64,000 nucleotides of DNA from Paenibacillus sp. FSL K6-0276 (lineage in GTDB: Bacteria > Bacillota > Bacilli > Paenibacillales > Paenibacillaceae), in contig NZ_CP150276.1 of NCBI RefSeq assembly GCF_037977235.1, positions 3,162,001 to 3,226,000 on the forward strand. Reading direction: 5' to 3'. A program made the position numbers and the translations under genes. The notes under the pieces were generated by a model. That model had not been told where the DNA came from. It did not search any database and saw only the letters and a list, made by a program, of their open reading frames with translations. Shown here one piece after another: positions 1 through 64,000 of this stretch; the stretch's first letter is position 1; each line of letters starts with the position of its first letter.

Positions 1-735
1 TAAATCAGGTTCCTGATCTTTTGCTGAGGATACGAATCGTCCATCCTGCGACATTAAATACACCTGACTATGCTCTCCCAGCTTTACATTATCAAGTGCA
101 TCTAGAACAGGCTTCGGATTCATCTCATACAGAACAATACCAATCGGTTTGTGCTCATTAAGATCGTAAATCTGACGACCGAAGGCAAACACAGGACTAT
201 CCTCCACTTGATCGATAAGTGAATGTTCATAGACGCCGAGCCAGACCATTTTACCGGAGGAAGCCTGAAGCTGATGATACCAATCCTCCTTCATATATCC
301 TGGATCAACCACATTCATATAGTTTCCGTAATTATAAATCTTTCCTTTATCCGTAATGACATGGATCCCTACGAGGTCATCCCTCGAATAAAAGATAGCT
401 CCGAGAATATTCGTAATCGTCTGTTCATTGATGTAGGCTACTGCGGGCTCATTGCTTGTTTCATTAAGGAGACGTATCAATTCAAAGTTATTGCTGAGTG
501 ATTTAGAAAGACTGTCATAGCCCTTGTACAGCAAGCTGAAAAGATCAGCCGTCTGAGCGACATTTTTCTGCGACAAATCACTAATTTTCTCATGAAACTG
601 TACCGTTGTCCGGTTGTAGTAGAGCAGACTCACAATCAGTAGAATGCTAGACATACAAAAAAGAAACAGCAAAAACAATCGATGGTGGATGGAATGAAAG
701 CTGTTTCTCAAAAAGGCTTCCCTCCTCAAACTCAT
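1..735 (-). CDS. YesM-type sensor histidine kinase, N-terminal part (cut by window edge)
   Basis: The first 245 codons of a membrane sensor kinase lie on the minus strand and run off the left edge. A hydrophobic segment at about residues 18-38 is followed by an extracellular region that reads like a double-Cache sensor (residues 45-240); HAMP, HisKA and ATPase parts would lie outside the window. It follows two sugar permeases on the same strand, the usual place for a YesM kinase that controls the linked transporter. The start is uncertain: ATG at 735 has a weak AGGA upstream, whereas TTG at 711 sits about 8 bases after a perfect AGGAGG and gives a more typical N-terminus (LRNSFHSIHH). The sugar sensed cannot be told. 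Confidence 0.8.
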   Translation of the reverse strand, partial: MSLRREAFLRNSFHSIHHRLFLLFLFCMSSILLIVSLLYYNRTTVQFHEKISDLSQKNVAQTADLFSLLYKGYDSLSKSLSNNFELIRLLNETSNEPAVAYINEQTITNILGAIFYSRDDLVGIHVITDKGKIYNYGNYMNVVDPGYMKEDWYHQLQASSGKMVWLGVYEHSLIDQVEDSPVFAFGRQIYDLNEHKPIGIVLYEMNPKPVLDALDNVKLGEHSQVYLMSQDGRFVSSAKDQEPDL

Positions 736-788
736 CTGTCCTGCTGCTTCTTCATTATAATTCCATTATTGTAATTTGCAATATAGTA

Positions 789-1613
789 TTATCCTTTTAC
801 TGCTCCTGCCACCATTCCTTTCGTGATCTGATTAGATAGGAAGAAATAAATTAAAATGACGGGCAGTGCACCCATGACTAGAAAAGCGCCGATATTACCA
901 TAGTTAACAGAATACTGGCTAACAAATGTGTACACGCCAAAGGGCAAAGTCTTCAATTTCTCGGAGGAAATGAAGGTGGCCGCTAAGATATACTCATTCC
1001 AAATGTTAATGAACGTTAGAATACACACTGTCATTACCGGCGGTACGGAAACAGGAAGAATGATCGTGCGGAAGATACGATATACGCTCGCCCCATCGAT
1101 AAAGGCCGATTCTTCGATTTCATGCGGAATGCTTTTCATAAACCCACTTAAAATGAACACCGCTATAGGAGTAGAAAAAGCAACATAAGGCAATATGAGC
1201 GATAAATGTGTATTCAGAACATGCACATTTTTGAAAATGATCATCAGCGGTAGTAAAGTGGCCTGCATGGGAATCATCATCCCCATTAAGAATATCGTCA
1301 TGACCAAGTTGCCGTAACGCCAACGGAACCGAGAGATCGCATAAGCTACCATCGAGCTAAGCAGAATGACGAAGATCATCGTTACACCGGTAACCATTAC
1401 GCTGTTGGATAAATACTTTAGATAACTACCGGACTTATAAGCCTCGCTATAGTTATGCCACTGAAATACATTAGGAAATGAGAAAAAACTGCCATCCAGA
1501 ATCTCTTCATTGGTCTTCAAGGAATAGAGTAGTAGCCAAAGAAGAGGATATAGCTGGGTAACGACAGGAATCGCAAAGAGAAGATACACGAATCCTTTCT
1601 TGACTTTCCGCAT
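789..1613 (-). CDS. Sugar ABC transporter permease, MalG type (CUT1)
   Basis: A 274-residue inner membrane permease with about six transmembrane segments. The EAA loop is visible near residue 165 (EESAFIDGASVYRIFRTIILP), which contacts the shared ATPase. It pairs with the MalF-type permease upstream (17 bases apart) and the binding lipoprotein to form a carbohydrate importer of the CUT1 class. No ATPase is encoded here, as is common in Bacillales, where a shared MsmX-type ATPase serves several importers. AGGAGT precedes the ATG. The substrate is not evident. Confidence 0.9.
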   Translation of the reverse strand: MRKVKKGFVYLLFAIPVVTQLYPLLWLLLYSLKTNEEILDGSFFSFPNVFQWHNYSEAYKSGSYLKYLSNSVMVTGVTMIFVILLSSMVAYAISRFRWRYGNLVMTIFLMGMMIPMQATLLPLMIIFKNVHVLNTHLSLILPYVAFSTPIAVFILSGFMKSIPHEIEESAFIDGASVYRIFRTIILPVSVPPVMTVCILTFINIWNEYILAATFISSEKLKTLPFGVYTFVSQYSVNYGNIGAFLVMGALPVILIYFFLSNQITKGMVAGAVKG

Positions 1614-1630
1614 GATCGCGCACTCCTTTG

Positions 1631-2524
1631 CTAACTGAATTTTTTTTCAAGTTTATTAAAGATAGTATTAATGCCAGCAGTAAATACAAGGCACAGTATG
1701 ACCAAGAACGAAGCGATCGCACTACCATATCCATATTTAAAAGATAGGAATGAGCTGTTGTACATATGTGTGGAAATAACATCTGTAGCATGAGCGGGTC
1801 CACCGGCTGTCATGACCATGACGAGATCAAAAGCCTGCAAAGACCCTATAAAGGCGAGTACAATAGATATTTTAAAGATTGGAATAATCAGCGGAAAAGT
1901 GATATAGCGATCGGCTTTGAATCCGTCAGCCCCATCGATCTTTGCCGCTTCATACAGCTCATCCGGGATATTCTGAACACCGGTATATTGAATCAGCAAA
2001 TGGTAGCCGAAATATTGCCAAAGAGATACTGCATAGAGCGCGAACATTGCAATTTTAGGTTCTGTGATCCAATTATGAGTCCAGCTATCTAGCCCAAGTG
2101 AGATCAGAACGCCATTCAACATCCCTCCCATGGAGACAGGGTCATAAATCGTTTTCCAGAGCTGCCCAATGATGACCACTGATAAAATAACCGGCGTAAA
2201 GTAAATAGAAACTAAAGTGTTTCCTTTTCTCACGTACCGATTTAGAAGGATAGCCATCAACAAACAAAATGGAATTTCCACCATGGAGGCAACAGCATAG
2301 AGCAAGGTTCTCCTTACAGATGGCCAAAACACTGGATCATGAAAAAACATCTCTTTGAAATTAGCAAGTCCAGCAAATGTTTTCGTAGTCGTAATTCCGT
2401 CCCATTGTAGCAATCCTGTATAAAAGGATACTAGGATAGGAGCAAACACCAAGCACACATACAAAAGCAGGCAAGGTAACACGAAGACGGCTATTGTGCG
2501 CGCTGGAACCTTTAGTACCTTCAT
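1631..2524 (-). CDS. Sugar ABC transporter permease, MalF type (CUT1)
   Basis: A 297-residue permease with six predicted transmembrane segments and an EAA loop near residue 195 (YEAAKIDGADGFKADRYITF). It is the first permease of the operon, downstream of the binding lipoprotein and upstream of the MalG-type partner. Length and topology fit UgpA/LacF-like proteins, which lack the extra periplasmic loop of E. coli MalF. The GGGGGCGG just upstream serves as ribosome binding site. Confidence 0.9.
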   Translation of the reverse strand: MKVLKVPARTIAVFVLPCLLLYVCLVFAPILVSFYTGLLQWDGITTTKTFAGLANFKEMFFHDPVFWPSVRRTLLYAVASMVEIPFCLLMAILLNRYVRKGNTLVSIYFTPVILSVVIIGQLWKTIYDPVSMGGMLNGVLISLGLDSWTHNWITEPKIAMFALYAVSLWQYFGYHLLIQYTGVQNIPDELYEAAKIDGADGFKADRYITFPLIIPIFKISIVLAFIGSLQAFDLVMVMTAGGPAHATDVISTHMYNSSFLSFKYGYGSAIASFLVILCLVFTAGINTIFNKLEKKFS

Positions 2525-2599
2525 TATTTCCGCCCCCTAGAATATAAACACGATGCGAAGAAGCGTTTAAGCACCCTCGCATCACGTTTGGAAACCTTC

Positions 2600-3970
2600 T
2601 TATTTATTTGCTTCAAATGCGGTTTGATGTTCTTTTGCCACTTGAGCGGAATCCATTTTTTGAACAAAAAGATTCTGGATGCTGCTGAGATGTACTTGCG
2701 CCGTAGCTGGGTTCATAGTATTGTCAAAGGCCAAGTCTCCACCTTTAACCTGATTGAACAATCCTGAAATGTTGATCGCCAGATCAGAATAACCTGCGGC
2801 TTTCAAATCTCCCTCCACTTTTTGACCAATCCCTACAGCATTTTTAAGTTCAAATTGTTTTTTAGGAAGGTTCAGTGTGAAGAAGTTCAAGAAGTCTTTC
2901 GTTTCTTGTAAATGCTCACTGTTCGCAGAAATGGCAAATGCGCTACCTGGTGCGAGCATGAATTCATTTGGATCCCCTTTACCATTGACGGATGGGAATT
3001 GGAAGGCTCCTGCTTTACCAGCCACAGAGGAAGCGTCAACTGCACCTGTTTCCCATGAACCGATCACCCACATAGCAGCTTTACCAGATTTGAAGATATT
3101 ACCGCCTGCGTTAGCATCAATCGAAGTAGCTCCATCTGGGAATGCACCTGCTTGCACGAGATCTTGGAAACGATCTACAGCTTCTACGAAAGCAGGATCT
3201 TCAAATGTTTTTTTACCATCCAGTACATCTTGAAGGAAACCAGGACCTCCATTTGTGCGAAGCAGGATATTCATGAACAAGAATGAACCCGTCCAGGAAT
3301 CTTTTTCACCGATTGCGATTGGCGTAATGCCCTTTGCTTTAAAGATCTTAACATCTTGGAGTAATTCATCGAATGTTTTAGGGGTGTCTTTAATGCCGGC
3401 TTGCTCGAATAGTTCTTTATTGTAGTAGACTACCTCGATGTTATTACCATCTGGTAGTGCATAAACATTGCCATCGAAGCTGTAGTAATCGAGAAGACCG
3501 GATTGATAGGTGTCTTTCAGTCCATTTTGATCCAGCATGTCATTCAGGGGAGCGAACAATTTAGCATCAACGAAAGGTTTCATTTGTGCAGCTGGGTTAA
3601 CAATCGTAATATCAGGAATTTCTTTGGAAGCGGCTTGTGTTTTCAATTTGACCTTTTGCTGGTCCGTATTTAAAGTATCCAGTTCGATGTGAATGTTAGG
3701 GTTTTCTTTTTCGTACTGATCGACTAACTCATGAAGCATCTTGTAAGAAGGTGTTGCTGGATCTGGGTAAATATTTTGAAAAGTAATAGTGACCTTCTTA
3801 GCGCTTTCGGTTTTTGTAGTTCCAGCATCTGGAGCATTCGTAGCTGTATTACCTTTAGACTCTGTATCGCCTTTACTCTCATTGTTTGAATTTCCACACG
3901 CTGCCATACTTAAAACCAAAGCTGCTGATAACGCAATTGTTGAAGTTGCCTTCATTTTTTTGCTGACCAT
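2600..3970 (-). CDS. Sugar-binding lipoprotein of CUT1 ABC importer
   Basis: A 456-residue extracellular solute-binding protein (SBP family 1). The N-terminus has a lysine-rich signal and a lipobox ending SMAAC at about residue 24, followed by a low-complexity Ser/Asn/Thr linker. The body carries the usual FxxANP-type features (EVVYYNKELFEQAGI, YALPDGNN, AMWVIGSW). It leads the operon with the two permeases and the kinase; an AGGGGGCG site precedes ATG. A cre-like sequence and promoter region lie upstream. The ligand, probably an oligosaccharide, is inferred from family only. Confidence 0.9.
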   Translation of the reverse strand: MVSKKMKATSTIALSAALVLSMAACGNSNNESKGDTESKGNTATNAPDAGTTKTESAKKVTITFQNIYPDPATPSYKMLHELVDQYEKENPNIHIELDTLNTDQQKVKLKTQAASKEIPDITIVNPAAQMKPFVDAKLFAPLNDMLDQNGLKDTYQSGLLDYYSFDGNVYALPDGNNIEVVYYNKELFEQAGIKDTPKTFDELLQDVKIFKAKGITPIAIGEKDSWTGSFLFMNILLRTNGGPGFLQDVLDGKKTFEDPAFVEAVDRFQDLVQAGAFPDGATSIDANAGGNIFKSGKAAMWVIGSWETGAVDASSVAGKAGAFQFPSVNGKGDPNEFMLAPGSAFAISANSEHLQETKDFLNFFTLNLPKKQFELKNAVGIGQKVEGDLKAAGYSDLAINISGLFNQVKGGDLAFDNTMNPATAQVHLSSIQNLFVQKMDSAQVAKEHQTAFEANK

Positions 3971-4013
3971 TGTTTGACGCCCCCTGTTTTCGTTATAGGC
4001 TAATTATTGTACT

Positions 4014-4027
4014 GTTAAGCGCTTTCA
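4014..4027 (-). promoter_or_regulatory. cre-like site (CcpA) upstream of sugar importer
   Basis: The sequence GTTAAGCGCTTTCA matches the palindromic cre form TGAAAGCGCTTTCA at 12 of 14 positions. It lies about 45 bases upstream of the binding-protein gene, fitting carbon catabolite repression. Sequence match only; CcpA binding is inferred. Confidence 0.55.
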
Positions 4028-4096
4028 ACAAGGTGTAAAAATTAAGATAAATGGTTTGTTTTTTCTAGAAAAATACAAAATATGTCCGAACATAAC

Positions 4097-4122
4097 GAAA
4101 CACCCGCTTATTCGGGCGTTTC
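4097..4122 (-). terminator. Terminator-like hairpin after the gerA-B-C operon
   Basis: GAAAC-A-CCCG, a six-base loop, then CGGG-C-GTTTC forms a stem of about nine pairs with an A-C mismatch, downstream of the gerC-type gene. The tract after it on the minus strand is only moderately T-rich. The hairpin and flanks resemble those at 8326-8351. Confidence 0.6.
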
Positions 4123-4197
4123 GATTAAAAATATTTTCGATATTCTGTCTGTTGCAGGCTTAGTTCTATAGCCAATGTTCCTTGCCTGAGAACTCGT

Positions 4198-5388
4198 TCA
4201 ATCAGATGTTGAACCAAAATCGGTAATCTTAAGCTTTAGATCAAAGGTCAATGGAATCTGAGTAAATTTCTCGTCCCAATGATCCTTAATCTGTTTCCAG
4301 ACATGCGGCTTTTCAATGCTAAACCAATCCCCGAATCCTGCTACATCCACTTTGTAGGTGAACTGCATTTTGTGGATAAGACCATTGATATGTTGGGTTA
4401 ATTTCTCTTCAAATATCTTCTCTAGTTCTTTGAAATAAACAACATCCGAGGAATGCGCATCAACATCCCAATTCTCAATTAGGCGTCCAGTGGACTCAAT
4501 TGCAACATGAAATGATATCTTCTTATCATCGGTCTCATTCAGCGTAATCTTGCTCTTAACGGATTTAATCTCATAAGTAATTGAATCGTTCGACTGATCA
4601 TATGCTTTGATGCTCCCGCCTTTTATATCCCCCTTGATCCAGGCAATACTCTCCACATCATTTGGGTCGAGATTGCCGATCCAATGTCCTGTATCTCCCT
4701 TGATAATACCGGCTCCGGAAAATTTGACCTCACCTTGTGCCTCCACAACGTTCTGCAACACAAAGCTTTGCTTGGAATACATCAGCCCATCTAGATTCGA
4801 TAACGTTATGCCCTTCATAACTTTACTGGTTCTGAAGTTGTTACGGACCATCTCCACCAGTCGAAAGGAAGGAATCTCCTCCTCGGTCGTCATAAGCGTA
4901 TCGGACGCACGCCCTTGGCTAAGAAATATGAGACAGCTCGGACGGATATCGTTATCTCGCAGTACAAAGTCCATTAACTGCCTGATCTTCTCCTGTTGCA
5001 CTAGATCCTCAGAAATGACTATAACCTTGAGGTGATTGCCTATAATCGGACGGTTCTTTCGTATGGAGAATTGACGGAATACTTCAAACAGAGAATCCCC
5101 TGTTTCTGAAATATTGGAAAAATGGGTTTTGGGTGTTTCGCCGCCTTTTCCGGAGCTTCCGATTGTTCTTCCAGGCACAATTTGTACGGTTGCCGTAACT
5201 TTATTATGCTTTTGGTAGCTCCCTCCACGTTCCTCAAATTCCCGCTCGAGCGCTTTAGGTTCCCCCTTGTCAAGCGCCAATCCCGTAATAACACTCAGGT
5301 CTTCAATTTCTTTACTGCTCCAACAACCAGGCTGCGTAAGCAGAATCATGAATATTAACAGTAAGTGTATAACCCTCTGTCTAAACAT
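4198..5388 (-). CDS. Ger(x)C-family spore germination lipoprotein
   Basis: A 396-residue lipoprotein: signal peptide with lipobox TQPGC near residue 22, then the conserved CWSSKEIEDLSVITGLALDKG start typical of GerAC/GerBC/YndF proteins. It is the C subunit of a germinant receptor in the spore inner membrane and is exposed on its outer face. The gene overlaps the end of the permease-type B gene by 8 bases, so translation is probably coupled. Family length is about 370-410, so it appears complete. Which germinant is sensed cannot be read from the sequence. Confidence 0.92.
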   Translation of the reverse strand: MFRQRVIHLLLIFMILLTQPGCWSSKEIEDLSVITGLALDKGEPKALEREFEERGGSYQKHNKVTATVQIVPGRTIGSSGKGGETPKTHFSNISETGDSLFEVFRQFSIRKNRPIIGNHLKVIVISEDLVQQEKIRQLMDFVLRDNDIRPSCLIFLSQGRASDTLMTTEEEIPSFRLVEMVRNNFRTSKVMKGITLSNLDGLMYSKQSFVLQNVVEAQGEVKFSGAGIIKGDTGHWIGNLDPNDVESIAWIKGDIKGGSIKAYDQSNDSITYEIKSVKSKITLNETDDKKISFHVAIESTGRLIENWDVDAHSSDVVYFKELEKIFEEKLTQHINGLIHKMQFTYKVDVAGFGDWFSIEKPHVWKQIKDHWDEKFTQIPLTFDLKLKITDFGSTSD

Positions 5389-6517
5389 TCTGCTTGAGTC
5401 CTTTCTTCCTGATCAGTAATACAATCGACAATAACAGTGGCAACAACATAAAAATCAGCACACCCATATAGCCAATCGAATTACCAAGACTGAAGACATC
5501 ATTGATGCGTTGAGGGATCATCGTGCAGATGAAAATTACAGGCATTAAGGCAAACATCACCGGATGGATCTTCAGGTTGAACACTTGCGAGATTCCAAGT
5601 GACGCATTAAAGAAAAAGCTGCAAAAATTGCAGAACATCTGCATCAGCCAGATGACCAACAACGGAAATTCAAATCGTTCAAAAAAGAAACCTGAAATTT
5701 CAAAGCTCCGTACCAAATCTATCGTAGGATAGGTGCTGGTGATTACTGAATTGATAGATAGACCGCCGACCACCATTACGACAGTAATCAGATACAGCAT
5801 CAGCGGGATGCATAATCCGACCAACATTCCCTTGACTGCTTGCTGTGGATGCTGCATAAAGGCCGTCATTGTCATCACAACCTCACAACCGGTAAAGACC
5901 AGGATGCTCGACTTCATGCCCCGGATCACCGGCATCATGCCTTCACTCAGAAAAGGACGCAAATGCTGGATATCAAAAATCCTGGTGCTTAAGATAAAAC
6001 AAATAATCAGGATAAAGATACTGATTGGAAACACAATCTGAAATACGCGAGCAATGGAATTAATCCCACCGTACACCAAGTAAGTACCAACCCAGATGAA
6101 CGGCATCACAATCGCCCAGATTGGTGTCCCTTCCAGAAGAAAGAACAATGTTACTTCCGCCAGTACACGAATTTCGAATCCCGCAATCACAATAAAATAC
6201 AGAATCAACAGTGAACTCAGTACACCGCCTGGAAGATTTCCAACAATTTTTTTAGAATACTGAAAGACAGTTTTACCTGGGAATTGCTGGCTAAGCTTCA
6301 CCATAACCAGTATCACTATTAACACGACGATACCACCCAGCATCACAGAAATCCAGGCATCTGGAGTCTTCACAGCTTGGACAATTTCTCTGGGCAAGGT
6401 CAGTATTCCAGCTCCTAGCATCGAATTCGTCAATACTATGGCAGCCTGCGAGGTTGTGATCTTGTCATCAGTACGTTTGAACACTGTGGTCTCCCCTCTA
6501 CTCATGCTAAGATACAT
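5381..6517 (-). CDS. GerAB/endospore permease-family germination protein
   Basis: A 378-residue integral membrane protein with about ten hydrophobic segments, belonging to the Spore_permease family (APC superfamily; GerAB/GerBB/YndE). The N-terminal ITTSQAAIVLTNSMLGAGILTLPRE resembles the first unwound helix that holds the small-molecule ligand in this fold. It is the B subunit of the receptor. The gene starts 3 bases after the A gene and overlaps the C gene. Starts at ATG 6517 or 6505 are both possible; the latter removes four residues. Confidence 0.92.
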   Translation of the reverse strand: MYLSMSRGETTVFKRTDDKITTSQAAIVLTNSMLGAGILTLPREIVQAVKTPDAWISVMLGGIVVLIVILVMVKLSQQFPGKTVFQYSKKIVGNLPGGVLSSLLILYFIVIAGFEIRVLAEVTLFFLLEGTPIWAIVMPFIWVGTYLVYGGINSIARVFQIVFPISIFILIICFILSTRIFDIQHLRPFLSEGMMPVIRGMKSSILVFTGCEVVMTMTAFMQHPQQAVKGMLVGLCIPLMLYLITVVMVVGGLSINSVITSTYPTIDLVRSFEISGFFFERFEFPLLVIWLMQMFCNFCSFFFNASLGISQVFNLKIHPVMFALMPVIFICTMIPQRINDVFSLGNSIGYMGVLIFMLLPLLLSIVLLIRKKGLKQNV

Positions 6518-6520
6518 TCT

Positions 6521-8200
6521 CTAGGACCTGCGCTTTTTCTTTTGGGTCTTCAGCATCTCCGGTCTTCGCTTCATGATGGATAACGGCGCACGGACGAATA
6601 AATCCTTCCAGTCACTTACCCGGAAAGGCGAGATAGGGGTGATGTAAGGAACCCCGAAGCTTGAAAGTCGAGTCAGATGACTACAAATCAGCAGAAAGAA
6701 CAGGATGGTTCCGAACATGCCCAGGACCGCCGCAAATAACATGCCTGCGAATCGTAAGATTCGGAGGGTAATGCCGGCACTGTACATCGGTATGGAAAAT
6801 GAAGAGATCGCTGTCACGGCGACAACAATTACTAGAAAGGGACTTACAATACCGGCCTGTACCGCGGCATCTCCAATGATCAGACCTCCGACAATCCCCA
6901 TTGCTGGACCTATGGGTTTCGGCAGACGAATTCCAGCTTCACGCAAGATTTCAATGGAAATCTCCAGAATCAACACTTCGATTAAAGCAGGAAAGGGTAC
7001 TCCTTGGCGTGTTTCGATAATGGAAATCGCCAGCTGAGTAGGAATTAGCCCCGGATGAAAGGAGATAAAGGAAATATATAGCGCAGGGGCTAACAGAGCC
7101 AGAAATGCTGCGCAAAATCGTAGCACCCGTAAAAGTGTACCTGGAAGCCAGCGCTCATAATAATCCTCGGGAGACTGCATAAGCATACTGAATGTCACTG
7201 GCACAACGAGTGCAAACGGTGTGCCATCCAGCAAAATAGCGATTCTCCCCTCTAATAAGGAGGCAATCACACGGTCGGGTCTTTCCGTATTTTGTGTTTG
7301 CTGAAACGGACTTAAATAATCATCCTCGATCAACTGCTCCACATAGCCAGATTCCAGAATGAAATCCATATCAATTTTGGAGATCCGATCCTTCACTTCC
7401 TGTAGCAGATCGGGATTTACAATGTTTTTCATATAAGCGATAACCAAGTTCTTCTTGATTTCGCTGCCTACTTCAACCATTTTCATTTCCAGGTTCTTAT
7501 TGAGCCCTTGACGCCGCAGCATTGAAGTATTTTCGCTGAGCACTTCAGTAAAGCCAATCCGTGGTCCCCGCAATAAAGCTTCCGAGGTCGGCTCAGTAAT
7601 TGAGCGCACTGCTCCATGCGGAAAGCCCACCAGCAGCATCTCACGCATGCCTTCGACAATCAACGCAGTGTATCCAAACAGGACAGACTCCTGCAGTTGG
7701 TCCAGATCCCTGGCTTCACTAAGCTGAGCCAGCGGGAGCATATTCTGTTTCATATAGGTGTATATATCTTTCGAAGCCTGCGCATCACCGGCAAACATCA
7801 GATTCTGCAGCACCTGCTGATTGATTAGCTCTTCGTCCTGCATACCCTCCACGTAGACCAACGCGGCACGTGCCTGAATACCTTTGACTGAGAATTCACG
7901 GAAATGCACATCTCCGTTTCCCCCTAATGCCGTTTTTATTGCTGCTAGGTCGGCATCATAGTCCTGGGTAAACGCAGAAGACACACGGTGCTGCGGATTT
8001 GCTTCCCGTTTGTCCCCCTTCTTCAGTTCCGCTTCCTGTGATTTGGCCCCTGTCTCCCTAGAGCGTCCGCTTCCAACATAAAAATACAAATACCTGTAAA
8101 GATAATAAACTCCTATGGGAAAGAACAGCGTTATCGCCGCTTGCATAAAAATTGTCCAGTCCGGAATATAAGAGACTATTTTAGACCACATCGCAATCAT
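6521..8200 (-). CDS. GerA-family spore germination protein (A subunit)
   Basis: A 559-residue A subunit of the germinant receptor. Residues from about 85 to 330 form the cytosolic GerA domain, and about 340-540 carry the conserved membrane block (HPGLIPTQLAISI, RQGVPFPALIEVLILE, PKPIGPAMGIVGGL). Unlike GerAA of B. subtilis (about 480 residues), it has an N-terminal extension with a hydrophobic stretch at about 17-40 and a charged Lys/Glu/Arg linker to about 75. The first gene of the tricistronic receptor operon. ATG at 8200 or 8191 (MWSK) could start it. Expression in the forespore is expected from the family; no sigma-G promoter was assigned. Confidence 0.92.
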   Translation of the reverse strand: MIAMWSKIVSYIPDWTIFMQAAITLFFPIGVYYLYRYLYFYVGSGRSRETGAKSQEAELKKGDKREANPQHRVSSAFTQDYDADLAAIKTALGGNGDVHFREFSVKGIQARAALVYVEGMQDEELINQQVLQNLMFAGDAQASKDIYTYMKQNMLPLAQLSEARDLDQLQESVLFGYTALIVEGMREMLLVGFPHGAVRSITEPTSEALLRGPRIGFTEVLSENTSMLRRQGLNKNLEMKMVEVGSEIKKNLVIAYMKNIVNPDLLQEVKDRISKIDMDFILESGYVEQLIEDDYLSPFQQTQNTERPDRVIASLLEGRIAILLDGTPFALVVPVTFSMLMQSPEDYYERWLPGTLLRVLRFCAAFLALLAPALYISFISFHPGLIPTQLAISIIETRQGVPFPALIEVLILEISIEILREAGIRLPKPIGPAMGIVGGLIIGDAAVQAGIVSPFLVIVVAVTAISSFSIPMYSAGITLRILRFAGMLFAAVLGMFGTILFFLLICSHLTRLSSFGVPYITPISPFRVSDWKDLFVRAPLSIMKRRPEMLKTQKKKRRS

Positions 8201-8325
8201 CCTCTTATAGGAATCTTCTAGATACTATTCTCCTTCCGCCCCATTTTTATACAGCTTTTGGAACAGCAGGAAAGGCTAAAACGACGCAAGCGGGATAAAA
8301 TGTTGTTATGGGGTCCGAACATAAC

Positions 8326-8351
8326 AAAACGCCCACAGAAGCGGACGTTTT
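8326..8351 (-). terminator. Terminator-like hairpin after helicase operon
   Basis: AAAACG-C-CC then an eight-base loop then GG-A-CGTTTT, downstream of the helicase stop on the minus strand. The stem and about 60 flanking bases resemble the hairpin at 4097-4122. The T tract is weak. Confidence 0.55.
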
Positions 8352-8375
8352 GATTTAAAATATATTTCCGATTAT

Positions 8376-10574
8376 TTACTGAGGCTGACGCCACTGTTTC
8401 AGCACTTCTATAAGACCGGGAACATCTAATCCATCCAAAGAAAATGCTTTGCGAAGTAGCTCGTGAGGAATAAACTCGTCATACTTTCCGAGATAGGGCG
8501 CTTCATCCGGAGATAGCAGTGTTAGAGGATCTGTGGCAGCCATGCTTTCAGCGATAATCTCCGCTTCCAGCATTTCTGCATCTGCCTTACCGGCAACGAC
8601 CATATAATAGGGTTCCATAGGTACAATAGAACGTAGTCCCAGTGAACTCTTTAAGTTATTCTTGAGAAGGCGCTCCAGCGTGCGGAATTGCCGACTACCC
8701 GCCCACGGTAGGATAAACATCGAATCTCCACCTGCTGGCATAACGGAGCGTTCAAGCATTCCACTTTCCTTCGCTAAACGACGGGCTCTTTCAAGCCGCG
8801 CTGCCGCACTCGGAGCTAAATACGGATACAAGGCAGTTGCGCCTAAGACTTCACGTATTTTGGTCATAATTCGTGTATGAACATCCCCACCCGCTCCAAG
8901 CCATAACGTATCCACTTTACCGCGTGAGGTTTTCACATAAACTGCTTTATGGCGATTATCGACTTCTTCTACCTTCCAAAGCTTCCCCGCCAGAGTGAAG
9001 CAGTAGCCAGGAGGTGGTACCGTTGTAATCGAACCGATCTCTTCAGTCCCGTTATAGACAACATGCTCTTCATCGTCTTTGAAGACTGCGTAAAAGCGGA
9101 AGTTGTTCACGATCTTCTCCCCCGCCATCCCGATAATCAAGCTACCTTCATCCATCTTCTCGACTTGTCCCATAGCCAGCATATAAGTCATGAAGATATC
9201 GTAGTCCGTAGGATCTATGCCATTAAAGGAAGGTAAGCTCAGAACAGCTTCCTTTAATTCCTCCGGCTCCGCCTCCCCCATACTCTTCAATATGCTCATC
9301 GTCTGATGGTATAGCAGCCCAACTGGCAGCTGGCGCACCACCTGTGGTTCAACCCACTTCTCGCGTACATATAGCTCTATAACCGCTATCGCTCGCAGCA
9401 GCGTCCAAGGCATCCGAGCCGGAAGCTGCGCTTCCTCATCCTCTTCCTCGGGCGTGACAAAGATCATCTCGGATGCGGCGTCACCGCGCCTGCCCGAGCG
9501 ACCCAGTCGCTGCACAAAGCTTGCGCAGCTATAAGGTGCGCCGACCTGGAGCACTCGCTCCAGCTCTCCTAGATCAATGCCCAGCTCCAGCGTCAATGTC
9601 GCTGCCGCAACTGCAGGTCCGGAACCTTGCCGCAGCGCGGCTTCCGTCTCTTCGCGGAGCATCGCGGAGATACTGCCATGGTGAACGTGAAAGACATCCC
9701 GTTCCCCACGCTTCGCGGCCGTTCTCCGCAGCTCAAGGGTCGCCGTCTCCGCATCCGAGCGGCTGTTCGTGAAGATCAACGCTTTCTTAAGATGCGTGTG
9801 ATCATAAATGAAATCGTAGTAAGACTGCTTCGCGCGTTCTAAATGCTCCGCCTGCACTTCGTCCCGTGCATCTGGAAAAGAGAAATGCTCCACACTTAAA
9901 CGGAGCTTACGCCCGCCTTGTGGAGCGGAGACTTCAACGCTCTCCCGCGTGCCTGCTGCCAGCCACTCCGTTACGGAGGCATAGTCACTAAGCGTGGCCG
10001 ATAGACCGATTCTGCGCGGTTGGCATCCCGCCATTCGGGAGATTCTCGCTAGTTGACTCAAGACCTGAATCCCTCGATCAGCGCCCATAAAGGCATGCAC
10101 CTCGTCAATAACAATGAAACGTAGATCATGGAACAGCGCTGGAATGGCATTCGGGCGATTCATCAATAGTCCTTCAAGGGATTCAGGGGTAATCTGTAGC
10201 ACGCCGGAAGGATTCTGCACGAGTTTGGTTTTATCGGCTTGCGGAACATCACCATGCCAATGCCACACCGGAATGTTGCCTTCACGGAGTAAATCGTTCA
10301 GCCGTGTAAATTGATCGTTGATCAGTGCCTTCAATGGTGCGATATACAGAATCCCCACTGAATCGGAAGGACGTTCATACAGCTCGGTAAGCGCCGGAAA
10401 AAAAGCTGCCTCTGTCTTGCCAGAAGCTGTACCCGAAGCAATCAGTAAGTGATGCGGCGTATCAAACAGAACACGGCAGGCATCCACCTGCGCCTCGCGC
10501 AGGGTCTCCCAGCGGTTCTTATAAATGAATTCTTTAATAAATGGAGCCAGCCTATAAAACGGATTATCACTCAT
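8376..10574 (-). CDS. Lhr-type DEAD/DEAH-box SF2 helicase
   Basis: A 732-residue helicase. Motif I is SGTASGKT (about 47-54), Ia PLKALINDQ (80-88), motif II DEVH (157-160), motif III SAT (192-194) and motif VI QRLGRSGRRG near 355-365. The VIDEVHAFMGADRG and LGRSGRR signatures are those of Lhr-core helicases rather than RecQ or RecG. After the helicase core, residues 430-730 hold an Lhr-like winged-helix/core region without a recognised nuclease. The gene overlaps the upstream ATPase by 4 bases (ATGA), so the two are co-translated. It is much shorter than E. coli Lhr (about 1,500) and resembles Lhr-core and BREX-associated helicases (BrxHI type). Role unknown: anti-phage defence or DNA repair are both possible. 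Confidence 0.85.
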   Translation of the reverse strand: MSDNPFYRLAPFIKEFIYKNRWETLREAQVDACRVLFDTPHHLLIASGTASGKTEAAFFPALTELYERPSDSVGILYIAPLKALINDQFTRLNDLLREGNIPVWHWHGDVPQADKTKLVQNPSGVLQITPESLEGLLMNRPNAIPALFHDLRFIVIDEVHAFMGADRGIQVLSQLARISRMAGCQPRRIGLSATLSDYASVTEWLAAGTRESVEVSAPQGGRKLRLSVEHFSFPDARDEVQAEHLERAKQSYYDFIYDHTHLKKALIFTNSRSDAETATLELRRTAAKRGERDVFHVHHGSISAMLREETEAALRQGSGPAVAAATLTLELGIDLGELERVLQVGAPYSCASFVQRLGRSGRRGDAASEMIFVTPEEEDEEAQLPARMPWTLLRAIAVIELYVREKWVEPQVVRQLPVGLLYHQTMSILKSMGEAEPEELKEAVLSLPSFNGIDPTDYDIFMTYMLAMGQVEKMDEGSLIIGMAGEKIVNNFRFYAVFKDDEEHVVYNGTEEIGSITTVPPPGYCFTLAGKLWKVEEVDNRHKAVYVKTSRGKVDTLWLGAGGDVHTRIMTKIREVLGATALYPYLAPSAAARLERARRLAKESGMLERSVMPAGGDSMFILPWAGSRQFRTLERLLKNNLKSSLGLRSIVPMEPYYMVVAGKADAEMLEAEIIAESMAATDPLTLLSPDEAPYLGKYDEFIPHELLRKAFSLDGLDVPGLIEVLKQWRQPQ

Positions 10575-11890
10575 AATTCAAACTCCGCCAGGAACCCATC
10601 CAGCTCGTTTTGTTCTGTCTCAACAGGTTTAGAGGTCCGTTCACCTACTAGCTTCTCGAATGAGATCTCCGGATGCTGGTGCAGTGTGTGTAGCAGATCC
10701 ATGAAATCTCGAACCACCTCGCGCGGAGTCAAGAGTTCGTCAGCCCCTAATCTCCCTACGGCTTCTTCCATAAAATGAACCAATTGTTCCTGCGTTAACT
10801 GTGCTTCATAACCATAATGAAGAGCATGGATATCTCTAAGCTTTTGTAAAAGAACCAGAATCTCTTCGTGTGAGAGCATGTCCAGCGCAATGATAGGTCC
10901 AGTGTAATTATTCAGACCCGCCGCACCATATCGTCCTGCAACTAATCTAGAACGCAGTGCCTCATAGCTAAATAACCCACGCCTTCCATCCTCCACAAAT
11001 TGCGGAGTACCTCCTATAAAAATTCCTAAGCTTTCTGCCTTGCCTTGCATTGTATCGTTGAACATCGTAAGCAGTTTCTCATAGTTACTCTGACGTGAGA
11101 TGCTGTTCGTGATTTTGTAGAGATTGACGCCTTCGTCTATAAACAGTAGCAGTCCCTTATAACCAATAGCAGAAGTGAATTCCGCCCACAGCTTCATATA
11201 ATCATACCAATTGTCATCATCAATAATCACGCCTACACCGAGTGCTTTTCGTGCTTCCGTTCGAGTGGCGAATTCACCTCTTAGCCAGCGAAGAGAATCC
11301 TGCTTCAATTCATCGTCAGCGAGCTTATGTGCATTCCAATAAGAAGCCAGCACTTTGGCAAAATCAAATCCATGTACCAAACCGCGCATTTCAGAGGCTA
11401 CAGCATAGATTCGTTTCTCTACTTCGTCACCAAGCTGGGGGTGATCAGGGCCGTATTCATTCTCCTGCATCACTGACTGCTGAAGCGTAATGATCCATTT
11501 TTGTAGTATAATCTCTAGTGCTCCTCCATCTGGACGCGTCCGGGTAGATAAATGACTCATCAGCTCACGGTAAGTTGCGAGACCTTGTCCTTTCGTTCCC
11601 ACTAATCTTCGTTCAGGGGATAGATCAGCATCTGCTACAACAAAATCACGGTCCATTGCATAATTACGGATCATCTGCAGAAGAAAGCTTTTTCCGCTAC
11701 CGAATTTTCCTGTAATCAGCTTAAAAGCAGCTCCACCCTCCGCAATGTTGTCCATATCTCTCAATATAGCTTCAATCTCTGGCCGGCGGCCGACAGCTAT
11801 ATGCTCTAGTCCGATACGCGGAACCACACCGGCTGTCAGTGAATTGACTAGCGCTGTCGTCATGCGTTTGGGTATTTTTAATGCACTCAT
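10571..11890 (-). CDS. BrxD-like (DUF2791-type) P-loop ATP-binding protein
   Basis: A 439-residue AAA-type ATPase: Walker A GKFGSGKS (about residues 61-68), Walker B LLLFIDEG (about 247-254), and a sensor-like GIFIGGTP near 290. The N-terminal VGRRPEI followed by the Walker A is the layout of BREX BrxD/DUF2791 proteins. An SD GAGGTG sits 8 bases before ATG 11890; TTG at 11893 adds one residue. It lies between the TerB-domain gene (about 15 bases upstream) and the helicase (4-base overlap), implying one complex or pathway. BREX genes such as brxC, pglX and pglZ are absent nearby, so this is not a BREX locus. Confidence 0.8.
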   Translation of the reverse strand: MSALKIPKRMTTALVNSLTAGVVPRIGLEHIAVGRRPEIEAILRDMDNIAEGGAAFKLITGKFGSGKSFLLQMIRNYAMDRDFVVADADLSPERRLVGTKGQGLATYRELMSHLSTRTRPDGGALEIILQKWIITLQQSVMQENEYGPDHPQLGDEVEKRIYAVASEMRGLVHGFDFAKVLASYWNAHKLADDELKQDSLRWLRGEFATRTEARKALGVGVIIDDDNWYDYMKLWAEFTSAIGYKGLLLFIDEGVNLYKITNSISRQSNYEKLLTMFNDTMQGKAESLGIFIGGTPQFVEDGRRGLFSYEALRSRLVAGRYGAAGLNNYTGPIIALDMLSHEEILVLLQKLRDIHALHYGYEAQLTQEQLVHFMEEAVGRLGADELLTPREVVRDFMDLLHTLHQHPEISFEKLVGERTSKPVETEQNELDGFLAEFEL

Positions 11891-11905
11891 CAAAAGTTCA
11901 CCTCA

Positions 11906-13474
11906 TTAAATATTAAGCAGATTAGTTGTATATTCCTCTGCTATTTCTTCTCCGTCTATGATCAAGTCACCGAGAATGTCCATTGCGATTTCATTAATCT
12001 CGTCAATCAAGAGCTCTGACATCGTGCCGTTTGCAGCAGCTAGCTTCTGCAGTGCTTGTCTTCCGTCCTCTTTCAAAAGAGCAAGCAGAGCTCCTCGTTG
12101 TAGTGGACTTATAGCACTTGCAAACTGCTCCCACTCCGTCCCAACGTTTGTAGCATGAACTTCTTCAATTGCTGATTCAGGCTCAAGAGATTCAATAGGA
12201 TTAATGCCTTCTTTTACTGGCTTGGGTTCCTCAGTAATGACTTCGGCCTCGCTATCCTCAAGTTCGTCCATCTCATTCATATCCTCAACCGTAAGCATGG
12301 TTCGGACAATCTCGGAATCACTCTGCAGACGTTCTAGCTTCTCACGATCAATAACCACTGCCGGACCCTTGTCTTCCTGTTTCTCTTTCTCAAACTCCCG
12401 CTTCAGGAAACGAGTGATTAGGTTGTCCATATCGGCATCTACGTTAACCCCTTTGAGTCGACCTCGATATCCCAGCAGTTCCCGTAGTTTATTCTCAGTC
12501 AAACGGAACAGCCTTGTAATCAAACTACGAAGCGGTGGAGATTTACTGATACGCACAACTGGTATAAGTACAGAATAGCCATATAGCGAAATATCATATA
12601 CGGCACTTCGGAATAAATAACGCTCCCGCATCACAGATGGTCCTGGTGGGAACATTTCGACCAAATTTGAGCCATGTCTCCGGGTGACATAAGCGTTGAT
12701 TAATGCCACTACCTGCGGGATGTATTGTTCGAGGGCATCTTTACCTTCTCCCATGTAGAACTTGGATTTACTAATATCGTAGTCCGACATTGCTGTTAAT
12801 ACCGTAAAGGTTAGCTGATCAGGAGCTATAGTAAGACATCGCATTAACTCTAGTTCTGCCAGATCTCCAGCAAGGCCACGTGAACGAGCAACGATTAGTG
12901 AAAGAGGCACATCCAAATGATGAACAAACGAGAAGTCCGCGATCCAACCACCTAAATATTGATCCAGACGTTTGTAACTCTCTCGATAAGCTTCCCAGAT
13001 TTGACTGAGCTGCCTATAGCCATCATAAGGATCTTCCCAGCCTACACCATTAATAAGCTCATATACGTGCAGAAAAATATATGAAAGATCCGCCTTCGGA
13101 TATCTACCATGTCTAACTTCATTACGCCAATAAAAATACCATCTACTTTGTGTGCCTGTCATATGGCCATAGGTAGGCCAGTAGCTCTTAAAAGGAACAA
13201 ATAGCGCTGAATCCTCGGTTTTGTGTTCCAATTCCTTCGCTCTAGTTACGAACTGTCCTTCGGTTGTTGTCACAGGCTCCGGTGTTTCCGTCTCCGAATC
13301 CCAAAGCTGTAACTGTAAAGAAGGTTCAGTGGACGCCTTAGGCTTTCCTATACTCGCAGATGATGACTTGGGTAGCTCAGGTTCAGGGGAATTTCGCGGG
13401 GGAATAGGAATATTTGCTTCCGTGCTTTCCCAGACTAATTCCGTGAAATGAGGCTGCTTACTATCCTTACTCAT
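11906..13474 (-). CDS. TerB-N / TerB-C domain protein
   Basis: A 522-residue soluble protein and first gene of the operon. Residues 1-90 are a Pro/Ser/Thr/Glu-rich, probably disordered tail. Residues 95-190 match the TerB_N domain (YFYWRNEVRHGRYPKADLSY, then IFLHVYELING). A charged stretch rich in Glu (about 355-440) leads to a TerB_C-like C-terminus (about 425-522) with IDEINEIAMDILGDLIIDG. TerB-family modules occur in tellurite-resistance and predicted phage-response gene networks. No classical central TerB metal-binding domain was recognised. GGAGCG precedes the ATG at 13474. Function is not established; the neighbours suggest a scaffold for the ATPase and helicase. Confidence 0.75.
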   Translation of the reverse strand: MSKDSKQPHFTELVWESTEANIPIPPRNSPEPELPKSSSASIGKPKASTEPSLQLQLWDSETETPEPVTTTEGQFVTRAKELEHKTEDSALFVPFKSYWPTYGHMTGTQSRWYFYWRNEVRHGRYPKADLSYIFLHVYELINGVGWEDPYDGYRQLSQIWEAYRESYKRLDQYLGGWIADFSFVHHLDVPLSLIVARSRGLAGDLAELELMRCLTIAPDQLTFTVLTAMSDYDISKSKFYMGEGKDALEQYIPQVVALINAYVTRRHGSNLVEMFPPGPSVMRERYLFRSAVYDISLYGYSVLIPVVRISKSPPLRSLITRLFRLTENKLRELLGYRGRLKGVNVDADMDNLITRFLKREFEKEKQEDKGPAVVIDREKLERLQSDSEIVRTMLTVEDMNEMDELEDSEAEVITEEPKPVKEGINPIESLEPESAIEEVHATNVGTEWEQFASAISPLQRGALLALLKEDGRQALQKLAAANGTMSELLIDEINEIAMDILGDLIIDGEEIAEEYTTNLLNI

Positions 13475-13515
13475 GTTCGATCGCTCCGTTCTTATAAAAG
13501 AAGGACTAATGTAAA

Positions 13516-13552
13516 AAAACGGTCCTGTTCACAACTGTGAAGGAACCGTTTT
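13516..13552 (-). terminator. Rho-independent terminator of niaP
   Basis: AAAACGGT...TTCACA-AC-TGTGAA...ACCGTTTT forms a long hairpin, and on the minus strand it is followed by a run of seven T. It closes the niaP transcript just before the TerB operon begins. Confidence 0.85.
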
Positions 13553-13615
13553 GTTCTTAATAAATTTTAGCATTGTTAATAGATTAACATCAAGTATGTA
13601 ATGAAGAATTATCCT

Positions 13616-14827
13616 TTACAGAAGCTCCGTTCCTTTTGTCTCTTTTCCTAGGAAGAGCACCGCTAACGCACCGATAATAATCGTTACAAAAAATAACATG
13701 AAAATGGAACCAATCGCCATCGATTTACCCACCAGCACCCCTACTAACAAAGGAGCAATGATACCACCAATCCGGCCAAAGGAGGTCGCTAAACCTGCGC
13801 CTGTAGAACGTATAGATGTCGGGTACAGCTCTGGTGTATAAGCGTACATTCCACCCCAAGCTCCGAGATTAAAGAACGATAAACAAATCCCAGCAGCCAT
13901 CAGCATGCCTTCCGTAGTCGCATTACCGAACCAAGCAGCACTAACCGCAGTGAACAGCATATAGATGACTAGGACAAACTTACGTCCGAACTTCTCGATG
14001 AAGTAAGCGGCAGTAAAGTAACCAGGCAACTGGGCGAGTGTCATGATAAGTACATACTCAAAGCTTTTGACCAAACTGAATCCTTTAAGTACCATAACTG
14101 TAGGTAGCCATAGAAACATGCCATAATACGAGAACACCACGGTAAACCATAAAATCCAAAGCATAATGGTAGAACGGCGGTACTCAGGTGACCATACTGT
14201 AGCGATCCGTTTCTTCAAGGATACAGGCGCCTTCTTAATCTCTGCAAACTTCGGTGAATCATCAATGGCGCGTCTTAAATATAAAGCGTATAGAGCAGGA
14301 ACAGCACCGATACCAAAAGCTACACGCCAGCCATAATCAGGGATAACGAAGAATGCGATTAAAGCAGAAGCAATCCACCCGACAGCCCAAAAGCTCTCCA
14401 GCAGAACAACCGCACGACCTCTCTCCCGAGCTGGCATACTTTCAGAAACCAATGTTGAAGCGACAGGCAGCTCCCCGCCTAGTCCAAATCCAGCGATAAA
14501 CCTAAGTACACAGAGTATAGCGAAGCCTGTAGCAAATGCCGATAATCCACTTGCAAACGAGAAAATAAGCAACGTCCACAACAGAATCGGTTTACGTCCA
14601 AAACGATCCGCTAAAATTCCAGCTGCCGCAGCACCCACAGCCATACCTACGGAGTTAATACTAGTCAATATTCCGATCTGCTCCGGTCCCAGGTTCCAAT
14701 CCTTGGCTAAAGCTGCAACAACAAAAGAAATCATCCCGACGTCCATCGCGTCGAACATCCAGCTTAAGCCTGCACTGAAGAGTAACTTCCTTTGTTTTGG
14801 ATTCCGCAGTAGTGTCATTTGATTCAA
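13616..14827 (-). CDS. niaP: Niacin/nicotinamide MFS transporter
   Basis: A 403-residue major facilitator with 12 predicted segments. It aligns by eye along its whole length with B. subtilis NiaP (YceI): FDAMDVG near residue 26, LADRFGRK in loop 2-3, GLGGELPVASTLVSE, VVLLESFWAVGW and VFSYYGMFLWLP are all shared. The role is uptake of nicotinic acid for NAD synthesis. The start may be TTG 14827 or ATG 14818 after AAGGGGG. A monocistronic gene with its own terminator; no NiaR operator was identified. Confidence 0.88.
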   Translation of the reverse strand: MNQMTLLRNPKQRKLLFSAGLSWMFDAMDVGMISFVVAALAKDWNLGPEQIGILTSINSVGMAVGAAAAGILADRFGRKPILLWTLLIFSFASGLSAFATGFAILCVLRFIAGFGLGGELPVASTLVSESMPARERGRAVVLLESFWAVGWIASALIAFFVIPDYGWRVAFGIGAVPALYALYLRRAIDDSPKFAEIKKAPVSLKKRIATVWSPEYRRSTIMLWILWFTVVFSYYGMFLWLPTVMVLKGFSLVKSFEYVLIMTLAQLPGYFTAAYFIEKFGRKFVLVIYMLFTAVSAAWFGNATTEGMLMAAGICLSFFNLGAWGGMYAYTPELYPTSIRSTGAGLATSFGRIGGIIAPLLVGVLVGKSMAIGSIFMLFFVTIIIGALAVLFLGKETKGTELL

Positions 14828-14909
14828 TTCTAAGCCCCCTTATATAAAGCATCTATCTAATAAAACTTAATTTTGATTGTTTCACTTATACATTTTAAAA
14901 TTGAAGCGT

Positions 14910-15677
14910 TCAAAAATCAAGGAATAAAGCAGCATTAAAGTATTGTCTGGCTAGCGATTGAAAATAACAGGTCTGAACAGATATCGTCGCGATAAGCAGG
15001 ATGTTGCGGACAGATTCTCTCTGAGATCTCGTAAGATGCGTCAGCCGATTGATCACACGATCTGTGGAACTTCTAAGAAGGGAATCTTCTTTCCAAGAAA
15101 ACTCCTTGTGCAAAAGTTGATCTACTTTACATTGCGTCTGTATCGTTGGATTGCTCTTGATCTCTTCAAAAAGTTCAGCATATGCATAATACAGCTTAGC
15201 CGGTTCAATGAGATCGTCATCGTCCCGATCTGGATTCAAGAACATTAGCTGGAATAACTGACGTATACTTTCGAAATTAAGGGCTGATTTGAGATCATCG
15301 ATAATAAACAGAAGCGCTGCCTGATTAATCGAATACTTCTTACCTTCTCTAGGAGAACCGAGATATTCCTTAAAGTCACGCTTAACCCAATTCTGCATAG
15401 TTGTAACGGTCAACGTGGAATACTCTATTAAATGGCCTAATGAGGCAATTTCACCGAGTGAAAAGCCTTTAACATGGTGGCCCTTAATGATCTTTTGTAA
15501 AATGGGTGGAACATCTGTAGATAAAAAAGCGGGTAGTGAAGTCCCCTTTTGTACTTCATCAAGATGAAATTTAGTCCATGCCTCTTGGAGGATATTCAGC
15601 GGTTTCCGGTCTGATAATCCGGTCAATGAGAGCAGAAGACTGGACATCTCCACACGAGTCAATGCAAATGATTCCAT
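14910..15677 (-). CDS. DUF1836-family protein, putative MerR-like regulator
   Basis: A 255-residue protein with the DUF1836 signature: a helix-turn-helix-like part (FSLGEIASLGHLIEYSTLT), then MQNWVKRDFKEYLGSPREGKK and the helix QAALLFIIDDLKSAL. Members have a MerR-like DNA-binding fold; targets are unknown. It is longer than many members (about 180-220) because of a C-terminal tail of about 70 residues. Divergent from the CNNM/CBS gene, sharing about 110 bases of promoter region. GAGGG precedes the ATG. Confidence 0.75.
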   Translation of the reverse strand: MESFALTRVEMSSLLLSLTGLSDRKPLNILQEAWTKFHLDEVQKGTSLPAFLSTDVPPILQKIIKGHHVKGFSLGEIASLGHLIEYSTLTVTTMQNWVKRDFKEYLGSPREGKKYSINQAALLFIIDDLKSALNFESIRQLFQLMFLNPDRDDDDLIEPAKLYYAYAELFEEIKSNPTIQTQCKVDQLLHKEFSWKEDSLLRSSTDRVINRLTHLTRSQRESVRNILLIATISVQTCYFQSLARQYFNAALFLDF

Positions 15678-15790
15678 ATCAGTTTCCCTCCACCATTTGA
15701 TATTTTTCTAAAAAGTTCGTAGAATAGTTCATAAGAACTCATAATATGAGTATAACCTATTTTAGGAACGAAAGGGATGGTAAAGATTAT

Positions 15791-17116
15791 ATGGGTATAG
15801 GACTTAGTTTGACGTTGGTGGCTATTTTGATTATTTTAACCGCTTTTTTTGTAGCAACGGAATTTGCATTGGTGAGACTTAGAGGTAGCCAGATCAGTCA
15901 AATGGTGATCGAGGGTAAGAAAAATGCCTTAGCTGTACAGCGAGTGTCTGCTAATCTTGATGGATACTTATCCGCTTGTCAGCTTGGAATTACGATCACT
16001 GCGCTGGGTATTGGTGCATTAGCAGAGCCGGCGTTTGAGCAGTTGCTCCTTCCGGTATTCGACTGGGCTAATATTAGTTCAAGTGTAAGTCACCCTCTTG
16101 CGTTTTTATTCGCATTCATTATTGCAACATTCCTACACGTCGTTGTCGGGGAACTTGCTCCGAAGACGGTAGCTATAAACATTCCGGAAAAAATCGGTCA
16201 AATTACATCACCGCTGATTATTTGGTTCTACAGAATATTGTACCCTCTCATTTGGTTCATGAACGGTTCCGCAAATCTGCTTGTTCGCCTTTTCGGGATG
16301 AAGCCTGCAAGTGAGCATGGAGACGCTCATAGTGAAGATGAGATTCGTTTGATCTTGTCCGAAAGCTATGAAAGTGGAAAAATCAATAAAGCTGAGTATG
16401 GCTATGTAAACCGTATCTTTACTTTTGATGAGATGTTGGCCAAAGAAATAATGGTTCCACGAACTGATATGATATGTCTTTTCACCAATCATTCATTGAA
16501 AGAAAATTTCGAGATTATCCGTAAGGAACAATATACTCGTTTCCCGGTTGCTGAAGGAAGCAAGGATAATATCATCGGAATGATCAATACGAAACAGCTT
16601 TATTTACAATATGACAACAATCCTGATTTTGATTTCAAAGGCTTGATTCAACCTGTTCTGACAGTATCTGAGGTAACACCGGTCAAGAATCTTTTAACAC
16701 GTATGCAAATGGAGCGGGTGCACATTGCCCTACTGCTTGATGAATATGGTGGAACGTCTGGACTCATCACGATTGAAGATATTTTAGAAGAAATCGTAGG
16801 TGAAATTCGTGATGAATTTGACGGTGATGAACGCAGAGACGTTGAGAAACTAAGCGATACAAATTATCTGTTCGATGGTAAGGTATCTCTTATTGAGGTC
16901 AAGGAACTCACCGGTCTTGATTTCGAAGATGAAGAAGTGACCACGATTGGAGGCTGGTTATACAGTCATATCCCAGATCCAGCCGTTGGCAAAAGTATTG
17001 TTCATGACCACGTAACCTTAATCATTCGTGAGATGAACAGATACCGTGTCCGCAAAGTTGAGGTCATCATTGAAAATGCTGGTGATACTAAATCGTCAGA
17101 GCTTGAGAATTCATAA
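15791..17116 (+). CDS. CNNM / CBS-domain transporter (HlyC/CorC family)
   Basis: A 441-residue membrane protein: CNNM/DUF21 domain with four hydrophobic segments (about 1-190, including FFVATEFALVRLR and GYLSACQLGIT), a CBS pair (about 200-330, with ILEEIVGEIRDEFD) and a C-terminal CorC_HlyC domain. Such proteins are implicated in Mg2+ or Co2+ efflux/homeostasis. I chose ATG 15791 (MGIGLSLTLV) because AAAGGGATGG precedes it and the family starts there; an in-frame ATG at 15746 has no ribosome binding site. A paralogue lies at 61389-62705. Confidence 0.88.
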   Translation: MGIGLSLTLVAILIILTAFFVATEFALVRLRGSQISQMVIEGKKNALAVQRVSANLDGYLSACQLGITITALGIGALAEPAFEQLLLPVFDWANISSSVSHPLAFLFAFIIATFLHVVVGELAPKTVAINIPEKIGQITSPLIIWFYRILYPLIWFMNGSANLLVRLFGMKPASEHGDAHSEDEIRLILSESYESGKINKAEYGYVNRIFTFDEMLAKEIMVPRTDMICLFTNHSLKENFEIIRKEQYTRFPVAEGSKDNIIGMINTKQLYLQYDNNPDFDFKGLIQPVLTVSEVTPVKNLLTRMQMERVHIALLLDEYGGTSGLITIEDILEEIVGEIRDEFDGDERRDVEKLSDTNYLFDGKVSLIEVKELTGLDFEDEEVTTIGGWLYSHIPDPAVGKSIVHDHVTLIIREMNRYRVRKVEVIIENAGDTKSSELENS

Positions 17117-17128
17117 GCTTTTACTCAT

Positions 17129-17176
17129 AAAAAAGGATAGAGTCATCAGATTATATCTGATCCTCTATCCTTTTTT
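17129..17176. terminator. Bidirectional terminator
   Basis: AAAAAAGGATAGAG pairs with CTCTATCCTTTTTT around an inner ATCAGAT/ATCTGAT stem, giving U-tracts on both strands between the CNNM gene and the convergent acetyltransferase remnant, whose stop codon lies inside it. Confidence 0.9.
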
Positions 17177-17560
17177 CTTTTATTAAGATCTTACTCATGT
17201 AGTATTCATCTACCCACTGTCCATCAATAACAAGAGATTTTCTTTTGGTCCCTTCGATTACAAACCCGCTTTTAATATATAGCTCTAAAGCCACTTGATT
17301 ATGTGACATAACCGTTAGCTCAAGGCGAACAATTTCAGTATTCATAACCCATGTATTCATCTCTCGGAACAGACCTGCACCGATCCCCTTACCTTGATAC
17401 TGTCTTAGAATGCCAATGACTATGTACGCACTATGGCGATTGCGTCTAACACTTCCACCTCTAACCGATAAGAAACCTACCATTCCTGATCCAACTGATG
17501 CTGTAGACGTAGTAATTCACATGCATCCTCCGGAATTAACTTTCTTAGCGTAATGATCAT
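17151..17560 (-). pseudogene. GNAT acetyltransferase with internal deletion
   Basis: Two fragments of one GNAT N-acetyltransferase lie in different frames. The first starts at ATG 17560 after a perfect GGAGGAG and reads MIITLRKLIPEDACELLRLQHQ then LDQE before a stop at 17477-17479. The second (ATG 17483 onward, 110 residues) holds the acetyl-CoA-binding core: YIVIGILRQYQGKGIGAGL, NQVALELYIKSGFVIEGTKR. Roughly 50 residues that normally join them are missing. The stop and the second ATG overlap, so restart by coupling is possible, but the fold would lack its first strands. Probably inactive. Confidence 0.72.
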
Positions 17561-17587
17561 ATCTTACTCCTCCGAACTGCAAGGTTC

Positions 17588-17944
17588 TTAACAACGGCAG
17601 ACCATGATGACATTCCCATCAGGATCTTTAAAATTGAACCAGTGATCATGCTCGATATCCGTAAGAATCTCTCCACCGCTTGCCTTCACATAATCATAAG
17701 CAGCATCAATATCTTCGGTATTTAGATGGAAAGAGGGAATGTTAAGAACGGATTCTGAAGTGTAAATTTTACTATCTAATACGATTCCAGGTCCCTTCAT
17801 GGGGATTACATATAAATGCCCGAATAATACGTCACCATCCAACGGCAACCCAAGCAATTGACAATACCATTCTTTAGATTTCTCAATATCCTTAACCGGA
17901 ATAAAAACCGCACCAATCTTATTCAGAATCGGACTTGTCACCAT
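17588..17944 (-). CDS. VOC (glyoxalase/bleomycin-resistance) superfamily protein
   Basis: A 118-residue single-unit VOC protein with two beta-alpha-beta-beta-beta modules: KIGAVFIPVKDIEKSKEWYCQLLGLP at the start and WFNFKDPDGNVIMVCRC at the end. Members bind a metal and act as dioxygenases, isomerases or antibiotic-binding proteins; the specific role cannot be assigned. AGGAGG precedes ATG. It lies behind ktrB's promoter on the opposite strand and upstream of the acetyltransferase remnant. Confidence 0.82.
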   Translation of the reverse strand: MVTSPILNKIGAVFIPVKDIEKSKEWYCQLLGLPLDGDVLFGHLYVIPMKGPGIVLDSKIYTSESVLNIPSFHLNTEDIDAAYDYVKASGGEILTDIEHDHWFNFKDPDGNVIMVCRC

Positions 17945-18102
17945 TAAGAAAGCCTCCTCTTTAAAGTTGCAGAATAGGGTGTTATTCTAGAATAATTCGA
18001 TAAAATATGTCAATTACCTCCCTCCATTTAGGGAAGGCCTGGTAAGTTGTGTTATAATTTTGTGAGCATTACTCTAATATCACGTATGTCAGGAGAATTG
18101 CA

Positions 18103-19449
18103 TTGGCTAACCTGAACTTCGGTGGATTGAAATTAACTCCACCTAAAGTCTTATCACTAGGGTTTGTAATACTGATCGCTGCCGGAACTATAATGCTCAG
18201 TCTGCCGGCTGCATCAGTAGAGGAGAATATTTCTTTTATTGATGCATTATTCATGGCAACATCAGCAACATGTGTTACTGGTCTGGCAGTCGTTGATACG
18301 GGCACACAGCTGACTAGCTTCGGACAAGTTGTTCTACTCGTTTTATTTCAGTTCGGAGGACTGGGTTTTATAACGATGGCTACTTTGATTACTTTGGTCC
18401 TTAATAAACGAATATCCTTGAAAGAGCGAATCCTTATGCAAGAATCTATGAACCAGAATTCGATGCAGGGTATTGTACAGTTAATCCGCAGAGTCCTAAT
18501 TTATTCCCTTGTCATTCAGCTTACAGGTGCCATCTTGTTTGCCGGTAGGTTTATGATGGATATGTCTTTCGGGAAAGCTATATATTATGGAATTTTCCAC
18601 AGTATATCTATCTTTAATAATGCGGGATTTGATCTATTTGGTGACATTCATGGGCCCTTTAGTGGACTTACTCGTTTTGTAAATGATCCTATTGTCAACT
18701 TTACTTCGATGATCCTCATCTTTCTTGGAGGGATAGGTTTTATCGTCCTATCCGATATTTTGGACTTTCCAAAACGCAAAAAACTTACTCTTCATTCGAA
18801 GGTTGTTCTTTCGACCTCTGCGATATTGATTATCATTGGGTCTGCTCTATTTTTCTTGCTGGAGTTTAATTCTACGCTGAAGCCCTTGAGTGCAGGTGGA
18901 AAGATGATGGCCACCTTCTTACAAGCGATAACACCACGTTCAGGCGGCGTCACCACGATTGAAATTCCACTTATGCGAGAATCAACACAATTTCTAATGA
19001 TCTTATTAATGTTTATAGGAGCTGCACCTGGGTCAACTGGTGGGGGAATTAAGATTACTACGTTCGCTGTTCTAGTGGCTGCGGTTTCCGCAAGATTAAG
19101 GGGTAAAGAGGATATTGTAATGTTTCGTTACCGGATCGCAAAAGAAAATGTCTATAGAGCTGTTACGATGACATTAATGTCTCTGATGCTAGTTGTCATC
19201 GCTACGATGTTGTTATCCTTGACAGAGAAGGCTGACTTCCTTGCTATACTTTTTGAAGCCGTATCTGCCTTCGGAACCTCAGGTCTCTCTATGGGTCTTA
19301 CTCCAGAGCTGACTACAACAGGTAAAATACTCATTATTTTTCTTATGTTTCTAGGTCGGACGGGTCCACTTACTCTTGCTTATGCGCTCAAGCCTAAGGG
19401 TAGTAAGGAGCTTTACCGTTATCCTGAAGGCAAGATTACGATCGGATAA
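18103..19449 (+). CDS. ktrB: KtrB-type potassium channel subunit (TrkH family)
   Basis: A 448-residue K+ translocating subunit. Four pore loops are visible: TCVTGL (about 54), NNAGFD (about 175), TPRSGG (about 285) and FGTSGL (about 388), carrying the selectivity-filter glycines of the Trk/Ktr fold. The start is TTG at 18103, six bases after AGGAGA. Ktr channels need a cytosolic RCK subunit (KtrA/KtrC); none is encoded here. There is too little leader for a c-di-AMP riboswitch, unlike kimA at 57729. Confidence 0.9.
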   Translation: MANLNFGGLKLTPPKVLSLGFVILIAAGTIMLSLPAASVEENISFIDALFMATSATCVTGLAVVDTGTQLTSFGQVVLLVLFQFGGLGFITMATLITLVLNKRISLKERILMQESMNQNSMQGIVQLIRRVLIYSLVIQLTGAILFAGRFMMDMSFGKAIYYGIFHSISIFNNAGFDLFGDIHGPFSGLTRFVNDPIVNFTSMILIFLGGIGFIVLSDILDFPKRKKLTLHSKVVLSTSAILIIIGSALFFLLEFNSTLKPLSAGGKMMATFLQAITPRSGGVTTIEIPLMRESTQFLMILLMFIGAAPGSTGGGIKITTFAVLVAAVSARLRGKEDIVMFRYRIAKENVYRAVTMTLMSLMLVVIATMLLSLTEKADFLAILFEAVSAFGTSGLSMGLTPELTTTGKILIIFLMFLGRTGPLTLAYALKPKGSKELYRYPEGKITIG

Positions 19450-19452
19450 GGC

Positions 19453-19496
19453 TTGATGTAACCAGCGGCTAAAAATTTTGCCGCTGGTTACATCAA
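19453..19496. terminator. Bidirectional terminator, ktrB / convergent small gene
   Basis: A perfect 17-base inverted repeat (TTGATGTAACCAGCGGC and its complement) around TAAAAATTTT separates two convergent genes. Confidence 0.9.
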
Positions 19497-19507
19497 AACT
19501 GTATATT

Positions 19508-19783
19508 TTACTCTTCTACGATCTCTTGTTTATCCAGTGCAGCATCTAGCAACTGATTGTATACATCGTCATCATTCTCAAGCAGCGCGTCAGTTTCTAA
19601 GAACTGCTCTTCGCTCCCAGGCTCACCTGCAAAGCTTATACTGTAATCCCATTCCGTTCCTCTTGTACTGAAGAAAGTAATCTCATATGGAGCCTTATGG
19701 TTTTCGAGAGTAAATATCGTCCTCCCTACATAACTTCTATCCTCTTTACGGCTCATTTCAGCACTTACGATCTCTAGATTCAT
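19508..19783 (-). CDS. Small acidic protein of unknown function
   Basis: A 91-residue protein, acidic at its C-terminus (ALLENDDDVYNQLLDAALDKQ). No domain was recognised; the alternating pattern in residues 1-55 suggests a small beta-rich fold (TIFTLENHKAPYEITFFSTRG). AGGAAG precedes the ATG. Its own promoter region and the shared terminator suggest a real monocistronic gene. It does not resemble ribosome or sporulation small proteins that I know. Confidence 0.65.
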   Translation of the reverse strand: MNLEIVSAEMSRKEDRSYVGRTIFTLENHKAPYEITFFSTRGTEWDYSISFAGEPGSEEQFLETDALLENDDDVYNQLLDAALDKQEIVEE

Positions 19784-19961
19784 CCGCTTATCTTCCTTCC
19801 TTTCATCAAATCATCTACCCTTTCAGTATAGCATTGAAATGAACGTAATTCCTGCTCTTTGCATTGTAAATTCCACGTAATTGACTTTTTTCATCCGGCG
19901 GTTAATAATTTAGTACAATACTTGTAAAGTACCAAACTATTAGCAAATGGAGGAAATATCG

Positions 19962-21194
19962 ATGACTGTTTTCGAGGCAAAACTTAGTAAATATGCAGAT
20001 CTAGCTGTCCAGATCGGAGTTAACGTTCAACCAGGGCAAATTCTGGTGGTGAATGCACCGATTCTTGCGGCTGATTTCGTACGTCTGATTACCGCCAAGG
20101 CATATGCGATCGGGGCTAGTTTAGTTAAAGTGAACTGGAGTGATGCGAGCATTACGCGCCAGCAGTTTGAACATGCTGCTCCAGAAGTGTTCACTGAGCC
20201 TCCTACTTGGTACGCAGGAGAAATGACCGAATTCGCTGAGAAGGGTGCGGCTATTCTTAATGTGATCGCGGAAGATCCTGATGCACTTAAAGGCATTGAC
20301 CCTGTGCGAATCTCCAATTATCAAAAAGTACGGGGAGCCGCGCTCACCAAATATCGTGAAATGCAAATGTCCGACAAAGTTAGCTGGAGTATTGTTGCTG
20401 TACCTTGTCAAGCATGGGCAGATAAAGTGTTCCCTAATGTTCCAGCTGAAGAACGTATAAGTAAACTTTGGGAAGCTATTTTCCACACCGTGAGACTAGA
20501 CCGTGAAGATCCAGTAGCTGCTTGGCAGGAGCATCTTGATACCTTGGAGCAAAAAGCAGACGTACTCAATGCAAAAAAATATAAAAAGCTGCATTACATA
20601 GCACCTGGCACGGACCTAAGCATCGAGCTTCCAGAAGGCCATCTTTGGGCACAAGGAGACAGCATTAATGCTAAAGGTCATTCTTTTGTAGCCAATATGC
20701 CTACCGAAGAAGTATTTACCGCCCCTCTAAAGACTGGTGTAAATGGCACCGTACGAAGTACAAAACCTCTTAGCCATGGCGGCAACATTATTGATGGATT
20801 CTCTATTACTTTTGAGAACGGACGAATTGTAAGTGTTAGTGCAGAGCAAGGTCAAGAAGCACTTGAACACCTCATTAGTATGGATGAAGGAGCAAAATAC
20901 CTCGGTGAAGTTGCATTAGTTCCTCATAAGTCCCCTATCTCTGAGTCCAATATTCTTTATTACAACACATTGTTTGATGAGAATGCATCCAATCACCTTG
21001 CTATAGGTATGGCTTATGCTTTCTGTTTAGAAGGCGGTAAGGATATGACTCCAGATGAGCTGATTGAGCATGGATTGAATAATAGTGTTACCCATGTGGA
21101 TTTCATGATCGGTTCTGCAGAGATGAATATTCACGGGATAACTGCTGATGGAATTGAAGAACCTGTATTCATTAATGGAAACTGGGCGTTTTAA
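19962..21194 (+). CDS. Aminopeptidase, family M29 (AmpS/AmpT type)
   Basis: A 410-residue cytosolic metallo-aminopeptidase. Counting from ATG 19962, the expected metal and catalytic residues are in place: E250 (NMPTEEVFTAP), E316 (YLGEVALVP), H345, Y352, H378 and D380 (THVDFMIG). This numbering agrees with that known for Geobacillus/Thermus M29 enzymes and supports this start; the ATG at 19947 is itself part of the SD region (GGAGGAAA). It removes N-terminal residues from peptides, using two divalent metal ions. The next gene is a tandem paralogue 52 bases on. Confidence 0.92.
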   Translation: MTVFEAKLSKYADLAVQIGVNVQPGQILVVNAPILAADFVRLITAKAYAIGASLVKVNWSDASITRQQFEHAAPEVFTEPPTWYAGEMTEFAEKGAAILNVIAEDPDALKGIDPVRISNYQKVRGAALTKYREMQMSDKVSWSIVAVPCQAWADKVFPNVPAEERISKLWEAIFHTVRLDREDPVAAWQEHLDTLEQKADVLNAKKYKKLHYIAPGTDLSIELPEGHLWAQGDSINAKGHSFVANMPTEEVFTAPLKTGVNGTVRSTKPLSHGGNIIDGFSITFENGRIVSVSAEQGQEALEHLISMDEGAKYLGEVALVPHKSPISESNILYYNTLFDENASNHLAIGMAYAFCLEGGKDMTPDELIEHGLNNSVTHVDFMIGSAEMNIHGITADGIEEPVFINGNWAF

Positions 21195-21246
21195 TTACTA
21201 CTAAATATGAAATAAAAGATTAGAGGTACTGGGAGGAGTAGAAACT

Positions 21247-22476
21247 ATGTTGGATTTCAAGCAAAAACTGGAGAATTATGCATTACTAGCAGTGAAGATT
21301 GGGGTTAATATCCAACCTGGTCAGACCCTTGTTGTGAATGCCGACATCGTTTCCGCAGAACTAGTGCGTCTTGTGGTACGCAAAGCCTATGAAGCGGGCG
21401 CGAAGCTAGTCAAGGTGAATTATAGTGATGAGGTTGTTATACGTACGCGTTATGACCTTGCTCCATCCGATTCCTTCTTGGAACCACCGAAGTGGCAAGC
21501 AGATGAATTGGAAGATCTGGCTAAAAAGGGTGCAGCATTTCTAACGATAACCTCTACTAATCCAGATCTATTGAGTGGTGTTGAGGCAGGAAGAATTGCT
21601 GATAATCAGCGGATCTCTGGACAGACATTAGCTCCATATCGTGAATTGTTAATGGGGAATCACGCAAGCTGGAGTCTTGTGGCCTTCCCATCATCATCTT
21701 GGGCGGCTAAGGTATTCCCTGAAGCTTCATCTGATCAGCAAATTGAATTGCTATGGGATGCTATCTTTAAAGCCACACGTGCGGATCAAGCCGATCCTAT
21801 TGAAGCGTGGAGCCATCATCTGGATGGCCTAAAAGCGCGTTGTGCTATCTTGAATGATAATAAGTTCCGTAAACTGCACTATACAGCTACTGGAACAGAT
21901 TTAACGATTGAGTTACCAGAAGGACATATTTGGTGTCAGGCCGGAGCTGTCAATGGCAACGGTGTCCCTTTCCTCGCCAATATCCCTACAGAAGAAGTAT
22001 TTACTGCCCCACTGAAGTCTGGCGTTAATGGTAAGGTAAGTAGCACTAAGCCGCTTAGCTACGGTGGTAAACTTATTGATAATTTCACCCTTACCTTTGA
22101 GAATGGTAAAGTGACGGATTTCACCGCTGAAAAAGGTTCAGAAACACTGGCTTCCCTTATCGCTTTGGATGAAGGTTCTGCCTATCTAGGAGAAGTCGCT
22201 CTGGTGCCTTTCCACTCACCGATCTCCGAGAGCGGTATTCTATATTACACCACGTTGTATGATGAGAATGCCTCCTGCCATTTGGCTTTAGGTGCAGCGT
22301 ATGCCTTCACCCTTCAAGAAGGTACAACAATGACCAAAGAACAATTGCTGGAAAAAGGGATGAATCAAAGCCATACCCATGTTGACTTTATGATGGGATC
22401 ACCCGAAATGAACATAGATGGGATTAAGGATGATGGAACAACCGTACCTATCTTCCGTGACGGCGATTGGGCTTAG
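21247..22476 (+). CDS. Aminopeptidase, family M29, tandem paralogue
   Basis: A 409-residue second copy, clearly homologous end to end with the gene upstream (shared NIQPGQ/NVQPGQ, PTEEVFTAPLK, GVNG, LGEVALVP, SPISES, THVDFM). All six metal/catalytic positions are conserved, so both should be active. The copies differ at many positions, so the duplication is old. A clear GGGAGG lies upstream of ATG, and a strong terminator follows. It probably shares a transcript with the first copy. Confidence 0.92.
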   Translation: MLDFKQKLENYALLAVKIGVNIQPGQTLVVNADIVSAELVRLVVRKAYEAGAKLVKVNYSDEVVIRTRYDLAPSDSFLEPPKWQADELEDLAKKGAAFLTITSTNPDLLSGVEAGRIADNQRISGQTLAPYRELLMGNHASWSLVAFPSSSWAAKVFPEASSDQQIELLWDAIFKATRADQADPIEAWSHHLDGLKARCAILNDNKFRKLHYTATGTDLTIELPEGHIWCQAGAVNGNGVPFLANIPTEEVFTAPLKSGVNGKVSSTKPLSYGGKLIDNFTLTFENGKVTDFTAEKGSETLASLIALDEGSAYLGEVALVPFHSPISESGILYYTTLYDENASCHLALGAAYAFTLQEGTTMTKEQLLEKGMNQSHTHVDFMMGSPEMNIDGIKDDGTTVPIFRDGDWA

Positions 22477-22506
22477 ATTGTTCACATTAACTCTTAGATA
22501 GATCAA

Positions 22507-22563
22507 ATGCCAAACAACCTGCTTTGCTCCTCCTCCAGAGGACAAAAGCAGGTTGTTTGGCAT
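22507..22563 (+). terminator. Rho-independent terminator after M29 genes
   Basis: An inverted repeat of about 19 bases (ATGCCAAACAACCTGCTTT and complement) followed by TGTTTTC ends the aminopeptidase transcript. Confidence 0.88.
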
Positions 22564-22697
22564 TGTTTTCTAGATATCAAAAAATAAAATGTCCAAATTT
22601 GAATAAAAGTTCAATAATTGTTCACACTATTGTTGATTTCCGTTCACAAATATGTCACAATACAATTAAGGATTTAATTTCCAAGGAGGGGATTATC

Positions 22698-22880
22698 ATG
22701 TTGAGAGACCCAATATCCAATGAAATTGACAGCGATGATGAAGAACAGCTAGAAATTCAAGCACCGGTGGATTCAAGAATTGTTGCATCTAATGCAATCA
22801 AATATACCGCCTATGTTATGCTGTTTTTCGGATTCTTGTATTTCCTGATTGCTTACTTAGCACCAATGTTGGAACAATAA
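22698..22880 (+). CDS. Small single-span membrane protein, 60 residues
   Basis: Starts at ATG 22698 behind CAAGGAGGGG. Residues 1-35 are acidic and soluble (NEIDSDDEEQLE); 36-57 form one transmembrane helix (YVMLFFGFLYFLIAYLA). It stands alone, with its own leader and a strong terminator, so it is a genuine gene. The function is unknown; it is not one of the named small Bacillus proteins that I can recall. A longer reading frame starting at 22524 overlaps the previous terminator and is not supported. Confidence 0.72.
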   Translation: MLRDPISNEIDSDDEEQLEIQAPVDSRIVASNAIKYTAYVMLFFGFLYFLIAYLAPMLEQ

Positions 22881-22912
22881 TCTGATGGATATGACTTTAT
22901 TAGAAAACGCTT

Positions 22913-22951
22913 ACGGTTAATCACTCTCATTGAAGAGAAGTGATTAACCGT
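22913..22951 (+). terminator. Terminator of the 60-residue protein
   Basis: ACGGTTAATCACT pairs with AGTGATTAACCGT and is followed by TTTTATTT. Confidence 0.9.
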
Positions 22952-22959
22952 TTTTATTT

Positions 22960-23054
22960 AAATATAAGAACAATTTATAAATTCCACAGTTAATTGTTAT
23001 TATATTTCTACGAGAAACGGTTGTCGTCTTTAAGGGATTACAACGTCGTTTCTT
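22960..23054. repeat. Intergenic paired-hairpin repeat, copy A
   Basis: Two adjacent inverted repeats: an AT-rich one (AAATATAA...TTATATTT, about 22960-23008) and a GC-richer one (GAAACGGTTGT...ACAACGTCGTTTC, 23014-23052). The same two-part layout occurs at 28590, 33612 and 41919. It lies between two convergent genes. Confidence 0.6.
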
Positions 23055-23055
23055 A

Positions 23056-23751
23056 TTATTTCCATGAGAATGCTTTGTTCGTCCAAGCTATTGCTGTAGG
23101 CGACCATACGCCATTCATTTTGGAATGTAACCAAGCTATAGCCTCTTCTCTATCGCCCTCACATACGGAAAGACCGTTATCTTCCATCCAGTGGTTTACG
23201 GTCTCAAACGAGGTACTACTCCAGCCATTTTTCTCACCTTCTGCATTTTGGCGTTCTTTTACACCTGAAATAACGATGTCCAGCGATGCCTGAAGCTCCG
23301 TAACCGCATTATCGAATACCGTTTTCTTTTCTTTTGCTTTCATATCAGCTTCAGCACGAAGTATACGCGTATCAATCCCTTGATGTTCACGGACAATTTG
23401 AAGTAAGGTCACTGCTTCTCTGCTTGCCAATCCGTCATTGTAACGTTCTTCTATAGATTTAGCACTTCCTACTGCTGCAACAAATGCTGGGAACCACTCG
23501 CTAGAGACTAAGATAGCTTTTTTCTTAACAAACTTGCCGTATCCAGCCAGGCCTTCACCAGGAAACCTTACACGCCATGACCACGGGTCTAGCTCTGATC
23601 CCGTATGCCAATTCTCCGCTTTAGTTAATCCGTTTAAAGATGGGTGCTCAGGAATCAGGCTTGCAAGCGGTAAAATCCCAACCTTGGCAACAATTTCTGC
23701 TGTTTCCTCAAAAGTGGTGACACTGCCCTCTTCATATCCCTTATACTTCAT
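23056..23751 (-). CDS. AlkZ-related protein of unknown function
   Basis: A 231-residue protein (from ATG 23751) with features of proteins often labelled AlkZ-related: WHTGSELDPWSWRVRF, GYGKFVKKKAILVS, and a C-terminal NGWSSTSFETVNHWM. It is shorter than true AlkZ/YcaQ glycosylases (about 390) and the catalytic QxQ was not seen, so glycosylase activity is not claimed. ATG 23751 has AGGAG eight bases upstream; ATG 23775 overlaps the TetR stop and has no SD. It is the last gene of the MBL-TetR-AlkZ-related operon. Confidence 0.6.
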   Translation of the reverse strand: MKYKGYEEGSVTTFEETAEIVAKVGILPLASLIPEHPSLNGLTKAENWHTGSELDPWSWRVRFPGEGLAGYGKFVKKKAILVSSEWFPAFVAAVGSAKSIEERYNDGLASREAVTLLQIVREHQGIDTRILRAEADMKAKEKKTVFDNAVTELQASLDIVISGVKERQNAEGEKNGWSSTSFETVNHWMEDNGLSVCEGDREEAIAWLHSKMNGVWSPTAIAWTNKAFSWK

Positions 23752-23774
23752 TAAATCATCTCCTATGTACTCCA

Positions 23775-24347
23775 TTATTTAGATTTCATATTTCCGATCC
23801 CGGCAATAAAAGTACTGATGAGGCGAGATAGACTTATATTGGTATCAAGCACCATTCCGAAACCGCCCTTTTGCTCTAAAGAGGCGAAACCATGCAGAAT
23901 GCTTCGTAACCCGCGTACTGCATGAATTTCTCCCTCCTCACCCAATTGATAATCCTGCATCACATGAATAATAAGCTTCAAAATATGATCACTTGCCGCT
24001 TCCAGCTCCGTATTTGCCTGTTCAGGCGCTCGCAGCGTAGTCTCATATAAACCAGGGCGACTCCTAGCAAAATCCACATACGCTCGGCCCATCGCCTGTA
24101 CAGCAGCATCTCCACTAAGCTCTTTAGCCGCGTTGGTCATGGTCGTGGAAAGCTCGCCAAGTCCATAAATCGCAAGTTGTGTGCGCAAATCCTGCAGCCC
24201 GTTAATGTGATTGTACAGCGACGGAGAACGAACACCCAGTTTGTTAGCCAAAGCGGCCAAGGTCACGGCTTCTATTCCTTCATGATCAGCAATTTCTGCT
24301 GCTGCAATAACTAGCGTACGACTATCTAATCCCGCTCTAGGTGACAT
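23775..24347 (-). CDS. TetR/AcrR-family regulator
   Basis: A 190-residue repressor: an N-terminal HTH (AANKLGVRSPSLYNHINGL, about 28-46, typical TetR recognition helix) and an alpha-helical ligand domain of the WHG/TetR_C_33 type with YETTLRAPEQ. It directly abuts the frameshifted MBL gene (no gap) and precedes the AlkZ-related gene. Two near-identical palindromes upstream of the operon (25087-25126) are the natural autoregulatory operators. The inducer is unknown. Confidence 0.88.
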   Translation of the reverse strand: MSPRAGLDSRTLVIAAAEIADHEGIEAVTLAALANKLGVRSPSLYNHINGLQDLRTQLAIYGLGELSTTMTNAAKELSGDAAVQAMGRAYVDFARSRPGLYETTLRAPEQANTELEAASDHILKLIIHVMQDYQLGEEGEIHAVRGLRSILHGFASLEQKGGFGMVLDTNISLSRLISTFIAGIGNMKSK

Positions 24348-25072
24348 TTAATTACTCCTATCTTGAATCATCTGTGCTTTGTGTATAGCTTTCTCCATGG
24401 TTTGGACTGGGTTTTTAAGCAAGTTTCCATGCCCAGTAGCCAGTAAAGTCGGTGAAGCCTTCAGAAGCTTATTAGCACTATTCAGTGCTTGAGCTTTATT
24501 CCAGGTCGCCATAGACGGAAACGGAAACCAAGGAATTACGGTTCCTGACACTGCGGTTCCTCGAAAGGTTTGAAAAGCATCTCCAACGATAACAGCGCCG
24601 CTCCGTGAATCAACGAAAGACATAGAGCCCGGGGTATGACCAGGGGTAAGAATCGCTGTCAATGAGCCAATGGTATCGCCATCATAGAGTAATATATCTG
24701 GCTGTGTAGATATCTTCTTGGGAACGCCCCCCTTAATAGGGGTCTGAGGTTCTCCCTCCCGAAGAGAATGATCTCCGCGAAGTAATGCTGCATCTCTCTC
24801 TGAGATGTACACCTGAACCTCTGGAAGCAGCTTCTTTAGCTCATCCAATGCACCTACATGATCGCTATGAGCATGAGTTAATACAATACGAGTGATCTTC
24901 TTACCTAACTTCGCAGAGGTATCTATAATTCCTTTCCTTTTACACTAAACGGCATTGCCGCATCTATCAAAGTCAATCCATCTTCTTCCCCTATGATGTA
25001 ACAATTCACAGGAAACAATCTTGGCATCCAAGTCAGCTGTAGTAAATGTCCTTCATGTGTTACTCTCATCAT
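24348..25072 (-). pseudogene. MBL-fold metallo-hydrolase, frameshifted
   Basis: The N-terminal 50 residues or so read from ATG 25072/25069 (MMRVTHEGHLLQLTWMPRL...DAAMPFSVKG) and then hit a stop; the rest continues in another frame (IIDTSAKLGKK, THAHSDHVGALDEL, TPGHTPGSMSFVD, VIVGDAF). The metal motif HxHxDH is intact in the second part. The frame breaks at CCTTTCCTTT (24931-24940), which reads as a 5-base tandem duplication; removing one unit restores the family sequence. The downstream part has an in-frame ATG at 24848 but would lack the HxHxDH motif. Sequencing error or phase variation are alternatives. Confidence 0.8.
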
Positions 25073-25086
25073 TACCCCTCCACAAA

Positions 25087-25126
25087 ACTAATGGTATTAG
25101 CTTAAATATAAACTAATGACATTAGT
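25087..25126. promoter_or_regulatory. Two TetR-type operators
   Basis: ACTAATGGTATTAGC (25087-25101) and ACTAATGACATTAGT (25112-25126) are near-identical palindromes with centres 25 bases apart, just upstream of the MBL-TetR-AlkZ-related operon. They fit binding by the encoded TetR protein. Confidence 0.75.
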
Positions 25127-25152
25127 TTTACAAGAGTGAATATCAATTTCAC

Positions 25153-25620
25153 TTATCCATCTAGATTTTTATCCACATTTTTGTTGGATCTTTTGATTAA
25201 GAACCACATCCCCCAAGTGATCCCAACGAAAAAAATAACCGCTCCAACGAGCGTGCTCAATATACTTTTACTAATATCCACCTCCCCAGGCTCTCTAAGA
25301 TCAGATAGGAACATTAACACGGCCCATATTAACGTGCTGACAACTCCCCAAATTAAATTGATTTTTTTAAACTGTCTGACATCCCCTTCCTTACTCGGTA
25401 GCAGATATATTCCATCTTTGACGGAACGAACAGTAATATACAAGCAGCCTACCATCACAATCACGAACGTATCCAACCAATATTTAATGTCCCATTGCAG
25501 GATAAACACTTTAACAAAAAGACTAACCATTAGACCCACAAACACAATCAAAAACCCATGAGAACTAAACTTTTGAATTTCTGTGATAATCCGCTCATCT
25601 TTAATCCTTGTCCTTCTCAC
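25153..25620 (-). CDS. Four-span membrane protein (DUF6773-like)
   Basis: About 155 residues, with hydrophobic segments near 28-47, 52-70, 92-110 and 125-145. The start MRRTRIKDERIITEIQK and YITVRSVKDGIYLLP resemble small membrane proteins encoded next to XRE regulators in Bacillales (DUF6773); the family assignment is tentative. I chose GTG 25620 because GGGAGGAATAAGG ends seven bases before it; a longer TTG start at 25635 overlaps that SD. It follows the HTH gene by two bases and is certainly co-transcribed with it. Confidence 0.7.
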   Translation of the reverse strand: MRRTRIKDERIITEIQKFSSHGFLIVFVGLMVSLFVKVFILQWDIKYWLDTFVIVMVGCLYITVRSVKDGIYLLPSKEGDVRQFKKINLIWGVVSTLIWAVLMFLSDLREPGEVDISKSILSTLVGAVIFFVGITWGMWFLIKRSNKNVDKNLDG

Positions 25621-25622
25621 CC

Positions 25623-25826
25623 TTATTCCTCCCAAAAAATATCGTCTAATGACGTATTTAGCACCTTACAGATGGCTATACACAACCTAATCGTTGGGTT
25701 ATAGTTCCCGGCTTCAATCAGCCCGATCGTCTGTCTTGTAACCCCTACCGCTTCAGCTAACTGTTCTTGGGAAAGATTCTTTTGTATACGAGCCAGTTTC
25801 AACTTGATGTTCTTGTTCTCCCCCAC
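25623..25826 (-). CDS. Small XRE-family HTH regulator
   Basis: A 67-residue protein that is almost only a helix-turn-helix: NLSQEQLAEAVGVTRQTIGLIE then YNPTIRLCIAICKVLNTSLDDIFW, the YozG/YgzD-type short Cro/CI regulator. GTG start at 25826 behind GGGAGGGAATAGA. Co-transcribed with the membrane protein downstream. Such pairs often respond to envelope or metabolic cues, but the signal here is unknown. Confidence 0.88.
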   Translation of the reverse strand: MGENKNIKLKLARIQKNLSQEQLAEAVGVTRQTIGLIEAGNYNPTIRLCIAICKVLNTSLDDIFWEE

Positions 25827-26026
25827 TCTATTCCCTCCCTTATATCAATCCATACCGTTTTATCCCAATGTAAATTATATCGGTCATTATGTACATTATA
25901 TATTGCATTCATCACAAACTGATTCTAGAGTAAAGGGCTGAATAAATTCAGCCCCTCCTCATCAAACCGTACGTGAGGTTTTCCCTCATACGGCTTTCCG
26001 ATGTTCGTCATTCATGGGCGTGCGGA

Positions 26027-27317
26027 TTACAATAGCGTTTTAAGTCCATGTTGTAAGGCGATATATTTAACCTCAGATAATGAACCTATCCATCTTTTGC
26101 GTTGTCTCTTCTTTGCATACCACCGTGTTAACCGCCCCAAAATATACCAGTCTAGTTTTGCTAACTTCTTTTGGCTATAGTTCGTGTAGTAATAATTTCT
26201 CCATCCTTGAATCTTGGGATTGAGCCATTCTACATGTTCCTCGAACGATCTTGAACGCATGCTCGGCGGTGCCAATCTTTCTTTGACCACCTCACGAATA
26301 CGTTCCTCTGCCTTCTGTGTTAGCCACTGCTGCGTGGTGTAGTACACCTTACCTTGGGATGTTTCTGCTTTGGTTTTCCGGTGGTGCATGCCTAAGAAAT
26401 CGAATCCTTCGTTTCCTGTCCACAATCCTACAATGCGAGTTTTGGTCGGGTGTAGGGTCAACTCCAGACGTTCCATAATCGTACGTATAAGCTTATACGC
26501 ATGTTCTGCGTCCTTTTTGGTTTTGCAAACCACTACAAAGTCGTCTGCATACCTCGTGAGTTCTCCTATTCCTTTTCCGTGTTTCTCCCAGAGTTGGTCG
26601 AAGTAATTTAGATAGATATTCGCAAGGAGCGGTGAAATCACTCCTCCTTGCGGTGTCCCTAAATCCGAACGTCTTACCGTTCCTTCTTCCAAAACTCCTG
26701 CACTCAGCCACTTTCGTATTATTTTAAGTATCCGCCTGTCATTGATACGCATCTGTACCAATTTCATTAGCTTCTCTTGATTAATATTGTCGAAGTAGCC
26801 TTGGATATCGACGTCGACTACCCAATTTCCTTTACGGTTGCAGGCTTTTCGGATTCTATCCAACGCACCTTTAGCACTTCGTTTCGGACGAAATCCGAAG
26901 GATACTTCCTCAAAGTCTGCTTCAAAGATGGGCTCAATCACGAGTTTGGTTGCCATCTGTATGACTCGATCGCGTACGGTGGGTATACCCAGTGGCCTTT
27001 GCTTCCCGTCTTTCTTCGGGATATAGTGTCTCCGTACAGGTTGTGGATGGTAGTTGCCTTCTTTGAGCTCTCGCTCACATGCCTTGAGAAACGGTGTTTC
27101 TCCTTGTTCCTCAATATCTGCTAGCGTCACCGCATCTATTCCTGCGGCACCCTTATTGGCTTTCACTCGTTTCCACGCTTCACAGTACATCCCACCGATA
27201 AATCTTGTCATACAACGCATGGAATTTACGCTTTTTGTTCTCCTTGGCCGCATGACCTAGCTTTTCTTGGAGTTGTTGAACTTTTTCCTTTGGTGTCGTT
27301 AGCCCTTTGGCATTCAC
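26027..27317 (-). pseudogene. Group II intron reverse transcriptase/maturase 1, frameshifted near N-terminus
   Basis: The gene begins at GTG 27317 behind GGAGGAGGT and reads VNAKGLTTPKEKVQQLQEKL then ...KIYRWDVL before a TGA at 27180-27182. The remaining protein continues in another frame from [17 protein letters not shown] to the end. Loss of two bases (expected CTG TAT GAA; seen CTG TGA A) explains the break. The RT core is intact: [34 protein letters not shown] and catalytic RYADDFVVV, then a maturase X domain with FLGMHH; no HNH endonuclease follows. The 408-codon downstream frame has an ATG at 27253 with no clear SD, so activity is doubtful. Confidence 0.82.
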
Positions 27318-27479
27318 TCACTCGTACCTCCTCCAAAAGTATAAACAAAGCAGGGCTCCTTCCCTCCCTAAGGTTATGTTGTCCTTAGGTTCTTCGGTAC
27401 TATGAGCCCCTCGGACTCCCTTCCTGCAGACCATTCACTTCACCTTTTAGGCTTATAGAATGTCTCTTTACGGGTTCCT

Positions 27480-27505
27480 AAAAAAAAAAAAAAAAAAAAA
27501 AAAAA
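27480..27505. repeat. 26-base poly-A run inside intron 1
   Basis: An uninterrupted run of 26 A on the plus strand (poly-U in the intron RNA) lies in the structured 5' half of group II intron 1. It is the longest homopolymer in the window. Confidence 0.95.
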
Positions 27506-27876
27506 TCCGTGCAGGGGAGGGTCTCCCCAGTTCACTGCATTATCTTTCAGCCCATGCCGTTCCCTATACGCCGGAGGATTCTTCACTGTTGACCCAAGTT
27601 CTTTACAGCTTCCTTGGCCTTCGTCTATATGCGCGAGACTCGGCAGCCTCTCTTCCCCTTTGCAGGGCCTTTTTGACGACGCGGCAGGATTCACTTCATG
27701 TTGCGGCCTGGGTTGTTGCTCGCCCGGTCTCTGACCGGTACTTTTGTCGATGCGCTTTTACACACAGATTTCGCCATGCGTAAGCATCCTAGCTACAAAG
27801 GTGGCTTGGCCCCTCCTTTGATTGGACTTTCACCAACTAGATAATGCGTGCCTCTGGGCACGCCGCAATAAAAAAA

Positions 27877-27894
27877 AGCATCCCAATGGATGCT
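27877..27894 (-). terminator. Terminator of nitroreductase gene
   Basis: On the minus strand AGCATCC-ATTG-GGATGCT is followed by seven or eight T, then the 5' end of intron 1. Confidence 0.88.
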
Positions 27895-27902
27895 CGTTTC
27901 CC

Positions 27903-28505
27903 TTATTCCACTACACCGTTCTCTGGATAGCTATCAACGATCTGCAGTAACTCCGAAGCATCCGTCCGTGGACGGCTGTCTGGCACAGTCTCCGGGTATC
28001 CAGCATGGATCATAGCAATGATCTTCTCACCTGGCTTCACACCAATTTTGTTACGGAATTCAGGAGAATAGATGTAAGGATCCGTCTTCCAAATCGTTCC
28101 TACGCCTTGTTCCCAAGCTGCTAGCTGGAAGTTCTGCACAAGTGCGGACGCTGCTGCAAAATCCTCATCCCACTCTCTCTGCCGAGGATCCTCGGGGATG
28201 ACCACAATTAATGTCAAAGGAATGTTGGAGATATATTCTTTACGTTTAGCGGCTACTTCTGGATCAGCTATCGCTCGTTTCACGAAGGAAAATGCGGCCT
28301 CAGCCAAGAACTTTGAACCTTCACCTTGAAAAGCAATAAATCTCCACGGCTCACGCAGATCATGATTCGGTGCCCATACGGCTACATTCAACAATTCCTC
28401 TAATAAACCTTGAGGTAATAGATCTTTTTTGAAAAGTTTAATGGAGCGACGTTCTTTAATCACATTAGCTACGCTATTTTTTTGAGTCGGTTGAGTTTGT
28501 GTCAT
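27903..28505 (-). CDS. Nitroreductase-family flavoprotein
   Basis: A 200-residue FMN-dependent oxidoreductase: ERRSIKLFKKD near the N-terminus (phosphate-binding RRS), APNHDLREPWRFIAF, ALVQNFQLAAWEQGVGTIW and GEKIIAMIHAGYP. Family members reduce nitro compounds, quinones or ferric complexes with NAD(P)H. I chose ATG 28505 because AGGGAG lies 7-8 bases upstream; GTG 28514 abuts the SD. A near-perfect Fur box sits just upstream (28522-28540), so iron repression is expected, and a role such as iron-chelate reduction is conceivable but unproven. Confidence 0.87.
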   Translation of the reverse strand: MTQTQPTQKNSVANVIKERRSIKLFKKDLLPQGLLEELLNVAVWAPNHDLREPWRFIAFQGEGSKFLAEAAFSFVKRAIADPEVAAKRKEYISNIPLTLIVVIPEDPRQREWDEDFAAASALVQNFQLAAWEQGVGTIWKTDPYIYSPEFRNKIGVKPGEKIIAMIHAGYPETVPDSRPRTDASELLQIVDSYPENGVVE

Positions 28506-28521
28506 CAGATCCACTCCCTAT

Positions 28522-28540
28522 AATAATGATAATCATTATC
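28522..28540 (-). promoter_or_regulatory. Fur box upstream of nitroreductase
   Basis: AATAATGATAATCATTATC matches the 19-base Fur consensus GATAATGATAATCATTATC at 18 positions and ends 17 bases before the chosen start codon. Confidence 0.85.
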
Positions 28541-28589
28541 GCAAATAATACAGTATCTCTCTACCTTTTGCAAATAACAGGAAATAAGA

Positions 28590-28682
28590 AGAAACGACGT
28601 TGTCGTCCTTTAAAGCGACATCCGTTCCTTGTAGAAATATAAGAATGTTATAGTTGTGCAGCATATAAACTCTTATATTTAC
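28590..28682. repeat. Intergenic paired-hairpin repeat, copy B
   Basis: A GC-richer hairpin (GAAACGACGTTGTCG...CGACATCCGTTCC) followed by an AT-rich inverted repeat (AAATATAAGA...TCTTATATTT). Same two parts as copies A, C and D, in the orientation of D. It lies between the nitroreductase promoter and the pst terminator. Confidence 0.6.
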
Positions 28683-28685
28683 AAA

Positions 28686-28711
28686 AACACCGTCCCCTAA
28701 GGAACGATGTT
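28686..28711 (-). terminator. Terminator of the pst operon
   Basis: On the minus strand AACATCGTTCC-TTAG-GGGACGGTGTT (with G-U pairs) is followed by TTTTTG, directly after pstB. Confidence 0.8.
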
Positions 28712-28719
28712 GAAGTGAC

Positions 28720-29496
28720 TCAGCCGAAACGACCCGTGATATATTCTTGTGTCATTTGATTCTCAGGATTTGTAAAGACCTTATCCGTCTTATCATACTC
28801 TACAAGAGATCCTAGATAAAAGTAAGCTGTATAATCAGAAATCCGTGCAGCTTGCTGCATGTTGTGTGTCACAATTACAATGCGAAGCTCCTCTTTCAAC
28901 TCCTTGATTAGCTCCTCTACTTTACCTGTGGAGACCGGGTCTAGTGCAGAAGCTGGTTCGTCCAAGAGTAGAATTTGTGGGTTAACCGACAACGCTCTTG
29001 CAATGCAAAGGCGCTGCTGTTGACCACCGGACAGCGCTAGCGCTGAATCTTTTAACCGATCCTTAACTTCATCCCACAGTGCTGCTTTACGAAGGCTGCT
29101 CTCAACAATCTCATCGAGTGCTTTTTTCCCTTTAATCCCATGATACTTAGGTCCAAAAGCGATGTTATCATAAATAGATTTATAGAACGGATTCGGCTTT
29201 TGCCAAACCATGCCGATCTTCTGACGCAGTTTGATAACGTCTGTGCCAGGAGCATTAATATCTACTCCATCAATCCAGATGCTTCCTTTGGTTGTTGATC
29301 CGGAGATTTCGTCATTCATCCGGTTCAGTGAACGAAGAAAGGTTGATTTACCGCAGCCGGATGGGCCGATCAGTGCAGTAACCGTATTTTCAGCAAAAGG
29401 AAGACTAATACCCTTCACTGCCTCATATGTTCCATAATAAATACTCAGGTCCTCGGTTTGAAAAGATTCACGCACTGCTGTTGCCGACGTTCCCAT
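28720..29496 (-). CDS. pstB: Phosphate ABC transporter ATP-binding protein
   Basis: A 258-residue cytosolic ATPase of the high-affinity phosphate importer. Walker [10 protein letters not shown] (about 43-51), signature LSGGQQQR (about 155), Walker [14 protein letters not shown] (about 175) and the switch His in VTHNM. The PstB-type [11 protein letters not shown] after Walker A is diagnostic. AGGAGG precedes ATG. Last gene of pstSCAB; no phoU follows. Confidence 0.95.
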
Positions 29497-29535
29497 CGAT
29501 TACTCCTCCTACATCTCTACTTTAATTTTTAGGAA

Positions 29536-30432
29536 TTAGTTCATTCTTTTTGAAGCTGTAAGCTTACGATAAATAAATCTTCCGAAATAACGTGCTGCCA
29601 GGTTGAAGATTAATACCATAATTACAAGTACTGCAGAAGCTCCCGCAGCAATTTGCGCAGCATCAGGAGCAATTCCTTCACTGTTTACCTTCCAGATATG
29701 AACAGCCAGTGTTTCTGCTGGACGGAAAGGATTCAGTGGTGAGTTTGGACTAAGTGGATTCCAGTTGGTGAAATCTAGTCTTGGACTACTCATTCCTGCA
29801 GTGAACATCAACGCGGCTGCTTCCCCAAAGACACGGCCAGCGGACAAAATAGTACCGGTAATAATCGTAGGTAATGCTACTGGAAACAACACGGAGGTTA
29901 CGATTTTCCACTTGGACAATCCTAGCGCAAAACCAGCTTCTTTTTGTTGCTTCGGAACACTACGGAAAGCTTGCTCAGTAATCCGAACCATCAACGGTAG
30001 ATTAAAGACCGTCAATGCCAACGCACCAGAGATTAAAGAGAAGCCTAGATTGAAATAGTTAACAATCAGCAATAGACCAAACAAGCCGACTACGATTGAA
30101 GGGAACGAAGATAATACTTCAACAATTAAGCGAATAAAGCTGGTGATTTTACCTGGACGAGCATATTCAGCCATGTAAATACCGGCTCCCAATCCAAGTG
30201 GTACTGTAATAATTAGCGTCAATACTAACAGGAATATGGAGTTAAATAGCTGAGGGCCAATCCCTCCACCTGCTCGGATTTTTTGCGGTGCCGAGAATAG
30301 AAAATCCCAACTAATATGACTAATACCTCGAAAGAGGATATATCCCAATAGACCAACAAGAATAGCTACGATGAGCATTGCGAAAAATACAATAAGGCTT
30401 GTGGCAATTTTATTTACGGTTCTCGGCTTCAA
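29536..30432 (-). CDS. pstA: Phosphate ABC transporter permease PstA
   Basis: A 298-residue permease with six segments and the family motif EQAFRSVPKQQKEAGFALGLSKW (EAA loop, about 165-190). Forms the membrane channel with PstC. Starts with TTG overlapping the pstC stop (TTGA), so translation is coupled. Confidence 0.93.
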   Translation of the reverse strand: MKPRTVNKIATSLIVFFAMLIVAILVGLLGYILFRGISHISWDFLFSAPQKIRAGGGIGPQLFNSIFLLVLTLIITVPLGLGAGIYMAEYARPGKITSFIRLIVEVLSSFPSIVVGLFGLLLIVNYFNLGFSLISGALALTVFNLPLMVRITEQAFRSVPKQQKEAGFALGLSKWKIVTSVLFPVALPTIITGTILSAGRVFGEAAALMFTAGMSSPRLDFTNWNPLSPNSPLNPFRPAETLAVHIWKVNSEGIAPDAAQIAAGASAVLVIMVLIFNLAARYFGRFIYRKLTASKRMN

Positions 30433-31325
30433 ATTTTATTTCTCCTTTCAAGCAGTCTCACAAAGAAGACAAATACAAAGGTCATTAGCATAAGAACCAG
30501 TGCCATACTCCACAGAGCATTATTGTGCGCAGAGCCCATGGTTGTGTTCCCCATTCCAAGCGTAATCACACTCGTCAGGGTAGAAGCTGATTCAAAGAGT
30601 GATTTAGGTACGAATGGCGCATTCCCGATAACCATCTGTACAGCAAGGGCTTCACCGAATGCACGTGCCATCCCCAGAACAATACCTGTCATAATAGCAG
30701 GAAACGTTGTCGGAATAATCACTCGAGAGATCGTCTGCCACCGGGTAGCACCAAGCGCATAGGAGGATTCCTTTAAATTTTGCGGCAATGAAGCCAGCGC
30801 GTCTGCAGCCACGCTTGTAATCGTCGGAAGAATCATGACCGAGAGCACAAGCGCGCCTGCAGCTACCCCGATGCCTTGACCAGGCAGGTTGTTGCGTAGA
30901 AACGGTACAATAACACTTAATCCGATGAAACCATAAACAACTGAAGGGATACCTGCCAACAGCTCAATCACTGGCTGAAGCAATTTTTTTCCCCATCCTG
31001 GAACAATCTCAGTCATGAATAGTGCAGCGCATAGGCTAAGTGGACTAGCAATCAATGCTGCAAGCAAAGTGACCAAGAAAGATCCTGCGATAAACGGAAA
31101 AGCACCAAAGGATGGCGTATCTGCTTCAGGTGACCACTTCGTACCGAATAGAAAATCAGAAACGCTAACATCGCCACTTGTGAAAGTTGAAATGCCTTTA
31201 GACGCTACAAAATATACCATCGATACAATGATTGTTATCAATAGCAGTACACAGAAGGACATATATGTACGTCCCACAAAATCTTCAATATGATGTTTCT
31301 CGATGCGTGAGTTCTTTAGTTTCAC
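30429..31325 (-). CDS. pstC: Phosphate ABC transporter permease PstC
   Basis: A permease of about 298 residues with six segments, an N-terminal cytoplasmic stretch, LLAGIPSVVYGFIGL and the EAA loop ESSYALGATRWQTISRVIIPT. The reading frame is open to ATG 31385, but the first 20 codons (containing FHFRKREQ) look untranslated; GTG 31325 with AGAGGGAG about 11 bases upstream fits better. The start is therefore uncertain. Second gene of the pst operon. Confidence 0.9.
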   Translation of the reverse strand: MKLKNSRIEKHHIEDFVGRTYMSFCVLLLITIIVSMVYFVASKGISTFTSGDVSVSDFLFGTKWSPEADTPSFGAFPFIAGSFLVTLLAALIASPLSLCAALFMTEIVPGWGKKLLQPVIELLAGIPSVVYGFIGLSVIVPFLRNNLPGQGIGVAAGALVLSVMILPTITSVAADALASLPQNLKESSYALGATRWQTISRVIIPTTFPAIMTGIVLGMARAFGEALAVQMVIGNAPFVPKSLFESASTLTSVITLGMGNTTMGSAHNNALWSMALVLMLMTFVFVFFVRLLERRNKI

Positions 31326-31407
31326 CCTCAATTGCTCCCTCTTTCTAAAGTGAAAAGAGAGGCAGATGTATCCGCCTCTAATCACTTGAGATTCTAATCC
31401 TTACTAA

Positions 31408-32343
31408 TTACTTAGCTGTAACATTTCCTGCAACGTCACGTGTTACTTGCATTTTCACTGCTGGAATATACCCAAGCTCAACGACTTCACCTGTTTGTAC
31501 TTCGTCTGTTAAGAAAAAGTCGAGGAATGCTTTTACCGTTTCATTAGGTTCGCCGTTTGTGTACATATGCTCGTAAGCCCATACTGGATATTTACCAGAA
31601 ATAACATTGTCTACAGATGCTTCTACACCATCGAGGCTAAGTGTTTTGATGGAATCATCAAGGTATGAAAGAGCCAGATAACCGATAGCTCCTGGAGTTT
31701 CTCCGATCATCTTCTTAACGGTACCGGAGGAATCTTCTTGAATAGATCCTGGGATATCTTCAGTTTTTGTTCCTAAAGCATAACTTTCATAAGTTGCACG
31801 TGTACCGGAGCTTCCTGGACGATTAATGATTTGGATTTTTTGATCCGCTCCACCAACTTCTTTCCAGTTAGTGATCTTTCCTGTGAAAATGTCTAGAAGC
31901 TGTTGCTTAGTCAAGCTATTCACACCAGCATCAGGATGTGTTACAGTTGCGATCGCTACTACAGCTACTTGATGATCTACGAGTGCTGCTGCTTTTTCTG
32001 CATCTTTATCTTTTAGTTTTTCCTCTGCGAATACGTCAGAGTTTCCGATGTCTACTTGCTTCTCAGCAACTTGAGTCAGACCAGTACCACTACCGCCGCC
32101 TTGAACTTGAATGTCCACACCAGCATTTTTATCCATAAAATTCTCAGCAACCAGCTCAACCAATGGTTGTAGTGCAGTTGAACCTGAAGCTAGAATCGAA
32201 CCACTTATTTTAGCACCGCCACTTCCTTCATTTGTAGCTGCAGCGTTTCCTCCCGTTTTGTTTCCTCCACCATTACCGCAGGCCGAAAGTGCCAGTACGC
32301 TTGTTAAAGCCAAAGTCATAATCCATGATTTTTTTAATTGCAT
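31408..32343 (-). CDS. pstS: Phosphate-binding lipoprotein
   Basis: A 311-residue lipoprotein: signal MQLKKSWIMTLALTSV and lipobox ALSAC at about residue 22, followed by a Gly/Asn linker. The phosphate-binding motifs are present: SGSTALQPL, QGGGSGTGL, and NRPGSSGTRATYES. ATG 32343 follows TAGGAGGAGACAAAACA; the frame extends to 32424 but without SD. First gene of pstSCAB. PhoP control is expected, but no convincing tandem Pho box was seen. Confidence 0.93.
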   Translation of the reverse strand: MQLKKSWIMTLALTSVLALSACGNGGGNKTGGNAAATNEGSGGAKISGSILASGSTALQPLVELVAENFMDKNAGVDIQVQGGGSGTGLTQVAEKQVDIGNSDVFAEEKLKDKDAEKAAALVDHQVAVVAIATVTHPDAGVNSLTKQQLLDIFTGKITNWKEVGGADQKIQIINRPGSSGTRATYESYALGTKTEDIPGSIQEDSSGTVKKMIGETPGAIGYLALSYLDDSIKTLSLDGVEASVDNVISGKYPVWAYEHMYTNGEPNETVKAFLDFFLTDEVQTGEVVELGYIPAVKMQVTRDVAGNVTAK

Positions 32344-32669
32344 TGTTTTGTCTCCTCCTAAATGTTTTGTTAGCATGGCTTCCTCATACAGATCGTACAA
32401 AACTGGCTTCGAAAGCTTTAACATGGTGTTCTGGAGCTTTGGCCCCCATATGCTTGTTTACTGTAAAAGTTCATCGAACGCATATGTTGTTGTCCGGAGC
32501 TTCTTGGCTCCTCTGACTCTTCTTATTCTAGAGCTCGTTCGTTAGAGAAACTTCTTAACTTTGTAAAGCCAACGATAAAAATACCAATAGAAACTATATA
32601 TATGTATAGATATAATCTATAATGGGGATATAATTTGTTATCCAACTAAGCATTATGCGGAGGAAAGTC
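32344..32669. other. Divergent pstS / LysR intergenic region
   Basis: About 325 bases without a convincing gene. It contains GC-richer imperfect hairpins (for example GGAGCTTCTTGGCTCC near 32498-32513), an AT-rich stretch with a perfect palindrome at 32605-32621, and probable promoters for both directions. Open frames here have no ribosome binding sites. Confidence 0.6.
32605..32621. promoter_or_regulatory. Perfect palindrome, candidate LysR operator
   Basis: TATAGAT-ATA-ATCTATA is a perfect 7-3-7 palindrome about 50 bases upstream of the LysR gene; its right arm overlaps a possible -10 (TATAAT). It has the T-N11-A form expected for LysR-type regulators, which often autoregulate. Confidence 0.5.
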
Positions 32670-33560
32670 ATGAATATTATGAAATTAAAGATCGTTATAC
32701 TACTTGAAAAATATAAAAAAGTAACCGATGTAGCTGCTGAATTAGGCCTTAAACAACCTACCGTGTCTTTTCATATGAAGAATCTAGAGAATGAATTTGG
32801 TACTCCTTTATTCCTATATCGAAGTGGACGAGTACTGCTCACAGATGCTGGACGGGCCTTGTATCAATATGCTATCAAGATCGTCTCACTCACAGCCGAA
32901 GCTGAACGTACTGTAAAGCAGTTTTCTTCCCCTACACAAGGTACATTAGAGCTGGAAGCAAGCTATATTCCTGCAACTTATATTTTACCTAAAGCGCTAA
33001 TCCAATTCATGAAACTATATCCGGGGATTAATAATTCAATGACCATCCAAAGTGATACTTTGTTACGAGAACGGCTCCGGAGCCGAGAAATTCAAATGGC
33101 TATTTTACACACTTCAGATTGGCATGATGAATCCTTTAACTTTCAGCTCATTGTCCGCGATGAACCTGTGCTTATTTTTGCACCTGGACATCCATTTGAG
33201 AACATAGGGAAGTTAACACCGGAAAAGATAGCGCTTGAGCCTTGGATTCAGTATGAGGTTGGTTCTTGTTTACGGGGATTTGCGGATCAATGGGCACAGT
33301 TAAATCATATAAGGTTGTGGAACCGATCAGAGTTGAATTCACCTGAGACACTTAAGAAGTTAGTCAGCCAGGGGGATGGAGTAGGAATTTGTTCTAAGGC
33401 TAGTATTGAAGCAGAACTTGAATTGGGTCGTCTTTGTTATACTCCTCTGCCAGGAATTTTGCCTGAGAGCGGTGGTTTTGTTCTGGCTTGGCGAAAAGAT
33501 CATATATTAACACCGTTGCAGCAATCATTTTCCGAAATATTAAACGACTCCAGTAACTAA
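32670..33560 (+). CDS. LysR-family transcriptional regulator
   Basis: A 296-residue regulator: N-terminal winged HTH (VTDVAAELGLKQPTVSFHMKNLE, about 16-38) and a C-terminal periplasmic-binding-like effector domain (LELEASYIPATYILPKAL onward). ATG 32670 follows GCGGAGGAAAGTC; the earlier ATG at 32655 overlaps that SD. Divergent from pstS but with no clear functional link to phosphate; the CysL/YwfK-like HTH is a resemblance only. Effector and targets unknown. Confidence 0.9.
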   Translation: MNIMKLKIVILLEKYKKVTDVAAELGLKQPTVSFHMKNLENEFGTPLFLYRSGRVLLTDAGRALYQYAIKIVSLTAEAERTVKQFSSPTQGTLELEASYIPATYILPKALIQFMKLYPGINNSMTIQSDTLLRERLRSREIQMAILHTSDWHDESFNFQLIVRDEPVLIFAPGHPFENIGKLTPEKIALEPWIQYEVGSCLRGFADQWAQLNHIRLWNRSELNSPETLKKLVSQGDGVGICSKASIEAELELGRLCYTPLPGILPESGGFVLAWRKDHILTPLQQSFSEILNDSSN

Positions 33561-33563
33561 AAT

Positions 33564-33604
33564 AAGGGAGCTCCCAAAGCCATAACGGTTTTGGAAGCTC
33601 CCTT
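33564..33604 (+). terminator. Terminator of LysR gene
   Basis: AAGGGAGCT-C-CCAAA pairs with TTTTGG-AAGCTCCCTT around GCCATAACGG and is followed by ATTTAAA. Confidence 0.85.
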
Positions 33605-33611
33605 ATTTAAA

Positions 33612-33700
33612 ATATAGAAAGTATAAGTTTCACACTATACTTATCCTTATATTTCTCGCATAAACGCTTACCGTCCTTTAGGGACGTCGAAGGCGTTATT
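33612..33700. repeat. Intergenic paired-hairpin repeat, copy C
   Basis: AT-rich inverted repeat (AAGTATAAGT...ACTTATCCTTATATTT) followed by TAAACGCTTACCGTC...GACGTCGAAGGCGTTA. Same orientation as copy A, between convergent genes. Confidence 0.6.
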
Positions 33701-33706
33701 GCTTAC

Positions 33707-34696
33707 TTATTCTATGAAGGGAAACATTAACTTTTCATTCTCGCTTGTGTACATATTTTCCTTCGTAATGAATTCGGAGCCTGTATCCATAATAGGATCT
33801 ACTTTGTTACCTGAAACGACCTCAAGTGCGGTTTTCACAGCCAAATACCCCATAGTAAAAGGTTTTTGAATTACCGTTCCCAGCATAATTTCTTTCTCCA
33901 GCAACTGAACTTCACTACTGGAATTGTCGAATCCAACCAACTTCACTTTTGATTTTAGGCCCATATCCATAATTGCCAGACCCGCACCTAATGTAGATGG
34001 CTCATTTAGGCCAATAATTCCCTTTAGTTGTGGCTGATTCTTTAGAAGGTCAATAGTTAATTGGTATGCCTTCCGCGAAGATCCGTTACTGTAAAGGGTA
34101 TCATGCACATGATTAACTCCATTCTGAGATAACGCATCCCGAACCCCTTTCTCCCTCTCTATAGCTGTAGCGGAGCCTTGTACAAAATTAATAATGGCGA
34201 CTTGATCGTCGCTATGAATATTTTTAATCAACTCCTGCCCTGCTTTACGTCCTGCTTCGTAATTATCTGTGGCGATAAAACTCTCTGATACACCGCCATT
34301 CAGTCCCGAATCCACCGTAATAAGAGTGATGCCCGCAGCCTTAATCTGCTCTGCAATCGGAACGAGACGATAATAATCGGTAGCAGCCAAAATAATGGCA
34401 TCGGGCTTCTCCTGAATCGCCTGTTCTAGCAGTTGTATCTGCTTATCCACATCTAGCTCGGTATCTGTTCCTACCATATGTACATCTGCACCGAATTCCT
34501 TGGCAGCAGTCGCCACACCTTGTTTCATCACTTCCCAGAATTCAATACTACTATCGATGGTCTTAGGAACGTAGATAATAGTTCTGACCTTGGTACCAAG
34601 TTCATTCGTAAACATACGATAGCCTACCCACCCAAGCGCTACAATGAAGAATAACAGTAGAGCAGACAGGCCTATTTTTGACCAAAGTGAGCCCAT
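33707..34696 (-). CDS. Membrane-anchored sugar-binding protein (RbsB-like), probable sensor subunit
   Basis: A 329-residue periplasmic-binding-like protein (Peripla_BP_4). Instead of a cleaved signal or lipobox it has one N-terminal transmembrane helix (IGLSALLLFFIVALGWVGYRM, about 7-27) and then the sugar-binding fold (EFWEVMKQGVATAAKEFGADV, AIILAATDYYRLVPIAEQ, VDSGL, GLNEPSTLGAGLA). It overlaps the kinase gene by one base and is the last gene of the RR-HK-binding-protein operon. It probably presents sugar to the kinase rather than to the transporter, as known for XylFII/LytS-type three-component systems. Confidence 0.82.
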   Translation of the reverse strand: MGSLWSKIGLSALLLFFIVALGWVGYRMFTNELGTKVRTIIYVPKTIDSSIEFWEVMKQGVATAAKEFGADVHMVGTDTELDVDKQIQLLEQAIQEKPDAIILAATDYYRLVPIAEQIKAAGITLITVDSGLNGGVSESFIATDNYEAGRKAGQELIKNIHSDDQVAIINFVQGSATAIEREKGVRDALSQNGVNHVHDTLYSNGSSRKAYQLTIDLLKNQPQLKGIIGLNEPSTLGAGLAIMDMGLKSKVKLVGFDNSSSEVQLLEKEIMLGTVIQKPFTMGYLAVKTALEVVSGNKVDPIMDTGSEFITKENMYTSENEKLMFPFIE

Positions 34697-36477
34697 TAAC
34701 TCTCCTCCTCATAGAGCGCTGGAATACTTAACGTAACCGTCGTCCCTTCTTCCATTTCGCTTGCAAAAGACAAACCATAATGGTCCCCGAAATAAAGCTG
34801 AATTCGATGGTTCACATTCGCGACTCCTACACCACTGCCACTCTTATAATCTGCCTTTTGAAGCAGTAACTTGCCAATCTGCTCTGTATCCATGCCGACA
34901 CCATTGTCAATAATCTGAATAATAATATCGCTTTGCTCTCTTTTGCCCCTAATCAGAATGTGACCTTGTTCAGGATTATGCTTTATGCCATGATAGATTG
35001 CATTTTCAACTAAGGGTTGAAGGACCAATTTCAAAATACTGCATTCAAGAATATCTTCATGAACCTCTATAGAATAAGTGAATTTATGGCGATAGCGCAT
35101 GTTCTGGATCGTTAGATAGTGCCGAATATGCTCTAGTTCTCTTGCGATCGGAATCAATTCCTCGCCCTCTCCGATCGTAGAACGCAGCAGCTTCGATAGA
35201 GATGAGGTCATTTCGACCACCTCCTCCATCTTTCCAGTCTCTGCCATCCAGATGATCGAGTCTAGCGTATTATACAAAAAGTGGGGTTTAATCTGAGCTT
35301 GGAGTGCCTTCAACTCACTCACACGTTTCATCTCTTGCTCCATGACAATCTGACTCATCAACTCCTTAATCTTCATGATCATAAGATTAAAAGTTCGGGC
35401 AAGCTTGCCTATCTCGTTCGTGCTTTCAATCTCCACACGAATGTCGAACTCTCCTCGTTCCGCTTTTTTCATGTTCATTTCCAGTTTCTTGAGCGGTTTG
35501 GTCAGAGCGTACGAGAGGAACACGGATGTTGCCATAGCGAAGATCAGACTTACTGCTCCCCACAGGGCGGCGGTCCCTTGCATCCGCTGTTTGTTAGCAA
35601 CCAGATCATCTGGATAGGTAACCCCCACAATCTTCCAGCCAAAGCTGGTTGTATCCACGGTGTACAGTTTCTGTTCGTCCCCAGTGTTAACCGTAACTGA
35701 TCCACTCTTAATCCCGAGAACCGTTTCCAATTGCTCAAACTTGAGCTGCGAGTAGATCAGTTGCTGTTGAGGATGATAGACCAGGCTCCCCGCCGGATCT
35801 ACGATGAATACATAACCGCGCTTTCCCAGTTCGATTTGTTTGCACAGATTATTAATAACGCTGTAATTAAGATCTACGAGTAGCACACCCTGTCGTTCTG
35901 CTTCCATTTCGGAAAAAGTATCCAAGAGCTTTCTACTGATCGACACTACCCATCGGTATTCATCCTGAAATAGGTGCTGTACATGCGAGGAGGAAACAGC
36001 AACTCCGGTCTGGTTCATAGCTTGCTGATACCATTCTTGAGAAACCAACTCGGGAAGCGGTTTCAAAACTGCATCCAGTCGATCTGAAACCGTTATTCCT
36101 TCCGAGCTTGCATACACTATAGAAGAAATATCGGTGCGGGACTGGACTACAGAACGAAGATATTGGCTTGCTAACTGCTTATCCTTGGCCTCTCTTTCTT
36201 GCCCCGAACTCGAACCTTTCACATACTTTTCTAGATCACTGCTAGTTAACACCAATGCAGCAATACTCTCCATATTGCTAATGTAATTCTCGATGTTCAG
36301 TTTTACTTGTTCTATTAATTGTGAAGTGTAGGCTACGGAATTCCCCATGACAGCGGCTGAGGAGAGCCGATATGAAGTATAGCTCAGCACGATAGTCGTA
36401 CAGAGGATAAGAAGTGAAAATGAAATAGCAATATTAGTATGAATACTTCGACTTCGAAAGAAGCGATGACGTTTCAT
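34696..36477 (-). CDS. YesM-type sensor histidine kinase
   Basis: A 593-residue membrane kinase: transmembrane segments at about 14-34 and 298-320 flank an extracellular Cache-like sensor; HAMP (about 320-375, MKKAERGEFDIRVEIESTNEIG); HisKA_7TM/LytS-type phosphoacceptor QIKPHFLYNTLDSIIW (His near 405); HATPase_c with N box LVENAIYHGIK and IDNGVGMD. ATG overlaps the regulator stop by 4 bases after GGAGAATCTCC. It partners the AraC-type regulator upstream and probably the anchored sugar-binding protein downstream. Confidence 0.92.
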   Translation of the reverse strand: MKRHRFFRSRSIHTNIAISFSLLILCTTIVLSYTSYRLSSAAVMGNSVAYTSQLIEQVKLNIENYISNMESIAALVLTSSDLEKYVKGSSSGQEREAKDKQLASQYLRSVVQSRTDISSIVYASSEGITVSDRLDAVLKPLPELVSQEWYQQAMNQTGVAVSSSHVQHLFQDEYRWVVSISRKLLDTFSEMEAERQGVLLVDLNYSVINNLCKQIELGKRGYVFIVDPAGSLVYHPQQQLIYSQLKFEQLETVLGIKSGSVTVNTGDEQKLYTVDTTSFGWKIVGVTYPDDLVANKQRMQGTAALWGAVSLIFAMATSVFLSYALTKPLKKLEMNMKKAERGEFDIRVEIESTNEIGKLARTFNLMIMKIKELMSQIVMEQEMKRVSELKALQAQIKPHFLYNTLDSIIWMAETGKMEEVVEMTSSLSKLLRSTIGEGEELIPIARELEHIRHYLTIQNMRYRHKFTYSIEVHEDILECSILKLVLQPLVENAIYHGIKHNPEQGHILIRGKREQSDIIIQIIDNGVGMDTEQIGKLLLQKADYKSGSGVGVANVNHRIQLYFGDHYGLSFASEMEEGTTVTLSIPALYEEES

Positions 36478-38084
36478 AGAGGGAGATTCTCCTTCTGTCG
36501 CTGTCGATATTCCTTCGGTGTGATCCCTACATTACGTTTGAAAATAACACTGAAATACTGTGGATCAGCATAGCCAACTCTAGCAGCGATATCATAAGTC
36601 TTCAACTGTGTGACTGCAAGGAGTTCTTTAGCTTTATCCAAACGGAGACGAGTTAAATACTCAATAAAAGTCTCGCCGGTATGCTGTTTAAAAGTCGCAC
36701 TGAAATAACTGATGCTCATAAAAATATGGCTACACAGCTCATTGAGTGAGAAGCTGTCATTACAATAATTATCTCGAATATAAGCTTCCGCGGCTTTCAT
36801 CTGAGAAGTCCTAACTGTTGTTCTTTGTTCCGATAGCTTAAGTATCAGCTCATGGCAAGTTCTCTCTAGATAATTCCTAGCTTCATCTAAAGTCTTTAGG
36901 GCAGCAACCTCTGCGAACATATCTTGAGAAACAAGCACTGTATTAGGGAATCCGATATCCACTACATAATTCATTAGAGAGACGAGCATCTGGTAGATGC
37001 TACTGCGGCAGCCTTCTATTGAGGAGCTATTACTCTTTAGTTCCTGAAACCATTTGGAGAGGACCTCCGAGATCGCTGAAGCTTTACCTGTCTTCAATGC
37101 GGATATGAATTGCTTTTCCCATGATGAGAAATGTGCTTGATCCAATCCTTTACCAAACTCAAGATCCTGAATGGAGATAACCTTATCTATGCCTAAAAGA
37201 TATCGATATTCTATCGATGAAATCGCTTCCTGGAAAGATTGTGGTATTTGCTGCAAGCCAGAGTATTTTCGACCGATGCCGATGGTAGCCGTCAGCTTCA
37301 AATATTTGTTCAAGCTGGTCTGAACTTGATCCGCGAGAAGCTGTGTTGTGACTTCGATCTCTTCTGAATCCCCTGATAATATCGCGGCGAGTTTACCATC
37401 TCTCGTCTGAAACACAACGCCTCCCTGCTCCTTCTCAAGTTGCTCCTGCACAATGTTAAAAGCGGCAAAACGAAGTAGCTCTGCATCAGAAGCAATGTCC
37501 TGGCTCCGATTCTCCATTTCTATATCTATTACGATTGCAAGCTTAACCGCACCCTGCAACTGTATATGAAAATAATTCATTTTATTCTCGATCTCTTCGT
37601 TTTTCATACGAGTAGTAACAAGTTTCTCCAGAAATCGTTCGCGGAGCAAAGGAAAGCTCTGATTTAATTGCATGCGAAGCTTAGCGATATTGGCTTTTTG
37701 TAAATGCTCTTCATCCAAATCCTGCTTCATTTTGCTTAGAAATTCGGCAAACTCACGGGCATTAATCGGTTTTAACAAATATTCAGTCACCTTCAAGGTT
37801 ATAGCCCGCTTGGCGTATTCGAAGTCTTCATATCCAGTTACGATAATGACCTTCATGTCCCGATAACGTTCCATTACAGCTTTGGCCAATCCTAATCCAT
37901 CCATAAAGGGCATGTAAATATCTGTAATAATCACATCTGGTCGATACTGCTCGATCGCTTCAAGGGCATCTCTGCCGTTATCGAAATCACCAACAAGCTC
38001 AAAACCATATTTGTTCCATGATATCTTCTGTTTGATCCCCTCACGAACCTCATCTTCATCATCAACCAGAATAATCTTATACAT
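36474..38084 (-). CDS. YesN-type AraC-family response regulator
   Basis: A 536-residue regulator: receiver domain (1-120; phosphoacceptor D55 in IITDIYMPFMDG, acidic pair D8/D9/E10, K in LLKPINA), a central helical region (about 170-400) and a C-terminal AraC HTH (435-536; FSLNELCSHIFMSISYFSATFKQ, YDIAARVGYADPQYFSVIFK). AGGAGG lies just before the ATG. First gene of the sensor operon. It probably activates the adjacent RbsB/C/A-type importer. Confidence 0.92.
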   Translation of the reverse strand: MYKIILVDDEDEVREGIKQKISWNKYGFELVGDFDNGRDALEAIEQYRPDVIITDIYMPFMDGLGLAKAVMERYRDMKVIIVTGYEDFEYAKRAITLKVTEYLLKPINAREFAEFLSKMKQDLDEEHLQKANIAKLRMQLNQSFPLLRERFLEKLVTTRMKNEEIENKMNYFHIQLQGAVKLAIVIDIEMENRSQDIASDAELLRFAAFNIVQEQLEKEQGGVVFQTRDGKLAAILSGDSEEIEVTTQLLADQVQTSLNKYLKLTATIGIGRKYSGLQQIPQSFQEAISSIEYRYLLGIDKVISIQDLEFGKGLDQAHFSSWEKQFISALKTGKASAISEVLSKWFQELKSNSSSIEGCRSSIYQMLVSLMNYVVDIGFPNTVLVSQDMFAEVAALKTLDEARNYLERTCHELILKLSEQRTTVRTSQMKAAEAYIRDNYCNDSFSLNELCSHIFMSISYFSATFKQHTGETFIEYLTRLRLDKAKELLAVTQLKTYDIAARVGYADPQYFSVIFKRNVGITPKEYRQRQKENLPL

Positions 38085-38153
38085 CCAACACCTCCTAAGC
38101 TATTAACGCATCCATTCCTCTTAATGTAAATGTTTACCTTTTTGTATAAGCAT

Positions 38154-38186
38154 AATAGAGGTTGCCTTTGTGAGGCAACCTCTATT
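38154..38186 (-). terminator. Terminator of the sugar importer operon
   Basis: AATAGAGGTTGCC pairs perfectly with GGCAACCTCTATT downstream of the binding lipoprotein gene and before the regulator operon. On the minus strand ATGC follows rather than a long T run, so some read-through is possible. Confidence 0.75.
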
Positions 38187-38197
38187 ATTAATATCTC

Positions 38198-39178
38198 CTA
38201 TTCGTATAGCAGAGGTTTGATTTCATCGGAATCAATATTGTTCTTATCATACCAGTGAAACCCGGTGTCAATATTCTTTTCTACGGTCTCCCCTTTAATC
38301 GCCTGAACAGCTGCCTTCACTGCTTGATAACCAATACCAATGGGATCCTGTGTAACAGCACCAGCCACAACACCACTACGAATTGCGTCCATTAACTGTT
38401 TACCGGAGTCAAAGCCGATGACCACAATCTTTCCACCCATCTGCAATTCATTTACCGCATTAGCCACACCTACTGCAGAACCTTCATTTGAGCCATAGAT
38501 CCCTTTAAGGTCTGGATTGGCCTGCATCATCGCTTTAGCTAGATCCGTGGATTTCAACTGATCTCCACCGCCATATTGCGGCTCTAACACTTCAATATCT
38601 GGATATTTCGCTTTCATTTGTTCTAAGAAGCCATCACGACGCTGTTGTCCTGTGCTACTTGTTTGGTCATGTACGACTAGACCTACTTTGCCCTTCTTGC
38701 CAACCAACTCAGCCATTTTATCAGCTGCCAATGCTGCTGCCGCTTTATTGTCAGTCGCTGCTGTTGCTACAGGGATATCGCTGTCTACTCCAGAGTCAAA
38801 GCCAATGATTGGAATATTGTTTTCCTTTGCTTTTTCCAGATAAGGAATCGCTGCTTTGCTGTCCAGAGCTGCTAATGCGATTGCTGCAGGTTTCTTGTCT
38901 AGCGCCGTCTGCAACATTTCAATTTGTTTATCTACCTGACTCTCATTTTCAGGTCCTTCAAACGTGATCTCGACGTTAAACTCCTTAGCAGCCTTCTCAG
39001 CTCCTTGCTTAACCGCTTGCCAGAATTGATGCTGAAATCCTTTTGAAATGACTGGGATATATGGTTTGTCTGAACCGGATGCACTCTTTTTGCTATCACT
39101 GTTGTTACAAGCACCAAGTAAGGTAGTAGCCAGTAACAAACTGGCAATCATGATAATCCCTCTGCGACGCTGTTTCAT
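38198..39178 (-). CDS. Ribose-type sugar-binding lipoprotein
   Basis: A 326-residue lipoprotein (lipobox TLLGAC near residue 24) of the Peripla_BP_4/RbsB class: GFQHQFWQAVKQGAEKAAKEFNVE, AIALAALDSKAAIPYLEKA, GFDSGVDSD, and IYGSNEGSAVGVANAV. It resembles the anchored protein at 33707, which shares about the same fold and sugar-pocket motifs, so both may bind the same pentose or hexose. Third gene of the importer operon, after ATPase and permease. Confidence 0.9.
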   Translation of the reverse strand: MKQRRRGIIMIASLLLATTLLGACNNSDSKKSASGSDKPYIPVISKGFQHQFWQAVKQGAEKAAKEFNVEITFEGPENESQVDKQIEMLQTALDKKPAAIALAALDSKAAIPYLEKAKENNIPIIGFDSGVDSDIPVATAATDNKAAAALAADKMAELVGKKGKVGLVVHDQTSSTGQQRRDGFLEQMKAKYPDIEVLEPQYGGGDQLKSTDLAKAMMQANPDLKGIYGSNEGSAVGVANAVNELQMGGKIVVIGFDSGKQLMDAIRSGVVAGAVTQDPIGIGYQAVKAAVQAIKGETVEKNIDTGFHWYDKNNIDSDEIKPLLYE

Positions 39179-39238
39179 TTAATATTTCCCCCTCGTCATT
39201 TGCTTTGTATATCACTCCATATGGAGATAATACCTCGT

Positions 39239-40231
39239 TCATTGCTTCCGTCTGCGCAGAATATCAGCATATACTGCTATGATGATGACTACACCAACAA
39301 TGACTGTTCGCCATTCCTGTGCAACGGACATAATCTGCAAGCCATTTGTCAGTACACTCATTATCAGTGCACCGATAATCGTACCCAGAATAGAACCGAC
39401 GCCCCCACTTAAAGATGTACCTCCAATTACAACGGCTGCTATGGCTTCAAGCTCATAACCAGTACCAAGTGACGGCTGGGCTGAATTAAGTCGGGATGCC
39501 ATCAGGATACCAGCGATTCCACTGAAGATCCCTGTAATGGTATAGATCACAATTTTCCATTTGACCGTATTCACACCTGATAAGCGAGTCGCTTCTTCAT
39601 TGCTGCCAAGTGCAAAGTTATAGCGTCCAATAATTGTTTTCGATAAGATGACGCTTGCAATAACACCGAGCAATAGGAAGATTACGATGGTATTAGGAAT
39701 GCCAGGGATCATCTTGCCCATTGCAATCTTGGCAAATATCGGATCATCATTGAAATAAATCGGCTTGGCACCCGTTATGACAAGTGACAATCCCTTAGTA
39801 ACCATCATGATCGCTAGAGTAGCGATAAAGGGCGGAATACTCATCTTCGCCACCATCAAACCGCTTATAAATCCACACAGTGCACCCGCTAGAATCCCGC
39901 CTAGAATTCCAAGTGGAACGGGTAGTCCCCAGAATGTAATGATGACACCAACCATCACCGAGGAGAAGGTCATCACAGTTCCCAAAGCTAGGTCGATTCC
40001 ACCCGTAATAATTACAAAGGTTGCTCCTAGCGCTAATACTCCGATTACAGCTGTAGAGACGAGAATACCCACTAGATTAGAGAACTGAAAAAAGTTACTT
40101 GATGCTACGGAAAATACGATGACCAATATGATCAAACTTGCGAATGCCAATAATTTTTGTTTGAATCCTGATTGCCCCCCGGTTTGCTTCGAGCCGATAG
40201 GTTGGCTAATCACTTTATTTGCGATCCTCAT
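39239..40231 (-). CDS. Ribose-type ABC transporter permease
   Basis: A 330-residue permease of the RbsC/BPD_transp_2 family with about eight to ten segments; GGIDLALGTVMTFSSV and AVVIGGTSLSGGVGSILGTIIGALI are the usual conserved blocks. GGAGGTGTC precedes ATG. It forms the homodimeric channel that works with the double ATPase upstream and the binding protein downstream. The sugar is not identifiable from sequence alone. Confidence 0.92.
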   Translation of the reverse strand: MRIANKVISQPIGSKQTGGQSGFKQKLLAFASLIILVIVFSVASSNFFQFSNLVGILVSTAVIGVLALGATFVIITGGIDLALGTVMTFSSVMVGVIITFWGLPVPLGILGGILAGALCGFISGLMVAKMSIPPFIATLAIMMVTKGLSLVITGAKPIYFNDDPIFAKIAMGKMIPGIPNTIVIFLLLGVIASVILSKTIIGRYNFALGSNEEATRLSGVNTVKWKIVIYTITGIFSGIAGILMASRLNSAQPSLGTGYELEAIAAVVIGGTSLSGGVGSILGTIIGALIMSVLTNGLQIMSVAQEWRTVIVGVVIIIAVYADILRRRKQ

Positions 40232-40263
40232 AACCTTGACACCTCCGATAAACTCTTGAACGA

Positions 40264-41763
40264 TTATGAACGCATCGTCGCGTATTTCATAATTGCTTCT
40301 TGCGATGCTTCTTCTGCGATTAGTTCTCCAGTTATACGTCCTTCACACATGACAATAATGCGATGACTCATTCTTAGAATCTCTAAGAGATCTGAGGAGA
40401 CTATAATGATCGCTTTTCCTTCGCTCGCCAACTGATCAAGCAACTTATAGATCTCACTTTTCGCCCCTACATCAATACCACGTGTCGGTTCGTCGAAGAT
40501 CAGCACATCGCAGTCTCTCGTCAACCATTTACCGATAACTACTTTTTGCTGATTACCACCGGACAAGAATTTGACTTTTTGGCTTATACTTGGAGTCTTG
40601 GTTGCTAGTGATTCTGCATGCTGCTCCGCTGACTTTCGCATTTCCCGATCCTTCATCCATCCGAATGCATTACGGAATTTATAGAAGGAAGCAATCGCAT
40701 TATTCATGCTAATGTCCATATCTACAAGCAGTCCGTAGCGTTTGCGATCTTCGGACAAATAGCCAATACCATGCTGCACCGCTTGATGAGGCTGTCGTAT
40801 ACGAACCGTATTTCCATGCAGCTTAATCTCACCTTTATCGATAGGATCAGCCCCAAATACGGCGCGAACAACCTCAGTACGTCCAGCTCCCATTAATCCA
40901 GCGAAACCCAGAATCTCACCTTTATTCAGATGAAAGCTGATATCCTTCAACAATTGCCCACTGGATAGATTCTGAACTTCTAATACAACTTGCTGTGTCT
41001 GTTTCGATATTGTCGGCTTTGACGCTTGATAAAGTTCACGACCGACCATCATGCTAATAATTTGATCAATTGTTACCGAATCCGTCCGAACGGTATCCAC
41101 ATAGCAACCATCACGCATGACTGTAATGCGGTCTGAGATCCGTTTCAATTCATCCATTCGGTGAGAGATGTATATGATGCCTACCCCTTCTTGTCGTAAC
41201 TGCTCGATCATACGGAATAACTCGTTAATTTCCGTATCTGTCAACGCTGCGGTTGGTTCATCCATAATCAGTACTTCCGCATTGAAGGACAATGCTTTGG
41301 CGATTTCAACCATTTGCTGATTAGCGACAGTCAGGTCTGAGACCAAAGTCTTCGGATCCAACTTTAGGTTCATCTGATCAAACAGTTCCTGCACCTTACG
41401 ATTCTGCTCCTGATCATCAACGAACCATTTCAGTGCCTTACGCGGCTCACGACCAATAAATATATTTTGGGCCACTGTAAGATGCGGCATTAAATTCAAT
41501 TCTTGATGGATAATACTGATTCCAAGTTCCTGCGCAGCACGGGTATTGGCTATTTCCACCTCTGATCCCTTGTACCACATCTGACCCGCATCTTTGGAAT
41601 AGACACCAGTTGCAATTTTCATCAGGGTAGACTTCCCTGCACCATTTTCTCCAACTAATGCATGAACTTCTCCACGCTTCAGTTCAAATTGACATTGATT
41701 CAATGCATGAACACCTGGGAAAAATTTATCGATTCCCGCCATACGGAGCAATACTTCGTCCAT
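40264..41763 (-). CDS. Ribose-type sugar ABC transporter double ATPase
   Basis: A 499-residue RbsA/MglA-like protein with two nucleotide-binding domains. First: GENGAGKST (about 37), signature LTVANQQM (degenerate), Walker B LIMDEPTAALT. Second: the degenerate Walker A GLMGAGRTE typical of this family (about 285), signature LSGGNQQKV, Walker B LIFDEPTRGIDVG. First gene of the importer operon; GAGGTGG precedes ATG. A cre site 40 bases upstream suggests catabolite repression. Confidence 0.93.
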   Translation of the reverse strand: MDEVLLRMAGIDKFFPGVHALNQCQFELKRGEVHALVGENGAGKSTLMKIATGVYSKDAGQMWYKGSEVEIANTRAAQELGISIIHQELNLMPHLTVAQNIFIGREPRKALKWFVDDQEQNRKVQELFDQMNLKLDPKTLVSDLTVANQQMVEIAKALSFNAEVLIMDEPTAALTDTEINELFRMIEQLRQEGVGIIYISHRMDELKRISDRITVMRDGCYVDTVRTDSVTIDQIISMMVGRELYQASKPTISKQTQQVVLEVQNLSSGQLLKDISFHLNKGEILGFAGLMGAGRTEVVRAVFGADPIDKGEIKLHGNTVRIRQPHQAVQHGIGYLSEDRKRYGLLVDMDISMNNAIASFYKFRNAFGWMKDREMRKSAEQHAESLATKTPSISQKVKFLSGGNQQKVVIGKWLTRDCDVLIFDEPTRGIDVGAKSEIYKLLDQLASEGKAIIIVSSDLLEILRMSHRIIVMCEGRITGELIAEEASQEAIMKYATMRS

Positions 41764-41801
41764 TTGATATCCACCTCAAATTTATGAATGCTTTTTTATG
41801 A

Positions 41802-41815
41802 AGTAATCGCTTTCA
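41802..41815 (-). promoter_or_regulatory. cre site upstream of ribose-type importer
   Basis: Read on the minus strand TGAAAGCGATTACT matches the cre consensus TGWAANCGNTNWCA at 13 of 14 positions, about 40 bases before the ATPase start. CcpA repression is inferred. Confidence 0.7.
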
Positions 41816-41918
41816 ATCTTGAATGTAAAATTATTGTATATCCTATAACTTTCCAATGTAATGGAATATTCTCCGCAAAAACGTTTAAAATTTTATGTTT
41901 TGAACCAAGCAGAAACGG

Positions 41919-42005
41919 CTGCGCCGTCTTTTCAGGGATGGTGCAGCCGTTTCTGCGAGAAATATATGGATAATGTATAGCGTAAAATATATACTTTCTT
42001 ATATT
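41919..42005. repeat. Intergenic paired-hairpin repeat, copy D
   Basis: A strong hairpin (GCAGAAACGGCTGC / GCAGCCGTTTCTGC, 41919-41956) followed by an AT-rich inverted repeat (GAAATATA...TATACTTTCTTATATT). The best-formed copy, in the orientation of copy B, between the sugar importer promoter and the methyltransferase terminator. Confidence 0.65.
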
Positions 42006-42014
42006 CACAAAAAA

Positions 42015-42041
42015 GCTGAACCGAGACAATCTCAGTTCAGC
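42015..42041 (-). terminator. Terminator of EamA-methyltransferase operon
   Basis: On the minus strand GCTGAACTGAGA-TTG-TCTCGGTTCAGC is followed by TTTTTTG. Confidence 0.9.
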
Positions 42042-42052
42042 GCATATGTTTA

Positions 42053-42892
42053 TTACAGACCCTTTCCGGCCACCAAGGTGAACGTCTTTGGTATTCCTTT
42101 ATCATAAACGTCCGAGGATAGATTGGGTTCTTCGACTAATTGGCGGATCACAAGTCCAGAACTGGCAGCAGCTGTTACAATTTCTCCAAGTGTCCAGCGG
42201 CGCCAATATACATCGCTATGTTCCTGTTCACCTACTGGTTTACCTGTGGAAGGCAAATACTTAGAGTACGAGACCTTTTTTTCTTCCAATGTCGTATCGA
42301 AATAGTCACCGCTAACTTTGTGCTTGCGAACCTTAGCAGTAGATCCTTTGGACGAAATAAGCTTAGTCGTCACAGGATGGAAATCCCTAAGAATAAATAC
42401 CCCGTCAGGAGATAGCAATCTACGGACTGTTTCCATGAACGGTGCAAGGTCGGTAAAGTAGTGTACAATCCCTAACTCCGCAAATACGATATCATATGAA
42501 CCGTCGAGCACGTGATCTGGAAGCTTAAGAACATCCGATACGATGTAGGTAAGCTGAATACCCGCTTCTTGTGCAAGATCAGCCGCATAACGCGCATTAG
42601 CTTCCGAGAAGTCGGCAACCGTTACGTCCGCCCCAAGTAATGACAGTGCAACTGCCTTCATTCCGTTTGATCCCATAAGATTCATCATTTTTTTACCCTG
42701 CACATCTCCAAAATAAGTAGAGAGCGGGTACAGCTTTGCACTTGGTTCCTTGATTAACTTGGCTGCTGCCTCTGACGGTGTACCAAATCGAGCAACCCAA
42801 GCTGTGTACGTGTCTTCGTTCCATAGTTCCTCACTCGTTGGCCCTGTGTTTTTTTCAGTATTCTGATCTACAATTTGATCTTGTTCTTCCAT
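42053..42892 (-). CDS. Class I SAM-dependent methyltransferase
   Basis: A 279-residue methyltransferase (from ATG 42892 behind AAAGGGG). After an N-terminal helical part (SEELWNEDTYTAWVARFG), the Rossmann motifs follow: MMNLMGSNGMKAVALSLLGADVTVADFS (motif I and the acidic SAM ribose ligand), SYDIVFAELGIVHYF and LSPDGVFILRDFHPV. The frame is open upstream to 43027 within the exporter gene, which is not supported. It lies 32 bases after the EamA exporter gene. Substrate unknown. Confidence 0.85.
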   Translation of the reverse strand: MEEQDQIVDQNTEKNTGPTSEELWNEDTYTAWVARFGTPSEAAAKLIKEPSAKLYPLSTYFGDVQGKKMMNLMGSNGMKAVALSLLGADVTVADFSEANARYAADLAQEAGIQLTYIVSDVLKLPDHVLDGSYDIVFAELGIVHYFTDLAPFMETVRRLLSPDGVFILRDFHPVTTKLISSKGSTAKVRKHKVSGDYFDTTLEEKKVSYSKYLPSTGKPVGEQEHSDVYWRRWTLGEIVTAAASSGLVIRQLVEEPNLSSDVYDKGIPKTFTLVAGKGL

Positions 42893-42924
42893 ACCTTGCG
42901 ACCCCTTTATGATTAAAATATCTG

Positions 42925-43839
42925 TTATGAAGCATTCTGAATGGCATCTGCCACCTGAATCGTTTTCTTTCTTCCAGCATACAAATATACGCCCAGTCCA
43001 AACATAACCAAAAGTCCACCTGCCCATTGTAGCGCAGTTAATTGTTCTCCTAAGAGCAAATAAGCAAGGATACTAGCCCCCACTGGTTCGCCTAAGATGT
43101 TCATAGATACCGTAGTTGCGGATACATACTGTAGTAGCCAATTAAATAAAATATGGCCGAATACCGTAGGTACCACTGCAAGCAATAGGAAGATTCCCCA
43201 CTCATTCGCAGGATAGTTGAAGAAGGAAATCCCCATAATCAGATTGTATATGGCAAACACACCAGCCGCTGACAAGAACACTATCAAGCTATACAAATAT
43301 GAGGGCATGCGCACTACAAGCTTTTGACCGATAAGCATATGCACAGCTACCGCTACTGTTCCTCCAACCGATAACAAATCACCTTTCAGATTATCCGCAG
43401 AAATACCAATATCTCCCCAGCCGATAAACACTACTCCGCCAATAGCAATACTCAGCCCCAGAATAGCAGACACAGCCGTTTTTTCCTTATACAAAAAATA
43501 AACGCCCAGCATAATAAACACTGGCTCCAGCGCCATGATCATCGTTGAACTTGCTACCGAAGTATACTTCAAAGAGCCCATCCAAAGCAAAAAATGTAGA
43601 GCTAGCATAGCGCCTGAGAACATAAGCATGATCCAGTCTTTTTTACGAAGAGCGAACGCAGCTCCACTGTAAGGTCTTGCAAAAGGCAACATCAGCAGTG
43701 AGGTGAACAGAAGCCGATACATTCCTTGTACAGATGCTGGTGCTGCAGACCATTTAATAAAAATGGCAGAAAAAGAGATAGCCACAATCCCAATCAACAT
43801 TAAAATGGGAATAGGAAGTGGTGGTTTTTTAAGCTTCAC
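42925..43839 (-). CDS. DMT-superfamily exporter (EamA domains)
   Basis: A 304-residue membrane protein with ten predicted segments in two EamA halves (about 10-140 and 155-290; SATTVSMNILGEPVGASILAYLLLGE in the second). Family members export amino acids, nucleosides or drugs. Start is GTG 43839 after AAAGGA. Followed by the methyltransferase on the same strand, with one terminator for both. Confidence 0.9.
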   Translation of the reverse strand: MKLKKPPLPIPILMLIGIVAISFSAIFIKWSAAPASVQGMYRLLFTSLLMLPFARPYSGAAFALRKKDWIMLMFSGAMLALHFLLWMGSLKYTSVASSTMIMALEPVFIMLGVYFLYKEKTAVSAILGLSIAIGGVVFIGWGDIGISADNLKGDLLSVGGTVAVAVHMLIGQKLVVRMPSYLYSLIVFLSAAGVFAIYNLIMGISFFNYPANEWGIFLLLAVVPTVFGHILFNWLLQYVSATTVSMNILGEPVGASILAYLLLGEQLTALQWAGGLLVMFGLGVYLYAGRKKTIQVADAIQNAS

Positions 43840-43932
43840 ATGGTACGCGTCCTTTCACTATCTTAAGTCACATATGTTAATTTAACGCAGACCGTGAAAA
43901 AATGCATCTATTTTCATTAAATTTCACTAAAA

Positions 43933-43973
43933 AAAGCATAAGCAATGTCATTTCTGACGAGAGTATATGCTTT
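43933..43973 (-). terminator. Terminator after vanW-type gene
   Basis: On the minus strand AAAGCATA...GTCA-GAAA-TGAC...TATGCTTT is followed by several T. The middle of the stem is imperfect. Confidence 0.7.
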
Positions 43974-44001
43974 ATGGGTACAGCGTAATATCAAATTGCT
44001 C

Positions 44002-44820
44002 TTATCCATGAAGAAGCGGGGAATACATCATAAGCGCATAGTTATCCGTTACAGCTTCCTCTCCAACTAGGTCGCCGGTACGTGTATATACTTTTCGACT
44101 AATCCGATTGCTACGTATATATCCACCCCAAGGCTCCAAGCTAATCCTATGGTCACTTTCATACACTTCATATTCATAAAGAGACTGCTCATCGCATCTC
44201 CATTCCCCATGCAAATGGCTATCATCCAGCCAGAGCTTTAATTGATACGTTTGATTCGTGTTATTCTTCACTTGAAGGTCCAAATAATTATAAGAACAGG
44301 TAGCCCCGCTTCCAAATGGCTGTGTACGCTGTTCATCTGGAAATACATCATAGCTGTGCCGATGACGTTCCGTTACTGTAAGAGGTGTATGCAGTGTCAT
44401 CCAGTAGATGAGATTGGACAACTGGCATAAGCCTCCGCCAACTCCAGAATGGAAGCCCCCATAATGCAGCACCATCCCATCCAAATAGCCTTTTCGTTTA
44501 CTGGGCTTACCGATGCATCTCCAATAAGAGAAAGTCTCCCCCGGACGTACCATGAGTCCATCCAGTTTCGCGATCGCCAGCCGTAAATTAGTTATTTTAT
44601 TGTATTGAAGCACCATATCTACATTCCGAAGACTTCTTAATAATGGTGTAGCGTGATTCATTGCCTCATAAGATAAAATATCACTAGTGCGCTGCTTCGC
44701 TACCTTACTGCGGCTAGTGCACCATTTCAAGTATCTTTTCCAAATAAAATACCGCTTTCCGGCAAATAGTCTAAGTCGAGAACGCTGAATAGGTTTCATG
44801 GCAGCTTGAGGTGTATTCAT
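44002..44820 (-). CDS. VanW-family protein
   Basis: A 272-residue protein with the VanW domain: KLDGLMVRPGETFSYWRCIG, GYLDGMVLHYGGFHSGVGGG, LCQLSNLIYWMTLHTPL and ERHRHSYDVFPD. Proteins of this family occur in vancomycin-resistance clusters and widely outside them; their activity is unknown. No van ligase or dehydrogenase genes are nearby, so resistance is not implied. It starts directly at the isochorismatase-like stop (TAGATG), with no separate SD, so translation is coupled. Confidence 0.88.
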   Translation of the reverse strand: MNTPQAAMKPIQRSRLRLFAGKRYFIWKRYLKWCTSRSKVAKQRTSDILSYEAMNHATPLLRSLRNVDMVLQYNKITNLRLAIAKLDGLMVRPGETFSYWRCIGKPSKRKGYLDGMVLHYGGFHSGVGGGLCQLSNLIYWMTLHTPLTVTERHRHSYDVFPDEQRTQPFGSGATCSYNYLDLQVKNNTNQTYQLKLWLDDSHLHGEWRCDEQSLYEYEVYESDHRISLEPWGGYIRSNRISRKVYTRTGDLVGEEAVTDNYALMMYSPLLHG

Positions 44821-45345
44821 CTAGAACTGAACCTCGCTTTCAGCTCGTAACTGGGCGAATCTCCCTCCGATTACCGCATTATGATGCTTAACGATCTCAC
44901 TACTACTTAGAACCCCGTTATCAAAGGTGCTATGAGCATCTGAAACCAGCACATTTTTATATCCCATGCTGTAAGCGCGTCTTATGGTCGTATCTAGACA
45001 GAACTCACTTTGCATCCCACAAATCACCAGATTCGTGATCCCGAGTTTCTGTAGCTCATCTTGCAGTTCGGTTCGGTGAAAAGCATCCCACGTAGGCTTC
45101 TCCACAATAACTTCGTCTTCCTGCGGTGTGATGCGGTGACTGATCTGCCATGTGGGTGTACCTTTTGTGTATTCATCATCTTCGGTGTGTTGAATATAAA
45201 CTATTGGAGTACCTGCCAGCCTAGCTTTGTTCTGAAGGGAAATAATTCTCTCCATTACATCCTCTTCATCGTACAGCTTTTGATCAGGATAGGAGAACAT
45301 AGCTTCTTGAACATCGATAATTAATAGTGCAGTTGAATTTCCCAT
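44821..45345 (-). CDS. Cysteine hydrolase, isochorismatase-like family
   Basis: A 174-residue hydrolase: the catalytic Asp is in LLIIDVQEAMF (about residue 10), Lys in EKPTWDAF (about 97) and Cys in VICGMQSEFCLDTTIRRAYSMGY (near 117-125). It hydrolyses amides or related C-N bonds in nicotinamidase/isochorismatase-type enzymes; the substrate is unknown. AGGAGGTACCTA precedes ATG. Operon with the vanW-type gene. Confidence 0.88.
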   Translation of the reverse strand: MGNSTALLIIDVQEAMFSYPDQKLYDEEDVMERIISLQNKARLAGTPIVYIQHTEDDEYTKGTPTWQISHRITPQEDEVIVEKPTWDAFHRTELQDELQKLGITNLVICGMQSEFCLDTTIRRAYSMGYKNVLVSDAHSTFDNGVLSSSEIVKHHNAVIGGRFAQLRAESEVQF

Positions 45346-45430
45346 TAGGTACCTCCTACAACTTTTATGAAAATCATACCAGATTATGGGACATTCTATC
45401 TACCTATTTAAAGACTCCTCTCAACAAAAA

Positions 45431-45456
45431 ACGGGTATCTGCTAAGCAGACACCCG
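45431..45456 (-). terminator. Terminator of the que operon
   Basis: On the minus strand GCGGGTGTCTGC-TTA-GCAGATACCCGT is followed by TTTTTTG, after queE. Confidence 0.9.
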
Positions 45457-45474
45457 CTCCATTTCAAACCTTTT

Positions 45475-46197
45475 TTACTTGCCTCGCTTATTATGCCAGA
45501 TTAAAGCATGTAACTGTGGAAGTACACGCACTCTATTCATATTTGGGTCCTCGATTACTTTATTAAACAGCCACTCCAGCCTTCCCAGAAGTCGAGAAGA
45601 AATGTTACCCTCTTCCGTGACATCATCATTACCCGGCTGCAGAAAGAGCTGCACATCCGGATATCGCTGGTGGATCTCTTTTGCATAATCAAAATCCCTA
45701 TCATCAAACACAACGACCTTTAAGCTATGCGTGGAACGTCCCAGATTCTCCATCCTACGCATGATGTTATCTAGCATCTCCCAATTCGTCGTCATCCCTG
45801 AGCTTGGTGGCTTCGGACTGATGGTCAGCACATCCACGTCATTGAACCATTCCTGCCATTTACTGCCCTGAGTTTCTATAGCGGCTTTTATTCCTCGCTC
45901 ATGTAGCAGGTTAATGAAAGTACCCATTCCTTCACCAATCAAGGTAGGATTACCGCCTGAAATCGTAACACAGTCGAAATTATCCCCAGCTAAAGCTAAT
46001 AGTTCATTCATGATTTCAACCGCTTCCATCATTCGAACCTTATCCTTAGCAGTACCATCCCAGGTAAAAGCGGAGTCACACCAGCCGCAGCGGTAATCGC
46101 AGCCATAGGTGCGGACAAACATCGTCTTCACCCCAATTACCGCACCTTCACCTTGAATGGTGGGACCGAACATTTCAATTACGGGAATCTTACTCAC
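45475..46197 (-). CDS. queE: 7-carboxy-7-deazaguanine synthase
   Basis: A 240-residue radical SAM enzyme that contracts 6-carboxytetrahydropterin to the deazaguanine ring on the preQ1/queuosine pathway. The N-terminus MSKIPVIEMFGPTIQGEG and the cluster ligands CDYRCGWC (CX3CX2C, about 31-38) are diagnostic, followed by VTISGGNPT. GTG 46197 overlaps the queD stop and gives the family N-terminus; the frame is open to 46233 but those residues belong to the end of queD read in another frame. Last gene of the operon. Confidence 0.93.
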   Translation of the reverse strand: MSKIPVIEMFGPTIQGEGAVIGVKTMFVRTYGCDYRCGWCDSAFTWDGTAKDKVRMMEAVEIMNELLALAGDNFDCVTISGGNPTLIGEGMGTFINLLHERGIKAAIETQGSKWQEWFNDVDVLTISPKPPSSGMTTNWEMLDNIMRRMENLGRSTHSLKVVVFDDRDFDYAKEIHQRYPDVQLFLQPGNDDVTEEGNISSRLLGRLEWLFNKVIEDPNMNRVRVLPQLHALIWHNKRGK

Positions 46198-46672
46198 AGT
46201 CACAGCCCCCATACAACCGGTAAGATGGCCCATCTTCAGGGATATCTTCAGCCAGCACCTCTGCCCAGGAGGTTGGTGTCTCCCATAGCTTTACAGAGTA
46301 CAAAGGCAGCCCTGCTTGCTTAAGCTTAAAGGCAATATATGAGGACATATTCTCAACTGTGGTGCGGAAAGACAACAAGGCTACTTTGGAGCCCGTATTC
46401 GTTAACGTTTCTAACACAGGTTCATTTCCCATAGCAAGAAAAGCGTGATCTATTCGATCTACAAGGCTTTGTTGCACTGTCGTTTTGATATCGCTGAAAT
46501 CAATAACAAAACCTTCGTCAGAATGGTCTTCCACAGCCACAGGTTTGCCCTTAAGTACTACTTCGAGTTTATAAGTATGTCCGTGCAGATTGCTGCATTT
46601 CCCTTTGTGACCAATTAATTGATGCGCCGCATCGAACGTAAATATTTTGCAGACTGAGACCTCGTTAAGCAT
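46190..46672 (-). CDS. queD: 6-carboxytetrahydropterin synthase
   Basis: A 160-residue member of the PTPS family. Zinc ligands lie in FDAAHQL (about 16) and NLHGHTY (about 29-33), and the catalytic Cys in GKCSNLHG; VDRIDHAFL and a late Glu region complete the fold. It turns 7,8-dihydroneopterin triphosphate into 6-carboxytetrahydropterin. Overlaps queC by one base and queE by eight. Confidence 0.93.
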   Translation of the reverse strand: MLNEVSVCKIFTFDAAHQLIGHKGKCSNLHGHTYKLEVVLKGKPVAVEDHSDEGFVIDFSDIKTTVQQSLVDRIDHAFLAMGNEPVLETLTNTGSKVALLSFRTTVENMSSYIAFKLKQAGLPLYSVKLWETPTSWAEVLAEDIPEDGPSYRLYGGCDCE

Positions 46673-47334
46673 TAAGAACCGACCTCCGTTCTCTCCGCCT
46701 CATATTGCTCAAGACCACGCTGACGTAATAGACAAGCCGGACAAGTTCCACAACCACTGCCAATAATACCGTTATAACAGGTCAGTGTGTGCTCGCAAAC
46801 ATAATCAAAATAACCCAGTTCATCGGCCATCTTCCACGTTTCTTTTTTATCCAGCCACATCAAAGGAGTGTGTATCGCAAACTCATAGTCCATAGATAAA
46901 TTCAACGTAACATTCAATGATTTTACAAAAACATCACGGCAGTCCGGATACCCACTAAAGTCCGTTTGGCAGACACCAGTGACAATATGGGAATAGTCCA
47001 ACTGCTTCGCCAATATCGCTGCAAAAGATAAAAACAGCAGATTTCGTCCGTCCACAAACGTACTAGGAAGCTCATCGCCTTCGCCAGCAACGATATCAAT
47101 ATCCTGACGGGTAAGTGCATTCGGCGCAAGCTGGTTAAGCAACCCTAAATCAAGAATATGTTGTTTTACATTAAACTTAGCGGCTATTTCCGTTGCAACT
47201 TCGATTTCGGCCGCATGACGTTGATTATAATTGAAGGTAACTACCTGCACTTCCTCAAATTGCTTCAAAGCCCAAACTAGGCAAGTCGTGCTATCTTGTC
47301 CGCCGCTGAATACAACGAGTGCTTTTTTATTCAT
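46672..47334 (-). CDS. queC: 7-cyano-7-deazaguanine (preQ0) synthase
   Basis: A 220-residue adenine nucleotide alpha-hydrolase-type enzyme. PP-loop SGGQDSTTC (about 9-17) and a C-terminal zinc site (C in [19 protein letters not shown]) match QueC. It uses ATP and ammonia to convert the carboxylate to preQ0. AAGGAGAG precedes ATG; queD follows directly. Confidence 0.95.
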
Positions 47335-47363
47335 CTAAATCTCTCCTTATCAACATGTTGGGA

Positions 47364-47864
47364 TTAGCGATTGTCCACTTTTTCCGGATAGAGGTCGTGA
47401 TTGATTAAGCGGTGCTCCGCCATCGCCTCATACTTCGTACCCGGTCTTCCATAGTTGCAATAAGGATCAATCGATATGCCTCCACGCGGAGTAAACTTGC
47501 CCCATACCTCAATGTAACGTGGGTCCATCAGTGAGATCAGATCATTCATAATAATGTTGACACAGTCCTCATGAAAGTCACCGTGGTTACGGAAACTAAA
47601 CAGATACAGCTTTAAAGATTTGGATTCCACCATGTTCTGTTCAGGAATATACGAAATATACAGTGTGGCAAAATCCGGCTGTCCTGTTACAGGACATAAG
47701 CTAGTGAACTCAGGGCAGTTGAATTTAACAAAATAATCACGCCCAGGATGCTTGTTATCAAACACCTCAAGAATAGCTGGATCATAACCAAACTTGTACT
47801 GTGTTCCCTGATTACCAAGCAAAGTGACTTCTTGCATTTCCTCTTTCAATCTTCCATCTGACAC
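47364..47864 (-). CDS. queF: NADPH-dependent preQ0 reductase
   Basis: A 166-residue type I QueF (T-fold): catalytic Cys in [18 protein letters not shown] (about 56) and the family motif [15 protein letters not shown] (E and substrate-binding region, about 80-95). Reduces preQ0 to preQ1. GTG start at 47864 after AGAGGGG. First gene of queF-C-D-E; in B. subtilis queF is last. The preQ1 riboswitch in the leader gives end-product control. Confidence 0.95.
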
Positions 47865-48002
47865 GACAAAAAACCCCTCTCTTTTCCTTCGGCCTTGGCC
47901 GGTAATGGAAAGAAGAACGAGATTTCGAAAACTTGGCTCTACTAAGAAGAAACGAAGGCAGCATCCGGTTTAAGGACAGCATCCGCTTATACGTTTAATA
48001 TA

Positions 48003-48038
48003 CTCTTAGTTTTTTATAGAGGGAGTTCGCGAACCTCT
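48003..48038 (-). promoter_or_regulatory. preQ1-I riboswitch before queF
   Basis: The minus strand reads AGAGGTTCGCGAACTCCCTC, then TATAAAAAACTAAG, the compact H-type pseudoknot of class I preQ1 aptamers (B. subtilis queC leader form). About 140 bases separate it from queF. Near the gene a hairpin (CTTTCC...GGAAAAG, 47881-47912) abuts the queF ribosome binding site and could be the expression platform; whether control is on transcription or translation is not clear. Confidence 0.88.
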
Positions 48039-48117
48039 CCTGCACAATCCGTGCAGACTTCTTCTTAAAACATATTGCGTCTTGAACTATACCATGGGAG
48101 CCCGCTCCTGACAAGTT

Positions 48118-48801
48118 CTACTCTTTACCCGTCTTCCAAATCCAGACCGAAAGCACCACAATCCACAAGAGCAAGAGCAGACTTTCTACGAGCAATAATC
48201 CTTCTCCATTAAGAATACTGTTCAAATTCTCAACGATTTCAATACTTGGCAGAACGGTAAAGATCGGATAGGTCCATTCCGGAAGAGCGACGTACACAGA
48301 AGCTACCAAGAAAAAAACAACCATAAATACGGAGCTGATGGCTGAACCATTCTTGGAGGAACTTACCTTTAATCCAATGATAATTCTGACTTGTACAAAA
48401 ATAATTCCACCAAATACCATATACAAAAGCATAGGTAATAAATCGCTGATCCCTTTGGTTATTACAAACACAATCATTTGAGAAAATAATGAGCAGACAA
48501 GCACTGCTCCGCCCTTAGCAGCAATGATCTGATCTCTGCTTAAGGGTGTGATCAACAGCGCATCAAAAGTCTTACTTTCTCGCTCCTCAATTAATCCTGG
48601 GCCGGTAATCATTATCCCTACCATTACTTGCGCAAACAATATCCAAGTAGAAAGAAGCATGAAATCAAGACCACTCTTGTCTACTACTGTGATGATTACC
48701 TTAGCCATAAATATAGGTAAAAAAATTAAAATCACAGTCGCTGGATTACGAAGTATATCCTTACATTCATGCTTAAATAGCTTCCATAATGGATAACTCA
48801 A
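48118..48801 (-). CDS. ABC-2 type transporter permease
   Basis: A 227-residue membrane protein with six segments. An N-terminal cytosolic stretch (LWKLFKHECKDILRNPATV) precedes the first helix, and the ESKTFDALLITPLSRDQIIAAKG loop is typical of ABC-2 exporters. Starts at TTG with a 4-base overlap of the ATPase stop. With the ATPase it forms an exporter of unknown cargo (drug, lipid or peptide). Confidence 0.87.
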   Translation of the reverse strand: MSYPLWKLFKHECKDILRNPATVILIFLPIFMAKVIITVVDKSGLDFMLLSTWILFAQVMVGIMITGPGLIEERESKTFDALLITPLSRDQIIAAKGGAVLVCSLFSQMIVFVITKGISDLLPMLLYMVFGGIIFVQVRIIIGLKVSSSKNGSAISSVFMVVFFLVASVYVALPEWTYPIFTVLPSIEIVENLNSILNGEGLLLVESLLLLLWIVVLSVWIWKTGKE

Positions 48802-49658
48802 CTTAACTCACTTCCCGTCAGGGCAGCGAATACATCTGCCAGTGAAGCCTCTTTACTGTGCATACTTAAGATTTGATTAGTAGACATTAGCTGATAAATA
48901 TGATCTTTTGTAGATTCTTTCGCTATCAGCCAGGATTCCATAACAACTTCCCTATCCAGTTGATATTTAACTTCAATTTCTGGTTTACCATAAATGGACT
49001 TAAGTCTATGAGGTTCATCGAGTGCCACCAATGCGCCAGCATGCATAATACCCACTCTATCGCTTAATTCCTCTGCTTCGTGCATATCATGTGTCGTTAA
49101 GACAATGGTTGTGCCTTCTTCTTGAATTCTCTTGATGTGATTACGAATGAGTGAAGCTGAATTTGGATCTAATCCACTGGTAGGCTCATCTAAAAACAAC
49201 ACTTGGGGCTTATGTAATAATGCTCTGGCGATTAGGACGCGCTTCTTCCAACCTTTGGACAAGCTACTCACCTTAGCTTTTTCCTTGTCTAACAGTTGGA
49301 GGGTCTCCATCACTTCATTCACTCGCTTTACGGGTAAACCATACAGATCAGCAAACAGTTCCAGATTATCTCGGATAGAACAACGCATATACAGATTGGG
49401 AAGCTCGAAAACAACGCCAATTTGGGCATGGATTTCTTTTTTATGCTGTAAAATATTCATGTCATTAATTAATATTTCACCTGTTGTAGGCTGAAGAAGA
49501 CCCGTCATCATGCGCATTGTTGTTGTTTTCCCAGCACCATTAGGACCTAGGAATCCAAAGACCTCTCCCTTCTCCACCGTGAACGTAATTCGATCAACCA
49601 CACACCTCTCTTGATAATACTTTGAGACCTCGGTTAGCTGAATCAATGGCACTACCAC
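48798..49658 (-). CDS. ABC-2 type transporter ATP-binding protein
   Basis: A 286-residue ATPase: Walker A GPNGAGKTT (about 37-45), Q loop, degenerate signature LSKGWKKR (about 138), Walker B VLFLDEPTSGLDP and switch His in TTHDMHEAEE. About 60 residues at the C-terminus form the extra domain often present in CcmA/DrrA-type exporters. Starts are GTG 49658 or, more likely, GTG 49652 after AAAAGGTGG. Co-translated with the permease. Confidence 0.9.
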   Translation of the reverse strand: MVVPLIQLTEVSKYYQERCVVDRITFTVEKGEVFGFLGPNGAGKTTTMRMMTGLLQPTTGEILINDMNILQHKKEIHAQIGVVFELPNLYMRCSIRDNLELFADLYGLPVKRVNEVMETLQLLDKEKAKVSSLSKGWKKRVLIARALLHKPQVLFLDEPTSGLDPNSASLIRNHIKRIQEEGTTIVLTTHDMHEAEELSDRVGIMHAGALVALDEPHRLKSIYGKPEIEVKYQLDREVVMESWLIAKESTKDHIYQLMSTNQILSMHSKEASLADVFAALTGSELS

Positions 49659-49859
49659 CTTTTCCGAATAGTTAACTTCTTTCTATCCTTATTCTGGTTG
49701 TAGGGGATTATCTCTGTTGTTGCTAATCTGTAACATTCGCTATTCCTTAGTACCTTCCTGTGTTCTTTAACGCTGAGATGTGGAAAAAATATGGATTCAA
49801 ATTTAAAGAAAAGGGTAACTTAAACATAATAATCTTCGAGGTAAGGGTGGGATCATCTT

Positions 49860-50195
49860 ATGGAACAAAGCATACAGAAACTTATGGATTGGATTAACAG
49901 TCATGTAAATGAAACCATTGTTATTGAAAAGAAAGAGCTTCGTGATCTGGATAAAATCCATTTTAATTTGGAGGCCGTTGAGTTTCGGAGTGCGGATGAT
50001 GTTATCGATGATTATCTAGGGAGTGCATTAATATTAAAAGGATTTGGCAGCACTTTAAACGCCGATGGTGAGCTAGTATCGCTACCACACTCCACCTATG
50101 ACTTAGCTATTGACGGGCTTCGTATTGAGGACATAGGTGATCGCAAGGCGGAAATAACTACAGATCGAGCTAAATACACCCTTTCAGCGGATTAA
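49860..50195 (+). CDS. Conserved-looking protein of unknown function, 111 residues
   Basis: A soluble 111-residue protein with no recognised domain. Residues 1-20 look helical (IQKLMDWINSHVNETI), the rest is acidic and beta-rich (SALILKGFGSTLNADGELVSL, ITTDRAKYTLSAD). ATG follows AAGGGTGGG. It is monocistronic and convergent with intron 2. I do not recognise it; its composition is that of a normal chromosomal gene. Confidence 0.65.
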   Translation: MEQSIQKLMDWINSHVNETIVIEKKELRDLDKIHFNLEAVEFRSADDVIDDYLGSALILKGFGSTLNADGELVSLPHSTYDLAIDGLRIEDIGDRKAEITTDRAKYTLSAD

Positions 50196-50212
50196 ACAAC
50201 ATGTTATTATGA

Positions 50213-52084
50213 ATCGAGTAGGAAGGGGCGGTAAGCCCCTGTCCTCTCACACCACCGTACCTGCGGGTCCGCATACGGCGGTTCCAAAAGGTTAACAAAG
50301 TTCCAGATAACATGAAAGCAAACTTTTCAGCCCTTTCGCTTCCCAATAGGAAGTCGGAAGGGCATTATTCGTGTTCCGGGACATTTCCCATGCGCCTCGC
50401 CTCGAGTTGGCCATCTTAAAACAAGCCCACTCTGGAACCCCTAGTGCCCGGAGTTCTCGGATTCGTGTGCGCACTCGTTTCCATTGCTTCCACAAGCACA
50501 TTCGGAGTCTTCTCCGTATCCACTGGTCCAGCCTTTGGAGATGCGTCTTTGCCGAAGCTAGACGATAATAGCCCAGCCACCCCATCAGATAGCGGTTCAG
50601 TCGGCCAATCCGTTCTTCCATTGAAATGGACCATGTTCGGTTCGTTAGCTCGCGAATCCGTTCTTTAAATGCTAAGAGGCTCTTCGGTGCTATTCGAATT
50701 GTCGCCTGTTTCTGACTCAAGAAACTGAACCCTAAGAACTTCCGGTGCCAAGGTCTGGCCACCGCGCTTTTCTCCCGGTTCACTTTCAGTTTCAGCTTTC
50801 CTTCTACAAACCGACTTACCGATTCCATGACGCGTTCGCCTGCTCGCTACAAAGATATTACAGTCGTCCGCATAGCGTACAAATCGCAGCCCTCGTCCAC
50901 TCAATTCCTTATCCAAATCATCTAGCAAAATGTTCGCCAAGAGCGGACTGAGCGGACCACCTTGTGGCGTTCCTTCCCAGCTACGCTCTCGTTTTCCTTT
51001 CACCATGACTCCGGCGTTCAGATAGGCACGGATCAGTGTCAGTACTCTTTTGTCCATCACCTTCCGTGCGACTCTTGCCATCAGCATGTCGTGATTCACC
51101 TGGTCAAAGAATTTCTCCAGATCCAGGTCTACCACCCATCTAAGACCGCTTTGGATATATCTTTGGGCTTGTTTGACTGCATCATGCGCACTCTTCCCTG
51201 GGCGAAAGCCGTAGCTATACCAAGAAAATTGCGCGTCAAAGATCGGGTTCATGACTTGTAGAAGGGCTTGCTGGAGAAATCGGTCCATTACAGTCGGGAT
51301 GCCTAGCAGCCGTACACCGCCTCCGGGTTTGGGGATTTCCACCCGTTTGACTGGCGCAGGTCTATAGGCGCCCGCTAGAAGCTCGGCTTTCACCGTTTCC
51401 CAATGTGTTTTCAAGTAAGCTTGTAGATTCGCTACCGTTACATTGTCCACTCCGGGTGCTCCTCCGTTTTGCACCACTCGTTTGTAGGCGAGCCGAAGGT
51501 TATCTCCTTCGAGCATTCGCTCCAGCAAGTTGTTCTGGTCTTCGCGAGAGGGAGGGGCGACTTGTGCCGACGAAGAACTCGGCGCTCCGGCATACCCTAA
51601 CGGCTTCACCGCTTCTCTTTGCCGCAAGCTCTCTTGCGAGATATTCTGCTGTCGTTGCTCTTCCTGCGAACGCATCGTTTCCTCTCTCCTTTCGGTTCAG
51701 CCCTTCCGTAAACTGTTGCAACAGCTTACGTACTATGGCCTCTGCTGACTCCTGCCAGTTCAGCGCAGCCTCTCGGCTACGGTTACAAGTTTTTTTCCTT
51801 GCTTACCTGACAGGCCTCCCCAGATAAGAACGTCATCTGTCTGCCCGCGACCACTGGAGTTTACCGCGTCCGCCCTTGGCGGCTCTGGATTTCGTCATGT
51901 TTGGGTGACTCATCCGACGGACACAGCCTCAAATCCAGTTCGTGTACCTTGGCCCGTGCTTTTGCCTCCGGCTTCCTTCAGATTCCACCTCACGGTGGAC
52001 ACCCTTGCCCTTGGCTAACGGTAGGCGCTCGCCAGCCCCCGTTCGGGACTTTCACCCTAAAGATGACGCCCATGCTGGGCGTAC
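50213..52084 (-). mobile_element. Group II intron 2 (IIC-like)
   Basis: About 1.87 kb on the minus strand. The 5' end GTACGCCCAGCATGGGCG followed by GGGTGAAAGTCCCGAAC, and AAGGGTGTC...GTGGAATCTGAAGGAAGC, resemble the well-known IIC intron of Oceanobacillus. Domain V lies near 50235-50285 (GGAACCGCCGTATG...GGTACGGTGGTGTG), and domain VI ends CCTACTCGAT at about 50213. It is inserted one base after the T run of the murB terminator, the hallmark target of IIC introns. Its reverse transcriptase is frameshifted. Ends are approximate to a few bases. Confidence 0.87.
50292..51675 (-). pseudogene. Group II intron reverse transcriptase/maturase 2, frameshifted
   Basis: ATG 51675 follows GAGAGAGGAAACG. 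The first frame holds the RT core (LGIPTVMDR, YGFRPGKSAHDA, TPQGGPLSPLLANILL, RYADDCNIFVASRR) and then runs into unrelated residues. The second frame (from about 50840) continues with GERVMESVSRFVEGKL, NREKSAV, FLGFSF and the maturase X region to 50292. The break is at GCGAGCAGGCGAACG; the family sequence (SRRAGERVM) predicts two GCGAGCAG units where only one remains, an 8-base contraction. The product would lack maturase, so splicing help is doubtful. Confidence 0.85.
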
Positions 52085-52085
52085 C

Positions 52086-52123
52086 AAAAAAAGAGCCTGC
52101 ATCGTAATCTGCAGACTCTTTTA
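52086..52123 (-). terminator. Terminator of murB
   Basis: On the minus strand AAAGAGTCTGCA...TGCAGGCTCTTT followed by a T run, then directly the 5' end of intron 2. Confidence 0.9.
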
Positions 52124-52134
52124 GATTTCAATTA

Positions 52135-53046
52135 TTACTCTTCTCCAATGATCTCCACTTCAGTTTCTAGCTCCACTCCGAATTTATCTTTCACAGTCGC
52201 TCTTACATGGTGAATTAGCCCAATGTAATCGCTGGCAGTTGCATTATCTGCATTTACAATAAACCCTGCATGCTTCTTGGATACCTCAGCACCACCGATT
52301 CTTGTTCCCTGTAAGCCACTCTCTTGAATTAACTGACCTGCAAACCGACCTGGAGGACGTTTAAACACACTACCACAAGATGGATACTCAAGTGGCTGCT
52401 TCGATTCACGCAAATAAGTTAATTCATCCATTTTAGCCTTGATGGTCAATGCATCACCGGAAGTCATAGCAAAGTTGGCCTCAAGAACGATATACTCGCC
52501 GCTTGCGAACACGCTTTTTCTGTAACCCCATTGCAGTTCATCGCCTTGTAGAGTAACCAATTGTCCGGTCTTAGTTATAGCCAGCGCACTATGCAGCACA
52601 TCTTTTACTTCTCCGCCATAAGCCCCCGCGTTCATGTAAAGCGCTCCACCAACTGTTCCAGGAATGCCACAGGCGAACTCAAGACCCGTAAGCTCCATAT
52701 CCAGTGCATATCTGGAAACATCAATTATTTTGGCACCGCACTGAGCATAGAAGAGATTGTCGCGAATTCCCATTTCGGTTAGTCCTGCCGTTTGCAGAAC
52801 AATACCACGCACACCACCATCACGAATAATCACATTGGAGCCGTTCCCAAGTACCGTAAGGGTTATCCCATTCTGTTCAGCATATGTAACGATCTTTTGT
52901 ATTTCCTCATAAGTAGCTGGTGCTGCCAAAATATCAGCTTTTCCGCCCATTTTGGTGTACACGTGATCTTTTAAGTTCTCATGACTCTTCACTATTCCTG
53001 TAGTCATTAGCTTTTGCAGGTCATCTTGAATTTTGTCAATATTCAT
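52135..53046 (-). CDS. murB: UDP-N-acetylenolpyruvoylglucosamine reductase
   Basis: A 303-residue flavoenzyme of the second committed step in peptidoglycan precursor synthesis, cytosolic. The FAD site is visible in LKDHVYTKMGGKADILAAP, LTVLGNGSNVIIRD and GLEFACGIPGTVGGALYMNAGAYGGE; the catalytic Ser/Cys region is PSCGSVFKRP and a late Glu follows. Length and lack of the extra Tyr loop fit the B. subtilis type. AAAGGAGCATGAAAC precedes ATG. It stands alone, with intron 2 just beyond its terminator. Confidence 0.95.
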   Translation of the reverse strand: MNIDKIQDDLQKLMTTGIVKSHENLKDHVYTKMGGKADILAAPATYEEIQKIVTYAEQNGITLTVLGNGSNVIIRDGGVRGIVLQTAGLTEMGIRDNLFYAQCGAKIIDVSRYALDMELTGLEFACGIPGTVGGALYMNAGAYGGEVKDVLHSALAITKTGQLVTLQGDELQWGYRKSVFASGEYIVLEANFAMTSGDALTIKAKMDELTYLRESKQPLEYPSCGSVFKRPPGRFAGQLIQESGLQGTRIGGAEVSKKHAGFIVNADNATASDYIGLIHHVRATVKDKFGVELETEVEIIGEE

Positions 53047-53162
53047 GTTTCATGCTCCTTTAATCATGTATAAATGATGATCCTTGATCTATTTTTAAAT
53101 ATAAGAACGTTTATACTTAAGTAGTTATCATGGAATTGTAGGCAAACACAACTGTAACAACG

Positions 53163-53195
53163 AACAGGCTCCCTTGTCAATGACGGGAGCCTGTT
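53163..53195 (-). terminator. Terminator-like hairpin after siderophore ATPase gene
   Basis: AACAGGCTCCC pairs with GGGAGCCTGTT around a loop of 11 bases between the ABC ATPase stop and murB. T tracts on both sides are short. Confidence 0.65.
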
Positions 53196-53320
53196 ATCGT
53201 AAATTATAAACATTATTTTGAAGCGGAACAATCAGCAGGCATGCATAAAGTAAAGACAATCTTCTTGCAGCCACTATAACTGATTATACTCCCACGCTTA
53301 ATAAACTGTATTTACTATAA

Positions 53321-54121
53321 TTACACTGCTTTATACGCAGCAAGTTCGTAAGGAAGACACAACGGCACACCCGTACGTGGATCAGGAACAATATCTGCTT
53401 CAATTCCAAATACTTCGCGAAGCACATCTGGTGTCATGACTTCAGTAGGGGAGCCTTCACTAATTACACTACCGGACTTAATAGCTACCATATGCTGCGC
53501 ATAGCGAGTAGCATGATTTAGATCGTGAACCACCATGATAATCGTACGTCCCTCTTCCTCATTCAGTTTTTGTAGAAGTTGAAGCACTTCAAGCTGATGG
53601 GCCATATCAAGAAATGTTGTTGGCTCGTCTAGGAATAGTATGTCTGTCTCTTGTGCCAATGCCATAGCGATCCAAGCACGCTGACGTTGTCCCCCAGAAA
53701 GACGATCAATCGGTCGATCATGGAAAGGCTCCATTCCAGTGACGGAAATAGCGTTGGAAATAATACTACGATCCTCTGCTGTCATCGTGCCGAACCCTTT
53801 TTGATGTGGGAAACGGCCATAGCTAACCAGCTCAGACACCGTCAAACCATCAGGAGCCGTCGGGTTTTGCGGTAAAATCGCAAGCTGCCGAGCGACCTCT
53901 TTTGTAGAGAAATTATGGAGCGATTTGCCGTCCAGCATCACGCTACCGCTCTTAGGTTTCATAATCCGCGCCATGGTTCTGAGGATTGTTGATTTACCGG
54001 AACCGTTCGCTCCAACAAGCGCTGTAATTTTCCCTGTTGGAATGGACAAGTTCAATCCTTTAACTATTGTAGCTTCCGCATACCCAATACTTAACTCTTT
54101 TGTATTTAAACGTTCTGACAT
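53321..54121 (-). CDS. Iron-siderophore ABC transporter ATP-binding protein
   Basis: A 266-residue ATPase of the FhuC/FecE/YusV group: Walker [10 protein letters not shown] (about 38-46), signature [17 protein letters not shown], Walker [13 protein letters not shown] and switch His in [15 protein letters not shown] precedes ATG. Third gene of the importer operon behind the two permeases. The siderophore cannot be named from sequence. Confidence 0.93.
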
Positions 54122-54208
54122 GATTTACAACTCCTTTAAAGTTTTACGGAGCATGGCTCCTTGATTAGACTACATAGTAAAACTCACTTCGTAAGCATTT
54201 GCTTTGTT

Positions 54209-55243
54209 TTACGCTTTTGATTTGGCGAGCAAATATAAAAAGTAAGGTGCGCCAATGATCGCAACCACGATACCTGTTGGTACTTCCGCAGGTTGTAACA
54301 CCCATCTTCCGATCGTATCGGCGGTAATCATAAGCAGTGCCCCTGTCAAAGCACATGCAGGTAACAACACTTGATGTCTGGGGCCTACAAGCCTACGCGC
54401 CAGATGAGGAGCGATTAGACCGACGAAGCCAATACCACCACTTACAGCGACGCAAGAGCCAGCAAGGGCTACAGCTGTAACAAGAAGCAGGATGCGTTCC
54501 TTTTCCAATCGCATTCCAAGTCCTAATGAGGTATGATCACCAAGATTTAATACATTAAGTATCCGTGCTTTATAGAAAGAGAACGGCAATAGAATCACTA
54601 TCCAGGGTAGTAGAGCAAGAACGAATCTCCAATCTCCACCCCATATTTTTCCAGCGATCCACGTAGCTACAAACTGATAGTTATTAGGATCAAGCCTTAA
54701 AGACAAAACAAGTTGAACTGCATTGATTCCTGCAGCGACTGCAATCCCGATGAGTATCAGCCGCGTAGGGGACAGACCATCATCTTTCCGATAAGCAAGT
54801 ATATAGATTAGGGCTGCGGTTAAGCTAGCTCCACCAAGCGCTAATAGCGGGAGTACAAATACGGGTGCTGCTGTTGTTGCGGGAAAGAAGGAGATAAAGA
54901 TGATCACCGCAAAACCAGCTCCAGCATTTATTCCCAGCGTAGCTGGTTCAGCAAGTGCGTTACGCGATAGGCTCTGTAGGATACATCCAGAAACTGCAAA
55001 GCCTGCTCCGACTAACAATGAAATTACTATACGTGGTAATCTGAAATCAAATAAAATAAGCTTTTGCTGATGTGTTCCATCACCCATTAGAGTATGTAGT
55101 ACTTCTAGTGGTGACAGACGCATAAACCCAGTATTCATGCTGACGATAAATACTACGATGATCAATATAGCAAGCAGCGATAACACTGTCATTCCTCGTG
55201 TTCGGCGTTCTTTTTCGTACGGAGTTAGGGTAAATTTAGGCAT
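54209..55243 (-). CDS. Iron-siderophore ABC transporter permease (FecCD family), second
   Basis: A 344-residue permease with about ten segments; RLPRIVISLLVGAGFAVSGCILQSLSRNALAEPATLGINAGAGFAV and GGIGFVGLIAPHLARRLVGPRH are the family signature. It overlaps the first permease by one base and forms the heterodimeric channel. An 87-base gap separates it from the ATPase gene. Confidence 0.93.
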   Translation of the reverse strand: MPKFTLTPYEKERRTRGMTVLSLLAILIIVVFIVSMNTGFMRLSPLEVLHTLMGDGTHQQKLILFDFRLPRIVISLLVGAGFAVSGCILQSLSRNALAEPATLGINAGAGFAVIIFISFFPATTAAPVFVLPLLALGGASLTAALIYILAYRKDDGLSPTRLILIGIAVAAGINAVQLVLSLRLDPNNYQFVATWIAGKIWGGDWRFVLALLPWIVILLPFSFYKARILNVLNLGDHTSLGLGMRLEKERILLLVTAVALAGSCVAVSGGIGFVGLIAPHLARRLVGPRHQVLLPACALTGALLMITADTIGRWVLQPAEVPTGIVVAIIGAPYFLYLLAKSKA

Positions 55244-56301
55244 TATAGCTCCCCCTTCCGTTTGCTCGCCAAGTAAATAAAGAATGGTACACCTATTAAG
55301 GCGATTAAAGCTCCCAACGGGGTCTCATAAGGTGCATTAATCATTCTAGCGGCAATGTCCGCAAATATAATCAATAAGCTCCCAAGGATTGCCGAGCAAG
55401 GAATAATCCAACGGTAATCTACACCGACCAAGTAACGGGTAACATGCGGAATGATAAGTCCTACAAAAGCAACAGGCCCAACGGTCGAGACTGCACTTCC
55501 TGCTAGAATGACTACAACAATCATACAAGCTATCTGTACTAATCTGGTCCGCTGCCCCAGTCCAACTGCCACTTCCTTTCCTAAGCTAAGTAACGTGACC
55601 GATCGAGATAACATCAGGGCTGCGATTAATGCCACCACAACCCAAGGGAATATAATTTTTATCTGAGTCCAGCTTGCCCCTCCCATTCCACCAGCTAACC
55701 AGAAAGCTATGTCTTGAGATAAGTTGAAGAGGATTGCTACGCCTTGACTAATGGCGACTAGCAGTGCACTGACTGCAGAGCCTGCGAGAGTCAACCGTAA
55801 GGGTGTTAGGCCACTATAGGAGATAGACCCTATTCCGAACACGATCAATGAGGCTACAGCTGCACCGATAAAGCAAAACAACATGAGAGAAGTGAAAGAA
55901 AGCGAAGGTGCAAAAGCAAACACTAATGCCAGCGCTACACCCGCCCCTGCATTTAATCCGAGCAGACCTGAATCCGCAAGTGGGTTCCGTGTCATTCCCT
56001 GCATGATAGCCCCCGCTACTGCAAAGCAAGCACCGACCAAGGCACCAGCTATAGCACGAGGTAATCGTAGTTCTCTAATCACTTGATGCTGCTGAAGATC
56101 TGGATTAAATCGAAATATGGCTTCCCATACCGTGGCTAACTTAATATCTGCCGCACCTAGGGAGACTGAAAGTGCCAGTCCAAAGGCTATGGTAACAAGG
56201 CCAAAAATGATGATACTGATAGCAGCTGCTGGCCGTGAATGTAAAGCTTTTTCCGTTTCTTGATTCATCTTTTTGTGTGCGAATTCTGAGGGTGGAACCA
56301 T
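55243..56301 (-). CDS. Iron-siderophore ABC transporter permease (FecCD family), first
   Basis: A 352-residue permease with about ten segments (RLPRAIAGALVGACFAVAGAIMQGMTRNPLADSGLLGLNAGAG; VGPVAFVGLIIPHVTRYLVG). ATG 56301 has AAGGAGACGACTT upstream; MNQETEK at 56268 is a weaker alternative. First gene of the permease-permease-ATPase operon, with its own Fur box at 56346. Confidence 0.93.
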   Translation of the reverse strand: MVPPSEFAHKKMNQETEKALHSRPAAAISIIIFGLVTIAFGLALSVSLGAADIKLATVWEAIFRFNPDLQQHQVIRELRLPRAIAGALVGACFAVAGAIMQGMTRNPLADSGLLGLNAGAGVALALVFAFAPSLSFTSLMLFCFIGAAVASLIVFGIGSISYSGLTPLRLTLAGSAVSALLVAISQGVAILFNLSQDIAFWLAGGMGGASWTQIKIIFPWVVVALIAALMLSRSVTLLSLGKEVAVGLGQRTRLVQIACMIVVVILAGSAVSTVGPVAFVGLIIPHVTRYLVGVDYRWIIPCSAILGSLLIIFADIAARMINAPYETPLGALIALIGVPFFIYLASKRKGEL

Positions 56302-56345
56302 AAGTCGTCTCCTTATTAGATAGTTACAACGATTTAGATGATAAC

Positions 56346-56364
56346 AACAATCATTCTCATTATC
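56346..56364 (-). promoter_or_regulatory. Fur box upstream of siderophore permeases
   Basis: GATAATGAGAATGATTGTT on the minus strand matches the 19-base Fur consensus at 15 positions, about 45 bases before the first permease start. Confidence 0.72.
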
Positions 56365-56433
56365 GCAAAAATATTTATTATGTACAATGGAGGAACAGAT
56401 TTAACGCATGATAGAGTGGTTTATAAAAAAATG

Positions 56434-56470
56434 GTGCAGATCTTTGTATCCTTAGATACTTAATCTGCAC
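56434..56470 (-). terminator. Terminator of siderophore-binding protein gene
   Basis: GTGCAGAT...GTATC-CTTA-GATAC...ATCTGCAC is a two-part stem; on the minus strand it is followed by CATTTTTTTAT. Confidence 0.85.
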
Positions 56471-56519
56471 GCACTTTCAGACCGAAATGAAAAGCTCATC
56501 ACCGGTGAATTACAAGTTC

Positions 56520-57527
56520 TTATTTCACAAGGTTTTCCAATACATCGTCAATGATTTTGGTGCCAGCATTCGCACCACTGTATAGCCAGCTGCTTGCTGA
56601 GCTCATTTCATGTACGTTTCCAGCTTTTACAGCCGGAATGCCTTTCCAGATTGCACTATCCAAGATTTCTGAACCCTCAGATTTATCACTGTTCACCAAG
56701 AAAATATGATCAGCTGTCAACTCAGACAACTTTTCAAGTGAAATAGGATTCCAAGTTGCTCTTGTTCTTGCTGGAATCTCTGTGACTAGGTTAGGAAGAG
56801 TGACTCCAAGATCTGTATACAACACAGCTCCACTGCTGCGAGTTTCGTCTACAATATAGAAGTTCTTTTGCACCAACCATAAAATCGCCACAGACTCTTG
56901 TCCAATAGCTCCACTAAGCTTTTCTTTCGCTGCAGCCGCTTTATTTTCATAATCTTTAATGGCTTTCTCTGCTTCAGGGGTCTTGTTCAGAATTTCACCG
57001 ATCTTAAGCAGCGATTTACGCCAATCTTGATTTAATTCATCCCCAATAACATAAGTAGGCGCAATCTTATTCAATTGATCATAAATGCCATTCTGTACAG
57101 AAGACTCTGATGGAATGAGAATTAGATCCGGCGCAAAGCTGGTTACAGCCTCCAGCGGAAGGTCGTAGCTGATCGTAGGAACATCCTTCAATTCAGTAGA
57201 CAGATAATCCTGAACACCATTAGGCACTGACCATTGTGCAACTGGAGTTACCCCTAGTGTTACCAAAGAATCTTCTAAATAAGAACCCAGCACACGTTGT
57301 GGATTGGCCGGAATAGTCACTTCATGTCCCATTGCATCAGTTAACGTTCTAGGCGCTGCGGGAGCTTCTGTGGCTTCAGCCGTAGGCGCTGTCGTTGGCT
57401 CTGTTCCTGCGTTTGAAGAGTTTCCGGAATTATTATTACCGCAAGCGGATAAAAATAGCACCATCACCATTAATCCGATCATCGTTAATTTCATGCTTCC
57501 AAATCTTTTTCTGTTAAACGAAAACAT
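56520..57527 (-). CDS. Iron-siderophore-binding lipoprotein
   Basis: A 335-residue lipoprotein (lipobox LFLSAC, about residue 29) with a Thr/Pro/Ala linker and a Peripla_BP_2 (FhuD/FepB-like) body: RTLTDAMGHEVTIPANPQRV, LSTELKDVPTISYD, SFAPDLILIPSE and a late SASSWLYSGANAG. ATG 57527 follows CTAGGAGGGTATTTA; the longer frame to 57551 overlaps that SD. It has its own Fur box and terminator, so it is transcribed apart from the permeases that it serves. Confidence 0.92.
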   Translation of the reverse strand: MFSFNRKRFGSMKLTMIGLMVMVLFLSACGNNNSGNSSNAGTEPTTAPTAEATEAPAAPRTLTDAMGHEVTIPANPQRVLGSYLEDSLVTLGVTPVAQWSVPNGVQDYLSTELKDVPTISYDLPLEAVTSFAPDLILIPSESSVQNGIYDQLNKIAPTYVIGDELNQDWRKSLLKIGEILNKTPEAEKAIKDYENKAAAAKEKLSGAIGQESVAILWLVQKNFYIVDETRSSGAVLYTDLGVTLPNLVTEIPARTRATWNPISLEKLSELTADHIFLVNSDKSEGSEILDSAIWKGIPAVKAGNVHEMSSASSWLYSGANAGTKIIDDVLENLVK

Positions 57528-57597
57528 TAAATACCCTCCTAGTGTGTACACGCTTTTGTTTTCAAAGGTGTTGACTACCTCTGTCTCACTTTTAAAT

Positions 57598-57616
57598 GAT
57601 ATTGATTCTCATTCTC
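57598..57616 (-). promoter_or_regulatory. Fur box upstream of siderophore-binding lipoprotein
   Basis: GAGAATGAGAATCAATATC on the minus strand matches the Fur consensus at 16 of 19 positions, about 70 bases before the start codon. Confidence 0.78.
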
Positions 57617-57683
57617 TATGTCAACATATAAATTTTAAATTTTGTGGATTTACAACAATTTCCTTCTAAAAAAATACAAAAAA

Positions 57684-57712
57684 GACTATTTCCGAATGTT
57701 CCGGATATAGCC
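57684..57712 (-). terminator. Terminator of kimA
   Basis: On the minus strand GGCTATATCCG-GAACATT-CGGAAATAGTC is followed by TTTTTTG. Confidence 0.9.
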
Positions 57713-57728
57713 TCTCCTAAATGATCCA

Positions 57729-59546
57729 TTATTTATTCAAATGATAAGGGACAGTCGCTACCACAACATCTTTTTGATTCATTAGATAGGAGCGGATTAA
57801 AAAGCTGGTCTGATTGTGAAGCACGGCTTGCCACCAATGCTTAGTAATAAACTGTGGAATTAGAATAGTGATATGATCCGTCGCTGCAGTCTTCCACTCT
57901 ACAGTATCAATAAATTTCACTAACGGACGAATTACACTGCGATATCTGGAACGAAGTACAATCAGGCGTACACCTGGATTCCATTCCTCCCACCGTTGCT
58001 CCATCTTATGGATGTCCTCTTCATCAAAGCCTACATACACAGCCACAACATTATCTGTCAAAGACTTCGCATAGCTGATGGAATGTAGTACAGCACGTGT
58101 TACACCGGCAACAGGGACAACAACTGTGCTTCCTTTAATCAAAGGTTTATCGGTATTAGGACATATACGAAGCTGATCTGCAGTGTTCAAATAGTGCTTG
58201 TGAATACGGTAGAACACGAACATTACAGCAGGTAAGAAGATGAATGCCATCCATACACTCGAGAATTTAGTTATGATAAAAATAAGCGTAATAGTCAATG
58301 TAGTCAGCATACCGATGGTATTCACAACAAATCTTCTTTGCCATCCCGCCGGCTTTGTTTTGAACCAATGAACCATCATTCCAAGCTGTGACAATGTAAA
58401 AGGAATGAACACGCCTACCGCATAAAGAGGAATCAAGCTTTCTGTATTTCCGTGGAATGCAGCTACAAGCACGGCAGAAAGAACACCTAGAAAAATAATA
58501 CCATTAGAGAAACCCAGACGGTCACCACGGACCATAAAAGCATGTGGCATATATTTGTCTTTTGCAAACATAAATGCGAGTAGTGGGAACGCTGAGTAAG
58601 CCGTATTAGCTGCCAAGAACAAGATCACTGCAGTGATACCTTGAATAAAAAAGTACAAGGTGCCGCGACCAAAGGTCGATTCAGCTATCTGCGAGACAAC
58701 GGTAGCCTTTTCGTCAGGTACTATTCCGTACCAATACGCCAGCAGTGTGATACCGGTAAACATAAAGCCAAGGATGATTCCCATGATCATTAAGGTCTTG
58801 GCTGCATTTTTTTCAGCTGGTGCTTTAAAGTTTGGAATCGCATTAGATACGGCTTCTACACCTGTAAGTGCCGAACAGCCAGAACTAAAAGCTTTTAACA
58901 GCAGAAACAAACTAACATTGGATACAGCGGCACCTATTTCAGGCACATTCGCATGAACGCCGCCTAGTGCATATTTTATAACACCGGAGATAATCAGAAC
59001 TACAATCGAAACCACAAACAAATACACTGGGATTGCGATGAATGAAGCCGATTCTGTAACTCCGCGAAGATTAATTATAGTTAGAAGAATGATAACAGAT
59101 ACAGCAATGAGAACAGTATGATTATGAAGACTTGGAAAAGCAGATGTGATCGCATCCGTCCCTGCCGAAGCACTAACAGCTACGGTCAGAATGTAATCCA
59201 CCAGTAAAGACCCTCCTGCTAGGAGACCTGTCGGAACGCCAAGATTACTCTTGGCTACGATGTAAGCTCCACCTCCTTGCGGATAAGCATAAATCGTCTG
59301 CCGATAGGATAAAATCAGAATGGCCAGCAGGCCCAATACGGCTAATGCAATTGGCAGGGAATACCAGATGGCAGTAAACCCCGCAGCCACCAGTACAATC
59401 AGAATTTGTTCCGTTCCGTAGGCTACAGACGAGAGCGCATCAGAAGACAGGACAGCCAGTGCTTTCACCTTGGATAACTTTTCATGATCGAGTTCGTTCG
59501 ACTTCATCGGACGCCCGATCAATAGTCGTTTTACCTTGCTTACCAT
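57729..59546 (-). CDS. kimA: KimA-type potassium importer (APC superfamily)
   Basis: A 605-residue K+/H+ symporter. By eye it follows B. subtilis KimA (YdaO) throughout: KALAVLSSDALSSVAYGTEQILI, QGGGAYIVAKSNLG, AFSSGCSALTGVEAVSNAIP, GDRLGFSNGIIFLG, then a C-terminal cytosolic domain (about 460-605) with GSTVVVPVAGVTRAVLHSI, which in the family binds c-di-AMP. Twelve membrane segments are expected. AAAGGAACTG precedes ATG. The leader holds a c-di-AMP riboswitch and terminator, so K+ uptake is shut off when c-di-AMP is high, both at RNA and protein level. Confidence 0.92.
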   Translation of the reverse strand: MVSKVKRLLIGRPMKSNELDHEKLSKVKALAVLSSDALSSVAYGTEQILIVLVAAGFTAIWYSLPIALAVLGLLAILILSYRQTIYAYPQGGGAYIVAKSNLGVPTGLLAGGSLLVDYILTVAVSASAGTDAITSAFPSLHNHTVLIAVSVIILLTIINLRGVTESASFIAIPVYLFVVSIVVLIISGVIKYALGGVHANVPEIGAAVSNVSLFLLLKAFSSGCSALTGVEAVSNAIPNFKAPAEKNAAKTLMIMGIILGFMFTGITLLAYWYGIVPDEKATVVSQIAESTFGRGTLYFFIQGITAVILFLAANTAYSAFPLLAFMFAKDKYMPHAFMVRGDRLGFSNGIIFLGVLSAVLVAAFHGNTESLIPLYAVGVFIPFTLSQLGMMVHWFKTKPAGWQRRFVVNTIGMLTTLTITLIFIITKFSSVWMAFIFLPAVMFVFYRIHKHYLNTADQLRICPNTDKPLIKGSTVVVPVAGVTRAVLHSISYAKSLTDNVVAVYVGFDEEDIHKMEQRWEEWNPGVRLIVLRSRYRSVIRPLVKFIDTVEWKTAATDHITILIPQFITKHWWQAVLHNQTSFLIRSYLMNQKDVVVATVPYHLNK

Positions 59547-59634
59547 TGTGGATACAGTTCCTTTCTTTGAGAGCAGAAACGGAAATTCCGCGCGCTGTTT
59601 TCATTGGTGGATTTCATAAATGCAGACACTAAAA

Positions 59635-59663
59635 ATAGCATACGGAAATGATCCGCATGCTAT
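59635..59663 (-). terminator. Riboswitch-controlled terminator before kimA
   Basis: On the minus strand ATAGCATGCGGA-TCAT-TTCCGTATGCTAT is followed by TTTTAG, just downstream of the aptamer and upstream of kimA; the expected off-switch when the ligand is bound. Confidence 0.85.
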
Positions 59664-59679
59664 GCATGGTCATTATTCC

Positions 59680-59830
59680 ACCTTGCTTACGAGGTTAGCT
59701 GGCGGATTCGGGCTGTGGTATATAGCCCTACGGTACAAGTCCAATCGACTCATTCCGATTCACCCCTTTGGCATAAATGCCAAGTTTGGTTCCCCCGTTT
59801 TTCCTAAGAAAATTCAGCGCATATTCAACT
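59680..59830 (-). promoter_or_regulatory. c-di-AMP riboswitch (ydaO-yuaA type) before kimA
   Basis: On the minus strand the conserved ydaO blocks occur in order: CGGGGGAACCAAAC, GGGGTGAATC, AGGGC...GCCCGAATCC, GCCAGCTAACCTCGTAAGC. This is the aptamer found upstream of ydaO/kimA and ktrAB in Bacillus. The stretch 59547-60023 between kimA and bdbC holds only this element and two terminators. Ends are approximate. Confidence 0.92.
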
Positions 59831-59905
59831 TCTCACAAGGTCTAATATTAGTCTACAAAGTGTATACAGTAAAGCGTTGAAAAAAATGAAAAAAGAATGA
59901 AAAAA

Positions 59906-59941
59906 CATCCAATAAGCGCAAATATAGCGTCTAATTGGATG
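59906..59941 (-). terminator. Terminator of bdbDC
   Basis: On the minus strand CATCCAATTAGACGC...GCGCTTATTGGATG followed by TTTTTTC, beyond bdbC and before the kimA leader. Confidence 0.88.
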
Positions 59942-60023
59942 CTCTCTTTCATTCTCTTCAATTATCCCTCTGCCCCGTGTCTTTAATACCTTTTCACATA
60001 TTTTGTATCTACAAAGTATGAAA

Positions 60024-60488
60024 TTAAAATCCTAGGTTTTCCTCTGTTTCTAACTCCAACACTTCTTCTTCCTTGCGTCCGTACCAAAGCAAAATACTAA
60101 TTAAAGCAAAAGCAATTAACGCAAGGATAGGAATCGTAATGAATCCGAAAAAGTTTAAGTAATCCTTATTACATGGAACACCAATCGTACAAGGAAGGAC
60201 TTTACTTAACGCAGGAATCTTCTGTTCCGCATAATGATAGATTGAGATACTGCCACCAATCAGACTTAATGGAAGTACATAAGGGATGATGCGTTTATCC
60301 CCTCGAAACGTCGCGATTCCCAGTAGGATTAACTGAGGATACATGAAAATTCTCTGGAACCAGCAGAGCTTACAGGGTTCATATTTCAATACTTCACTCA
60401 AATATAAGCTACCGGCGACAGCAACTAGTGATACAAACCAGGCGAGATACAGGCAGTTACGCTTGCAGAAAGATAGGGACTTTGTCAC
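60024..60488 (-). CDS. bdbC: Thiol-disulfide oxidoreductase of DsbB family
   Basis: A 154-residue membrane protein with four segments and two redox pairs: CKLC (about 37-40, EPCKLCWFQRIFMYPQ) and the VLPC...VPC pair (about 98-104). It reoxidises the extracytoplasmic DsbA-like partner and passes electrons to quinone. GTG start overlaps the bdbD stop by 4 bases (GTGA). The pair is the usual BdbC-BdbD operon used for disulfides in competence and secreted proteins. Confidence 0.9.
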   Translation of the reverse strand: MTKSLSFCKRNCLYLAWFVSLVAVAGSLYLSEVLKYEPCKLCWFQRIFMYPQLILLGIATFRGDKRIIPYVLPLSLIGGSISIYHYAEQKIPALSKVLPCTIGVPCNKDYLNFFGFITIPILALIAFALISILLWYGRKEEEVLELETEENLGF

Positions 60489-61237
60489 TTTACCTCCACA
60501 GCTTTTACGGCGGTGTTAATTTCAGTTGTAATCGCTTCAATGTCGAAAGGATCGTCTGCCGGTTCTCCATTAATGTAGAGTGAAGGCGTAGTAGTCATAC
60601 CTGCTTCGCTAGCTAACTGAATGCCATTATTCAGCTCATCTGCATATGTGCGTTCCTTGATATCTTTACGAAGTAGTTCGTAATCAATAGCTAGCTTCTC
60701 TTTCTCCGCAAGGCTTACTAGGAAATCCTCAGTCGCCCATTCTTCGCTCTCTTCACCTTGTTGTGCATAAACAGCATCATAGAACTTCCAGAATTCATCA
60801 TTATTCTGATGATATACAGATAATGCAGCAAGTGAGGCAGTCTCAGAGTCTGGACCAACGAAAGCCATATTTACAAAGTAGAGCGCTGCTTTCCCCTCAT
60901 TGACAAAATCTTGAACAATTTGCGGTTTAACTGAAGTAGCAAATTGGGAACAAGCTGGACATTTGAAATCTCCAAATTCAACAAGTTTAACCGGTGCATC
61001 CTCTTTACCGATCCTTGGCAGCTCATTGTAATTGAATGCTACCGGTTCTCCTGATGTGGCATTTTTTGTGGCATCTTTCGAGGCTAACATAAACAATCCA
61101 ACAAAAATAATGACTACTAAAGCTATTGAACTGATAATTAAGATTCTCGTTTTCTGCTTTTGCTGCTCCTGTTCTACCCGCCGTTTTTCTTGTTTGCTCA
61201 GCTGGGGAACGCTTGTACTTTTATTAGGTTTACTCAA
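60485..61237 (-). CDS. bdbD: DsbA-like extracytoplasmic thiol oxidase
   Basis: A 250-residue protein with an N-terminal Lys/Glu/Gln-rich tail, one transmembrane anchor (about 32-52) and a thioredoxin fold of the DSBA/Thioredoxin_4 type: FGDFKCPACSQF (active CPAC near 95) and the cis-Pro in TTTPSLYING. Oxidises thiols of exported proteins. Starts with TTG after AAAGGAATT. Co-translated with bdbC. Confidence 0.9.
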   Translation of the reverse strand: MSKPNKSTSVPQLSKQEKRRVEQEQQKQKTRILIISSIALVVIIFVGLFMLASKDATKNATSGEPVAFNYNELPRIGKEDAPVKLVEFGDFKCPACSQFATSVKPQIVQDFVNEGKAALYFVNMAFVGPDSETASLAALSVYHQNNDEFWKFYDAVYAQQGEESEEWATEDFLVSLAEKEKLAIDYELLRKDIKERTYADELNNGIQLASEAGMTTTPSLYINGEPADDPFDIEAITTEINTAVKAVEVK

Positions 61238-61338
61238 GGAGAATTCCTTTCTGTCCTCTATGGACTAATATAGTTTTTATCATATACATTTAAAATTATA
61301 TAATTTTAAATCTCTTTTTGGCAAACAATACTGTAAAA

Positions 61339-61369
61339 AAGGACACAGTGCTATAAGCACTGCGTCCTT
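61339..61369 (-). terminator. Terminator of second CNNM/CBS gene
   Basis: On the minus strand AAGGACGCAGTGCTTATAGCACTGTGTCCTT is an almost perfect hairpin followed by T's. Confidence 0.9.
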
Positions 61370-61388
61370 AACATTATAAATAAGTTCA

Positions 61389-62705
61389 TTAAGCACCAGC
61401 TTCTTCAGTCAATAGCTGTAACTTCAGTAGCTTAATTCGAGAAATTCGCTTATTATCTGTTTCTTCCACAATAAACAAATGATCATCAAATTCTACAGAC
61501 TGCCCTTTTTGAGGTGGATTAACCTCCAGTTTAGAATACAACCAACCGCCTATCGTATCGTAATCCTCTGTTTCCATATGGATACCCAAAAGATCATTAA
61601 TCTCTTCAATAAGCATCAAGCCGTCGATGGAGTGTTCATCCTCCCCCAGCTTCTCAACACCAGGACGTTCTTCATCGAATTCATCCTGAATTTCGCCCAC
61701 AATTTCCTCCATGATATCTTCTAGCGTAACCATTCCTGATGTTCCGCCGTACTCATCAATCAGAATGGCAATTTGTGTCTTCGCACGCTGCATGACCTTC
61801 AGCAGAGCACTAATCTGAATAGATTCTGGAACGGTTAGTATAGGACGAATTAATTTATGATAGCTTTGTGCGCGATCCCTAATTAAGTCTTTGATATGAA
61901 TGAAGCCTAGAATGTGATCCTTATCTCCGTCACAGACTGGATAACGCGTCCTCATTCCATCAAAAGCAACCTCAAGGTTCTCTTCAGTTGAAAGATTATT
62001 ATTCAGGCAGATCATTTCTGTCCGAGGAATCATGATCTCCCGAGCCATTGTATCAACAAATTCAAAAATATTGTCAACCAGCGCCATTTCGGTATTATCA
62101 ATTAAGCCACTTTTGTTACTTTCTTGCATGATAATACGGATCTCTTCTTCCGTATGCGCCGTTCCCAGCTCTGAAGCTGGGGCTAAACGGAAGATCCGCA
62201 ATAAACCACGTGCCAGCCCATTTACGATCCATATCACTGGATACATGATCTTGTAAAACACATTCATCGGTCCAGATGTTAGCAGAAGGACAGATTCAGC
62301 CTTGTTAACTGCAATGGTCTTAGGTGCAAGCTCACCAAGTACGATATGCAAGATAGTTATGAACATTAGAGCAATAATCAAAGATACAACATTAACAGTG
62401 GTTACTCCAAAACCTATACTTCCTAATAAAGGCCCGATAAGGTTAGCTATAGCTGGTTGCCCCAGCCATCCTAGCGCAAGCGAAGCCAATGTAATACCAA
62501 GTTGACAGGCGGATAGATAACCTTCCAAGTTGCGAACGATGCTTCTCGCTTTTAAAGCTTTTTTACTACCTTCTTCAATAAGGGTATCAATTCTACCGCT
62601 TCGTACTTTCACCATTGCATATTCGACTGAAACAAAGAATCCATTCAACAATACCAACAGAATAATAAGACCTACGTGTAATATACCGGGTAAAGGGTCG
62701 CTCAA
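61389..62705 (-). CDS. CNNM / CBS-domain transporter (HlyC/CorC family), second copy
   Basis: A 438-residue paralogue of the protein at 15791: CNNM domain (FFVSVEYAMVKVRSGRI, EGYLSACQLGITLASLALGWLGQPA), two CBS domains (about 205-335, DEYGGTSGMVTLEDIMEEIVGEIQDEFD) and a CorC_HlyC C-terminus. Probably a divalent cation exporter or homeostasis factor. Start is TTG 62705. Its SD (GGATAGGA) lies within a perfect leader hairpin at 62714-62745. Monocistronic with terminator. Confidence 0.88.
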   Translation of the reverse strand: MSDPLPGILHVGLIILLVLLNGFFVSVEYAMVKVRSGRIDTLIEEGSKKALKARSIVRNLEGYLSACQLGITLASLALGWLGQPAIANLIGPLLGSIGFGVTTVNVVSLIIALMFITILHIVLGELAPKTIAVNKAESVLLLTSGPMNVFYKIMYPVIWIVNGLARGLLRIFRLAPASELGTAHTEEEIRIIMQESNKSGLIDNTEMALVDNIFEFVDTMAREIMIPRTEMICLNNNLSTEENLEVAFDGMRTRYPVCDGDKDHILGFIHIKDLIRDRAQSYHKLIRPILTVPESIQISALLKVMQRAKTQIAILIDEYGGTSGMVTLEDIMEEIVGEIQDEFDEERPGVEKLGEDEHSIDGLMLIEEINDLLGIHMETEDYDTIGGWLYSKLEVNPPQKGQSVEFDDHLFIVEETDNKRISRIKLLKLQLLTEEAGA

Positions 62706-62713
62706 TTTATAAT

Positions 62714-62745
62714 CCTATCCATCATTCTCCGTACGGATGGATAGG
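62714..62745 (-). promoter_or_regulatory. Leader hairpin overlapping the CNNM gene's ribosome binding site
   Basis: On the minus strand CCTATCCATC pairs with GATGGATAGG around CGTACGGAGAAT; the 3' arm contains most of the SD (GGATAGGA) eight bases before the TTG start. It may limit translation. Confidence 0.5.
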
Positions 62746-62970
62746 CCCACCTCCTTCGTTTTTTCAAAGTATTGGCATGAAGCTTGCCAGTTGTTCCTTT
62801 CAGTATCAATTTCCCAATGGTTTCATCTCCAATCTAGAATCACGAATTTGAATATATACTTTCATTATATAAATATATTGGTTGCATTCGCAAGCATGCG
62901 TGTCCTTTCGAAAAAAAATGGGTCTCTTTATTCCCCTTATTATTCCAAAATATCATTATATATAAAGAAA

Positions 62971-62997
62971 AACCCCTAACCGTTTGGCTTTGGGGTT
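62971..62997 (-). terminator. Terminator of gerQ
   Basis: On the minus strand AACCCC-AAAGCCAAACGGTTA-GGGGTT is followed by TTTCTTT. Confidence 0.75.
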
Positions 62998-63019
62998 CAT
63001 CCGAAAAATATGGACTAGA

Positions 63020-63487
63020 TTAGCGACAGTTTCTCGTTGTAGGGGGATTGCCGATCACACCAGGATATTGATAAGTAAGGGGCTCATCAAATGTAGCATA
63101 ATCAAAATAAATCATAAGTAATACGGTGCGTTGACCAGTTTCTGGGTCACTGATAATAATGTGGTCACGGCCCGCAGCTTCCAATACACCCTTGTAGATT
63201 TTGGCATTCCACTCTTTGTTATTTTCGTACGTATAATAAAATGTACCTACTTTGCCTAAATTCAGTCGGAAAATATTCTCGATATAAGATTGTTCGTACT
63301 GTTGTGGTGGGGTTTGGACTACAACCCCTCCTGGTGTCATCGGACTTCCGCTAGTGACTTGTGGCGGCATGCTGCCCATGCCTTGCATGCCTTGCATTCC
63401 TTGCATTCCTGTTGACATTGGCATTTGCATACCTGAAGAAACACTACCAATAGTGTAAGTGACGGGACGGTATGGTTGAACGATCAT
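63020..63487 (-). CDS. gerQ: Spore coat protein GerQ
   Basis: A 155-residue spore coat protein. Residues 1-60 are low-complexity, with a Gly-Met-Gln tandem (MQGMQGMQGMG); residues 65-145 hold the conserved GerQ domain (QSYIENIFRLNLGKVGTFYYTYENNKEWNAKIYKGVLEAAGRDHIIISDPETGQ shortened here to its key parts SYIENIFRLN, GKVGTFY, AGRDHIIISD). In Bacillus GerQ anchors the cortex enzyme CwlJ and is cross-linked by transglutaminase. AGGAGG precedes ATG. It follows cwlJ on the same strand, 125 bases on. Confidence 0.92.
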   Translation of the reverse strand: MIVQPYRPVTYTIGSVSSGMQMPMSTGMQGMQGMQGMGSMPPQVTSGSPMTPGGVVVQTPPQQYEQSYIENIFRLNLGKVGTFYYTYENNKEWNAKIYKGVLEAAGRDHIIISDPETGQRTVLLMIYFDYATFDEPLTYQYPGVIGNPPTTRNCR

Positions 63488-63564
63488 TTAATGAAACCTC
63501 CTAAATGTTTATCGGAGCAGCTGCTCCCTTTGGGCACAAAAGAAACTTTACACTAGCTTACTGA

Positions 63565-63594
63565 GAGAATTACTCATAATAATGAGTAATTCTC
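63565..63594. terminator. Hairpin between cwlJ and gerQ
   Basis: GAGAATTACTCAT pairs with ATGAGTAATTCTC. The T tract (TCTCTTTTA) is on the plus strand; on the cwlJ/gerQ strand no U run follows, so it may act as an mRNA-stability hairpin or weak attenuator instead. Confidence 0.45.
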
Positions 63595-63612
63595 TTTTAC
63601 ACAGTTACTCTG

Positions 63613-64000
63613 CTAATTGCCAATAAATACAGCCGGGCAATCTTCTCCAGTCGGAGTAAAGAAACAATGAGCTTTAAAGCGGCCTGTGTTTTGTTGGTTG
63701 TACCAGGTTGGAGGACAATCTCCTACAGGACGGAAGAACCATAAAGCATTGGTCGCTGGCCAAGTTCTTTCACCTGCAATTGCACGTTTGGCAAGACGGA
63801 TGTCTGCTTCTCTTGCTCGTTGATAGAAATATGATTTCTGCGGCGCTTCGAATCCTCCTGGACTTTGATAGACCATGTCATTCACAGTACGAATGTTCAA
63901 AAAATCCAGGCAATTCCCAAGAATCCGATTGACGCCAACATTCCCGACCATAAGCATGCCTAGATCTCCATCTTCTTCCGCTTCCGCTCTCATCAACCGA
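63613..64000 (-). CDS. cwlJ: Spore cortex lytic enzyme CwlJ (cut by window edge)
   Basis: The C-terminal 129 residues or so of a CwlJ hydrolase (Hydrolase_2 family): RAEAEEDGDLGMLMVGNVGVNRI near the window edge, VYQSPGGFEAPQKSYFYQRA, WFFRPVGDCPPTWYNQ and GRFKAHCFFTPTGEDCPAVF. CwlJ usually has about 140 residues, so only some dozen N-terminal residues are missing. It degrades cortex peptidoglycan during germination and depends on GerQ for placement in the coat; the adjacent gerQ gene fits. Confidence 0.93.
   Translation of the reverse strand, partial: RLMRAEAEEDGDLGMLMVGNVGVNRILGNCLDFLNIRTVNDMVYQSPGGFEAPQKSYFYQRAREADIRLAKRAIAGERTWPATNALWFFRPVGDCPPTWYNQQNTGRFKAHCFFTPTGEDCPAVFIGN

Follow-up and report, generated by a model that had tools for sequence, protein, structure and literature searches.

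Shango, described from E. coli and P. aeruginosa PA14, is built from a TerB_N/TerB_C protein (SngA), an AAA+ ATPase (SngB) and an SF2 helicase (SngC). Blocking of phage is published for the PA14 system and, according to the same paper, for one from E. coli (PMC10250203), and a central TerB domain (PF05099) is listed for SngA in PMC10952713. A related pairing occurs in type 2 BREX, whose BrxD is termed ORC/Cdc6-like and has been interpreted as a possible loader of the helicase BrxHI (PMC12839542). SngC has been placed with BrxHI, DruE and DpdJ in a possible separate clade, and the same source presents the defence helicase of Hachiman HamAB as a sensor of genome integrity (PMC12278908). We found no published mechanism for Shango in the literature covered, and that literature, which lacked most subscription papers, contained no report of a Shango fixed in Paenibacillus, PMC12453123 and PMC12715929 included.

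A Shango operon in Paenibacillus

We analysed a 64,000-nucleotide stretch of the genome of Paenibacillus sp. FSL K6-0276 (the window), which contains three genes in a tight operon with a gap of about 15 bases at the first junction and an overlap of 4 bases at the second, as an earlier note on this DNA had seen. Its features are as follows.

13474-11906, minus strand: sngA, 522 residues, with TerB_N at residues 66-267, TerB_C at residues 361-512, an acidic disordered linker at residues ~398-443 and a winged-helix-like part at residues 444-522
11893-10571, minus strand: sngB, 440 residues as listed from a TTG codon, a BrxC/BrxD-type AAA+ ATPase
10574-8376, minus strand: sngC, 732 residues, an SF2 DEVH helicase with an Lhr-like C-terminal part
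8325..8352, minus strand: stem resembling an intrinsic terminator, 3' of sngC

The likely start of sngB is the ATG at 11890, which is preceded by GAGGTGA. Pfam searches identified TerB_N (1.1e-35) and TerB_C (4e-13) in SngA, BrxC_BrxD (PF10923; 7.9e-166) in SngB, and DEAD (5.4e-26) and Helicase_C (2.1e-14) in SngC, upholding the TerB_N/TerB_C and BrxD-type assignments that the earlier note had made. All three proteins matched the PADLOC models for Shango, with E values of 2.5e-113 (SngA), 8.8e-207 (SngB) and 4.5e-240 (SngC), compared with 9.7e-105, 8.1e-186 and 4.6e-282 for the system on an E. coli plasmid. The complete gene set lies in one operon in the order SngA, SngB, SngC, which is also the order on the E. 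coli plasmid, although the window SngB and SngC are only ~39% and ~31% identical to their counterparts there. We conclude that the operon is the Shango anti-phage system as defined by PADLOC and no new system. The link to defence suspected in the earlier note is borne out; its description of the system as uncharacterised is wrong, since the trio had been named and tested against phage by 2023 (PMC10250203) and has models in PADLOC. The overall interpretation in that note is partly supported.

The Paenibacillus system differs from described Shango in SngA. The earlier note had spoken of a TerB protein, which is correct for TerB_N and TerB_C, the two flanking domains of the window SngA, but not for the TerB domain itself, as PF05099 was not found by Pfam at E values up to 0.1. 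It was likewise absent from all 85 genus sequences tested out of 95, a set that left aside the ten longest, and from L093, the one member of those ten that was tested. By contrast, PF05099 was found in SngA of E. coli, Sphingobium and Arthrobacter and, at 24.3 bits where the cut-off is 24.4, in that of Halocatena. In a structural model of the window SngA, a disordered linker occupies the position where the TerB domain would sit. SngA had no solved relative by sequence at an E value of 0.1, and the best Foldseek match reached an E value of only 0.54. Because PF05099 is missing, we file the genus system as a TerB-less variant lineage and not as canonical Shango; the central domain was lost from, or never present in, SngA of the Paenibacillus lineage.

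Both motor proteins retain their catalytic motifs. The Walker residues of SngB are invariant in 27 aligned sequences (the window and 26 others), and in a census of 95 SngB frames Walker A was present in 91, the four misses being interrupted copies. The helicase motifs of SngC are intact in an alignment of the window with 28 others; among 92 SngC frames, the DEVH-type motif, SAT and motif VI were each present in 92, and the exact pattern used for motif I in 79. The nearest solved folds to the SngC model were mycobacterial Lhr (5v9x; E 2.2e-31) followed by MrfA (YprA; 6znp), in agreement with the Lhr-type assignment of the earlier note. Lhr and MrfA are both repair helicases, and neither is known to be encoded together with a BrxD-like ATPase and a protein of the TerB_N/TerB_C type. 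SngB is extended at its C terminus in genomes G243 and G215, and the extension in G243 had no Pfam match.

The arrangement of an ATPase adjoining an Lhr-tailed helicase is shared with the BrxD-BrxHI dyad (PMC12839542), and SngB and SngC match BrxD (1.4e-50) and BrxHI (3.5e-124), as would a remnant of type 2 BREX or a BREX variant. However, the Shango models fit both proteins far better, the NCBIfam BrxD model gave SngB 175.6 bits against a cut-off of 350, and we detected no PglZ, BrxC or BREX methylase such as PglX, which accompany BrxD-BrxHI in type 2 BREX, among 42 window proteins scanned, confirming the lack of BREX partners reported in the earlier note; the genome as a whole yielded no PglZ match. 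A BREX origin is hardly credible, and we ruled it out on its lower scores and absent partners. In the same 42 proteins, which excluded reverse transcriptases and ABC-transporter ATPases, PADLOC models at 1e-10 identified only QueC and mad2, with one member each. Among the best 25 of 96 families in a PADLOC scan of 44 window proteins, only two-member matches appeared, which were taken as two reverse transcriptases.

The trio is resident throughout the genus

All 96 genus genomes examined contain SngB, and all three genes were recognisable in the same order in every one (91 by open frames and 5 by tblastn, with one SngC that runs off a contig end and one SngA in two pieces among the latter), which argues against a chance association. 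Among 14 control genomes, which included B. subtilis, only Deinobacterium gave a match to SngB. The trio is also adjacent in other genera of the family, answering in its favour the earlier note's question about conservation. The control proteins were patchier in the same genus genomes, with PglZ over its cut-off in 12/96 and HsdR_N in 46/96. An apparent absence of SngC from G243, G215, G075, G076 and G102 proved to be an artefact of taking the longest frame, since tblastn placed SngC beside SngB in each. Five of the 96 genomes carry a broken gene, sngB being interrupted in four and sngA in one, which indicates that the trio is not essential, with assembly error or contamination possible in these cases.

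We also considered a recently acquired, ordinary mobile Shango of the kind seen on enterobacterial plasmids. SngB-like genes are indeed mobile, with 692 matching plasmid records, 542 of them rated conjugative, although Shango identity was checked for some of these only and the weakest listed match is BREX-like; within the family, a plasmid copy in P. peoriae and a second copy in G189 look mobile. The window SngB, however, shares 96-99% identity with the six sequences nearest to it, every one of which lies between the same neighbours, whereas the listed plasmid copies from other genera are ~38-45% identical, bar one BREX-like match at 24%. No integrase or transposase lies beside the trio among the listed frames inspected by eye. 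We consider recent acquisition very unlikely. The setting among housekeeping genes and outside any obvious island, described in the earlier note, is upheld for the window, and unlike described Shango the trio occurs in all congeners examined and not in islands; neighbouring genes in other genomes were clustered without annotation, so islands elsewhere are possible.

Selection and inheritance

Estimates of dN/dS, taken from pairs with computable dS, were 0.010-0.022 for SngB and 0.011-0.037 for SngC, compared with 0.015-0.035 for gyrB, and we conclude that purifying selection on SngB and SngC resembles that on gyrB. Such constraint alone is not special, because the adjacent MFS gene is equally constrained (0.014-0.022). 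Constraint on SngA is ~5 to 18 times looser, its dN/dS of 0.106-0.183 lying above that of every neighbour compared. The 40 copies from the family form one clade (support 99). Inheritance has not been strictly vertical, since 7 of 21 genus members are placed differently by SngB+SngC than by gyrB, all seven outside the main genus group and five of them with other genera. When the comparison is broadened to 38 genomes, identity tracks that of GyrB less closely, with rank correlations of 0.40-0.58.

Genus-wide presence together with gyrB-like selection on SngB and SngC is odd for an immune system and equally fits core repair. The trio could be a domesticated or ancestral Paenibacillus DNA-maintenance machine that is switched on by DNA damage or works on it, and in which immunity is not the main job. 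Its occurrence in all 96 genomes and the selection on two of its three genes point this way, although SngA, the fastest of the genes compared, looks more immune-like, and the broken genes in 5/96 genomes, the exchange within the family and the possible islands elsewhere also weigh against it. SngC is akin to Lhr and MrfA, and the scanned window proteins include no clear defence partner, from BREX or elsewhere; both points are consistent with maintenance. These data strengthen the core repair role that the earlier note held to be equally open, without settling it.

An SOS-type box precedes sngA in some lineages

A strict SOS-type box lies ahead of sngA in 14/95 congeners compared with 6/1136 other upstream regions, and of those six, five are the same sites read from the divergent neighbour and one belongs to the broken sngA of G097. 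A looser pattern gave 17/95 and 8/1136. In both the window's genome and G033, recA carries CGAATGTATGTTCG, and the two observations together favour a DNA-maintenance role. Against this, the 14 boxes amount to two groups by sequence type (10 and 4 genomes) and not 14 events, and across each of four genomes the box had 7 to 14 matches whereas the reversed control had 16 to 24. As the reversed pattern is commoner genome-wide, the box alone proves nothing, and we rely on where it lies and on the recA finding. Neither the window nor its nearest relatives carry an SOS-type box before sngA (the best match in G000 has five mismatches), and the window sngA promoter gives no sign of belonging to the LexA (SOS) regulon. 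A candidate LexA box in the window, lying over the start codon, was rejected, and CAAACGAACGTTCY, found in ten further genomes, was set aside as insufficiently box-like. In other genera, a pattern allowing one substitution was found in 6/19, of which we counted only the near-palindromes of G163 and G222. Taking both sides together, a primary role in DNA maintenance is a real possibility, although we lean against it.

Sequence elements upstream of sngA

Two further elements precede the operon.

13564..13593, minus strand: promoter-like site, TTGATG-18-TAAAAT with TG ahead of the second hexamer, 9/12 matches
13510..13553, minus strand: hairpin followed by a T run, between the promoter-like site and sngA, conserved in sequence

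The promoter-like site is conserved among aligned relatives (footprint of 18 genomes), and such sites are rarer in the region than in shuffled sequence (4 versus a mean of 7.9). The hairpin is a candidate terminator of the MFS gene or a candidate leader attenuator. Allowing up to three substitutions, its pattern occurs in 32 of the 33 genomes in which the MFS gene lies within 250 bases of sngA and in none of 62 others, with weak matches in other genomes too when one further substitution is permitted; its core occurs once in its own genome. A structured RNA was rejected, since the 32 sequences showed no covariation or double-sided compensation and no Rfam family scored over its gathering threshold, leaving conservation of sequence only.

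Discussion

On balance, we think that the trio is probably a resident, TerB-less lineage of Shango in which SngB loads the Lhr-like helicase SngC and SngA acts as an adaptor. The AAA+ ATPase SngB most likely loads or licenses the SF2 translocase SngC on an abnormal DNA structure. SngA combines a helical TerB_N domain and an acidic linker with a C-terminal part resembling a DNA-binding winged helix, and its most likely role is to recruit or gate SngB-SngC. Helicase loading, as proposed in the earlier note, was a fair guess on this model. By working on DNA that is replicating or damaged, the trio would halt phage DNA replication; in Paenibacillus it would be always present and not acquired with an island. 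An anti-phage effect of the window copy is a prediction. SngC from an Arthrobacter plasmid bears a C-terminal DEDDh exonuclease, a hint that unwinding may be followed by strand degradation. The window operon itself encodes no nuclease, which distinguishes it from Hachiman with its own nuclease HamA.

The gene set may have a routine job in DNA care alongside, or in place of, virus defence. A joint reading, which we put forward tentatively and consider unlikely, is that Shango turned into, or was from the outset, an operon for core DNA maintenance: TerB-less and genus-wide, with motors under gyrase-like selection and SOS-linked in some lineages, it would work where replication DNA is damaged or stalled, and phage defence would be a side effect. 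The Paenibacillus trio offers a way to probe where immunity ends and repair begins. As a genus-wide lineage in a culturable genus, it is one in which deletion could show the effect of the ATPase-helicase pair on the cell's own DNA. Our findings also suggest that tools scoring Shango as a defence system would make one such call in most Paenibacillus genomes.

Identity and architecture of the operon

Three genes form a tight operon on the minus strand (13474-8376), with TerB_N and TerB_C domains in the first product, BrxC_BrxD in the second, and DEAD and Helicase_C in the third (Pfam). PADLOC matched these proteins to SngA, SngB and SngC (E-values of 2.5e-113, 8.8e-207 and 4.5e-240, respectively), with the BREX models BrxD (1.4e-50) and BrxHI (3.5e-124) far behind the Shango models for the same proteins. 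We conclude that the trio is a Shango anti-phage system, which combines an ATPase and a helicase with a TerB-like protein. In Pseudomonas aeruginosa, Shango is reported to lower the plating of many, but not all, phages 10- to 100-fold (PMC10250203). Given the PADLOC names and this published system, the trio as such is already known; our verdict is a known family in a new resident variant.

SngA of the E. coli plasmid system has TerB_N, a central TerB domain (PF05099) and TerB_C, as do the Sphingobium and Arthrobacter proteins, and in Halocatena SngA PF05099 falls just under the cut-off. By contrast, PF05099 was found in none of the 85 SngA proteins tested from the genus; it was also absent from 13 SngA of Bacillota outside the family and from the Paenibacillus peoriae plasmid SngA. 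Residues 398-443 of the window's SngA are disordered in its structure model, and acidic residues abound there (14 E and 3 D among 52 positions). A TM2 membrane domain stands at the N-terminus of four of the five SngA in one separate Bacillota branch (genes at loci L288, L290, L291 and L112; the four carriers include SngA of the second copy in genome G189), which suggests a membrane-anchored form. In one genus of the family (g24; loci L100, L101, L102, L103 and L104), SngA reaches about 1200-1470 residues and SngB is extended C-terminally in some members; the extra parts gave no Pfam match in the proteins scanned.

The fold of the window's SngC is Lhr-like (5v9x, E 2.2e-31, TM 0.70 by query length), with MrfA (6znp) next, and no solved relative of SngB was found at E 0.01. 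SngC of an Arthrobacter plasmid (L254:6406-9318) is fused to a C-terminal DEDDh exonuclease (residues ~769-937), possibly a clue to the effector step of Shango.

Distribution and genomic setting

SngB was present in all 96 congeners sampled (genomes at least 95% complete), as were all three sng genes, 91 via open frames and five via tblastn; one SngC among the latter five runs off a contig end. Five of the 96 genomes have one broken gene each: sngB in G009, G020, G034 and G098 (contamination rating 7%) and sngA in G097 (10%). PglZ exceeded its cut-off in 12 of 96 congeners (six of them with E under 1e-20; any match in 22) and HsdR_N was found in 46, so these two defence families do not show full coverage in the genus. 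SngB matches were found in 119/245 genomes and 9/16 genera of the family sample (including one genome, and its genus, matching weakly at 3.6e-6), in 186/393 genomes and 9/48 genera of the order sample (at 1e-30), and in 22/398 genomes of the phylum sample (at 1e-80), seven of these from the family.

The window lies on a single 6.11-Mb contig. Reading translations, we take the neighbours of the trio to be spore-germination genes, an MFS transporter, a DUF1836 gene and a CBS-domain protein, and no defence island was visible within the window. PADLOC was also run on 44 more proteins of the window: the families in the best 25 of 96 were reverse-transcriptase matches, and such families, with two members each, topped the list beyond the trio. 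The two genes concerned (26027-27253; 50665-51675 with 50292-50828), the second apparently broken into two frames, are presumably group II intron maturases. The 42 proteins without reverse transcriptases gave only QueC, whose surroundings look to us like an ordinary set of queuosine genes, plus a single 'mad2' match (1.3e-12). Among ten genomes with gyrB near the contig start (the window's own and nine relatives), the trio lies at 0.51-0.55 along the contig in nine, roughly facing the origin; only G062, at 0.07, departs from this.

Selection and inheritance

We compared the window's genome with eight congeners by simple Nei-Gojobori counts, using pairs with computable dS; in the more distant pairs, dS approaches or exceeds saturation. 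dN/dS was 0.010-0.022 for SngB and 0.011-0.037 for SngC, similar to gyrB (0.015-0.035). SngA, at 0.106-0.183, was higher than all neighbours compared: gerA (0.083-0.128), Trk (0.091-0.095), DUF1836 (0.039-0.101), hlyC (0.032-0.063) and MFS (0.014-0.022). The MFS neighbour is thus as constrained as SngB, and constraint alone does not set the trio apart.

The MFS gene flanks the sngA side at 52 of 96 congener loci; the remaining loci sit elsewhere, with neighbours that recur within groups of genomes. In the SngB+SngC tree, a single clade (support 99) unites 40 copies from the family, excluding other Bacillota and the copy on the P. peoriae plasmid. On that plasmid (L255:1-13305), a gene annotated as phospholipase-D-like lies two genes on from Shango. 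Fourteen genus members around the window group together in both the gyrB and SngB+SngC trees, whereas seven others, one gyrB group (support 95), do not stay together in SngB+SngC: G014 falls with genus g23; G006, G010, G030 and G062 with genus g31 and genome G321; and G016 and G096 stand alone. GyrB averaged 0.90 identity across 210 genus pairs, against 0.82 for SngC, 0.81 for SngB and 0.52 for SngA. Identity of SngA, SngB and SngC correlated by rank with that of GyrB at 0.71, 0.79 and 0.87, respectively; over 703 pairs from 38 family genomes these values drop to 0.40, 0.58 and 0.50. The trees and correlations together indicate that the operon has long been resident but has also been exchanged between members of the family, rather than being inherited by descent alone.

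Sequences upstream of sngA

A conserved element lies ahead of sngA in the window:

13510-13553: terminator-shaped hairpin with a T run, conserved in sequence, separating sngA from a promoter-like site that is itself conserved

The same hairpin pattern was found in 32 of 33 genomes with MFS within 250 bases of sngA and in none of 62 others. The core of the hairpin occurs once in the window's genome, and its base pairs show no covariation; it could act as the terminator of MFS or as an attenuator in the leader.

An SOS-type box of the form SGAAYRNRYGTTCS precedes sngA in 14 of 95 congener genomes, in several directly behind a TATAAT-like element. Boxes of this type occur in 6 of 1136 other upstream regions, five being the same sites viewed from the divergent neighbour and one the broken sngA of G097. 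CGAATGTATGTTCG lies at recA (presumed from the translation) in the window's genome and in G033, and CGAAAATATGTTCG in 2 of 19 sngA upstream regions from other genera. No such box stands before sngA in the window or in its nearest relatives, and across whole genomes the pattern turns up less often than its reversed control, which limits an SOS link to some lineages at most.

Proposed role of the resident system

The ATPase motifs of SngB and the helicase motifs of SngC are intact, and selection is strong on these two motors and looser on SngA. Published work considers that BrxD may load BrxHI (PMC12839542), and SngC groups with BrxHI, DruE and DpdJ in one helicase tree (PMC12278908). SngB would load SngC onto abnormal DNA, and SngA would gate this loading. 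An immune role for the resident Shango seems to us somewhat the better bet; a mainly DNA-maintenance role for the trio is a credible but less probable alternative, and one does not exclude the other. What lends the finding some interest is that the genus can be cultured, so that the line between defence and repair can be put to the test.
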